From: Bacteroidota bacterium
GTDB taxonomy: Bacteria > Bacteroidota > Ignavibacteria > UBA10030
DNA length: 41,287 bases
Assembly (NCBI GenBank): GCA_025454835.1
Contig: JALONQ010000023.1
Coordinates: forward strand, 1 to 41,287
Reading direction: 5' to 3'
Positions 1 to 41,287 of the stretch are shown here, piece after piece (the first letter of the stretch is position 1; the number at the start of each line of letters is the position of its first letter). The position numbers were made by a program, and so were the translations under genes. The notes under the pieces are model-generated. The model searched no databases, was not told the origin of the DNA, and worked only from the letters and a program-made list of their open reading frames with translations.

Positions 1-99
1 AATGAAACCCTTCGGGTTTCTTTCCTACATGCCGCAGGATTCATCCTGCGGCAAGATAACCGAGTGGCTTTTCGGGCAGATGGTGATGAAATCCTCCAG
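1..99. repeat. 99-bp direct repeat, copy 1 (REP-like hairpins)
   Basis: Bases 1-99 are identical to bases 258-356. The unit contains two hairpins. One is GAAACCC-TTC-GGGTTTC (4-20). The other is an 11-bp perfect stem with a TC loop (30-40 pairing with 43-53). The copy also carries the ATG codons that start the aldo/keto reductase in copy 2, but here the coding sequence stops matching after the fourth serine codon region. The repeat may begin before the window. Confidence 0.9.
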
Positions 100-100
100 G

Positions 101-284
101 TTTCTTCCCACATGCCACCGGGTTTAGCCTGGGCAGGTTTACGAATGAATTCCGGGGCAGTTAAGAATGAAACCCTTCGGGTTTCTGTCGGATTTCTTCC
201 CACATGCCACCGGGTTTAGCCTGGGCAGGTTTACGAACGAATTCCGGGGCAGTTAGAAATGAAACCCTTCGGGTTTCTTTCCTA
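101..284. repeat. Tandem repeat, two copies of a 92-bp unit
   Basis: Two near-identical units lie at 101-192 and 193-284, offset by exactly 92 bases, and differ at only a few bases. Each holds an imperfect palindrome (TGCCACCGGG...CCTGGGCA) and ends with the same GAAACCC-TTC-GGGTTTC hairpin (169-185 and 261-277). The second unit runs into repeat copy 2 at 258. Short palindromes in close series look like REP elements. No REP-associated transposase is present in the window. Confidence 0.85.
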
Positions 285-356
285 CATGCCGCAGGATTCA
301 TCCTGCGGCAAGATAACCGAGTGGCTTTTCGGGCAGATGGTGATGAAATCCTCCAG
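258..356. repeat. 99-bp direct repeat, copy 2, overlapping a gene start
   Basis: This is a perfect second copy of bases 1-99. It includes the two candidate start codons of the aldo/keto reductase (337 and 343) and its first few codons, so the 5' end of that gene lies inside a duplicated element. The hairpin stems are at 261-277 and 287-310. Confidence 0.9.
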
Positions 357-1329
357 CAGCACCGACCTTCGAGTCAGCGTCATCGGCTTCGGCGCTTGGG
401 CCATCGGCGGACCCGCGATGGCTGGCGACATCCCCATCGGCCGGGGACCGGCCGATGACGATACCTCGCGTGCGGCGATCCGCACCGCCGTCGAGCACGG
501 CATCAACTTCTTCGATACGGCCGACTTCTACGGTCTTGGACATTCCGAGGCCCTCATCGGCGAGGTCATCGGCAACTCAGACAAGGTCGTGGTCGCGACC
601 AAGGTCGGCCATCGGCTCAACGAGGACGGATCCATCGCCCTCGACTATTCGTCCAAACATCTCCGAGCTGCCTGCGAGCGGAGTCTGCAGCGGCTTCGCC
701 GGGATGCGATCGACCTCTACCAACTGCATTCCGCGAAGCTCTCCCATTTGGAGGACGGCGAGTGTCTGGCGGAGCTCGACAAGCTCCGACAGGCGGGCAA
801 GATCCGCCACTGGGGGATCTCGTTGAACACCTTCTCGCCCGATGCTGAGGCGGACTTCCTTCTTTCGCTTGGGGTCGCGTCGGGATTCCAGGTCGTCCTG
901 AACATCCTGAACCGCAGGTCGCTTGCGGTCATCGAGCGGGCCCGCCGGGCGGGCGTCGGCGTCATCGCTCGCATGCCGCTCCAATTCGGTTTGCTGTCCG
1001 GCACCATGACCTCCGACCGGCGCTTCGCCCGCGAGGACCATCGCTCGTTCCGGTTGACGCCGGAGATCATCGATCGCGCTCGTACGCTGCTCGAGCCGGC
1101 GTGGCGTGCGGCTTCCGAAGCCGGCGTGTCGCCGGCGCAACTGGCGATGAGTTATGTCGCTTCCGTGCCGGGTGTCTCGACGATCATACCCGGCATTCGA
1201 ACGCCGGAACAAGCGCGTGAAAACGCGAACGCGATCGCCGTAGATGGCGACCGCGTTCGTGAATGGATGAGACTCGTCTCGGACGTGGAAGCGGCGGAGA
1301 TCGTCTCCCTCATGAGGACACGCGGCTGA
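337..1329 (+). CDS. Aldo/keto reductase
   Basis: A 330-residue TIM-barrel oxidoreductase of the NAD(P)H-dependent aldo/keto reductase superfamily, probably cytoplasmic and reducing a carbonyl compound. The catalytic tetrad is visible: Asp60 (FFDTAD), Tyr65 (FYG), Lys89 (TKVGH) and His131 (LHS). The C-terminal cofactor region appears as STIIPGIRTPEQ. The frame is open back to an ATG at 259, but that stretch translates the REP-like repeat, so the start is set at the ATG at 337, with 343 as the alternative. Both lie in the duplicated 99-bp element. It converges on the membrane protein gene at 1334. The substrate cannot be read from the sequence. Confidence 0.9.
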   Translation: MVMKSSSSTDLRVSVIGFGAWAIGGPAMAGDIPIGRGPADDDTSRAAIRTAVEHGINFFDTADFYGLGHSEALIGEVIGNSDKVVVATKVGHRLNEDGSIALDYSSKHLRAACERSLQRLRRDAIDLYQLHSAKLSHLEDGECLAELDKLRQAGKIRHWGISLNTFSPDAEADFLLSLGVASGFQVVLNILNRRSLAVIERARRAGVGVIARMPLQFGLLSGTMTSDRRFAREDHRSFRLTPEIIDRARTLLEPAWRAASEAGVSPAQLAMSYVASVPGVSTIIPGIRTPEQARENANAIAVDGDRVREWMRLVSDVEAAEIVSLMRTRG

Positions 1330-1339
1330 GACCTCAGCC
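1324..1339. terminator. Small hairpin spanning two convergent stop codons
   Basis: GGCTGAG-AC-CTCAGCC forms a 7-bp inverted repeat that covers the stop codons of both convergent genes (stops at 1327-1329 on + and 1334-1336 on -). No T-tract follows, so a terminator role is a guess. Confidence 0.35.
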
Positions 1340-2149
1340 TCCGTGCTTCGTCGTCATCGTGGAATAGTCGAGTTCGCTGCCGAAAGCGCTGTGGGGGATG
1401 AGATAGACGACCAGCATCAGGATCGCCGCTCCCAGGACCCAAGCCGCCGGCCGTTTCGATCGACGGATGGCGATCGCCGCGACCACCCATCCCAGAAACG
1501 CCACCAGCGTCTTGTTGTCGGTCACGTCGTCGTCGAAGGGCCATCCGGTCCACCAGTGGTCGAACGCAAACCATTGCATGATCGGCCCCAAGACGAACCC
1601 GCCGACGGCGAGGATGACGAGGGTCCAGGTGGTGAATGCACGATAGCGCGGCTCGGCCATGAAGGCCTCGAGACCCGTGCGTGTGGCGAGTAGCATGGCG
1701 ACGAACATCGCTAGGACATGCGGGATCAACACGTAGATGGGCACGTCACCTTTGAATCGGATCGTGATCGGTCCGGCTGTCGGGACGCGGACCATCTCGG
1801 CCTGCTTCGAGACCTCCACATAGTACTCCAGCTTGCCGGCTTTGGGCTGGCGCGGGAGCGTGCTGACCAAGGCCCCGTTCTCCGCCCGCATCGTATCGAC
1901 CGTGAACGGGTCGTCGGTCGGATAGCGCTTCCAGTGTACGACGGCCTGGAGGGTCGTATCCGTCGTCGCTATGCGCACGGGGGCATCCTCGTCGATGACG
2001 TGGCTGCGCAACAGGCGATACGAGAGCTGCGAATCGCCGATCCGCGCGACCTCTGAGACCGGGTAGGTGGGGCCGGTCAGGCGCTGATAGACCGCGGAGG
2101 CGATCGTGATGACGACGGCGATGATCCAGAAGAGCACAGAGCGTTTCAT
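1334..2149 (-). CDS. Membrane protein of unknown function
   Basis: A predicted inner-membrane protein of 271 residues. One N-terminal helix (about residues 5-22) is followed by a soluble, beta-rich segment of about 110 residues (YQRLTGPTYP, then RSH...VVHWKRYPTDDP). Four further hydrophobic helices follow in the C-terminal half (IYVLIPHVLAMFVAMLLA onwards). I do not recognise a characterised family. The ATG at 2149 places the hydrophobic helix right after MKRS, which suits a signal-anchor; an ATG at 2191 would add 14 polar residues. It is divergent from the ABC transporter gene and convergent with the reductase. Function unknown. Confidence 0.75.
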   Translation of the reverse strand: MKRSVLFWIIAVVITIASAVYQRLTGPTYPVSEVARIGDSQLSYRLLRSHVIDEDAPVRIATTDTTLQAVVHWKRYPTDDPFTVDTMRAENGALVSTLPRQPKAGKLEYYVEVSKQAEMVRVPTAGPITIRFKGDVPIYVLIPHVLAMFVAMLLATRTGLEAFMAEPRYRAFTTWTLVILAVGGFVLGPIMQWFAFDHWWTGWPFDDDVTDNKTLVAFLGWVVAAIAIRRSKRPAAWVLGAAILMLVVYLIPHSAFGSELDYSTMTTKHGG

Positions 2150-2295
2150 GCGAGTGATCGAAGTTGCCGTAGGGATGGAATATGTTGTCATAATATCGCA
2201 ATCTGTTGCGTCGAACTCCACTTATGCCGCCGCGCACCAGCGGCTCGTCCGGGATCCTCGAATGTTCTGGCAATCTTGACACGGTCTCCTTCTCG

Positions 2296-3213
<918 letters not shown>

Positions 3214-3216
3214 CCC

Positions 3217-4053
3217 ATGGCACGACTGTTCTGGGCTGAGTTGGTCAAGACGTTCCTGAAGAAGCGGACATACCTGGGGTTTCTCATCGCCCTGGTCGTC
3301 GTGCCGCTCATTGAGCTCGCGATGGCTTCGGAAGGGGAGTTCTTCATCCGGAGGGTGATGCGCAACCTTGCCAACGACTTCCTCATTCTGGGCAACCTGT
3401 TCAACGGCTGGACCGTCGCGTACCAGGTGATGAACGCGCTGTGGATTCACGTACCACTGCTCATCACCTTCGTTGCGGGCGACATGCTCTCAGGCGAAGC
3501 GACCGCCGGCACCTACCGTCTCATGCTGATCAAGCCGGTGTCCCGGACCAAGATCCTCTTGGCGAAGGCGCTGGCGACCCTCCTCTACGTTGTTGTGTTC
3601 ATTGCCTTTCTGGCGGCGCTCAGCGTCGGCTTGGCGCTCGCGCTGCTGGGGTCGGGCGACCTTGTGGTCTTCCAGCGCGGTCTGCTTATCCTGGCGGAGG
3701 CCGATGTTGCCTGGCGATTCATGGTCGCGTATCTTCTGGCACTCGCTCCGATGTTCACGATCGCTTCCATCGCGTTCTGCTTCTCGTCGTTCGTCGAGAA
3801 TGCGATCGGGCCGATCGTCGCGACGATGGGGGTCATCATCGTCTTCACGATCATCACGGTCATGTCGCTCGAGGCATTCGAAGCGGTGAGGCCGTATCTC
3901 TTCACCACCCACATGGTGGTCTGGCAGAAGGCGTTTGAAGACCCGGTGAACTGGCACGCGATCACCGCGTCGCTTCTGAACTTGGCATTCTACACCGGCG
4001 CCGCACTCCTCGGCGCATGGGCCGTTTTCACGCGCAAAGACATCCTGTCCTGA
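3217..4053 (+). CDS. ABC-2 type permease
   Basis: A 278-residue integral membrane protein with about six helices, in the ABC-2 layout. It has an N-terminal cytoplasmic helix (MARLFWAELVKTFLKKRTY), a first helix, then a long loop with GDMLSGEATAGTYRLMLIKP. The SGE...GT...L..KPVSR motif is characteristic of membrane subunits that couple to an ATPase at this site. Four further helices follow. It lies three bases after the ATPase gene and is surely its partner. The substrate is unknown; the pair resembles multidrug, lipid or gliding-related exporters. Confidence 0.9.
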   Translation: MARLFWAELVKTFLKKRTYLGFLIALVVVPLIELAMASEGEFFIRRVMRNLANDFLILGNLFNGWTVAYQVMNALWIHVPLLITFVAGDMLSGEATAGTYRLMLIKPVSRTKILLAKALATLLYVVVFIAFLAALSVGLALALLGSGDLVVFQRGLLILAEADVAWRFMVAYLLALAPMFTIASIAFCFSSFVENAIGPIVATMGVIIVFTIITVMSLEAFEAVRPYLFTTHMVVWQKAFEDPVNWHAITASLLNLAFYTGAALLGAWAVFTRKDILS

Positions 4054-4083
4054 CCCTGTCCGTTCACGTTCCCGGAGGTCCTC

Positions 4084-5355
4084 GTGTCATTCCGCACCGC
4101 GCTGTCGCAGATGCGTTCCGGCTTCCATCCCACGTTCTGGGTGGCCAACGGAATGGAGTTGTTCGAGCGTCTGGCCTACTACGGCCAACAGATCGTCTTC
4201 ATGGTTTACGTCCGGAACAAGCTCGGTTTCACGGAATCGGAGGCCGGAGCGCTCTCCGGGATCTTCGGCGGCTTGATCTACCTTCTGCCCATCCTCGGCG
4301 GAACGCTCGCCGACAAGTGGGGCTTTCGGCAGGCCTTCAACATCGCCTTTTCCATCCTTGGCCTCGGCTATTTTCTCATCGGGTCACTCGGCATGGACGC
4401 GTTTGCGGGCGTGTACGGCGGGATGGACCTCTACTGGCTGCTGATGATCTTCCTCGTGTTTACCGCCTTCGGCGGCTCGTTCATCAAGCCGTCGGTGCTC
4501 GGTACCGTGGCCGTCACGACGAACGAGAAGACGAAATCGATGGGGTTTGCGATCTACTATTGGCTGGTGAACGCCGGGGCGATGATCGGGCCGACGATCG
4601 CCTATTTCGTTCGCGACAGTTACGGCAACGAGTATGTCTACGTGGTGTCCTCGCTCAGCTGCTTTGCCATGCTCGTCGTCAACCTCCTCCTCTACAAAGA
4701 GGTGAAGGACGAGCGAACGCAGGTCCATGAGACATTGGCCAAGAAGATCACGAACCTGTTCGTCGTTCTGGCGAACGTGAAGTTCATGATCTTCCTGCTC
4801 ATCTATTCGCTCTACTGGATCATCTTCTGGCAGGAATTCATCATCGTCCCGTACTACATCACCGATTTCATCGGACCGGACGAGCCGTACGAGATCATCC
4901 AGTCGTGGTCGGGGGCGGGGGCGATCATTCTGCTCCAGATCCCGATCAATTGGTTGACACGGCATTGGAAGACCCGCAGCGCCATTCTCATCGGGTTCGC
5001 CGTGTCGTCGCTCATTTGGGTCATCATTGCCATCTCGCCCAGCATTCCGACGATCGCTGCCGGTATCGTCGCCTTCGCCATCGGCGAGATGATCCAGGCA
5101 CCGCGCTACTACGAGTATATCTCGGCGATCGCGCCTGCGGGCCAGCAGGGGCTGTTCCAGGGGTATGCGTTCCTGCCGATCGCCATCGCCCGCTTCGTCG
5201 GAGACCCGATCGGCGGCTGGTTGTACCAGAACGCGCGAACGTCGGGGGACCCATCGCTCGTGTGGTATTCGATGATCGGCATCGGCGTGGGCGCCACGAT
5301 CCTCATGGCCATCTACAACGCCGTCGTCCAGCGGCTCGAGGCGAAATCGGCATGA
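4084..5355 (+). CDS. MFS transporter, POT/peptide-transporter-like
   Basis: A 423-residue inner-membrane carrier with about 12 helices. Residues 25-34 read ELFERLAYYG, close to the ExxER motif of proton-coupled oligopeptide (POT) transporters. The MFS loop motif appears as GGTLADKWGFRQ. A second conserved segment, FGGSFIKPSVLGTVA, fits the same family. The chosen start is GTG at 4084, preceded by GGAGGT at 4074-4079; an ATG nine codons later is possible. The stop overlaps the next gene by ATGA, so the two are translationally coupled. Peptide uptake is likely by family but not shown. Confidence 0.85.
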   Translation: MSFRTALSQMRSGFHPTFWVANGMELFERLAYYGQQIVFMVYVRNKLGFTESEAGALSGIFGGLIYLLPILGGTLADKWGFRQAFNIAFSILGLGYFLIGSLGMDAFAGVYGGMDLYWLLMIFLVFTAFGGSFIKPSVLGTVAVTTNEKTKSMGFAIYYWLVNAGAMIGPTIAYFVRDSYGNEYVYVVSSLSCFAMLVVNLLLYKEVKDERTQVHETLAKKITNLFVVLANVKFMIFLLIYSLYWIIFWQEFIIVPYYITDFIGPDEPYEIIQSWSGAGAIILLQIPINWLTRHWKTRSAILIGFAVSSLIWVIIAISPSIPTIAAGIVAFAIGEMIQAPRYYEYISAIAPAGQQGLFQGYAFLPIAIARFVGDPIGGWLYQNARTSGDPSLVWYSMIGIGVGATILMAIYNAVVQRLEAKSA

Positions 5356-6068
5356 GCCGCCTCCTCCTGCTTGCGCTCATCGCCCTTGCGGCGACGGCCT
5401 TCGGGCAAGCGTCCAAGGCACCGACGGCCGTCGAGGTGCTGCGGAACCTCGAGGGGACGTTCCGCGACGTGAACGACTTCACCGTCGACGTCGTGGGTGA
5501 CGTCAACATGGAGAGCATCCGGATCCCCCGCATGACGGTGACGATGTACTTCAAACGGCCCGACAAGCTCCATTTCGTCTCGCCGTCGTTCTCGATCGTG
5601 CCGCGCGAAGGCCTCTCGCCGAACCCGGACCGCTGGCGGTTGGACTACGACGCGACGATGGTCGGCCGCGATACGCTCAACGGGCGGCCGGTTTGGAAAC
5701 TGCAGCTCGCGGCGAAAGACCCGGAGGTGCGCTTGCGTCAGGCGTACCTGTGGGTCGATCCGGCGCGGTGGACGCTCGCCCGTCTGGCCTCGATGCCGTA
5801 TGGTGGCCGGACGGTCACGTTCGACTTCGAATACGAGCGGGTGCAAGGTCGATACTGGCTTCCGTCGAAGGTGACGGCCCTCTTTGGCTCGGTGGGGGAG
5901 AAGTCGGAGCCGCTCTTCAGAGTTCCAGAGGGCTCACCCAATCCAGCCCCGCAGATCGAGGAAATGCAGCGGTCGTTCCGATCGGGCTTCGTCTCGTTCA
6001 CGTATCAGGGCTACCGCATCAATACAGGCCTGTCCGATACGCTCTTCGTCGCGGCCGATCGACCGTAA
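5352..6068 (+). CDS. LolA-like outer-membrane lipoprotein-sorting family protein
   Basis: A 238-residue exported protein with a clear signal peptide (MSRLLLLALIALAATAFGQA). The mature part resembles the LolA/LolB-like periplasmic fold. It has an N-terminal helix (VEVLRNLEGTFRDVNDFTVD), then antiparallel strands with MTVTMYFKRPDKLHF and the later LWVDPARWTLARL strand, typical of outer-membrane lipoprotein-sorting proteins. It overlaps the transporter gene by four bases (ATGA) and is followed by a strong terminator, so it is last in the operon. It could bind lipid or lipoprotein in the periplasm. The exact role is inferred only from the fold. Confidence 0.8.
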   Translation: MSRLLLLALIALAATAFGQASKAPTAVEVLRNLEGTFRDVNDFTVDVVGDVNMESIRIPRMTVTMYFKRPDKLHFVSPSFSIVPREGLSPNPDRWRLDYDATMVGRDTLNGRPVWKLQLAAKDPEVRLRQAYLWVDPARWTLARLASMPYGGRTVTFDFEYERVQGRYWLPSKVTALFGSVGEKSEPLFRVPEGSPNPAPQIEEMQRSFRSGFVSFTYQGYRINTGLSDTLFVAADRP

Positions 6069-6090
6069 CGCCAACGGCCCGGGCTCCGAG

Positions 6091-6120
6091 GTCAAGCCCC
6101 GCCGGGGGCTTGACTTTTTT
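6091..6120 (+). terminator. Rho-independent terminator after the LolA-like gene
   Basis: GTCAAGCCCC (6091-6100) pairs perfectly with GGGGCTTGAC (6105-6114) around a GCCG loop, followed by six T. It ends the preceding operon. Its 3' arm and T-tract also form the -35/-33 region of the next promoter. Confidence 0.93.
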
Positions 6121-6141
6121 ATTGCCCGAGCATATATTTAG
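6110..6141 (+). promoter_or_regulatory. Promoter of the iron-transport operon
   Basis: TTGACT (6110-6115) and TATATT (6133-6138) are spaced by 17 bases, a near-consensus sigma-70-type promoter. Read as a Bacteroidota promoter it is TTG-N20-TATATTTA, one mismatch from TAnnTTTG. The -35 part is built from the terminator arm of the upstream operon. The DtxR-type operator covers the -10/-7 element. Confidence 0.75.
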
Positions 6142-6153
6142 GATAACCTAAAT
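6136..6153. promoter_or_regulatory. DtxR/MntR-family operator
   Basis: ATTTAGG-ATAA-CCTAAAT is a perfect 7-bp inverted repeat with a 4-bp spacer. It matches the TTAGG...CCTAA form of DtxR, IdeR and MntR boxes. It overlaps the -10/-7 element of the promoter, so a metal-loaded regulator bound here would block transcription. The first gene downstream encodes such a regulator, so autoregulation is likely. Confidence 0.8.
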
Positions 6154-6284
6154 TCGAATTTCTTCTGCCCAAATTCTGCGTCCCGACGAACGCCGGCGTG
6201 AGCCGCCGTCTTTTCGCTCCGGCGGTCGTCGGCGCGTTGCTCGGGACATCGACGCTGTGATCACAGGACCTGCCTGGAGCCGCC

Positions 6285-6959
6285 ATGGCCAGCGAGAACA
6301 TCGAGAACTACCTCAAGAACATCTACAAGATCCAGGAAGAAGAGGGCCGCGTCGCGACGTCGACCCTGTCGCAACGATTGCAGGTCTCCGCGGCCTCCGT
6401 CTCAGAAATGGTCCGCCGGCTCGCCGAAGAAGGACTGCTGCGCCACACGCCATACAAGGGCGTGGAACTCACCGAGCGCGGACGATCCCTGGCGCTTCGG
6501 ATCGTCCGTCGGCACCGGCTGTGGGAGGTCTTCCTGTTCAAGGTGCTCAAGTACGACTGGGACGAGGTCGACGCCGAGGCCGAGCGGTTGGAGCACATGA
6601 CCTCTGAACGGCTCGAAGAACGGCTGGACGCTGCGCTGGGCCACCCGACCCATGACCCCCACGGGCACGCGATCCCGACCCGGGACGGCCGCCTCGTGCG
6701 CGACCGGCACCGGCTGCTGGCCGACGCTCAGGCCGGTGAGGTGCTCGAGATCCGGCGGGTCAGTGACGACAGTCCGGAGTTGCTGCAGTACGCGGCGCGT
6801 GTCGGCATTGCCCTCGGGAGCAAGGTGCGCGTACTCGAACGACAGTCGTTCGACGGCAGCCTTCGGGTGCGGATCGGCGGCGAAGAGGTCGTCATCACCG
6901 ACCGGCTTGCGTCGCGGGTTCACGTTGAAGGAAGTGACGCACGGAGGAGATCATCATGA
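6285..6959 (+). CDS. DtxR/MntR-family metal-dependent transcriptional regulator
   Basis: A 224-residue cytoplasmic regulator with three parts. It has a winged helix-turn-helix (residues 5-68, recognition helix SAASVSEMVRRL), a metal-binding and dimerisation domain (about 70-145), and a C-terminal SH3-like FeoA domain (about 148-215). Candidate metal ligands by alignment to DtxR are His77, Glu81, Asp96, Glu100, Glu103 and His104. The position of DtxR Met10 or MntR Asp8 is Asn8, so the primary site differs. The ATG at 6285 follows the operator-promoter at 6110-6153. It overlaps the next gene by ATGA. Fe(II) rather than Mn(II) sensing is inferred from the feoB genes downstream. Confidence 0.92.
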   Translation: MASENIENYLKNIYKIQEEEGRVATSTLSQRLQVSAASVSEMVRRLAEEGLLRHTPYKGVELTERGRSLALRIVRRHRLWEVFLFKVLKYDWDEVDAEAERLEHMTSERLEERLDAALGHPTHDPHGHAIPTRDGRLVRDRHRLLADAQAGEVLEIRRVSDDSPELLQYAARVGIALGSKVRVLERQSFDGSLRVRIGGEEVVITDRLASRVHVEGSDARRRSS

Positions 6960-7951
6960 CCGTTTGGATCAGCTTCATCGCTGCGGCCGCGCTGACGTGG
7001 ATGATCGTTGCCCTCGCGCGTCGATGGCTGCGCCGCCGGCAGCTGAAGGAACTCGCGCGCATCGAGGACGCCGTCAAGCACCTCTTTCACGAAGACGAAC
7101 GCGCGGGGGCCGCCACGCTCCTCAGCCTCTCGGGCGCCATGGGCATCACGCCCGACCGTGCCGCCGAGATCGCCGCCTCGCTCATGAACGACGGCCTCGC
7201 GCTGCAGGATGAAGGCCGCATCCGCCTCACCGCGCTCGGCCGGGAGCGTGCGCTTGCCGTCATCCGTCGGCACCGTCTCTATGAGCGCTTCCTGGCCGAC
7301 GAGACCGGCGTGCAACCGTCGGCGTGGCACGACCGCGCCGACCGCGAAGAGCATCGGTTGACGGAATCCGAGGCCGAACATCTGGCGCGGCGTTTGGGCG
7401 ACCCGCTGATCGATCCGCACGGTGACCCGATCCCCTCGGCAGCGGGAACGCTGCCGTCACTCCGCGGAGGTCCGTTGCATGCAGCGACACCGGGGACGAC
7501 GGTCATGGTCGTCCACATTGAGGACGAACCGAGGTCCGTCTTTCAGGAGTTGCAGTCGCATGGCTTGCAGCCGGGGGTTCGTTTCCGCGTGACGGAGCGG
7601 TCGGAACGCTCGGTCGTCGTCGAGCGGAGAGGCCGGACCATCGTGCTGTCGACGGTGGCGGCCGCCAATGTGACCGTGGTCCCCGCTGCCCCCGAGGTGC
7701 GCGCCATGGCGACGCTCGAGTCGATTCCGAACGGTCGCACCGTGATCGTTGCCGCCATCGACGACGCCTGCTACGGCGTCCAGCGCCGACGACTGCTCGA
7801 CCTCGGCTTCGTTCCGGGCACACCCATCACGCCCGAGCTTCCCAGCCCCGGGGGAGATCCGGTGGCGTATCGGGTGAGGGGTGCCTTGGTCGCATTGCGA
7901 AACGTCCAGGCCGCCCAGATCCTGGTCGAACCATCAGAGGTGTCGTCATGA
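6956..7951 (+). CDS. Membrane-anchored DtxR-like protein with FeoA domains
   Basis: A 331-residue protein with an unusual order. It has a transmembrane helix (residues 3-22) with a basic flank (ARRWLRRR), a DtxR-like winged helix (about 36-100), a DtxR-like metal-binding domain (about 101-150), a degenerate SH3/FeoA-like domain (about 172-245) and a clear FeoA domain (248-326, with RRRLLDLGFVPGTPI and RVRGALVALR). The metal residues of DtxR have counterparts: Asp38 (MntR Asp8), His106, Glu110, His125, Asp129, Glu132 and His133. It overlaps both neighbours by four bases. It probably supplies FeoA to the split FeoB and may sense iron at the membrane. Whether it binds DNA is unknown. Confidence 0.85.
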   Translation: MTVWISFIAAAALTWMIVALARRWLRRRQLKELARIEDAVKHLFHEDERAGAATLLSLSGAMGITPDRAAEIAASLMNDGLALQDEGRIRLTALGRERALAVIRRHRLYERFLADETGVQPSAWHDRADREEHRLTESEAEHLARRLGDPLIDPHGDPIPSAAGTLPSLRGGPLHAATPGTTVMVVHIEDEPRSVFQELQSHGLQPGVRFRVTERSERSVVVERRGRTIVLSTVAAANVTVVPAAPEVRAMATLESIPNGRTVIVAAIDDACYGVQRRRLLDLGFVPGTPITPELPSPGGDPVAYRVRGALVALRNVQAAQILVEPSEVSS

Positions 7952-8766
7952 GTTCCGAACGTCCGACGGCATGCGAAACCTGTCCGGCGAATCCGAATGC
8001 GGCGCTCGTCCGCCACGGAGAGACCGTGGACGGCGCGACGTATGTCGTCGCCCTCGCGGGCAACCCGAACGTCGGCAAGAGCACGGTCTTCAATCATCTC
8101 ACCGGTCTGCGCCAGCACACCGGCAACTGGCCCGGCAAGACCGTCGCCCGAGCCGAGGGGTCGTTCACGTACCGCTCCAATCGCTACAAGGTCGTCGACC
8201 TGCCGGGCACCTATTCGCTCTTGTCGACGAGTACGGACGAAGAGGTGGCCCGTGACTTCATGCTCTTTGGACGTCCTGACGTGACCGTGATCGTGGCCGA
8301 TGCGACCCTGCTGGAGCGAAATCTGAACCTTGTTCTTCAGGTGCTCGAGATCACCGACCGGGCCGTCGTGTGCCTCAACCTGATCGACGAAGCCGCGCAG
8401 CACGGCATCACCGTGGATGCGCGCAGCCTGTCACGCGACCTGGGGATCCCGGTGATCCCGGCGGCGGCGCGCAACGGCACGGGCATGGCGGAACTGCTCC
8501 AGGCCTTGCACGAGGTGGCCACGGGCGCGCTGGTTTGCACGCCGCGCCGCTTTTCGCTCGGCTCGAAGAAGCTCAAGGCGGTGCAGGCGCTGACGAAGCA
8601 GGTCGAGCAGACCTTTCCTGGGTTGCCGAACGCTCGATGGGTGGCCTTGCGCCTGCTCGAAGGCGATGCACGCATCGTCGATGCCGTGCGGAGTGGAGAG
8701 ATCGGACGAATGACGGTGGAGCGAACGCTGAGGACGGAGAGGAAGGGACATGACACAGAAGCATGA
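7948..8766 (+). CDS. feoB: FeoB N-terminal GTPase (split FeoB)
   Basis: A 272-residue stand-alone G-protein part of the ferrous-iron transporter FeoB. G1 is GNPNVGKST (38-46), switch I holds NWPGKT (60-65), G3 is DLPG (84-87) and G4 is NLID (144-147). A helical region that normally acts as GDP-dissociation inhibitor follows (about 200-260). Cys9 and Cys12 form a CxxC in an N-terminal extension, which may bind metal. The protein ends where the membrane domain would begin. The membrane part is encoded by the next gene in another frame, with a 17-base overlap. It starts with an ATGA overlap on the DtxR-FeoA gene. Confidence 0.93.
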
Positions 8767-10165
8767 TCTGCTCGAAACGGCCTCAGCCATGCGGTGGGAG
8801 GTCGGCGAGCGACTGCATGACCACACGCTCGAAGCCATCTATGACGAAGCAGCCCGTATCGCCGGACGCGCCGTCGTCGCCGATGGCTCGACGCGGCGAC
8901 GCAACCTCGAGCGGACGCTCGATCGGTTGCTGACGAACCGTTGGACGGGCTTCCCTCTGATGTTCGTGATGCTGGCTGTCGTGTTCTGGGTGACGATCGA
9001 AGGGGCCAACGTTCCGTCGGGCCTGTTGGCCGATCTCTTGGTCGACCTCGGCCATCCGTGGCTGCGGGGTCTCGCCGACGCGGCGGGTCTTCCCTCGTGG
9101 CTCTCGGGCCTCACGATCGATGGCGTCTATCTGGCGGTGGCGTGGGTGGTGAGCGTCATGCTGCCTCCGATGGCGATCTTCTTCCCGATCTTTACGCTCC
9201 TCGAGGACTTCGGGTATCTTCCGCGCGTCGCCTTCAACCTCGACGGGCTCTTCCGCAAGGCTGGCGCACACGGCAAACAGGCGCTCACGATGGCCATGGG
9301 ATACGGCTGCAACGCCGCCGCCATCGTCTCGACGCGCATCATCGACAGCCCCCGCGAACGGCTCATCGCCATCCTGACGAACAATTTTTCCATCTGCAAC
9401 GGCCGGTGGCCGACGCAGATCTTGATGGCGACGATCTTCATCGGTTCGCTCGTGCCGGCCTCCCTCGCCGGGATCGTTTCGGCCCTCTCCGTCGTCGGCG
9501 TCGTGCTGATCGGCGTCGGATTCACGTTCCTCGTTTCGTGGGTACTCTCGCGCACCGTGCTGAAGGGGGAGGCCTCGTCGTTCAGCCTCGAGTTGCCGCC
9601 GTATCGACCACCTCGGATCTGGCAGACGCTCTACACGTCCCTGATCGACCGGACGCTCATCGTGCTGTGGAGGGCCGTGGTGTGGGCGGCTCCGGCCGGC
9701 GCGGCGATCTGGCTCGTGGGAAATGTCCACGTCGGCGATCTGACGCTGGCCGAGCATTTCATTCTCCACGTCGACCCCGTCGCGGTCTTCTTCGGCCTGA
9801 ATGGGGTGATCCTGCTCGCATACATCATCGCCATCCCAGCCAACGAGATCGTCATCCCGACGGTGCTGATGCTGACCGTGCTCACTTCCGGCCTGGCAGG
9901 TGTCGGTAGCGATGCCGGCGTCATGTTCGAGGCCGACTCGGCCTCGGCGACGGCGGAGATCCTCTCCGCGGGCGGCTGGACATTGCTGACTGGCATCAAC
10001 CTGATGCTCTTCAGCCTGCTGCACAACCCGTGTTCGACCACGATCTACACGATGTACAGGGAAACAGGAAGCGCCAAGTGGACGCTGGTGGGTTCCCTCA
10101 TGCCCCTCGTGATCGCCTTCATTGTCTGCGCAGCGGTGGCGGGACTCTGGAGGGCCATCGCCTGA
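8750..10165 (+). CDS. feoB: FeoB membrane permease domain (split FeoB)
   Basis: A 471-residue inner-membrane part of FeoB, carrying Fe(II). A cytoplasmic linker (1-65) is followed by about 9-10 helices. The first Gate motif reads [14 protein letters not shown] and the second [13 protein letters not shown], each keeping the conserved Cys. A later Gate-like segment has [11 protein letters not shown]. The ATG at 8750 has GGAAGG just upstream and lies within the end of the GTPase gene. The two reading frames differ, so this is a gene split in the linker. A sequencing frameshift is the alternative, but the proper start signal argues against it. It is the last gene of the operon. Confidence 0.93.
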
Positions 10166-10243
10166 TCGAAGCATACATGAGGGCACGTTTGGCGCCGTTG
10201 GACCTCCACGGTTCCCCTCCTCTCAATAAGAAATCAATTGCCT

Positions 10244-10337
10244 CGAGAAGGGGTAGGCCTGCCCGCCAGCCAGCCGGAGGCCTGTGACTTGCCGCGCAGC
10301 GGCAACATTTCTCGCCCACGACCCGTCGCGTAGCGAC
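10244..10337. repeat. REP-like palindromic module
   Basis: A run of nested palindromes lies after feoB. CGAGAA (10244-10249) pairs with TTCTCG (10309-10314). Inside is TTGCCGC-GCA-GCGGCAA (10289-10305), and after it GTCGC-GTA-GCGAC (10325-10337). The rest of the 10166-10466 gap holds only this module and the hairpin at 10409-10436. I see no convincing gene in it. The sequence differs from the REP-like units at 1-356. Confidence 0.6.
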
Positions 10338-10408
10338 AACTCACCGGTCCGGGCGCGAAGGCGGGGGTGGTTGAAAACAGATGACAGAAGTGGGAGCAGA
10401 AAGCACAA

Positions 10409-10436
10409 CCGCCATCCCGGCACTCCAGGATGGCGG
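10409..10436. terminator. Terminator hairpin between convergent genes
   Basis: CCGCCATCC (10409-10417) pairs with GGATGGCGG (10428-10436) around a 10-base loop. On the + side TCTCGTTT follows, and on the - side TTGTGCTTTC. It could end both feoB and the small gene at 10467-10787. Confidence 0.6.
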
Positions 10437-10466
10437 TCTCGTTTGAAGATAAGATGAGCGGCCAAC

Positions 10467-10787
10467 TCAGTCACGCTTCTGTCGGTCGTGCTTCTGCTTC
10501 ACGATCTCCCGTGAGGTCTTCTGCTGGGCCTTGTGCAGCTTCGCCCGTTCCTGCGGCGTGACAACCCCGTCGCTCTTCGCCTTCTCCTCGATCTTCTTCA
10601 CCGCCTTCTGCTGGCGAACGGCCTTCTTGGATTCCTGCTTCGTCAATTCGCCGCTCTTCATCCCTTCCTTGATGCGTTCCTTCTGTGCCTTCTGCCGGGC
10701 GTCCACCCGGGGGGTCTCCTGGGCCAGGGCCGACGTCGTCGCGACGCCGAGGGCTCCGAGGAGCAGGAATGTGATCATGCGCTTCAT
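10467..10787 (-). CDS. Small Lys-rich exported protein
   Basis: A 106-residue protein with a signal peptide (MKRMITFLLLGALGVATTSALA). The mature part is about 85 residues, highly charged and predicted helical. It has two halves, each with a helix followed by an acidic loop and ER motif: ERIKEGMKSGELTKQES and AKSDGVVTPQERAKL. The second has the look of an EF-hand-like or SDG(V)T-ER motif seen in widespread small exported proteins of unknown function. The ATG at 10787 has AGGAGG well placed upstream, so the longer in-frame reading from 10844 is not used. It is alone, between terminators. Function unknown. Confidence 0.8.
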   Translation of the reverse strand: MKRMITFLLLGALGVATTSALAQETPRVDARQKAQKERIKEGMKSGELTKQESKKAVRQQKAVKKIEEKAKSDGVVTPQERAKLHKAQQKTSREIVKQKHDRQKRD

Positions 10788-10884
10788 GACAGCCTCCTGA
10801 GTATGATTGTGACTGATCGTTGGGAACGAACACTCTTTGGACACGGTTGAGGCGAGGCCGTTGAATTCGGAAGGGTGACCGACG

Positions 10885-13626
10885 TCACCTGAGCAGCATC
10901 ATTCTGGAGACCGACCGCGTGCCGCCCGCCCGCAGAACGGCCACATACATGCCGGACGGCAGATCGCTGGCGTCAAATTCCGCGCCGTACGTCCCAGGAT
11001 CGACCACATCGTCGACCAGTCGTGCGACCTCCTGGCCCAGCGAGTTGTAGACGGAAAGGCGGGCGTGACCGCGTGCCGCAGCCTGATAGGCGATCCTGGT
11101 GCGGGGATTGAACGGATTGGGATAATTGGGTAACAGGCGCCACGCCGATGGCACGTCGATCTCTAACGCGTCCTCGACATCCGTAATGCTCGACCCGACC
11201 GTCAGTTCGTCGAACCAGATCGTTCCGGACCGCTCGCCGGCGGCGTTCTGATAGATCAGGAAGCTTGTGAACTTCCGCGGCGAACCGTTGCCGACCGGTA
11301 TGGACGAGGTCGAGATCGTCCTCAACTTCCACCCGGTCCAGTCGATCGGTCCGGCCGAGACGGTGACGAAGTTGCTCGTCGACGTGCCGGTGTAGTAGTA
11401 GCATCCGAACCGCAGCTCGTGCCCGCTCCGGTCGCCGTACACCCACGCACCCAACATGGAGCCGCCTTCGATCGAGGGGGTGGAGGAGTTGTGCTCCCTC
11501 AGGATCCCGCCGGAGGCCTGCGTCCACTCATACGTTACCCGACCGCTTCCCGTTCCTGCGCGCTTCGTCGCATTGTCGATCGCGAACGAAGCCAGGACAT
11601 TTCGCGTCGTCCCGCTGGTGCCGGGTTGCCACCATGAGCCGACCGCGTCGAGCGTATTGATGACCGTGCCGTTCAACACGGCGGCTGGCTCTGTCGTGAA
11701 GGTCGCCGTTGCCGCCTGCGGCAGGAAGTTGCCGCTCAGGTCGCGCAACGTCGGTAGCACCACGAGCCGGTAGACGCTGGCGGGGGCCAGTTCCTGCGTC
11801 GTCCGGAATCGCACGCGCGAAAAGCCCGGACCGGTGGCGTAGTTCACGGCCGTCACCGGCAATGGCGTGCCGCCCTCCGTCTCCAGGCTGAACCCCTCCG
11901 CGAGCGACGATTGGTCGATCTGCTCGGTGAACGTCACGACGAACTCCGCCGTGCGGCTGATGGATGTCGCACCTTCCGCCGGATAGGTGTTCACGACTGA
12001 GGGCACGATCGTATCGCGCAGGACCGTCCTGAACGAAAAGCCGTACCGATCTCCGGCGGTCCCGTCTCCGTTGCCGTCCAGCGTGCGGTCCAGATAGTTG
12101 CGCGCCGACGGATCGATCGTCACGTGGTACTCCGTGTCGAAGCTCAGGTAGGAGGACGGCTGGAAGTGCATCGTCCGCCCGTTGTCGGTCCACGTGATCG
12201 ATCCGGCGACCGACGGAGTGAGGGAGAACGCGGCGGCCGAGAAAGCCGGTTCCATGCGCTGATCAAAGGTCACGGAGACGCGCATGTCGACGAACTGCAG
12301 CGCCGTGGGCGGTGTCGAGGTCACCTTGGGAGGCGTTTGATCGTCCGTCACGATCTGCATCAGGAAGTCCCAGTCCCAGAAAGCGCCGGGATCGGTGTGC
12401 GAGTTGCAGGTGCCGAACGTCGACGGGTAGCCGTTGTTCACGGCCCACTGCACCCACGCGCCGTTCTGCCATTCGCCATGCCCGACGATGTGGTTGCGGT
12501 CCTTGGGGATGCCGTGCTTCTCGCACAAGTACTTGATGAGTCTGCCCGACGCAAGGTACATCTCCGGCGTGAACCAGACCGGATTGGAGGCGAATCCTTC
12601 GTGTTCGATGCCGATCGACCACGTATTGAGGCACACGGCATGCCACGCGTAGAACTGCTCTTCGACCATCTGTGCGATGTCACCGGGCGGATAGTCGGAG
12701 GGACTATCCTGCAGTCCGTTCACGCAGTAGTGGATGCTCACCGAGCGACCGTCGCTCAACGTCTGGAAATAGGACAAGACGGAGGCGTAGTAGCCTTCCA
12801 TATCGTGAACGACGACGAACTGCTTGCCATTGCCGGTCGTGTAGTAGTAGCCGGCCTTTCCCGGCACCCATCGAGCGTCCGGGTAGTCGGGAGTTGCGGC
12901 GGTCTTCAGCGGATCGGCGGATGGAGCGGCGGCCAGGGCGAGCGTTCGAACCCGGCTACGCAACGCTCCGAGCTCGACGCGTTGCGCCGGGACGGAGATG
13001 ACCTCGCTCGTGATGCCGCGCGACAGGCGCGTGAGCACCTCGTAGGCATGGCCGAGCGCGAGGTCGGGCTGGCGAATGCCGGTGTAAGCGGCGATGGCGT
13101 CGGCCCACAACGTCAGATCGGGTGCCAACGGCTCCGGCGTCTTTCCCGCGGTGCTTCGAAGATGCGACAGCAGCGCCGCGGCTCCGCGAATATTCTGGAC
13201 CGGGTCGCGCTTGAGGACCTCGGGATCCTGGCCGATCAGTTCTGCGGCGCGGCGGAGAGACCTTCCGAACAGATCATTGTCCCAGAGCGCCATGATCCCG
13301 TAAGGGCGGGGCATGCCCATGCACGAGACCGTATCGCCTTCGGCCCAGGTGAGGTGTTGGACCCGCGTCTGAGAGAACGAAATGGCTTCCAGGAGCGGAG
13401 CGGGGACTCCGAACTCCGTGGCGGCCTGATCGAAGGCGTGATCGATGTGCGATCGAACCTGAGCCGATGCGGAGAAACTGACGGCAGCGGAGAAGACGAG
13501 AAGAGGTCTGAGTCTCACCCAGCCGAGATCGAGCAAGACAGACCGCCAGAACGCGAAGACGCAAAGCCACGAAGTCCGTTTCTTCGCGCCTTTGCGCCTC
13601 CGCGGTGAAACGGCTTTGGGACTCAT
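10885..13626 (-). CDS. T9SS-exported N-acetylmuramoyl-L-alanine amidase (Amidase_2) with Ig-like domains
   Basis: 913 residues from the ATG at 13626. A signal-like segment is followed by a lysozyme/transglycosylase-like domain (about 60-170) and an Amidase_2 domain (about 265-420). Zinc ligands fit His274 (VVVHDMEG), His383 (GHGEW) and Asp412 (HTDPG). Two Big_5-like Ig domains, a carbohydrate-binding-like region (about 690-820) and a T9SS tail with NYPNPFNP complete it. It cleaves the amide between muramic acid and L-Ala. In the first domain the usual catalytic Glu is Gln (SFSQTR), so that part may only bind. The ATG overlaps the stop of the upstream amidase gene, but residues 1-36 translate a repeat, and GTG at 13518 (VRLRPLLVFSAAV) is the better signal-peptide start. 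Confidence 0.87.
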   Translation of the reverse strand: MSPKAVSPRRRKGAKKRTSWLCVFAFWRSVLLDLGWVRLRPLLVFSAAVSFSASAQVRSHIDHAFDQAATEFGVPAPLLEAISFSQTRVQHLTWAEGDTVSCMGMPRPYGIMALWDNDLFGRSLRRAAELIGQDPEVLKRDPVQNIRGAAALLSHLRSTAGKTPEPLAPDLTLWADAIAAYTGIRQPDLALGHAYEVLTRLSRGITSEVISVPAQRVELGALRSRVRTLALAAAPSADPLKTAATPDYPDARWVPGKAGYYYTTGNGKQFVVVHDMEGYYASVLSYFQTLSDGRSVSIHYCVNGLQDSPSDYPPGDIAQMVEEQFYAWHAVCLNTWSIGIEHEGFASNPVWFTPEMYLASGRLIKYLCEKHGIPKDRNHIVGHGEWQNGAWVQWAVNNGYPSTFGTCNSHTDPGAFWDWDFLMQIVTDDQTPPKVTSTPPTALQFVDMRVSVTFDQRMEPAFSAAAFSLTPSVAGSITWTDNGRTMHFQPSSYLSFDTEYHVTIDPSARNYLDRTLDGNGDGTAGDRYGFSFRTVLRDTIVPSVVNTYPAEGATSISRTAEFVVTFTEQIDQSSLAEGFSLETEGGTPLPVTAVNYATGPGFSRVRFRTTQELAPASVYRLVVLPTLRDLSGNFLPQAATATFTTEPAAVLNGTVINTLDAVGSWWQPGTSGTTRNVLASFAIDNATKRAGTGSGRVTYEWTQASGGILREHNSSTPSIEGGSMLGAWVYGDRSGHELRFGCYYYTGTSTSNFVTVSAGPIDWTGWKLRTISTSSIPVGNGSPRKFTSFLIYQNAAGERSGTIWFDELTVGSSITDVEDALEIDVPSAWRLLPNYPNPFNPRTRIAYQAAARGHARLSVYNSLGQEVARLVDDVVDPGTYGAEFDASDLPSGMYVAVLRAGGTRSVSRMMLLR
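13560..13596. repeat. Imperfect inverted repeat inside the amidase N-terminus
   Basis: CGCAAAGCCACGAAG (13560-13574) and CTTCGCGCCTTTGCG (13582-13596) form 15-bp arms with two mismatches around a 7-base loop. Similar CGCAAAG/CTTTGCG runs are frequent intergenic elements in many bacteria. Here the element is read as protein in the first 36 codons of the amidase gene. Confidence 0.7.
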
Positions 13627-15305
13627 TTGATCAGCATCACCTTGATCGCCGACCGGAACTCCGTCGTTCGCAGCTCGCACAGGTAGATCCCCGACGGCAG
13701 TTGGCCGGCGTCGAAGCGGACCGTGCGCTGTCCCGGGTGCAGTTCCCCTTCGAGCAAGCGCGCCACTTCGCGGCCGGCGGCGTCGTACACGACCAGCGTG
13801 CCCGTGGTTCGGCGGGGGATATCGATGACGATCGAGGTAGAGGGATTGAACGGATTGGGGAAGTTCTGCCGGAGTCCGAACGTGACAGGAGCGACCGGGG
13901 GTTCGTCAGCGACCGAAGTGGTCCCCGCCGTGCGGAACGAGATGACGAGCGGATTTGGCGAGCCGCCGTTGTTTGCGTCGAGCTTCATGCCGCCTGCCGA
14001 GCGGGCGGTCGTGTCGATCGTCCACGTGTAGATCGTGCCCCCGGCCAGCGAGCCGACCGGATCGTAGATGAGCGTCGTGTTGCCGTTCGTCCAATAGAAA
14101 TTGCCGGGGGCCGACGGGCTCAGGCCAAACGCAAGACGCACCGAAGCCGTATCCATCGCGCGCGAAAAGGTGGCGCCGAGGACGCTCGTCACGGGGTACG
14201 ATGTGTCGGTGCTCTTCGGGCTTGTTAGCACGACGTAGGCCGCGACGTTGCTGTAGATCGTTCGATCGAGAAATGCTGGCGTTGCGGCGGCAACGGTGAC
14301 CTGCGCTGAATCGAGGCCGTACCCGGGATTCTCGAACCTGACCCAATGCGCTCCGGGCGCCACGGAATCGAACATGAAGAATCCGTTCTGCCAGTTGTCG
14401 CCGATGTACAATTGCCCGGTCGTCAACAGGCGCACTCGTGCGCCGTTCATCGGCTTCTTCGTCTCGTTGTCGGTCACGATGCCGGCGATGAGGCCGACGG
14501 CATCCGAAGGCGCGCCGGTGAAGATCTGGAATGACTGACAGAGAGCGTACGCTTCCATTTCACGATACGCCTGGTTCATCAGGCGTCGCGTTTCAGGATT
14601 GAAATCATGGAACGAGCCCTCCGACAGTTCGCCCGGCATCAGCAGTCCTCGGAGGACGCCGAGGCTGAAGCCATCAGCCCAAGTGTCTGCATCCGGACCG
14701 TCAGTAGCTCCCCCATAAAACGTCCAATCAAGAAAAGGCCCTTGCACTTGATTGGTGCGAAGATACGCCTTGATTCTTGGCCCGAGGATTTGAGCCATCG
14801 TCCAAGATTCGGCTCGTTCCGGTACCCCAAGCCCATTTGGGTATGGCCGCGGATCATTGGGATAGGGCACCCCGGGATCAGTCTCAGATCGTTTCTCGCG
14901 AACAAGAACGAGGGTATTGTTCGTGCCTGTGTTCGTTCCGCCAGTAGCATTGCTGTGAATTGAGTGAAACCAATCGACGTTGTTCTGATTCGCAACATCA
15001 ACGCGCGCCGATAAACTAGGCTCGTCGGAGTCGTTGGGGTACGAATTGGTGTTGCGGGTGAGAAGGACGACCGCGCCTCGCGCCTCCAGTAACCGCTTCA
15101 GAAAGTTGGCCTTCTGCCAGTTGCTCTCAGATTCGTAGAAGTCGATCGTTCCATTTCCGTCGATGTCGAGCGGCCGGTCGTTGCTGCCGCTTCCTCCGTG
15201 TCCCGGGTCTATGCATATCTTGAGCCCTGTAAGCCCCTGAGAGAACGCCGTCAGGTGCACCAATACCCAGTACCCGATCACCAATAACCCGATTCGCCTC
15301 TTCAC
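13623..15305 (-). CDS. T9SS-exported N-acetylmuramoyl-L-alanine amidase (Amidase_3)
   Basis: 560 residues. The signal peptide (VKRRIGLLVIGYWVLVHLTA) is followed by an Amidase_3 (AmiC/CwlV) zinc domain. Ligands are His36 (IDPGHGG), Glu60 (ESNWQKA) and His117 (SIHSNA), with a catalytic Glu likely in the LSEGSFHD segment. A carboxypeptidase-regulatory-like domain follows (IAGIVTDNETKKPMNGARV), then a Big_5-like Ig domain and a T9SS tail with NFPNPFNPSTS. It hydrolyses the amide between the sugar and the stem peptide. The GTG start at 15305 overlaps the previous stop (GTGA), so it is coupled to the propeller gene. The signal peptide codons match a low-complexity repeat family also seen at 34550-34615. 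Confidence 0.9.
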   Translation of the reverse strand: MKRRIGLLVIGYWVLVHLTAFSQGLTGLKICIDPGHGGSGSNDRPLDIDGNGTIDFYESESNWQKANFLKRLLEARGAVVLLTRNTNSYPNDSDEPSLSARVDVANQNNVDWFHSIHSNATGGTNTGTNNTLVLVREKRSETDPGVPYPNDPRPYPNGLGVPERAESWTMAQILGPRIKAYLRTNQVQGPFLDWTFYGGATDGPDADTWADGFSLGVLRGLLMPGELSEGSFHDFNPETRRLMNQAYREMEAYALCQSFQIFTGAPSDAVGLIAGIVTDNETKKPMNGARVRLLTTGQLYIGDNWQNGFFMFDSVAPGAHWVRFENPGYGLDSAQVTVAAATPAFLDRTIYSNVAAYVVLTSPKSTDTSYPVTSVLGATFSRAMDTASVRLAFGLSPSAPGNFYWTNGNTTLIYDPVGSLAGGTIYTWTIDTTARSAGGMKLDANNGGSPNPLVISFRTAGTTSVADEPPVAPVTFGLRQNFPNPFNPSTSIVIDIPRRTTGTLVVYDAAGREVARLLEGELHPGQRTVRFDAGQLPSGIYLCELRTTEFRSAIKVMLIK

Positions 15306-16210
15306 GGGCGGACCTCGTACGTCAAGATGAGGATCTTCCCGTCCAGCGTGTGGCAAACAATCTTGTTCTCGGTCGGGGAGGCCGACGGATAGAGTTCCAC
15401 GACGTCCGGCGTCGAGGTCAGGGCCACCTTGCCGGTCCCGTCGGGCTTGATGGCGATGATGTCCGAGCCCGTGATCGCGTGTCCATCGTTCACTTCGTCG
15501 AACGCGATGACCCACGCGCCGTCACGGGTCCACGTGGGCGCGTCGAGACCGCCCAGTTTGGCCAGCACGGTGCCGTTCAGGTTCGAGACGAACGCGCCGC
15601 GGTCCATGTCGTACGCCAGCAGCGTCTTGCGGTCGGGGGAAAGCGACGGCCAGATGTAACTGCCGCCGTCGAACGGGTCGAGTTCCTTGCGCTGTCCGTT
15701 CACGAGCAACAGGATCTTGCCGTTGTCGATGCCGAGCACGACCGTACGGTTCTTGGACGGAGCAGGATTGAAGACGGCGCCAGCCTGGATGAATGCGGGG
15801 CTTGTTCCGTCGAATACGGGGGTCGACAGAGAACGGGCCGAACCGAGCACGGTCGGCTTCTTCGTCGAGAGTGACATCGACACGACGTCCTGCTTTCGTT
15901 CACGCCAGTTCTTGCCGGGAACCGTGCGGCGATACGCCACCGATCTTCCGTCTGGGCTCACGGCGAACTGGTACCCCGACCCGCCGTCAGCCGTGATCTG
16001 TCGGCTCGTGCGGGTTGCGAGCGCATACTCCCAGATGCCGTCATAGGCGAGCGTGGTATACAGAAGGCGCTTGCCGTCGGGCGAAAAGCGGGCAAACCCC
16101 CACCGCTGATCCTTGAGCGGAAGGGTCTGCACGGACGTGACGCGGGGTTGGGCGAGGGCGGAGGCAAAGAAGATCAGCGCGGAGGTGAAGATCGTCAAAG
16201 GTCGTCGCAT
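15302..16210 (-). CDS. TolB-like WD40/PD40 beta-propeller protein
   Basis: A 302-residue exported protein, first in a three-gene operon. The signal peptide is MRRPLTIFTSALIFFASALA. The mature part carries PD40 repeats: FSPDGKRLLYT, VSPDGRSVAYR, LSPDRKTLLAYDMD, TRDGAWVIAFD and a degenerate last blade (ASPTENKIV). These are blades of a TolB-type beta-propeller, probably periplasmic and used for protein contact. The ATG at 16210 has AAGGAG upstream. It overlaps the downstream amidase gene by four bases. A link to the two cell-wall amidases is inferred from the operon only. There is no T9SS tail. Confidence 0.85.
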   Translation of the reverse strand: MRRPLTIFTSALIFFASALAQPRVTSVQTLPLKDQRWGFARFSPDGKRLLYTTLAYDGIWEYALATRTSRQITADGGSGYQFAVSPDGRSVAYRRTVPGKNWRERKQDVVSMSLSTKKPTVLGSARSLSTPVFDGTSPAFIQAGAVFNPAPSKNRTVVLGIDNGKILLLVNGQRKELDPFDGGSYIWPSLSPDRKTLLAYDMDRGAFVSNLNGTVLAKLGGLDAPTWTRDGAWVIAFDEVNDGHAITGSDIIAIKPDGTGKVALTSTPDVVELYPSASPTENKIVCHTLDGKILILTYEVRP

Positions 16211-16326
16211 GGGTATCTCCTTAATGGATAACTTAGAGAGAAGTGGCAGGAAGGGCAAGCGACGGTGTGACGTGGAGCAATCCTCCGGCTCTTCAAACAA
16301 ACAGAGAGACGGGCTCGCTTGAGCGC

Positions 16327-16355
16327 TTGACACCGATGTAGGTGATTGCTAGATT
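16327..16355 (+). promoter_or_regulatory. Promoter for the FG-GAP protein gene
   Basis: TTGACA (16327-16332) and TAGATT (16350-16355) are 17 bases apart. Counted from TTG, this equals TTG-N20-TAnnTT. It lies 112 bases before the ATG at 16467. The 256-base gap between the divergent genes 15302-16210 and 16467-18281 holds nothing else that I can support. Confidence 0.6.
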
Positions 16356-16466
16356 CTACCTCACCCTCCAATTCATTCCGAGGTCGTCCTCGGGCGCTCC
16401 GGTTGGCCTGTGGTCCCCGGCGCGAACTTTCCACAAACCGCACCACACCTCAGGAGACCCACTCAC

Positions 16467-18281
16467 ATGAGAATCTTGACAACGTTGGCACTGGTGTCGT
16501 TGTTTGCAACGGCGCTGTTCGGCCAGACGGCTTCTGTGTCGAGGGCCTACAACTACTCGACGACGGATGCGGTTCAGATCGGCATCAATAGCATCCGCGG
16601 CAGTGCCGTCGGAAACGACATCGACGGTGATGGCAAGAAAGAGATCGCGGTCACGAACTACCTTGACAACGGCCGCGTCCACATCTTCGAGGTCTCGGGA
16701 ACCGATTCGCTGAAGCTTGTGTGGACTTCGCCGAAGTTTGCCACGGGCGGCGGCTCGACCCCACGCTACGTGATGTTCGGCGATCTGGACAAGGATGGGA
16801 AAGGGGAGGTCATTTTCCAGATCAACACGCAAGGCATTCTGATCTTCGAATGGGATGGGGTGATGGGGAGCGACTACTACGGCGACTCCGCCTCGGCGAG
16901 GATCACAACCCCAAATTTGCTCAATGCCACGGGGAATGCTGAACACTTTGACATCTCCGATGTCGATAACGATGGCACGCCTGAATTGCTCATCGCCTAC
17001 AACGCCAGCACCAACGCGACGGACGCCTACTACATCATCAGTGCGGTTGGCGACTATTCGACGAACGATCCCGGGTTCTCGACGTTCACGATCGAGAAGC
17101 AGTGGGTCCGCACGGACCTTGTGAAGTGGGCCGTGAGCGGTGGCAGCCCGATGATCCTGATGGCGGCGCAGTTGGATGGGACAGGCCCCAAGGAGATGCT
17201 GATCCACAACTGGAACAACAAGAACATCGTGCCGGTGCGGACGACGGGTGCCAACACCTACGAGTTGTCCGACACGACGAACAACAAGCAGAATTTCCGG
17301 TTTGGCCTGGCCAATGATGACGTGACCTTGATGGGTGCCGTGGCATACGACATCGACAAGGACGGGCGGGAAGAGATCTACATGCCGACGTATCCGACCC
17401 CCGCGGGCGGACCACACGGCGGATGGCTGCACATGATCTCCTATGCCAGCGGCGAGAGCGTCTCCGAGATCGACTCGGCCAAGGGAACGATCATCGACTT
17501 CTCGACGGTGACGGGCCGCACCGACCAGTTCGGCGTCGGCTACGGTGATGTGGATGGGGATGGCAAGCCGAACATCTATGTCGGCGGCGCCTATCCGTTC
17601 AACGTGACGTCGGCGGAGTTCCAGGGTGGCGACAAGCGCAACCCGGCGAACTGGCTGATCAGCACGATCTATGCGGGCGAGCCGACGATCTACTCGGCGA
17701 TCCGCTATCGTGATTCGCTCGGCACGAGGGACACGACCTACACCATCAACACCGGATTCGTGTCAAAGCTCTATGCCCGCCATACGGACCTCGACGGCGA
17801 CAGCAAGGAAGACCTCGTTCTTCCGTATCAGTCCGCGAACGACTCCATCACGATCCGGAACATGACGTGGAACTCGACGTTGACGAAGTGGGATACGGTG
17901 CTCACGAAGGAGCTCAACCCGAAACGCTGGTCGCTCCGCGTCATCGAGGGCTCGGCGACGACGGGCATCGAGGTGCAGGATTGGACGGTCATCACGCCCG
18001 ACAATTACGTCCTCGAGCAGAACTATCCGAACCCCTTCAACCCGTCGACGACGATCCGGTTCAGCCTGCCGGTGCGTGAGCGCGTGTCGCTCAAGATCTA
18101 CGATATGACAGGCCGTGAGGTGCGTGCGCTCCTCAACAGCGAAGAGCGCCCCGTCGGCGCCAGCGAAGTGGTGTGGGATGGCCGCAACAGCGCGGGTCAA
18201 TCCGTCGCCAGCGGCGTCTACTTCTACACCCTGTCATGGGGCAACTTCTTCAAGACGAACAAGATGACGCTCGTCAAGTAA
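16467..18281 (+). CDS. T9SS-exported FG-GAP/VCBS propeller protein
   Basis: 604 residues. The signal peptide is MRILTTLALVSLFATALFGQ. The body carries six DxDxDG-type calcium-loop repeats (DIDGDGKKE, DLDKDGKGE, DVDNDGTPE, DIDKDGREE, DVDGDGKPN, DLDGDSKED) and a weaker seventh (QLDGTGPKE). This fits a seven-bladed integrin-like beta-propeller. A T9SS tail with NYPNPFNPSTT ends in MTLVK. It is secreted or surface-bound; calcium binding is expected from the loops, the ligand is unknown. The ATG at 16467 has GGAG upstream, and the frame before it is untranslated leader. It is followed by a hairpin at 18307-18341. Confidence 0.88.
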   Translation: MRILTTLALVSLFATALFGQTASVSRAYNYSTTDAVQIGINSIRGSAVGNDIDGDGKKEIAVTNYLDNGRVHIFEVSGTDSLKLVWTSPKFATGGGSTPRYVMFGDLDKDGKGEVIFQINTQGILIFEWDGVMGSDYYGDSASARITTPNLLNATGNAEHFDISDVDNDGTPELLIAYNASTNATDAYYIISAVGDYSTNDPGFSTFTIEKQWVRTDLVKWAVSGGSPMILMAAQLDGTGPKEMLIHNWNNKNIVPVRTTGANTYELSDTTNNKQNFRFGLANDDVTLMGAVAYDIDKDGREEIYMPTYPTPAGGPHGGWLHMISYASGESVSEIDSAKGTIIDFSTVTGRTDQFGVGYGDVDGDGKPNIYVGGAYPFNVTSAEFQGGDKRNPANWLISTIYAGEPTIYSAIRYRDSLGTRDTTYTINTGFVSKLYARHTDLDGDSKEDLVLPYQSANDSITIRNMTWNSTLTKWDTVLTKELNPKRWSLRVIEGSATTGIEVQDWTVITPDNYVLEQNYPNPFNPSTTIRFSLPVRERVSLKIYDMTGREVRALLNSEERPVGASEVVWDGRNSAGQSVASGVYFYTLSWGNFFKTNKMTLVK

Positions 18282-18306
18282 GCACGAGGGTCGCATCGAC
18301 GTCAAG

Positions 18307-18341
18307 CGAAAGGCCGTTTCCGTTCAGGGGGCGGCCTTTCG
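18307..18341 (+). terminator. Hairpin after the FG-GAP gene
   Basis: CGAAAGGCCG (18307-18316) pairs perfectly with CGGCCTTTCG (18332-18341). The T-run after it is weak (TGCTTATCG), so it is a terminator candidate rather than a certain one. Confidence 0.6.
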
Positions 18342-18423
18342 TGCTTATCGCTCGCTGAGATTCGAATGTCCCCGTCTGCACATCCTTCGGGCGGGGCTGT
18401 GTCACCTCTTGCTTCCCGATGCC

Positions 18424-19038
18424 ATGAACGGCTCGCTCTTTCATCTCGCCTGCTTCCTTTTTGTGGCTTCCTCCCCGGTGACCGCCCAGATCGAGGAACC
18501 GCTCGTCAATCTCCGCGAGGTCGTGCCCGACATCGTCTTGGACCTCCGATACGCAGGGACGGACAATTTCCTCCACCAGAAGCTCTACACGGTCCCTGAG
18601 TGCTATGTTGCTCTGAGCGCAGCGCGACGGCTCGCCGTCGTCCAGGATTCGCTCCGCCCCCGGGGGCTGGGTCTGAAAGTGTACGACGCCTATCGACCCC
18701 GTTCGGTGCAGTTCCTCATGTGGGAGATCCTGCCGAACGCGACCTATGTCGCCAACCCGGTCAGCGGGTCGGCGCACAACCGCGGCGGGGCCGTCGACGT
18801 ATCGCTCGTCGACCTCGTCACGGGCGTCGAACTCGCCATGCCGACGGCGTTCGACCACTTCGGACCGGAGGCGTGGCTCGACTATGCGGGACTGCCGGCG
18901 CCCGTGATCGCCAATCGCGAGCTCCTTCGGACGATGATGGAGAATGTCGGTGGCTTTCAAAGCTATCAGGCCGAGTGGTGGCACTACAGCCTCCAGTCGG
19001 CCAACGTCTTTCCCCTGCTCGACTTCCAGCTCCGGTGA
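18424..19038 (+). CDS. Exported D-alanyl-D-alanine dipeptidase (VanX/DdpX family)
   Basis: A 204-residue zinc peptidase of the VanX family that cleaves D-Ala-D-Ala. The motifs are clear: Arg91 (DAYRP), SxHxxGxAxD with His118 and Asp125 as zinc ligands, and EWWH with catalytic Glu184 and zinc ligand His187. The start at ATG 18424 gives a signal peptide (MNGSLFHLACFLFVASSP, cut near TAQ), so it acts outside the cytoplasm, unlike VanX itself. It sits four bases before the next gene. A role in recycling or digesting cell-wall dipeptide is likely. No resistance genes (vanH, vanA) are nearby, so vancomycin resistance is not suggested. Confidence 0.92.
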   Translation: MNGSLFHLACFLFVASSPVTAQIEEPLVNLREVVPDIVLDLRYAGTDNFLHQKLYTVPECYVALSAARRLAVVQDSLRPRGLGLKVYDAYRPRSVQFLMWEILPNATYVANPVSGSAHNRGGAVDVSLVDLVTGVELAMPTAFDHFGPEAWLDYAGLPAPVIANRELLRTMMENVGGFQSYQAEWWHYSLQSANVFPLLDFQLR

Positions 19039-19042
19039 CGCC

Positions 19043-21355
19043 ATGAGACCTTTCGCTTGGCTGCTCCTCCTGGCGCTGTCGAACGTCTCCGCAGCGCAGA
19101 CACCGCAGATGGTCAACGTCTCGCGCGATTCAACGCAACGGGCCCCCCGCATCGCCCGCGCTGCTGACGGACGCATGCTCGTCGTGTGGCAGAGCTACGT
19201 CGCGACCGATCTTTCCAGGCCTCGCATCACGATGCGTTGGCTGGCTCCGGACGGAACGCCCGACGGCGCGGAGTTCGCCGTTGCGCCGACCGCACGTCCA
19301 AATGCTTCGTGGAGGTTCCGCCATCACGGAGCCCAGGAACAGCCGGCGCTAGCCCTGCATCCATCAGGACTTGCCGCGATCGCGTGGGTCGAGTTCGACA
19401 GCGTTCGCTCCTACGACATCCGGCTTCGGTTGATCAGCGGAACGAAGATCGTCGATGTGCCAGTGATGGACCAGGCGGAAGCGGACGAGATCGCCCAATC
19501 CCGGCCAAGCGTCGACGTCAACGAAGGTGGCATCGTGGCGATCGCGTGGGATACGTGGCTGCCGGGCTTCACTCAGCAGGTGGTGAAAGCGCGCCTCTTT
19601 GATACGAGCGGCGCAGCGCTCGGTCCGGCCCTCACGCTGAATGACCTTCCCGGCGGCTCGGCACTCCGTCCGGTCATCCGGTTGCGTCCCGATTCGACGG
19701 CTTTGGTGGTGTACGAAGCGTGGATCAACGAAGCACAGTACACCGAGCCAGACGGGTCGCTGATGGTCCCGACGAGCAGCGGCACCGGCCTGATGGGCCG
19801 AATGCTGAAGCCGACGGGACTCGGTCCGGCACCGATGGCTCTGGTGAACCAGACGTTGAATGACTATCAGTGGCAGGCCACCGTCGAGCGTTCTGCCGAT
19901 GGCTTTGCCGTCGCGTGGTGTTCATGGGAGCAAGACGGGGACGACGGAGCGATCGTCTTCAGTCAGACCACAGCCGACGGCTGGCCGCACCGAACAGAAC
20001 GGATCGTCAACGCCACGACGCGCTTCCATCAGTGGTTGCCGCGGCTCGTTCGGCGCCCCTCGGGCTACGCGGCGGTCTGGTCGTCATGGAAAACGGACGG
20101 CGATCGTGAAGGGGTGTTCGCCGCGCTCCTCGATCCAGCCGGCCGTCGCACGTCGTTCGAGACCCAGGTCAACCAGACGGGCGCCAGTTTTCAATGGGAA
20201 CCGGACGCCGTCATGATCGACGATACGACAGCCGTCGTCGTCTGGTCGGAGTGGTTCGGGGAGGGGAATGATTACGACGTGATGGTGCGGCGGATGAGCT
20301 TCGAACGCCCCGTCGGGACGTTGGCGTCCGGCACGCCAAACGCAGGCGGCAGGAGCACGGCACGTTTCGTTCCGCATGTCGTCGACCGGAATGCGTTGAC
20401 CGGACACGTGTATGAAGCCTCCGTGACCTCCGTCTCCGGCGACACGGCGGTCGTGGCCGTGACCGACATGACGGCGGCACAGGTGAGACTGGCCTCGTAT
20501 CGCGTGGATCGGGGGATCGGGTTCCAGTATCTCACGCCCGGCTTCGACGGACTGCGATTGGAGGTGTTTCCGCAATTCACGTTGGCCCTCGACGCGGCCC
20601 GTTCTGGCATGGCAACGCCCGGCGGCATACCTTCGCCGTTCGTGTTGACGCTTCCGACGGCCGGAACCCCCAACCTGGCGCCGATCGATCTCACGCTGAC
20701 ATTCGGTCCGCGCGACACGCTCGCCGACGGTTCATACCGGGCGCCTCTCGACACGGCCATCAACGTCTCCGGTCAACGCGTGGTGCGCGCGCCGTTCCGC
20801 GCCTGGAACCTCACCGACAACGCCCGCATCGATCTGTTGGTCGTGGACCTGAACGCGAATGCGCGATGGGACCGTGGGGAGAAGATCGTGTTCCGGACGC
20901 CGATACCGTACCGGACCGCCATCAATCACACGCATGCGGAACTCGCTCCGGGGCTCGTCACGTCGCCGTTGCCCGATTCGGGAGGGGTGTTCGCGGTGTA
21001 CACGGTCCGGCCTATGACGACGGCCGATCGATTCCAGTTTACGGCCGACGCTGCGCTCGTGGTTCATGCCGAGGCGCCGGTGGCCGTTCCTCGCTCGGTC
21101 CGGCTCGAGCCGAACTATCCCAATCCGTTCAATCCGACGACGAAGATCGCTTTCGAGATCGACCGCTCGCAGAAGGTGACGCTCGAAGTGTATGACCTGC
21201 TGGGAAGGCTCATCGAGGTCCTGGTGAACGAGGAGCGTCCGGCGGGCCGCTATGTCGCGCCATTCCATGCGCAAGGCCGGTCCAGCGGGATGTATCTGGT
21301 GGTTCTGCGAACCGACGGGTTCTCGATCGCAAGGCGCATGATGCTCGTGAAGTAG
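19043..21355 (+). CDS. T9SS-exported predicted beta-propeller protein
   Basis: 770 residues. The signal peptide is MRPFAWLLLLALSNVSAA. About seven repeats share an aromatic-rich strand (VVWQSY, IAWVEF, IAWDTW, VVYEAW, VAWCSW, AVWSSW, VVWSEW), often followed by DGD/EGND turns, which suggests a seven-bladed beta-propeller (about residues 40-440). A beta-rich middle part follows, then a T9SS tail with NYPNPFNPTTK ending in MMLVK. It starts at ATG 19043, four bases after the dipeptidase stop, so the two are probably co-transcribed. No known family is recognised for the repeat; surface location is inferred from the tail. Confidence 0.82.
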   Translation: MRPFAWLLLLALSNVSAAQTPQMVNVSRDSTQRAPRIARAADGRMLVVWQSYVATDLSRPRITMRWLAPDGTPDGAEFAVAPTARPNASWRFRHHGAQEQPALALHPSGLAAIAWVEFDSVRSYDIRLRLISGTKIVDVPVMDQAEADEIAQSRPSVDVNEGGIVAIAWDTWLPGFTQQVVKARLFDTSGAALGPALTLNDLPGGSALRPVIRLRPDSTALVVYEAWINEAQYTEPDGSLMVPTSSGTGLMGRMLKPTGLGPAPMALVNQTLNDYQWQATVERSADGFAVAWCSWEQDGDDGAIVFSQTTADGWPHRTERIVNATTRFHQWLPRLVRRPSGYAAVWSSWKTDGDREGVFAALLDPAGRRTSFETQVNQTGASFQWEPDAVMIDDTTAVVVWSEWFGEGNDYDVMVRRMSFERPVGTLASGTPNAGGRSTARFVPHVVDRNALTGHVYEASVTSVSGDTAVVAVTDMTAAQVRLASYRVDRGIGFQYLTPGFDGLRLEVFPQFTLALDAARSGMATPGGIPSPFVLTLPTAGTPNLAPIDLTLTFGPRDTLADGSYRAPLDTAINVSGQRVVRAPFRAWNLTDNARIDLLVVDLNANARWDRGEKIVFRTPIPYRTAINHTHAELAPGLVTSPLPDSGGVFAVYTVRPMTTADRFQFTADAALVVHAEAPVAVPRSVRLEPNYPNPFNPTTKIAFEIDRSQKVTLEVYDLLGRLIEVLVNEERPAGRYVAPFHAQGRSSGMYLVVLRTDGFSIARRMMLVK

Positions 21356-21370
21356 CTCGTTGGAGGCGCC

Positions 21371-21417
21371 GTACAGCACGAAGGCACAGAGGGTCGCTCT
21401 GTGCCTTCGGCGTGTAC
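21371..21417. terminator. Bidirectional terminator hairpin
   Basis: A perfect 13-bp stem, CGAAGGCACAGAG (21379-21391) with CTCTGTGCCTTCG (21397-21409), has a 5-base loop. An outer GTACA/TGTAC stem (21371-21375 and 21413-21417) extends it. It lies between convergent genes. No T-tract is present on either side, but the stem is very strong. Confidence 0.75.
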
Positions 21418-21432
21418 GACAGGGGGACCGCG

Positions 21433-22467
21433 TCAGAGACGCACGCCCAGAGAGAGATAGTGCACGCTCTTCAGACGACCGTAGTCGGCAGTGCCGTAGT
21501 CGAGCCTGACCTGCACGCCGTTCACGACGCCGTAGTGGAAGCCGAAGCCCCAGGTCAGTCCGCCTTCGGAGTCGCGTTGGAAGGCGGACCTGTAACCCGC
21601 GCGGATGAAGAGCACTTCTGTCCAGGCCACTTCGAGGCCGCTGTTGACATATTCCATGTTGTCGTTCGGATGGGCGGCGTCGACCGCGGCCGTCACGCGG
21701 AGATCCTGCGTCTGTACGGCGTCGTAGGCGACACCCACCCGGAAGAGCAGCGGCAGGTCGAAGTCCTCCGTGCGATACTGTGCCGGCACGTTGTTCGGAC
21801 CGCTGCCGACGTCGCCGTCGGGGTCGTTATTGAAGAGCAGGTCGCGCCCTTCGAGCCGCATGCGAGTGCCGAAGTTCGTGATCGACGCGCCCAGCGTGAG
21901 GCCGGGCAGCTCTGACACATAGAGGGTGCCGATGTCAAGGGCGAACGCGCTCGCCGCCTCGTTCCAGATCGACTCGCGCACGTACTTGGCGTGAAAGCCG
22001 ATCGAGAAGCGGTCCGTCAGGTTCCGGGCGTATGCCACGCCAAGCGCCAGCGCATTGGCGTCCCATCGTCGGCCGTCACCTTCGGGGTACTCAACGGTGC
22101 GGACGATGTCCTCCGGCACGCTGAGGGACGTCACGGTGAATCCGAGCGTTCCCTGACCGCCAAGGTCGAGCGTCGCGCCGGCGAAATCGAACGACACGTC
22201 GGCGAGCCAGTTGACATGGTTGAACGTGAGTTCGCTCGAGGCGTCGATGCGCGAGACGGCCGCGGGATTCCAGTAGAGGGCTGTCACATCGTTCCGTACG
22301 CCCACCTGGGCGCTTCCCATGGCGATGGCGCGGGCGCCGACGCCGATCTTGAGGAACTGTGCGGCGGTCGTCCCCACCTTCGACGTCGTGCGGAAGAGTT
22401 GCGCCGACGCGACGGAAGAGGCGATGACGGCGAGCAAGAAGGTCCGGATCAGGATTCGTGTGGTCAT
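21433..22467 (-). CDS. PorV/PorQ-family outer-membrane protein
   Basis: A 344-residue outer-membrane beta-barrel of the PorV/PorQ type, linked to T9SS in this phylum. The signal peptide is MTTRILIRTFLLAVIASSVASA. The conserved start of the mature protein has TTAAQFLKIGVGARAIAMG and ALYWNPAA, then alternating beta strands to a terminal strand ending in LGVRL. PorV acts as a shuttle or carrier of T9SS cargo at the cell surface; which of the two roles applies here is open. ATG 22467 has GGAG upstream. It is last in a run with the TonB receptor and the large secreted protein, and shares the terminator at 21371-21417. Confidence 0.88.
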   Translation of the reverse strand: MTTRILIRTFLLAVIASSVASAQLFRTTSKVGTTAAQFLKIGVGARAIAMGSAQVGVRNDVTALYWNPAAVSRIDASSELTFNHVNWLADVSFDFAGATLDLGGQGTLGFTVTSLSVPEDIVRTVEYPEGDGRRWDANALALGVAYARNLTDRFSIGFHAKYVRESIWNEAASAFALDIGTLYVSELPGLTLGASITNFGTRMRLEGRDLLFNNDPDGDVGSGPNNVPAQYRTEDFDLPLLFRVGVAYDAVQTQDLRVTAAVDAAHPNDNMEYVNSGLEVAWTEVLFIRAGYRSAFQRDSEGGLTWGFGFHYGVVNGVQVRLDYGTADYGRLKSVHYLSLGVRL

Positions 22468-22483
22468 GGTCGTCTCCGTCGTC

Positions 22484-25400
22484 TTACTTGATCAGGGCGA
22501 AGCGGCCGATCTTCTCGCCGACGCCGGGTACGTCAACATGATAGACGTACACCCCGTAGGCGAGCCGCTGGCCCTCCGAAGAGAGGAGGTTCCAGTCGGC
22601 ATAGCTCAGGGCGTCGTCCTTCCGGATCGTATCGACGAGTTCGCCGAGGAGGGTGTAGATCCTGATGGTGCACGTTGGCGGAAGGTTGCGGAACTGGAGC
22701 CGTCCGTCGCCGCGCCGCGTGGCGAGCGTCGCCGGCGTCTCGAGCAGACTATAGGCGACGTAGGGGTTGGGCACGACATAGATGTTGTCGAGCGCCGACT
22801 TGGCTGCCGCCGCGTTGAACGTTTGCGCCGTCGTCGTGAACCGGTAGAGATCGCCGGCCGCGAAGGGCTTCGTCGTCTTTGCGACGAAGACATTTCCCGC
22901 CGCCGGGAGGATGCGTTGGACGCCGCTATTGGGCGGGATGAAGAGGATGCTCATGTACGTGTTGATGGCGCCGCTGGGCGTCAGCATGATCAGCTCGCGT
23001 CCCGGCCGCCAGAGGCTGTCGTTCACGGCCGAGTTCGTATAGAGCCTGAACGTCCGGTTGTCGGTCACATTCACGACCCGGAACGGGGCCACGGCGTTGC
23101 GGCCGAACGGCGTGATGAGCGTGTCGCCGGGGAAGGCCCATTTGCCGTTCGCGAGCGTGTCCGTGGAGTTCCAACGGACCTCGAAGTCGACCGGGATCGG
23201 AGCGAACGGCTGCGTCAGCGCGACAGGTTGTTGCACGCGCACCGTCAGGTTGGTGTTGTTGACGACCGCCCAGCCGCTGCGAGCGCTGTCGAGTCCCAAC
23301 GATTCGTTCTTGACAAATAGCCGCACGCCGTCGACGACCGGATTGTCATCCTGGTTCGCAAACCGCCGACTTCCGTCGATCGCCAGATACTTGTAGCGGA
23401 TCTCGTACGTGGCGCCCCGGGGCATCGAGTTGATCGACGTGCCGCGGATCCGGCCTTTCGCCGTGTCGACTCCGTAGAGCGTCGGAGAAACGACGGCGCC
23501 GTTCGCGTTTCGGACCTCCAAGCTGTCGAACAACAAGCTCTTGCGCATAAGCGGCACGAAGATCGTATCGTTCGATGTGAACCGCTCGGTGTAGAACCTC
23601 AGCGGCTGCATGTCGTAGGCGATCCCGCCGCCGTTCAGCCGGAAGCGGATCTCGTAGGTCGTTCCATCCTCGACCGCCGCCCGGTTGAGGATCTTGGGCA
23701 TGACCGGTCCCGTGGAGTTACCCGCGACACGTTCGGCGTAGCCGCCGTTCACGCTCGGCGGGAGCATGCCCGTGGCCGGACCGCCGGGGGTCACGGCGAC
23801 GGTATTCACGTCAAAGCTGAGCTCCTGCGTGATGGGGTCCACAGCAACGACCGCTTGCGACTCCGTCGGGGGAAGGCTGATGCCCAGCGTGTCGAACCCG
23901 CGGTCGTAGGACACGACGGCGTAATAGTAGGTCTTACCGTTCGTCACGCTGGAGTCGACATACTCGTGGACCAGTCCGCTGTTCGAGCCGAGTTGGTACT
24001 TCACGCCGCGGCCGACATATTCTACCGGGTGCAGGCCCGACCACTCGTTGATGCGGTCGAACTGGGCCGGCTTCCCATTCTGCAGGAAGGGGCGTCCGAG
24101 GAACGGAGTTCCGTTGGCGTCGGTGATGGTGTAGATGTCGCTGAAGCTCGGATCTTGGCTCCGGTAGATCTTGTACCCTTCAAAGTCGTTGATGCCGGTG
24201 AGCGGGTCGACCGAGTTCTCGGCCACGTTGTCCCAGTAGAGTGTCACGCGACCGTCTCCCGGCACGGCCGTGACATTCGGCTTCGGCGGCGGCTGAGCGA
24301 AACGATAATTGGCCTCGAGGACACGCTGGGCTGTTTCGGCGTTCAGGATCAGGTCGGGCAGGTCGTTGCCCATGAGCAGAGCGATCGAGAAGCGCTGCGT
24401 TGCACCCGGCGCCAGTTCGAACGGTCCGGAGCCGTACACGAACACGTTGTCACCCGGAGTCTCGAACAGCGTCTGGTCGGTCGAGATCGAATCAGACGCG
24501 AGCAAGTCGTAGTAGTAGATGTCATTCTTCGGAACGTTCGGCAACGATTGCGTGTAGGGAAGGGCGTAGAAACTCGTCAGGCCGATCTGGTCCGATTCGT
24601 CGACGTCGCGGATGCCGAAACCGGGTTCGGAGGACCAGTTGCCGCTGGCGTCGATCGCCACGTCTGGTTTCCCGTTCCCTTCGCCGAAGTCTCCCGTGCC
24701 GGGCAGTCCGTCGATGCCGACGTCGTCACGCGCCGGGTCCCAATCGCCGTCCTCGTCACCCTGCCACCGCGCCTTCGGCGCGCCGAAGACCGCCCGGTAT
24801 TTGGCCGTGTCGGCGATCCCGAACGTCAGCGGAAAACTGATGCCGTCAATATACCCGCCCGCGTCGTTGAACGGGCTTTCGTCAACGATGCCGTCGTCGT
24901 CGTTGTCAATGCCGTCGTTTGAGTTGGTCGGGCTTTCGAGGAACTTGAACCCGAAATAGCCGGCGGGCAGCCCGCCGGAACCCGACATGTCGTCGTCCCA
25001 GGCATAGACCATGCTGCGGGACCGTTGCGGATACGGGTCGGCCAGCGGTCCGAGCGGCGGGATGAAGAAGGCGCGGTCGTCGCCATAGTCGGCCGGACCG
25101 CCCACGTGCGGGTCGCCGTGCATGCCGAAGTAGACCTTGTGCAGCGTCTTGGGGCTGCGGTTCGTGACGCGGTAGACGAGGAAGATAATGTCTTCGGCCA
25201 GCGGGTTATTGAACTGGAAGAAGCGGACCTCGAGGTCGAGGCCGAGTCCGCGTTTCGAAGAATCACCCGGGAACGGATAGTACTCGTATTTCCGGTTCGT
25301 GTAGTCGTCGGCCACGAAGAACACTTCTTCGTCGGGCGTCGTCGCATCGTTTCCGAGGAATGACGGCCAGACGTACCGGCCCAGGGTATTGTTGTAGAAG

Positions 25401-25981
25401 GACTCCGGCCACGAATGCGGTTTGCGGCTCAGGTCGCCCTGCACGTCCGACCGGTGACTCCACGCCGCGATATCGGCCTGTCCGGGAGCGGCGTAGCCGG
25501 TCTTGGGGAGCCAGCCCCACTTCTCCGTGCCGTCGGGCGAATAGCCCCCCTGGTTCGGAAGCCACATGCCGTCGTCGACGATCTTCACGGAATCGCCGTT
25601 CTTGTCTACGACCTGCGCCGCGACGAGCGGCGTGAATTCGAACCCGTACCCGAGTCGGTTCCACACCAGGTCGGCGACGTTGCCGAGGGTGTTGGGCCTT
25701 GTGATATTGCCGTAGTTGTAGACGATCGTCGTGATCTTGTTCCCCCTCATGATGAGACTCCTGATCTCGCGGGAGTCTCCGCCGCGCTTGGCCAGCTGGC
25801 GGTCAAGGTTACGGTCGAGGAAGTCGATCACCCGCTGCATCTCGGCAGGGGAGGCTTTCTTGGGGTCGAAGTTCTTCCAGTCGATCGATTGGGCCCGGAG
25901 GGCGGCCGGAACCGATGCCAGGACGGCGACCAGCGCAAAACGGAGGAGGAATGTCATGGACAAGGGCTGTGTCATTCGCAT
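22484..25981 (-). CDS. Large secreted protein with T9SS-like C-terminus
   Basis: 1165 residues with a signal peptide (about 1-30, cut near RAQS). The first half is a beta-rich region of unknown family with acidic calcium-type turns (EDGDWDPARDD, DNDDDGIVDE). A fibronectin type III-like segment follows (TAVPGDGRVTLYWDN...GYKIYRS, about residues 570-720). The end resembles a variant T9SS sorting domain (NIYVVPNPY, then RIYTLLGELV and GRFALIK). Similar large proteins next to PorV-like genes occur in Ignavibacteria. ATG 25981 follows the receptor stop by eight bases with GAGGT upstream; ATGs at 25975 and 25957 are alternatives. Function unknown, presumably surface-exposed. Confidence 0.82.
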   Translation of the reverse strand: MRMTQPLSMTFLLRFALVAVLASVPAALRAQSIDWKNFDPKKASPAEMQRVIDFLDRNLDRQLAKRGGDSREIRSLIMRGNKITTIVYNYGNITRPNTLGNVADLVWNRLGYGFEFTPLVAAQVVDKNGDSVKIVDDGMWLPNQGGYSPDGTEKWGWLPKTGYAAPGQADIAAWSHRSDVQGDLSRKPHSWPESFYNNTLGRYVWPSFLGNDATTPDEEVFFVADDYTNRKYEYYPFPGDSSKRGLGLDLEVRFFQFNNPLAEDIIFLVYRVTNRSPKTLHKVYFGMHGDPHVGGPADYGDDRAFFIPPLGPLADPYPQRSRSMVYAWDDDMSGSGGLPAGYFGFKFLESPTNSNDGIDNDDDGIVDESPFNDAGGYIDGISFPLTFGIADTAKYRAVFGAPKARWQGDEDGDWDPARDDVGIDGLPGTGDFGEGNGKPDVAIDASGNWSSEPGFGIRDVDESDQIGLTSFYALPYTQSLPNVPKNDIYYYDLLASDSISTDQTLFETPGDNVFVYGSGPFELAPGATQRFSIALLMGNDLPDLILNAETAQRVLEANYRFAQPPPKPNVTAVPGDGRVTLYWDNVAENSVDPLTGINDFEGYKIYRSQDPSFSDIYTITDANGTPFLGRPFLQNGKPAQFDRINEWSGLHPVEYVGRGVKYQLGSNSGLVHEYVDSSVTNGKTYYYAVVSYDRGFDTLGISLPPTESQAVVAVDPITQELSFDVNTVAVTPGGPATGMLPPSVNGGYAERVAGNSTGPVMPKILNRAAVEDGTTYEIRFRLNGGGIAYDMQPLRFYTERFTSNDTIFVPLMRKSLLFDSLEVRNANGAVVSPTLYGVDTAKGRIRGTSINSMPRGATYEIRYKYLAIDGSRRFANQDDNPVVDGVRLFVKNESLGLDSARSGWAVVNNTNLTVRVQQPVALTQPFAPIPVDFEVRWNSTDTLANGKWAFPGDTLITPFGRNAVAPFRVVNVTDNRTFRLYTNSAVNDSLWRPGRELIMLTPSGAINTYMSILFIPPNSGVQRILPAAGNVFVAKTTKPFAAGDLYRFTTTAQTFNAAAAKSALDNIYVVPNPYVAYSLLETPATLATRRGDGRLQFRNLPPTCTIRIYTLLGELVDTIRKDDALSYADWNLLSSEGQRLAYGVYVYHVDVPGVGEKIGRFALIK

Positions 25982-25989
25982 GGTGGACC

Positions 25990-28827
25990 TCAGAAGATCA
26001 CCGAGAAGCCGGCGCGGACGAGCCGCGGCGTGCTGACGTTGCCGGGATTGGCGTAGTAATTGGTGACCGCGTCGAGCGGCACCAGGCCCGGGTCGCCGCG
26101 TGTGATGCGGTTTCGCAGGTCAAGGAAACGCGTGGGGTCCGTCACCTGCTCGATGTTGTAGAGCGCCCGGCCGGAATTGGCGTAGGCGTAGAGATCGTTC
26201 TGCGTGTCGAAGAGGTTGTCGACCAGAACGAAGATCGACGTTCGAAGACCGGCGAAGTGGAAGAACTTCTCCGCCTTGAGGTCCACATTCCACTGCACCG
26301 GCTGACGGTCGCTGTTCTGCTCGAACTGGATCGGCACGACGTTCGACGGGAACGACGGCGTATAGGGCGTGCCCGTGCGCAGATAGCCGATCATGCTGAC
26401 GACCCAGTTGTCAGGTTCCGTCAGCATAACGGTCGAGGTGAGCGTGTGCGACCGGTCGAAGTCCTGCGCGACCAGGTAGGTCTCGGAGAGACGACCCTTC
26501 TGTTCGCTGTAGAAGAGCTCGTCGGTCGGCTCGGTGCGATTACCGTCGGCGACCTGGAACGTGTAGTCGATCGAGGCCGACACGAGTTCACCCGGCGCCC
26601 GACGTTTGGTGAGCGAGAAACTGAGGCCGCGCGTGTTCGCGTAGGCAAGGTTCGTCAGCAGCCGGTATTGCTTGTCGCCGCGCGGCGTGATGACCGTCTG
26701 GTAGAAAATGTAGTCGCGGACGTCCTTGTAGTATCCGGTCAGTTCGATCTTGAGGTCGGGCGTCAGACCTTGCTGGAGGCCCAATTCATACTGGACGCTC
26801 CGCTGCGGCTGAACGTTGGCATTGCCGAACGTCGGAGAGGTGCCAAGGGGGGCCCGGAATGTGGAGTTGGTATAGAGGCTTGACAGCGAGCCGATCTGGT
26901 AGAAGTGGCCGTAGGAGAAGCGGATCGTCCCCTGGTCGGTGATCGGATACGACACGCTCACGCGGGGGGCGAGCATGTGCTTCGGTTCGGCGTCCTGGAG
27001 GTTCTTGTAGAGGAAGATGCTGTCCTGCAGCGTCAGCTCGTCCGAGATCGAAGCATGGTAGACCGACGCCGGTTCGAAGTAGTCCCAGCGCACGCCGACG
27101 TTCAGAATGATCGACGTGAAGAGCTCGATCTTGTCCTGGACGTAGGCAGATGCCTGGACCGGCTTCTTGCGGTACTTCACGTATCCACCGGCCTCGTCCG
27201 GGATGTACGGCAGGAAATTCGCCCCGCCGATGAGCACGTTCGTGAAGCTGGGCTCGACCGACGGACGGGCAGGGTCGCGGAATTGGAGCGTGTAGGACTC
27301 CACTTCGAGGTCATGCTGTCGGAATTCTGCGCCGACCTTCACTTCATGGATGTCGAACATCTGGCTGACGAGATCGAACTTCACGGCGGTGGTATACGTG
27401 GAGCGCTGGAACCGTCCGAGGTCTGTGCCGCCGGTCAGGTAGGTCGTATTCGGGATGACGCGCGAATAGAAGGCGGGGAGGTAGCGCGGGTCGTTCCAGT
27501 CGTCGAATGCCCCACTGTGGGCCCTGTCGATGATGTAGGAGCCCTTCAGCGTGTAGAAGGTCCGGTCGCCCAGGACGTGCGTCAGTTCGAGCGATTGGAA
27601 CAAGCCGTCGGATTCCGTGATCGAACGTCCGTCAGGCTTGAACCAGTACGATTGCGAAGAGGAGCTGGGATACCGGGAGAAGTCGTACACCGCTTCCAGC
27701 TTGACCTTGAGGTCGGCTGAGAGGCGATAGCTCAGGTTCCCCTGCAGATTGTACGAACGGCTCCAGTTGAGCGGCACGACCTCGCCGTCGCCGCTCGGGC
27801 CGCCGACGAGGTCGGTCGAGGCGTTGCGGATCGGGCCGAAGTAATACGCGTCGCCCGACGAACCGCGTCGCGGGTCGCCCGTCGGGAATCCTTCGCGCGA
27901 GAGGTAAGAATCCTCGGGCCGGTAGAACCGTCGGGCGTAGAGGTAGCCGCCGGAGTAGGTGTACACGCCCGACGCGAAGAACTTGAGGTCGTCCACCAGC
28001 AGCGGACCTCCGAGCGATGCCTCCATCCGCCAGTCGTTCGTCGGCACCTTCTCGCCGATATTAAAGAAGAGATCGGGGTCGCCACCGACGCGGTCCCCGC
28101 CCAGGTATCGGAAGCTCCCCATCCACTTCTGTCCGCCTTCACGCGTCACATAGTTGACTACGCCGCTCAACGCCGTCCCGTACTCGGCGCTGAATGTCCC
28201 GCTCGACACCGACACTTCCTGGACGGCGTTCGTCGCCAGGCCCACGGAGCGGCTGTTGCCGTACGGGTTGTTGATGTTGACACCGTTGAGCGTATAGGCG
28301 ATCTCGTTGCCGAGTCCGCCGCGTACGTGGATCGATCCGTCGTCATCCACGGTCACGCCCGCCTGGAGGCCGATGATCTCGCTGATCTCCGTCACCGGCA
28401 GCTCTCCGATCGCTTCAGCCGAGATCGACGATACGGGATTTGTCAGGTCCTGCCGGATCAGCGGAGAGCGCTCGCTGCGGACGATGACCTCTTCCATCTG
28501 GATGTCGCCTTCTTCGAGCCGAAAGTCCTGCGTTGTCGTAAAGTCGACCGAGATACGGATGTTCTGCATCCTGAGGCGGCGGTATCCGATGAAGGAGGCA
28601 GCCGCGGTATACTGGCCGGGAGGAATATTGAGGATCACATAGCGGCCGTCGGCATCGGTCATGGCGCCCTGAGACGTCCCTTCGAGCAGGACGTTGGCTC
28701 CGGGCAGTGGTTCGCCGGTCCGCGCGTCGAGGACACGACCGCTCAGTTTGCCCGTGTTGCCGGCCAGGAGTGGCAGGGAGACCAGAACAAAGAGAAGGAC
28801 AGAGAGCAGTGCCAGGCGTCGGGACAT
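25990..28827 (-). CDS. TonB-dependent receptor with carboxypeptidase-regulatory domain
   Basis: A 945-residue outer-membrane receptor. The signal peptide is MSRRLALLSVLLFVLVSLPL. A CarboxypepD_reg-like domain follows (KLSGRVLDARTGEPLPGANV, about 30-115), then the plug (EEVIVRSERSPLIRQD to ADxSGVVNY region, about 120-240) and a 22-strand-type barrel ending in a terminal Phe (RAGFSVIF), which suits barrel assembly. The receptor takes up or exports a large ligand using TonB energy. The ligand is not evident. The ATG at 28827 has GAGGT upstream; the longer reading from 28914 lies before a signal peptide and is not used. It is first in the operon with the genes at 22484-25981 and 21433-22467. Confidence 0.92.
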   Translation of the reverse strand: MSRRLALLSVLLFVLVSLPLLAGNTGKLSGRVLDARTGEPLPGANVLLEGTSQGAMTDADGRYVILNIPPGQYTAAASFIGYRRLRMQNIRISVDFTTTQDFRLEEGDIQMEEVIVRSERSPLIRQDLTNPVSSISAEAIGELPVTEISEIIGLQAGVTVDDDGSIHVRGGLGNEIAYTLNGVNINNPYGNSRSVGLATNAVQEVSVSSGTFSAEYGTALSGVVNYVTREGGQKWMGSFRYLGGDRVGGDPDLFFNIGEKVPTNDWRMEASLGGPLLVDDLKFFASGVYTYSGGYLYARRFYRPEDSYLSREGFPTGDPRRGSSGDAYYFGPIRNASTDLVGGPSGDGEVVPLNWSRSYNLQGNLSYRLSADLKVKLEAVYDFSRYPSSSSQSYWFKPDGRSITESDGLFQSLELTHVLGDRTFYTLKGSYIIDRAHSGAFDDWNDPRYLPAFYSRVIPNTTYLTGGTDLGRFQRSTYTTAVKFDLVSQMFDIHEVKVGAEFRQHDLEVESYTLQFRDPARPSVEPSFTNVLIGGANFLPYIPDEAGGYVKYRKKPVQASAYVQDKIELFTSIILNVGVRWDYFEPASVYHASISDELTLQDSIFLYKNLQDAEPKHMLAPRVSVSYPITDQGTIRFSYGHFYQIGSLSSLYTNSTFRAPLGTSPTFGNANVQPQRSVQYELGLQQGLTPDLKIELTGYYKDVRDYIFYQTVITPRGDKQYRLLTNLAYANTRGLSFSLTKRRAPGELVSASIDYTFQVADGNRTEPTDELFYSEQKGRLSETYLVAQDFDRSHTLTSTVMLTEPDNWVVSMIGYLRTGTPYTPSFPSNVVPIQFEQNSDRQPVQWNVDLKAEKFFHFAGLRTSIFVLVDNLFDTQNDLYAYANSGRALYNIEQVTDPTRFLDLRNRITRGDPGLVPLDAVTNYYANPGNVSTPRLVRAGFSVIF

Positions 28828-28896
28828 GGAAGACCTCGGGAGGTGACTGGAACCGGACTGAGCAACAGGCGTGAACAACTGGTTCGAGTATCCAAA

Positions 28897-28925
28897 AATA
28901 TAGCCGATTGGCACCGAGGATGCAA
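28897..28925 (-). promoter_or_regulatory. Promoter for the TonB receptor operon
   Basis: On the minus strand TTGCAT (28925-28920) and TATATT (28902-28897) are 17 bases apart, giving TTG-N20-TATATTTT, which fits both sigma-70 and the TAnnTTTG form. It lies about 70 bases before the receptor ATG. Confidence 0.6.
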
Positions 28926-28947
28926 CGAAAGCGGACTTCGGCCAGCG

Positions 28948-30579
28948 TCACCGGCCGCCCATGCCTTCGTTGACGTCTCTCTCGTAGACGGTGCGATACG
29001 ACTGCAGTCCCTTCAGGATCGCCTCGGCGACCTGCTGCTGCCCAGTCTGGCTTCGCAGGAACGCCTCGTCCTTGACGTTGGAGAGGTAGCCGGTCTCGAC
29101 CAAGACGTTCGGCATCGAAGCGCCCACCAGCACATAGAACCCGGCCTGCTTTACGCCGCCGTTGCGAAGCGTCGTGTGGTCGTCGAGGGCCCTGGCGGTG
29201 ATCTCGGCGAACCGTTCGCTGTGCTTCATGTACGCCGCCTGCGCCATCGTGACGAGAATGAACTCCTCTTCGGTCAGCGCCTTGTACCGCGACCGGTCCG
29301 ATTCGAGCTCGATGACGGCGTTCTCAAGTGCTGCGACGCGTACTGCGTCGTCTGTGCGACCGGGACGGAGCAGGTAGATCTCGAAACCGTTCGTCCGTGA
29401 CGGCTTCTTCTCGATGGCGTTGCAGTGGATGCTGATGAACAGCTTTCCACCGGCCTCGTTCGCCATCTGAGTGCGGCGGTAGAGTTCGACGAATTTGTCG
29501 GTCGACCTTGTGTAGACCACTTTGACGTCCGGCATGTGCTTCTTGATGAGCTCGCCGAGCTTCAGGCCGATCCCGAGGACGATGTTCTTTTCGTAGGTGC
29601 CACGTACGCCGATCGTTCCGGGGTCCTTGCCGCCGTGCCCCGGGTCGATGACGACCACATCGAGCTTCCATCGGCTGCGCCGCTCCGCGTCTTCGCGCTC
29701 CTTCATCGCTTGACGCCGGCGTTCGAGGTCCTGTTGAGTCGATGCCGACCGCGTGCGGAGATTCACCAGAAGGTCGTTCGAATTCGGGTCCTTCAGGACC
29801 TCGGCGGCCTCGACATCGGGCGCGACCTTGAGCGTGATCTGGACCGACGTGGCAGACTGGAACACGAGAACCTGCCGAATGGCCCCTCCGGCCCGGACCG
29901 ACCGCAACGCCACCGTGTCTGCGCGGGCATTCTCGACGGTCAGGAACAGCCATCCATCCGGTTTCAGCCACGACTCGACGGTCCCAAGCGGCCGGGAGGC
30001 CCGGACGGTCATCAGGTAGCCGTTCAGCCGTTGTTCGACATGCAATCCGGTGATCTCAAAGGCCGAGGCGGGGTCGGCGGTGGAGTCTTCGAGAACGAGC
30101 GTGTGTTCGCCGTCCCATCTGACTGGAGCGTTCGTCACGCCTCTCAGGACCGCTTCGAGCGACCGGAGAGAAAGGTAGGCTCGGCCGCCGTACGTGCGCG
30201 ACGGTGCCGGAAGCTGAACGAGGTCCGCCTCGCCCGTGGCACGGACGAACACCACGGCGAACGGGTTCCGTTCGATCAACCGAACGTGATGCGTCCGAAA
30301 GCGGAGGTCAAGCGCGGCCAGGGAGTCGATCGGCGCCACGGATGCTCCGGCAGCCTCGACAGCCTCTCGCAGGGGAACCACTGGAACGCCGTCGAGGATG
30401 GCACCGCGTACGATGGTCGTATCGTGCGTGATGGCGATGAAGCGGGGGAGAGAGTCGGATGGCGCGAAGGTCGCCGACGCCGTCGAGACGGCGGCGATGA
30501 TGAGGACGGCCAAGGCGGTACGCCGGCGGGATCGCCAGGCGGGATCCGCCGTTGGGATTTCCTTCGTCCGTTGCGCCAT
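28948..30579 (-). CDS. N-acetylmuramoyl-L-alanine amidase, AmiC-type (AMIN-like + Amidase_3)
   Basis: 543 residues, probably periplasmic. A signal-anchor-like helix (about 21-37) follows a basic N-terminus. A copper-amine-oxidase-like N-terminal domain (about 45-165) and an AMIN-like beta-domain (about 172-275) then lead to a charged linker (280-305) and the Amidase_3 domain (306-535). Zinc ligands are His315 (IDPGHGG), Glu330 (YEKN) and His385 (SIHCNA), with catalytic Glu495 (LVETGYLSN). This is the layout of cell-division amidases that split daughter cells. It has no T9SS tail, unlike the two amidases at 10885-15305. It is downstream of yajQ. Confidence 0.93.
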   Translation of the reverse strand: MAQRTKEIPTADPAWRSRRRTALAVLIIAAVSTASATFAPSDSLPRFIAITHDTTIVRGAILDGVPVVPLREAVEAAGASVAPIDSLAALDLRFRTHHVRLIERNPFAVVFVRATGEADLVQLPAPSRTYGGRAYLSLRSLEAVLRGVTNAPVRWDGEHTLVLEDSTADPASAFEITGLHVEQRLNGYLMTVRASRPLGTVESWLKPDGWLFLTVENARADTVALRSVRAGGAIRQVLVFQSATSVQITLKVAPDVEAAEVLKDPNSNDLLVNLRTRSASTQQDLERRRQAMKEREDAERRSRWKLDVVVIDPGHGGKDPGTIGVRGTYEKNIVLGIGLKLGELIKKHMPDVKVVYTRSTDKFVELYRRTQMANEAGGKLFISIHCNAIEKKPSRTNGFEIYLLRPGRTDDAVRVAALENAVIELESDRSRYKALTEEEFILVTMAQAAYMKHSERFAEITARALDDHTTLRNGGVKQAGFYVLVGASMPNVLVETGYLSNVKDEAFLRSQTGQQQVAEAILKGLQSYRTVYERDVNEGMGGR

Positions 30580-30618
30580 GGGGTCGTTGCGTGATGCTCC
30601 GGAGAGACGAGAGCGGGT

Positions 30619-31116
30619 CTACCGGTAGTTCGTGAACTGGACGGCGAACGGCAGATCGGCGGCTTTGACGGCCGCCATGGCGGCCTGGAGATCATCCTTG
30701 TCCTTGCCGGTGACGCGAACCTGGTCATCCATGATCTGTGTCTGAACGCGGATCTTGGTGTCCTTGATGATCGCGACGATCTTCTTCGCATCCTCCTTGC
30801 TGATGCCGATCAGGAGGGTGATCTTCTGCCTGACCGCGCTGTGGGCCGCCGATTCGGGGGTCCCGTAGCGCAAAGCCTTCAGCGGAATGCTTCGTTTGAT
30901 GAGCTTGTTCTGCAGGATATCGACGGCCGCTTTCAGATGGTAGTCGTCGCCCGTCGTGAGCGTGAGCGTCTTCTCTTTCTGGTCGAGGTCGAGCTCGGTC
31001 GTGATACCCTTGAAGTCATACCGCTGCGTGATCTCTTTGCGCGCCTGGTTGACGGCGTTGTCGACCTCTTGGAGGTCGATCTCGGAGACGATATCGAACG
31101 AATAAGACGAGGCCAC
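30619..31116 (-). CDS. yajQ: YajQ-family nucleotide-binding protein
   Basis: A 165-residue cytoplasmic protein of the YajQ (UPF0234) family. It carries the family start (SSYSFDIVSEIDLQEVDNA), KGITTELDLD near residue 38 and the C-terminal QVRVTGKDKDDLQAAM. Two ferredoxin-like domains are expected. Members bind cyclic di-GMP in Xanthomonas or RNA/nucleotides; the ligand here is not known. Its start codon is GTG at 31116, which matches the family N-terminus. It is 39 bases before the AmiC-type amidase and could be co-transcribed with it. Confidence 0.95.
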   Translation of the reverse strand: MASSYSFDIVSEIDLQEVDNAVNQARKEITQRYDFKGITTELDLDQKEKTLTLTTGDDYHLKAAVDILQNKLIKRSIPLKALRYGTPESAAHSAVRQKITLLIGISKEDAKKIVAIIKDTKIRVQTQIMDDQVRVTGKDKDDLQAAMAAVKAADLPFAVQFTNYR

Positions 31117-31154
31117 GGTCGGTTCGGGAAGGTGAATGATGGGAAGAAACGGGA

Positions 31155-31174
31155 CCGTCCGGTCGACCGGACGG
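31155..31174. terminator. Perfect 20-bp palindrome, possible terminator or operator
   Basis: CCGTCCGGTCGACCGGACGG is a perfect 20-bp inverted repeat. On the minus strand it is followed by TCCCGTTTCTTCCC, so it may end the gene at 31265-31657. Being upstream of yajQ, it could also be an operator. Confidence 0.45.
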
Positions 31175-31264
31175 CGGATGATGCGGCGTACACATCTGAA
31201 CCGCGCTAGACACTGGGACGGAGGCCAGCGGTGATGCCAAACCCCAAGCCTCCCGAGAGATGGC

Positions 31265-31657
31265 CTAGTTCAGGTACTCGATCTGGCTCGAACGCTCGTT
31301 GATCCGAAGCCGGACGCGGACAGAATCTCCGCCGACCACGAGGGCGCCGACGCCACCCATGACCATTTCGTCCTTCGAGAAGGACTCAATATAGTACCGG
31401 CCGTTCTCGTTCGCGTTGCCCGACGTGAAGAAGATGTTCATCGTCGCCACGACCCCAAAATCGCGACCCGCTCCGCCCAAATATGGCGGACGCCAGTAGT
31501 AGCCGCGTGCCTTGCCGGCATACGTCAGCAGATCGTGGATCAAGACGGCCCTCATGTTCTCCATGGCGTTCACCTGCATCATGGTCATTCCCACCACGAT
31601 AGCGACGCCAATGAGCACCATTGACAGCACGACCATCAGGAGTTGTTGCTGACCCAT
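31265..31657 (-). CDS. Small single-pass membrane protein, MGQQQ family
   Basis: A 130-residue protein. It starts with MGQQQLLMVVLSMVLIGVAI, an N-terminal transmembrane helix (about 5-24), followed by a short helix (VNAMENMRAVLIHDLL) and a beta-rich part (GYYWRPPYLGGAG, NGRYYIESFSKDEMV, VRVRLRINE). Proteins with this start recur in FCB-group genomes without a known role. There is no prepilin cleavage site, although the shape recalls a pilin. It starts five bases after the saccharopine-dehydrogenase-like stop, so the two are likely co-transcribed. Function unknown. Confidence 0.75.
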   Translation of the reverse strand: MGQQQLLMVVLSMVLIGVAIVVGMTMMQVNAMENMRAVLIHDLLTYAGKARGYYWRPPYLGGAGRDFGVVATMNIFFTSGNANENGRYYIESFSKDEMVMGGVGALVVGGDSVRVRLRINERSSQIEYLN

Positions 31658-31661
31658 GGTA

Positions 31662-32825
31662 TTAGAGAGGAGGAGTGGCTGTTATCAACTGTCGCGTGAT
31701 AGCGATGCCACGGTCGTTCAGCGCAGACAACAGAGCCGGCAACGGTACGCACTGTTCCGCAGCCAACACGCCATCATTATTAATCACTTCCTGTGCCAAA
31801 TACTGCAGGATAACTGACGCAGGGAAGGATGTCATGCGCATCATTCCTGAAATATTGGCAGATACGTCGAAATAGTCAACCAGTTGATGACTTAAGCTTC
31901 GAAAGTGACCGTTTTTGAAGCCCCTTAACTCCGCGGAAAGGAGCACAACATCGGGGCCAGAAGTCGGTAATTTCCGCCGGAGGAGTTCCGAAAAGACCTC
32001 CCTTTCGGTAAATATGTTCGACCCCATCTGTACCGGGTCGTTTGAGGCAAATCCGAGGTCCATCAACGCCTTGAAGCGTTCGCAATGTCCGGGATATCGG
32101 ATCGTCTTGTAGTCCAGTTCCTTCACCTTCCCCTCGAAGATCTCTGGTAGAAGTGACGCCCCTCCACTGGTGATGAACGCCTCCATTGCTCCGAACGGCG
32201 GGGGAAAGTTGATGGTTTCGATCTCTGTCAGGGCCTCAACGTGCACGCGCCTTCCTTCGCGCAACACTTCTGCCCGGCCGGAGTACTCGTTCAGGAGACC
32301 TTCGACGGAGAACGTGATCTGGTAGTTGAGCGGCGGTCGCGGATGCTGAGGCAGACCGCCAACGCGCAACTTCACCGATTCGACGGAATCGAATTCCGAG
32401 ATCGACCCGGCCGCAAGAATATTGATGAGCCCGGGGGCCAGGCCGCAATTTGGCACGATGGTCACTCCGGCCTGCCGTGCGTCGGGGTCCAACCGCCGCT
32501 GTCTCGCGACAACGTCATCGTTGCCGCCCAGGTCGACCAGGTGGCGTTTGGCGGCGATGGCCGCGCGGGTCAGCGATTCGTTGAACCGGAACGAGACGGC
32601 TGCTGCAGCTCCATCATGCTGCATCATCAGTTGGGTGACGGCGGCTTCGTCACTGACGTCGATGGATGCCGGTACGACGCGCCCGTGCGGGATCCGCGCG
32701 GCGGCGCTTCGAGCCCGTTCGAGGTCGATGTCGGCGAGCGTGACCTGTGTCGTTCCCGCCGATCGCGCGAGGTCGTACGCCAACGCGTAGCCCATCATGC
32801 CGGAACCCAGGACGAGGAATTTCAT
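31662..32825 (-). CDS. Saccharopine dehydrogenase family oxidoreductase
   Basis: A 387-residue NAD(P)-dependent enzyme. The Rossmann motif GSGMMG (residues 7-12) is followed by VTLADIDLERA, where an Asp accepts the adenosine ribose. The family segment LVDLGGNDDVVARQ and VPNCGLAPGLINILA fits saccharopine reductases or L-lysine dehydrogenases. The likely chemistry is oxidation or reduction of an amino acid at the amino-group carbon, as in lysine breakdown. The true product is not fixed by sequence. The ATG at 32825 opens directly on the Rossmann strand. The in-frame codons upstream lie in a low-complexity repeat. Confidence 0.85.
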   Translation of the reverse strand: MKFLVLGSGMMGYALAYDLARSAGTTQVTLADIDLERARSAAARIPHGRVVPASIDVSDEAAVTQLMMQHDGAAAAVSFRFNESLTRAAIAAKRHLVDLGGNDDVVARQRRLDPDARQAGVTIVPNCGLAPGLINILAAGSISEFDSVESVKLRVGGLPQHPRPPLNYQITFSVEGLLNEYSGRAEVLREGRRVHVEALTEIETINFPPPFGAMEAFITSGGASLLPEIFEGKVKELDYKTIRYPGHCERFKALMDLGFASNDPVQMGSNIFTEREVFSELLRRKLPTSGPDVVLLSAELRGFKNGHFRSLSHQLVDYFDVSANISGMMRMTSFPASVILQYLAQEVINNDGVLAAEQCVPLPALLSALNDRGIAITRQLITATPPL

Positions 32826-32839
32826 AAGAAGATCATATG

Positions 32840-32955
32840 TGACCAGGGGAAGGATGTAGGATAGAGGATGGAGAAATGATGGAGGTGGCGATGAACACTC
32901 CATCGAAACCTTCCCACATCCTCCAACCGCTATCCTCCATCCTCCATCCTTCTTC
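32840..32955. repeat. Low-complexity inverted repeat (GGATGGAGG type)
   Basis: An imperfect inverted repeat of purine-rich blocks fills the space between two genes. GGAAGGATGTAGGATAGAGG (starting about 32848) faces CTATCCTCCATCCTCC with CTTCTTCC on the right side. The arms of about 25 bases could form a hairpin in the transcript just before the ATG of the dehydrogenase. Confidence 0.6.
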
Positions 32956-33585
32956 CTACTTCCGGATCTCGCCAGTTTCCATGCTCCAAAACAGCAGGTC
33001 CAGCTCATCGATCGGGATGCCGATCTCGTCGGCGAGACGGGCGAAGCGACGTTCGATGGAAAGATAGCGTTTCGTGGTCAGCGTTGCCGGTATGGACCGG
33101 ATGACGCCGAAACGTTTGAGATTGCGAAGGATGTGCCGGTCGAGGATCGCCAACCCGCCGCTCCGGCCGATGTTCCGCATGAAATGGGTCGCCTCTTTCA
33201 GCCCGAAACCATTCACGTGCCGAACGAGTGCCGCGCGCAGGTCGTGTGGCGCAAGTCTCGCCGACAGGATCTCCATCGTCTCGACATACTTCTCTCTCGC
33301 TTCGAGGAGGCGCCGGGCTTTCACCCGATGGAAGCGGATGTAGTGCGCCGGTTCACGAAGAAGGTGCTCCGCGTCGAAAGCGCGCTCAAAGAAGCCGCCG
33401 GCGCGAAGCTTCGCGACCACCGCATCGGCGTTCACGGCGCTCGATTGCGGGGTCAGCAGACAGTAGGCGAGCTCGTAGAAATACCCGGAGGTCGGCACAG
33501 ACGAAAAATCGGCCAGCCTGGCGTGGATGAGCGCTTGGCGCGCGCTGTGAGACTTCCGTAGCTCATCGAAGTGGCGGGTCATCAT
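32956..33585 (-). CDS. N-glycosylase/DNA lyase (Ogg2 type)
   Basis: A 209-residue HhH-GPD repair enzyme of the 8-oxoguanine glycosylase type 2 (Ogg2). It removes oxidised guanine and cuts the abasic site. The helix-hairpin-helix reads NGFGLKEATHFMRN, with the catalytic Lys130 and Asp149 (AILDRHIL). The ORF can begin at a GTG at 33597 or the ATG at 33585. It lies next to mutY and a MutT-type Nudix gene, a full set for oxidised guanine. Ogg2 is common in archaea and some bacteria; here it replaces the usual MutM. Confidence 0.9.
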   Translation of the reverse strand: MMTRHFDELRKSHSARQALIHARLADFSSVPTSGYFYELAYCLLTPQSSAVNADAVVAKLRAGGFFERAFDAEHLLREPAHYIRFHRVKARRLLEAREKYVETMEILSARLAPHDLRAALVRHVNGFGLKEATHFMRNIGRSGGLAILDRHILRNLKRFGVIRSIPATLTTKRYLSIERRFARLADEIGIPIDELDLLFWSMETGEIRK

Positions 33586-33643
33586 GCGATCGGTCACGAA
33601 GACGATGGATCGTTGTTCACGCCCATGCCGAAGGGTTGTTGCC

Positions 33644-34540
33644 TTAGCGCAGCGGTCTGACCTTCCAGACGGACCGACGAGTGTCGAGCGAGACGAGTCC
33701 GTCCTTCTTTAGTGAGACGAGGACCTCGCGGATGAATCGACTGTCGCTCGCCGACCGGTTCGGGAACAGGACTCTTGCGATGGCTCTATCGGTTCGCGTT
33801 GTCGGCCGATCGGACGCGAGGAGAAGCGCGAGCACTCGTCCACGATAGATACGACGCGGCTGGCCGCGATGCAATCGTTCGTGGGACTTCGCCTTTGAGG
33901 CAACGCGGGCGGCTTTGCCCGCGGATGGGCAGTATGGCGCGATCGGGCATGCGTGACATCTGGGGCTGGAAGGCGTGCAGATCGTCGCACCTAATTCCAT
34001 GACGGCTTGGTTCCAGTCGTACGGGGACCTGCGCGCCAGCAGGCGGTCGGCCAGTTTCTGAAAGTCGATCCGGCCGGAACTGCGGGGGTGAAGTCGTTGC
34101 AGAATGCGCTGAACATTCGTGTCGACGACCGCTTCGGCTCTTCCATAGGCGAAAACGGCGACGGCGCGGGCGGTATAGGGACCGATCCCGGGGAGTTCCA
34201 TCAGTCCCTCCACAGTCGTGGGGAATGCCCCTCGCTGGTGTCGATGGACATGCACCGCGGTTGCATGCAGTCTCAGCGCCCGCATGTTGTATCCGAGCCC
34301 TTTCCACGTCCGGAGCACCGAACCGGGTGAAGCGGATGCCAACTTTCTCACAGTTGGGAATCGCCTCAAGAAGGATCTATAGAAGACAATGACACGCGCG
34401 GCCTGCGTTTGCTGCAGCATGACTTCGGACACAAGGATGCGGTAAGGATCGCGCGTCCGTCGCCACGGAAAAGGGCGGGCGTTGCGGCGATACCAGCGGA
34501 GAAGCGACGAGCGGAGGCGGGGGAGATCGGAGGGATTCAA
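33644..34540 (-). CDS. mutY: A/G-specific adenine glycosylase, short form
   Basis: A 298-residue MutY that removes A paired with 8-oxoG. Catalytic Glu39 (SEVMLQQTQ), HhH LPGIGPYTARAVAVFAYG (116-133) and Asp140 (VVDTNV) are present. The iron-sulfur ligands are Cys188, Cys195, Cys198 and Cys204 (CX6CX2CX5C). After residue 205 there is no Nudix-like C-terminal domain that normally reads 8-oxoG. Instead, about 75 residues look like a winged helix (DSRFIREVLVSLKKDGLVSLD). The start is TTG at 34540. A separate MutT-like gene lies upstream, so the missing domain's function might be supplied differently. Confidence 0.9.
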   Translation of the reverse strand: MNPSDLPRLRSSLLRWYRRNARPFPWRRTRDPYRILVSEVMLQQTQAARVIVFYRSFLRRFPTVRKLASASPGSVLRTWKGLGYNMRALRLHATAVHVHRHQRGAFPTTVEGLMELPGIGPYTARAVAVFAYGRAEAVVDTNVQRILQRLHPRSSGRIDFQKLADRLLARRSPYDWNQAVMELGATICTPSSPRCHACPIAPYCPSAGKAARVASKAKSHERLHRGQPRRIYRGRVLALLLASDRPTTRTDRAIARVLFPNRSASDSRFIREVLVSLKKDGLVSLDTRRSVWKVRPLR

Positions 34541-34800
34541 AGGGACTCGGGATCGGGGATCGGGTATCGGGGATTGGGAATCGGGTATCGGGAATTGGGA
34601 TCGGGGATTGGGCTCCGAGTGCTACGCGCCTCGCTCGGGTTATGCCACTCACTACTGAATACTGATTACTGATTACTGTTCACTGATTGCTGACCCCTCG
34701 ACTCCGTCGCCTTCAGCGACTCCGCTCGGGGCATCCCACTGACCTCTGCTCACTGACCTCTGACTTCTGATCTCTAGCTTCTGTCCTCCGATCTCTTCCT
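34541..34800. repeat. Low-complexity repeat array between mutY and the Nudix gene
   Basis: The 260 bases hold three simple arrays. 34550-34615 is a run of GATCGGG/TATCGGG/GATTGGG units. 34650-34695 is a run of ACTGATT/ACTGATTACTG units. 34736-34800 is a run of CTGACCTCTG-like units. Between them is an imperfect palindrome with GTCGC...GCGAC arms in a CCCCTCGA/CTCGGGG frame. No gene is visible. Confidence 0.7.
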
Positions 34801-35202
34801 TCAACCCTTCTCCCGCAACGGTCCCTTCACAAGCCGCTCGACGATCCCTTTATTCCCTTCAAGGATGTCAAGCAGCAGCAGTTCCTCTCCGTTCACCCAG
34901 CGGATGTCCTCGAAGACGAGGTTCTTAAGCGGCGTGAGGTGCTCTCGGAACGTGAAGTAATGCACTTCGAACATGCCGCCATCCTCGTAGTACGACATCT
35001 CGGACTCCGTCCCGACCACAGGACCGACCTCGGCGGCGAGTTCTTCCCGAAGCTCACGACGCACGCACGCCTCGAGCGATTCGCCCGGCTCCACTTTCCC
35101 TCCGGGGAATTCCCACTTCAGCTCATACCGGCTTCCCCGTTTCCGCTGACAGACGAGGACATGGCTGTCTCGCAGGATGATCGCAACGGCGACACGTTTC
35201 AT
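34801..35202 (-). CDS. Nudix hydrolase, MutT-like
   Basis: A 133-residue Nudix enzyme. The Nudix box is present, with Gly35, Glu41, Arg49-Glu50-Leu51 and Glu53-Glu54 (GKVEPGESLEACVRRELREE); the usual glycine near its end is Ala56. The fold, size and the motif KWEFPGGK fit MutT, which removes 8-oxo-dGTP from the pool. The start at ATG 35202 (MKRVAVAII) is where family members begin. The next genes in the minus direction are mutY and ogg2. It is divergent from the PLD-protein gene. Confidence 0.88.
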   Translation of the reverse strand: MKRVAVAIILRDSHVLVCQRKRGSRYELKWEFPGGKVEPGESLEACVRRELREELAAEVGPVVGTESEMSYYEDGGMFEVHYFTFREHLTPLKNLVFEDIRWVNGEELLLLDILEGNKGIVERLVKGPLREKG

Positions 35203-35262
35203 GGAAGCAATGTACGGATTCAGAGAAGTACAAGAAACGACCGACCGTCGGGATCGGGTCTG

Positions 35263-35291
35263 TTGGTGAGGGGTGGAAATTGGAGTATATT
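35263..35291 (+). promoter_or_regulatory. Promoter for the lamin-tail/PLD protein gene
   Basis: TTGGTG (35263-35268) and TATATT (35286-35291) are 17 bases apart, giving TTG-N20-TATATT. It lies 67 bases before the ATG at 35358. Confidence 0.6.
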
Positions 35292-35357
35292 CATTGAATA
35301 GGGTGAGACGCGAAGCGCGTGTCGAGCCCGTCAATTCCTTCAGGCAAAGACAGAACC

Positions 35358-38300
35358 ATGACCCGGCTCCGCATCCTATCCTTGTTCCTTCTCCTCTCGA
35401 CCGGTCCTCTTCTGGCCCAGCCGACGAACCATGTGGTCATCAGCGAGGTGTTCTATCTGGCTGGAACCGTCGCCGGCCCAAACACCGAATTTGTCGAACT
35501 CTACAACCCAACCGGGAGCGATATCGCACTGACGGGTTATTCGCTCCAGACCGAGATCGTGGCCGGGAGCAATGCGGGTAGCTTCCATATCGACCTAGGC
35601 GGCCGGACCATCAAGGCCTACGGCTATCTTCTGATCGGCCAAAGCGCAGTATCGCCCACGCCCGACCTCCCATTCCCCGCGGGGAAAGGCTTGAACAATA
35701 GCGCGAATCGTGCGGCGGTCAGGATCTTCAACACGGCCACAAGCCAGGTCGTCGACCTCGTCGCATGGGACCCCCTCAACACCCTCGGCTCCGAAGGAAC
35801 AGCTTTCACGGCCGCGGGCGTCACCTCCGGGAATCCCAAATCTCTCGAGCGAAAGGCCAAGTCATCCTCTACGACGGCGACGATGGTCGGTGTGGATGCG
35901 ACGCTCGGTAACGGGTTCGACACGAACGACAATTCCGTCGACTTCGCTCTCCGCGATGTGCCGCAGCCGCAGAACGCCGCGAGCGCGGTCGAACTGCCGT
36001 CTTCGGGACCCGACACCGATCCCCCGGCCGTCCTTTCGTTGGCCGTTCTGAATACGACGACGATACGACTTCAGTATACCGAAGCCGTCGACTCGCTCAC
36101 CGCCTCCACGGCTCTCAACTATTCGCTCACCGGCGGCGTCAACGTCGTGACGGCCCAGCGCGATGCCGCCAACATCTCGCGCGTCGTGCTCACGACGTCG
36201 GCCATGGCCCCCGGCGTCTACACGCTGACGGTCTCTTCGGTCAAGGACACGGCGGGGAATGTCATGGCCGCTCCTCAGCAACTGACATTCGCGGCCGGCA
36301 TCATCCCGATCGCCCAGGCGCGCACGTTGGGCTCGGGCGCGACCGTGCGCCTCCGGGGCACGGTCACTGTCGGGGGTGAATTTGCGTCGCCGGCCTACCT
36401 TCAGGATGCGAGCGCAGGCATCGCCGTCTTCAACAATACGTTCAGCCAGCGGGCGAAACCGGGGGACATCTGGGAGGTCGAAGGCGTGCTCAAGGATTTC
36501 AACGGCCTGCTCGAGATCGACCCGCTCACCGATTCGCTCCGCATCAGTACCGGCAATCCGACGCCGGCGCCGATGACGATCAACTCGGCCGGCCTTTCTG
36601 AGGCCAACGAATCCCGGCTGGTTCGCATCAACCGGGTGAAGTTCTTCGCAGCGGGGGCTTTCGGGACCGGGGTGGACAGTACGTACGCGGCGGGGGACGC
36701 CCTGGGGGCCTTCCAGATCCGCATCGACAAGGATTCGAATATTCCCGGCACGCCGATCCCCGCCGACTCGGTGAACATCGTTGGCGTCGTGAACGACTTC
36801 AACGGGGTCTACCGCCTGATGCCTCGTGGGTTCGGCGACATCGGCGTGACCGATCCGGTGCCGAACCAGACCTGGATCGACATGAGCGTGGCCCGCAGCT
36901 ACGCGCTCGGTGCGCCGGTACGCGTGCGCGGCCTCGTCACGTACGTGCAGCCCGGGCCGACGAAGACGGTGTTTCTGCAGGATGCCACGGGGGGCGTGGC
37001 CCTCTATTCCGCGGCCGCTGACGGGCTCTTGGAGGGGGATTCCGTGGAGGCTCGAGGGACGATGGAGGAATTCAACAAACTGCAGGAGGTCAAGAACATC
37101 GACAGCATCTGGACCTTCGGCTCGGGGCATCCGTTGCCGCCGGCCCGTCCGTTGACCGTTCCGCAGGCGCAGGAGCCTTTCGAAGGCATGTTGGTTCGCT
37201 TCGAAAAGGTGCGCTTCATTCAGGCGGGTGCGTTCGCCGGAAACACGACCTACCAATTGAGCGACGGGGTCGCTCAACTGGATGTCCGGATCCCGACGGG
37301 GTCGGCGCTCGTCGGCGTGGCGATCCCGACTGGCGCGATCAACATCGTCGGCGTCCTCGGTCAGTACCAAACGAAGTACCAGCTCATCCCTCGAACGACC
37401 GCGGACCTCGTGGCCTTGCCGGGGCCGCAGATCACGGGGGCGCCGGTGGTTGACTCGCTCTTTGATACCGGCTTTCGGGTTCGCTGGTCGACGGTATCGC
37501 CCGGGACCAGCACCCTCCTCTACGGAAGCGGCGAAACGCTGAGCGATTCGGTCTGGTCGATCGCCGAGACCAACGACCATGCGGCCATGGTGACCGGGCT
37601 GCAGCCCGGCCGCATCTATGTCTACCGGGCGGTCTCTTCGAACCTCTCGGGCAGCAGCGACGCCGGCCCCGCCTATGCCGTCACGACCTCGTCGGCCAGC
37701 AGCGGGCAGATGCGCGTGTATTTCAACTACCCTGTTGAGACATCGCTCCCGTTCGCGGAATCGGCGGAAGGCAGTATCGATCTCGGCGCCAAGCTGCTCG
37801 AGCGCATCTCGGCGGCCACGCATTCGATCGACATGGCGCTCTACTCGTTCGACGACTTCTCGGCGGCGGCCACGGACATCGCGGGACGTGTGGCCGATTC
37901 GCTCGTGGCGGCGAAGGGACGCGGCGTGTCGGTGCGCATGGTCTTCCACGATCGGGCGACGACCGGCCCGCTCAGCACGCTCATCAACGCCGGCATACCC
38001 GTCCTGAAGCGGACGGTGATCAGCACCGGCTCGGGCATGCACAATAAGTTCTGGGTGTTCGACGGCCGAGATGCTACCAGCGCCGCCGACGACTGGGTGA
38101 TGACGGGTTCGTGGAACGTGACCGATGCGGGCACCTATCTCGACGCGCAGAACGCGCTCTTCATCCAGGACCGTTCGCTCGCCGCCATTTACACGAAGGA
38201 GTTCGACGAGATGTTCGGCAGTTCCACGAGTGTTCCGAACCCCTCGTCGGCCCGTTTCGGTCCGACGAAGCGCGATGACACGCCGCACTGGACCGTCGTC

Positions 38301-39068
38301 GGCGGACGGAAGGTGGAGGTCTTTTTCAGCCCGTCCGACCGGACCTCCGGGGCGATCGCCGGCGCTCTTCGCACGGCGCATCACAACATCTTCTTCGGCC
38401 TCTTCAGTTTCACGCGCGACGAGATCGCCTCGGAGCTGATCGCGCGCCGGAATGCCGGCGTGTACGTGCGCGGGATCATCGACAACACGGGCGACGTCGG
38501 CACGGAATTCGTGCCGTTGCAGTCGGCGGGCGTGGATGTCGTCAAGGCCGGACACGGCGTGGTCGATGGCGACTTCCACCACAAATACGGCGTCGTCGAC
38601 CCGTTCCATGACGACAGCGATCCCATGGTCATCACCGGAAGCCACAACTGGTCGACGTCGGCGGAATCGGACAACGACGAGAACACGCTCATCATTCATT
38701 CGGGCCCGCTGGCGCGCCAGTACGTGCGCGAGTTTGCGCGTCGGTATGCGGAATCAGGGGGGACGGGTTCGATCACGCGTGCTGAGGGGTCGGCGGTGAT
38801 TCCCACGGTTGTTTCGCTCGATGCCCCGTATCCCAACCCCTTCAATCCGAGCACGACTGTGCGGTTCACGCTCCCCGAGGGGGCCGACGTGCGGCTCAGG
38901 GTCTTCGACCTGCTCGGTCGTCCCGTGGCCGACCTTGCGGCGGGGCCGCGTTCGGCAGGGACCTTTGCAGCGACCTGGGAGGCGGCCGGAGCGCCGTCGG
39001 GCACGTATATCGTCGTGCTCGAGGCCGGGTCGCAGCGCCTGTCGCGGAAGGTAACGCTCATACGATGA
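35358..39068 (+). CDS. T9SS-exported lamin-tail / OB / phospholipase-D-domain protein
   Basis: 1236 residues, signal peptide MTRLRILSLFLLLSTGPLLA. Domains in order: lamin-tail domain (about 22-150), Big_5-like domain (about 205-305), two OB-like DNA-binding-type domains (about 310-500 and 510-680), fibronectin III-like (about 690-780), two PLD domains and a T9SS tail (about 1155-1236, YPNPFNPSTT). PLD motifs are HNKFWVFD (about 895) and HHKYGVVD (about 1074), each followed by GSWN or GSHNW and a DAQNAL or NDENTL motif. This is the layout of secreted nucleases or phospholipases. ATG 35358 gives a proper signal peptide. No nuclease was tested; extracellular DNA is a reasonable substrate guess. 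Confidence 0.88.
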   Translation: MTRLRILSLFLLLSTGPLLAQPTNHVVISEVFYLAGTVAGPNTEFVELYNPTGSDIALTGYSLQTEIVAGSNAGSFHIDLGGRTIKAYGYLLIGQSAVSPTPDLPFPAGKGLNNSANRAAVRIFNTATSQVVDLVAWDPLNTLGSEGTAFTAAGVTSGNPKSLERKAKSSSTTATMVGVDATLGNGFDTNDNSVDFALRDVPQPQNAASAVELPSSGPDTDPPAVLSLAVLNTTTIRLQYTEAVDSLTASTALNYSLTGGVNVVTAQRDAANISRVVLTTSAMAPGVYTLTVSSVKDTAGNVMAAPQQLTFAAGIIPIAQARTLGSGATVRLRGTVTVGGEFASPAYLQDASAGIAVFNNTFSQRAKPGDIWEVEGVLKDFNGLLEIDPLTDSLRISTGNPTPAPMTINSAGLSEANESRLVRINRVKFFAAGAFGTGVDSTYAAGDALGAFQIRIDKDSNIPGTPIPADSVNIVGVVNDFNGVYRLMPRGFGDIGVTDPVPNQTWIDMSVARSYALGAPVRVRGLVTYVQPGPTKTVFLQDATGGVALYSAAADGLLEGDSVEARGTMEEFNKLQEVKNIDSIWTFGSGHPLPPARPLTVPQAQEPFEGMLVRFEKVRFIQAGAFAGNTTYQLSDGVAQLDVRIPTGSALVGVAIPTGAINIVGVLGQYQTKYQLIPRTTADLVALPGPQITGAPVVDSLFDTGFRVRWSTVSPGTSTLLYGSGETLSDSVWSIAETNDHAAMVTGLQPGRIYVYRAVSSNLSGSSDAGPAYAVTTSSASSGQMRVYFNYPVETSLPFAESAEGSIDLGAKLLERISAATHSIDMALYSFDDFSAAATDIAGRVADSLVAAKGRGVSVRMVFHDRATTGPLSTLINAGIPVLKRTVISTGSGMHNKFWVFDGRDATSAADDWVMTGSWNVTDAGTYLDAQNALFIQDRSLAAIYTKEFDEMFGSSTSVPNPSSARFGPTKRDDTPHWTVVGGRKVEVFFSPSDRTSGAIAGALRTAHHNIFFGLFSFTRDEIASELIARRNAGVYVRGIIDNTGDVGTEFVPLQSAGVDVVKAGHGVVDGDFHHKYGVVDPFHDDSDPMVITGSHNWSTSAESDNDENTLIIHSGPLARQYVREFARRYAESGGTGSITRAEGSAVIPTVVSLDAPYPNPFNPSTTVRFTLPEGADVRLRVFDLLGRPVADLAAGPRSAGTFAATWEAAGAPSGTYIVVLEAGSQRLSRKVTLIR

Positions 39069-39075
39069 TGGCCGG

Positions 39076-39096
39076 GGCCGCATTGCATGTGCGGCC
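39076..39096. terminator. Hairpin after the PLD-protein gene
   Basis: GGCCGCA (39076-39082) pairs with TGCGGCC (39090-39096) with a 7-base loop. A second hairpin (GTGGC/GGCCAC near 39101-39118) follows. There is no T-tract, so this is a weak terminator candidate. Confidence 0.45.
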
Positions 39097-39143
39097 TGTT
39101 GTGGCTACGTTGAGGCCACTGTCCGCCAACCAGGGACCATCCG

Positions 39144-39677
39144 TTGCGCTCCATCGAGGAATTTCGCACGATCTTCTCCACGTCGGATGACTTCAACGTC
39201 ATCTTCGACGCGTTCGAGGAGGCGCTCCGAACCGGGCTGAAGGACCTCGAGCTCTACCGGATGCTCTTTTGGAACAACGCGCTGTCGCCCGACGAAGTGC
39301 GGCTGTTCGGCGAGCGGTTGGCCAAGGAATTTGACGATCTGGCGTATGACGTCTTTCTGTGGCTGGCGAGCGTGTTCGAAGTGACATACTCGGCGTACGA
39401 CAATTTCGAGCTGGCGCTGCATTATTACCGCAAAGCGGCCGAGGCGCGGCCGGCCGAGGTCGAACCGTACGTCAACGCCGCCGACTGCTACGAGCCCGAT
39501 CTCAACATCCCTCCGGCGGATCAACTCCTGGCGTTTCTCCGCTCCGGTCTCCCCGTCGTGACCAACAAGAAGGTCGTTCTGCTGCGGCTCGCCTACATCT
39601 GCGAGATGATCGGGGACGAGGAGCAGGCCCGCTACTACCGCTCGCTCGCGGATGACATCGAACGATCGCGCAACTGA
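39144..39677 (+). CDS. TPR-like protein of unknown function
   Basis: A 177-residue cytoplasmic protein, entirely helical. It has tetratricopeptide-like helix pairs (ELALHYYRKAAEARPAEVEPY, then LLRLAYICEMIGDEEQARYY), which suggests TPR-type contact with a partner. No domain beyond this is recognised. The start codon is TTG at 39144; no ATG gives a longer protein. Its last 26 bases overlap the EamA gene, so the two are coupled. Function unknown. Confidence 0.78.
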   Translation: MRSIEEFRTIFSTSDDFNVIFDAFEEALRTGLKDLELYRMLFWNNALSPDEVRLFGERLAKEFDDLAYDVFLWLASVFEVTYSAYDNFELALHYYRKAAEARPAEVEPYVNAADCYEPDLNIPPADQLLAFLRSGLPVVTNKKVVLLRLAYICEMIGDEEQARYYRSLADDIERSRN

Positions 39678-40587
39678 CCCGCGTCGGCATGCCGTCGCCG
39701 GCACCCTTGCGATGGTCGCCGCCGTCGTGCTCTGGGGGAGCTCGGCCGGTCTCGCGAAGCTCTTGTTCCAGCGTGACTACACGCCCCTCATCATCACCCA
39801 GACGCGGCCGCTGTTCGCGTTCCTGATCCTTGCGTTGTGGTTCGCCTGGCGCGACCGGCGTGTGTTTCGTGTGGAGCGTGCCGACGTTCCCCGATTCGTC
39901 GCTGTGGGGGTCGTCGGGATCGCCATGACGAACTTCTGCTACTACTACACCGTCAGCGAGGCGAGCGTGGCCTCGGCCATCCTGATCCAATACACCGCTC
40001 CCGCGCTCGTGATGCTCTACATGGTGCTCGTTCGAAGGGAGGAGCAGGGATCGTCCATCAAGGTCGGCGCGCTGCTGCTGGCTCTGCTGGGCTGCTCTCT
40101 CGCCGTCAAGGGTGAGGGGGCCTCGCTCGCGCTCCCCGGCTGGTCCATCGTCACCGGGCCGGCTTCGGCCGTCTTCTTCTCGGTCATGATCGTCGGCAGC
40201 AAGCGGCTGCTCGCGCGCTACTCGCAGTGGACGGTCATGACGTATCTGTTCGGGATCGCATCCATCTTTTGGCTGATCCTCAGACCCCCGTGGGTCGTGG
40301 TCGCCGAAGGGTACAAACTGTACGACTGGTCGGTGTTCCTGGTGTTCTCCCTCGTTTCGGTCCTGGTGCCCTACAGCTTCTTCGCCTACAGTCTCCGTCG
40401 TCTGGAGGCCTCCGCCGTCGGCATCGTCGGCACGCTCGAGCCGATCGTCGCGATCGTGGCCGCATGGGCGATCGTCGGAGAGACCATCTCGCCGACGCAG
40501 ATGTTCGGGGCGGGCCTGATCCTGGCCGCCGTGCTCGTGCTGCAACTCCGTGGAAGCGGTGCGGAGATCCCGGAGGAGCACGCATGA
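39652..40587 (+). CDS. EamA/DMT-family transporter
   Basis: A 311-residue inner-membrane protein with ten helices in two EamA repeats (drug/metabolite transporter superfamily). The first begins LAMVAAVVLWGSSAGLAKLL and the second SIVTGPASAVFFSVMIVG. The family motif SxxxAILIQYTAPALVML near helix four and GTLEPIVAIVAAW near helix nine are clear. It likely exports or imports a small metabolite. The substrate is unknown. It overlaps the TPR-like gene upstream and the TrmH gene downstream (ATGA). Confidence 0.9.
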   Translation: MTSNDRATDPRRHAVAGTLAMVAAVVLWGSSAGLAKLLFQRDYTPLIITQTRPLFAFLILALWFAWRDRRVFRVERADVPRFVAVGVVGIAMTNFCYYYTVSEASVASAILIQYTAPALVMLYMVLVRREEQGSSIKVGALLLALLGCSLAVKGEGASLALPGWSIVTGPASAVFFSVMIVGSKRLLARYSQWTVMTYLFGIASIFWLILRPPWVVVAEGYKLYDWSVFLVFSLVSVLVPYSFFAYSLRRLEASAVGIVGTLEPIVAIVAAWAIVGETISPTQMFGAGLILAAVLVLQLRGSGAEIPEEHA

Positions 40588-41168
40588 GGACCGACGAGCG
40601 GCTGTCGAAGTTGCGGACCGCGTTGCGGCGCCGTCAGCCCGACCTGACCGTCGTGATGGAGAACATCCACGACCCGCACAACGTGAGCGCCATGCTGAGG
40701 TCATGCGATGCGGTGGGGGTGTTGCAGGTCCATCTCGTGTACACGCACGAGGCGTTCCCCGATATCGGCGCGAAGAGCTCAGCGAGCGCGCGCAAGTGGG
40801 TGGAACGCATGTCGCATCGCTCGGTGGCCGACTGCTACGATCGCCTGCGGGCCGAAGGGTTCGCCGTCTACGCCACGCGCCTGGACCCGACCGCGCGATC
40901 GTTGTACGATCTGGACCTGACAAAGCCGACGGCCTTCGTGTTCGGCAACGAACACCGGGGTGTGTCGGACGAAGCGGCCGAGCGGTCGGACGGATCGGTC
41001 ATGATCCCGATGATGGGGATGATCCAAAGCCTGAATGTCTCCGTCGCGTGCGCCGTGTCGCTGTTCGAGGCGGCGCGGCAGCGCATCATCGCGGGAGCAT
41101 ACGACGCGCCGAACATGTCCCAGGATGAGCTCGACCGTCTGCTCAAGGTCTGGGCGATGAAGGAGTAG
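40584..41168 (+). CDS. trmH: tRNA/rRNA 2'-O-methyltransferase, TrmH type (SPOUT)
   Basis: A 194-residue SPOUT methyltransferase that methylates the 2'-OH of a guanosine, as in TrmH on tRNA. The three family motifs are present: NIHDPHNVSAMLRSCDAVG (28-46), GNEHRG (121-126) and IPMMGMIQSLNVSVA (141-155), forming the SAM-binding knot. The ATG at 40584 overlaps the transporter stop and has GGAGGAG upstream. The exact RNA substrate (tRNA Gm18 or an rRNA site) is not fixed by sequence. Confidence 0.9.
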   Translation: MRTDERLSKLRTALRRRQPDLTVVMENIHDPHNVSAMLRSCDAVGVLQVHLVYTHEAFPDIGAKSSASARKWVERMSHRSVADCYDRLRAEGFAVYATRLDPTARSLYDLDLTKPTAFVFGNEHRGVSDEAAERSDGSVMIPMMGMIQSLNVSVACAVSLFEAARQRIIAGAYDAPNMSQDELDRLLKVWAMKE

Positions 41169-41287
41169 GGGGAAGGAAGAAGAGTCAGTAGAAGCCATCT
41201 CAAAAATGGTTCGCGCGGCGTTCGCGGCGGTAGCGGCGGCCGCAACGTTAATGATAACTACCGATTCTTAACCGCTGCGAGCACTGC
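41169..41287. other. GC-rich, repeat-like end of the window
   Basis: No gene is seen after TrmH. A GCG-rich run (about 41213-41242) follows AGCCATCTCAAAAATGG. This motif resembles a terminal repeat of an insertion sequence, but no second end or transposase is in view. Confidence 0.3.

Follow-up and report, generated by a model that had tools for sequence, protein, structure and literature searches.

A membrane-anchored relative of DtxR repressors as a candidate FeoA subunit that would switch the activity of a split, divergent FeoB importer

Why should an operon that already encodes an ordinary DtxR-type regulator carry, immediately before its feoB genes, a second DtxR-like protein that is joined to a membrane helix and to FeoA domains? 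The locus that raises this question lies in a stretch of 41,287 nucleotides (the window), which corresponds to contig C28 in a genome of 3.2 Mb. Four genes with the same direction follow positions 6110-6151, and they code for a DtxR-type protein, the anchored protein, a FeoB G-domain protein and a FeoB membrane protein (Table 1). Hereafter, "anchored protein" denotes the product of ORF 6956-7951 (+ strand), whose ATG start overlaps the stop codon of the dtxR gene, and "anchored family" denotes its relatives. We consider it rather probable that the anchored protein is derived from a DtxR/MntR repressor, no longer reads DNA, and both supplies the FeoA component of a FeoB importer that is divergent and split and switches its activity; the substrate of this importer would most likely be Mn(II) and possibly also Fe(II). 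The features suggesting this role, as read from sequence, are one N-terminal membrane helix, intact DtxR-type metal ligands, a degenerate DNA-binding face, a pair of FeoA domains, close linkage to feoB and, within the class to which the window belongs, the replacement of mntH with repressor and operator unchanged.

Table 1. Positions of the operon features and of the predicted domains of the anchored protein within the window.
Feature	Position	Strand	Basis
Promoter-like TTGACT-17-TATATT of the operon	6110..6138	+	Sequence pattern
Putative DtxR-type operator palindrome TTAGGATAACCTAA (TTAGG box)	6138..6151	+	Window and genome scan
dtxR/mntR-type repressor, 224 aa; HTH, metal domain and FeoA/SH3	6285..6959	+	Pfam
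Anchored DtxR-FeoA-FeoA protein, 331 aa	6956..7951	+	ORF, Pfam, AF2 model
Transmembrane segment, residues 3-21 (most hydrophobic 19-mer)	6962..7018	+	Hydrophobicity, model
Winged-helix domain, residues 34-91, contains D38	7055..7228	+	Model, alignment
Metal-binding/dimerisation domain, residues 92-160 (H106, E110, H125, D129, E132, H133)	7229..7435	+	Pfam, alignment
First FeoA/SH3 domain, residues 173-243, with H187-x-E189-D190-E191 motif	7472..7684	+	PF04023, alignment
Second FeoA domain, residues 253-326	7712..7933	+	PF04023
FeoB G-domain protein, 272 aa; FeoB_N and part of FeoB_Cyto	7948..8766	+	Pfam
FeoB membrane protein, 471 aa; Gate and FeoB_C	8750..10165	+	Pfam

The original prediction described a fusion of a transmembrane helix, a DtxR-like winged helix and metal domain, and two FeoA domains, and both Pfam and an AF2 model agree with this description. 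Pfam assigns residues 92-160 to Fe_dep_repr_C (PF02742, E 5.9e-21) and finds FeoA (PF04023) in two stretches (E 1.3e-28); the DtxR DNA-binding domain PF01325 gives no Pfam match at E≤1. The AF2 model (55 sequences) has a mean pLDDT of 94.8 and a pTM of 0.88, with values below 50 for the last residues. It places a single helix at residues 2-48, followed by winged-helix elements (H55-62, H66-78, E82-85, E88-91), the dimer/metal helices and two SH3-like stretches. Because one helix spans residues 2-48, the membrane helix is predicted not to form a separate domain and instead to be continuous with the first helix of the winged helix, on which D38 is located. Loss of the winged-helix fold, which would have spoken against the original prediction, is not seen: the model retains the fold, and it is the DNA-reading face alone that is unconserved. 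With only a handful of residues ahead of the membrane helix, there is no periplasmic sensor. Its length and its membrane helix also make the protein unlike FeoA as usually defined, a small cytosolic protein of under 10 kDa. Matches to PF04023 in this genome are confined to the dtxR gene, the anchored protein and a distant feoA on contig C29, and thus no further FeoA was found in the operon. A pseudogene was ruled out by a relative from the same genus that is 51% identical over almost the full length.

Both of the nearest solved folds are manganese repressors, with Z scores of about 22. DR2539 of Deinococcus radiodurans (PDB 8pvz/8pvt/8pw0) matches the model with Z 22.3 and 1.4 Å over 138 residues, with 38% identity over 138 residues. 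The 5zr6 structure, which Foldseek puts first, matches with Z 22.1 and 1.6 Å over 206 residues (35-244 of the model) and takes in the first FeoA/SH3 domain. DR2539 resembles the anchored protein in its metal domain and ligands, as well as in the Lys that replaces Glu11 of MntR and in the equivalent of His98 (PMC3327659). However, it is a Mn(II)/Fe(II) repressor of mntH with a working DNA-binding helix, and the published description, as far as available to us, includes no membrane helix or second FeoA domain (PMC3327659). A profile search with the anchored protein also matches solved FeoA structures, including 7r7b (E 2e-12).

Full-length relatives of the anchored protein are present in 70 of 294 genomes of its own class (E≤1e-50). 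Among the matches listed for 395 genomes of the phylum, 41 score at least 325 bits and the next one scores 179, a gap that cleanly splits the anchored family from ordinary DtxRs. A search of named-genome contigs with the anchored protein as a single sequence found no relative, and an alignment-based search of named genomes uncovered at least 587 coding stretches with a relative, ordinary DtxRs among them. We used the best 80 of these, which comprise 77 members of the anchored family and three ordinary DtxRs (L111-L113). The conservation of DPHGDPIP and QRRRL[ML]DLG is partly circular, because both served as search patterns. The family is distributed over at least eight phyla, as read from the sequence records: Bacteroidota, Gemmatimonadota, Chloroflexota, Acidobacteriota, Verrucomicrobiota, Planctomycetota, Calditrichota and Myxococcota.

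Of the 107 anchored-family loci taken in, 105 are distinct and were used for neighbor counts. As in the window, feoB lies directly downstream in 103 of these 105 loci, where it is split in 81 and fused in 22. In the remaining two, either the record ends 2 bases past the gene (L101) or the FeoB frame begins within the gene and so falls outside the counting rule (L039). The gene preceding the anchored protein in the window (6285-6959) is indeed the ordinary regulator that the original prediction took it to be, but an upstream dtxR on the same strand is present in only 50 of the 105 loci, with a divergent one in three more. Thus, of the proposed position between dtxR and feoB, the feoB side holds nearly throughout and the dtxR side in only part of the family, and the linkage to feoB is the stronger one.

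PF02742 and FeoA are each detected in 55 of 55 family members. Of 104 members, 98 have a transmembrane segment, which rules out a chance hydrophobic stretch; the six misses comprise four proteins without a membrane helix, one cut at a contig end and one borderline case. The distance from the end of this segment to D38 is 22 residues in 55 of the 104 members and 21-23 residues in 77, and it is 16 residues (22-37) in the anchored protein of the window. The four members that have no membrane helix (L098, L099, L102 and L104) are still encoded immediately 5′ of feoB.

The downstream partners are divergent forms of FeoB. The FeoB_Cyto match in the product of 7948-8766 covers just positions 7-51 of 90, suggesting that the gene break probably lies inside the helical domain between the G domain and the membrane part. 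The product of 8750-10165 is far from the canonical FeoB of its own genome, and the membrane parts differ from canonical FeoB in the invariant motifs CNAA, CNGR, PANE and HNPC (70 rows), a comparison made with three canonical FeoBs only, one of which is aligned with gaps there. At least two FeoB_C matches are found in 66 of the 70 genomes that carry the anchored family and in 15 of the 224 others.

The operon begins with a promoter-like site that abuts a palindrome, with base 6138 shared between them, and a similar promoter layout precedes dtxR in two other genomes (G121 and G287). The palindrome TTAGGNNNNCCTAA has a single exact copy in the 3.2 Mb genome, that at 6138-6151. With the window counted, 19 of 100 anchored-family operon starts have an exact box and 36 have a box with at most one mismatch, whereas 29 control palindromes scored at the same starts give no exact copy and at most three within one mismatch. 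Six exact boxes occur elsewhere in the 837,776 bases of anchored-family loci, and an exact box is present at six of 53 anchored-family genes that have no upstream dtxR. The best PDB relatives of the 6285-6959 product, by sequence, are manganese regulators. These data fit a model where the soluble DtxR would repress the operon wherever the box is present. No such box is found in 64 of the 100 operon starts, and therefore other sites or regulators must act there. In the window, a terminator-like stem of 13 pairs (6088-6117) shares bases with the -35 element of this promoter.

The gene content of the genomes bears on the metal that is transported. The genome of the window has only two PF02742 proteins (the dtxR product and the anchored protein), along with two Fur-type genes and a canonical FeoA-FeoB elsewhere, and a search for two importer families revealed no Nramp and no ZnuA-type gene. 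Among the 294 genomes of the class, 70 have the anchored family, 125 have a strong Nramp match (E≤1e-80), four have both, 121 have Nramp only and 103 have neither (Fisher p 1.5e-14, a value that is not a count of events because the genomes are related). Since 103 genomes have neither, other manganese routes exist. When the Nramp cut-off is loosened to E≤1e-20, both are found in 16 of the 70 anchored-family genomes (p 2.4e-7), and within the taxonomic family of the window one genome has both, nine have the anchored family only, 11 have Nramp only and three have neither (p 0.0028). This anticorrelation counts genomes rather than independent events, and it pertains to one class. The four genomes with both genes are G180, G252, G158 and G049. 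In G180, mntH and the anchored module share one gene cluster, wherein dtxR, mntH, the anchored-protein gene and the genes for both FeoB parts follow one another (L124, 751-7427); this arrangement is perhaps an intermediate of the exchange.

To judge from their flanking sequences, G121 and G287, which belong to one genus, present one well-documented in-place swap between mntH and the anchored module. Their upstream flanks match at 84% over 1134 bases, their DtxR proteins are 86% identical, and the downstream stretches match at 77.6% over 566 bases. Between these flanks lies mntH in G287 and the anchored module in G121, while the layout of promoter and box is the same. A quick tree of 25 DtxRs from anchored-family operons and 18 from mntH operons requires seven partner changes, at least three of them by starred branches alone; the partner labels are clustered nonetheless (the mean after shuffling is 14), and the branches of two rows are long. 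We also collected 33 mntH loci, 19 of which were picked for a nearby dtxR, and in 18 of the 33 a dtxR gene is directly upstream. The box is exact in seven of these 18 loci and within one mismatch in 13. A dtxR adjoins mntH in one of 14 loci chosen by Nramp alone, and in 13 of 15 and four of four picked for adjacency, which limits the dtxR-mntH arrangement to part of the class. Several genomes of this class carry an MntH with a C-terminal extension, as in L122 (2184-4052) and L123 (1665-3545), whose frames of about 620 residues appear by eye to include a universal stress protein domain.

Because the same DtxR and box control MntH in sister genomes, and because of the in-place swap, the metal is more likely to be manganese than iron. 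The importer thus appears to stand in for the usual manganese importer of related bacteria, an exchange observed in one class. The swaps with mntH, the ligands of the DR2539 type and the second, canonical FeoAB would together suit a manganese or a dual manganese/iron system, and we conclude that the importer probably fills the same need as MntH, with Mn(II) first and Fe(II) possible. Some bacteria use MntH for Fe(II) as well, and so the swap is compatible with iron too. Indeed, the homology to FeoB and FeoA, together with the fact that DR2539 has the same ligand pattern as the anchored family and answers to Mn(II) and Fe(II) (PMC3327659), might be taken to favor the same mechanism with an importer and sensor for Fe(II) and with manganese as a side substrate. 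We regard this as unlikely, given that iron import seems to be served already (by the additional FeoB_C proteins in 66 of 70 genomes, and by the canonical FeoAB and two Fur-type genes in the genome of the window), that mntH has been exchanged in place, and that the pore motifs are unlike those of the three canonical FeoBs compared. Of the proposal that the protein senses iron at the membrane, the DtxR-type metal site at the membrane stands, but iron is doubtful.

Whichever metal might be bound, the residues of the predicted metal site are well preserved. We built a joint alignment of 108 anchored-family rows (107-108 per position) and 67 DtxR rows from the same loci. The seven metal residues listed in the original prediction are present where it placed them, and H106, E110, H125, E132 and H133 are identical in 100% of the anchored family, with D38 at 97% and K41 at 99%. 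Position 129 is E in 74% and D in 13%, with D in the protein of the window, and 91 of 107 rows retain the full set of seven when either D or E is accepted at 129. The metal and dimer helices are alike in entropy in the two groups (1.64 in the anchored family, 1.48 in the DtxRs). In the first FeoA domain, H187 (100%), E189 (98%), D190 (100%) and E191 (96%) are nearly invariant, whereas the commonest letters of the DtxRs at these positions are R (81%), S (33%), D (82%) and S (25%).

This level of conservation is relevant to a scaffold model, wherein the DtxR part dimerizes and tethers FeoA to the membrane while the metal site is structural and no switching takes place. Repressors of the MntR kind can dimerize without metal, according to the available text of PMC4805248, and a membrane helix plus FeoA could alone keep a split FeoB together. 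The model is also compatible with an importer for iron. However, a scaffold would be expected to tolerate the loss of ligands, and those of both sites and of the HxEDE motif are conserved at 96-100% except at position 129, which dampens our enthusiasm for this possibility and makes it rather improbable. A Cys-x6-Cys pair (positions 46 and 53, in helix 1 and the next loop) occurs in 41 of 107 anchored-family rows and in none of 67 DtxRs, and in this subset of the family it may have a redox or metal-related function. The protein of the window does not have this pair, and its sole cysteine is C272.

The recognition helix and wing, which we take from the DtxR literature to be the DNA-contacting parts, show the opposite trend. 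They are the most variable of six regions compared in the anchored family, with a mean entropy of 2.65 bits for the recognition helix (1.42 in the DtxR paralogues) and 2.65 bits for the wing (1.83 in the paralogues). At positions 68 (S/A/T), 70 (S/T), 72 (M), 74 (K/R/Q), 84 (Y/H) and 87 (Y/H/R), the letters shown are kept in 65-66 of 66 DtxRs, and they appear in 9, 21, 0, 19, 3 and 5 of 106-107 anchored-family rows, respectively. Position 75 is still mostly basic (K/R), in 64 of 107 rows compared with 61 of 66 DtxRs. PF01325 is detected in four of 55 family members (E≤0.01; best E 2.1e-4). This pattern is the one to be expected of a sensor that has given up reading DNA, and it is in keeping with the suggested move from DNA control to transporter control. 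Given its linkage to feoB, its near-invariant ligands, and a recognition helix and wing that are the most variable regions, we read the protein as a probable FeoB subunit rather than a transcription factor.

Membrane one-component regulators of the CadC/ToxR kind have a cytosolic DNA-binding domain, a membrane helix and a periplasmic sensor domain. That the anchored protein is a membrane-tethered regulator of this sort, CadC-like in principle and bound to operon DNA, as the original prediction also allowed, is very improbable: the winged-helix fold kept in the AF2 model, the basic character of position 75 and the binding of its own operon promoter by soluble PgMntR, which has the same domain order (PMC4805248), favor it, but the recognition helix and wing are degenerate, the DtxR-typical letters at the six positions are found in at most 21 of 106 rows, a full DtxR is already encoded upstream in 50 of 105 loci, and too few residues precede the membrane helix for a periplasmic sensor.

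PgMntR, from Porphyromonas gingivalis, is the closest known protein when compared by its published description rather than by sequence. As described in the accessible text of PMC4805248, it resembles the anchored protein in having a DtxR winged helix, a metal domain and two C-terminal FeoA domains, and in sharing an operon with a FeoB, there the manganese-carrying FB2/FeoB2. Its predicted ligands are Asp19, Cys108, Glu111 and His112, and His166, Asp169 and Glu170 (PMC4805248), the last three of which are spaced as H187, D190 and E191 of the anchored protein. It differs in being soluble and in binding promoter DNA in vitro (PMC4805248), and this binding by the closest characterized protein of the same domain order speaks against the reading as a FeoB subunit. 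Only 18 residues precede Asp19, so PgMntR has no room for this membrane helix. PgMntR has been proposed as a new DtxR subfamily (PMC4805248). A search for similar soluble relatives gave 14 candidates with mostly weaker DtxR matches; at the eight of their loci that were read, the longer frames are, by eye, upstream read-through of ordinary DtxRs rather than twin-FeoA proteins.

Among the titles and abstract openings listed by full-text literature searches, none concerns a membrane-tethered fusion of DtxR and FeoA or its swap with mntH, an absence that is weak because most subscription papers lie outside its coverage. The available text of PMC8749426 mentions FeoA proteins that carry an extra domain, single proteins with two FeoA-like domains and, as a possibility, a manganese 'Meo' group of FeoB; the word DtxR is absent from its main text. 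Thus, a soluble twin-FeoA DtxR beside a manganese FeoB is already known, and we found no description of the membrane-anchored form.

As a subunit of the importer, the anchored protein would dimerize in the membrane beside FeoB, with its DtxR part on the cytosolic side. Mn(II) (or Fe(II)) from the cytosol might then fill the sites D38/E129/E132/H133 and H106/E110/H125/HxEDE. Metal binding would move helix 1, which is predicted to be continuous with the membrane helix, along with the attached FeoA domains. The second FeoA domain would thereby alter its grip on the FeoB G protein, most likely throttling import at replete metal, although the sign of this control is a guess reasoned from homeostasis. 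There would be two layers of control, with the soluble DtxR setting expression via the box and the anchored protein setting activity. The fullest version of this proposal, in which a metal-loaded, membrane-anchored DtxR dimer gates a split manganese FeoB via its FeoA domains through one continuous helix, and in which substitution for mntH extends throughout the family, is put forward tentatively.

Two other FeoB partners are comparable to the anchored protein. FeoC has a winged-helix fold and, by analogy, resembles the anchored protein as a winged helix acting on FeoB instead of DNA. It is otherwise unlike it, being described as small, cytosolic and mostly Cys-rich, with no DtxR metal domain and no FeoA; the FeoC-type Cys-rich motif (Cx2-7C) is absent from the anchored protein, with its one cysteine. 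FeoC binds the FeoB G domain (PMC8749426), and FeoA also acts on this domain, stabilizing GTP-bound FeoB in the FeoA-FeoB fusion of Bacteroides fragilis (PDB 7r7b; PMC8980893). This fusion likewise has a FeoA domain tied to FeoB, but, as described in the available text, its FeoA lacks both a DtxR part and a dedicated membrane helix and is fused to FeoB itself (PMC8980893).

The effect of FeoA on FeoB and the switching of FeoB are treated as an open question in the available text of PMC8980893 and PMC8749426. A sensor of known chemistry joined to FeoA and anchored beside FeoB would make metal-dependent gating open to direct test. Judging from the swaps with mntH, a class of FeoB proteins, split or fused and with their own near-invariant pore motifs, would be manganese importers, and such genes may well carry annotations as iron regulators and iron transporters. 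If the proposal is true, evolution has made an allosteric transporter subunit out of a repressor family.

Farther downstream, the window also carries an ORF on the opposite strand (10885-13680) whose 931-residue product appears by eye to be amidase-like, with Ig-like stretches and a C-terminal sorting-type tail, and which is unrelated to the anchored protein.
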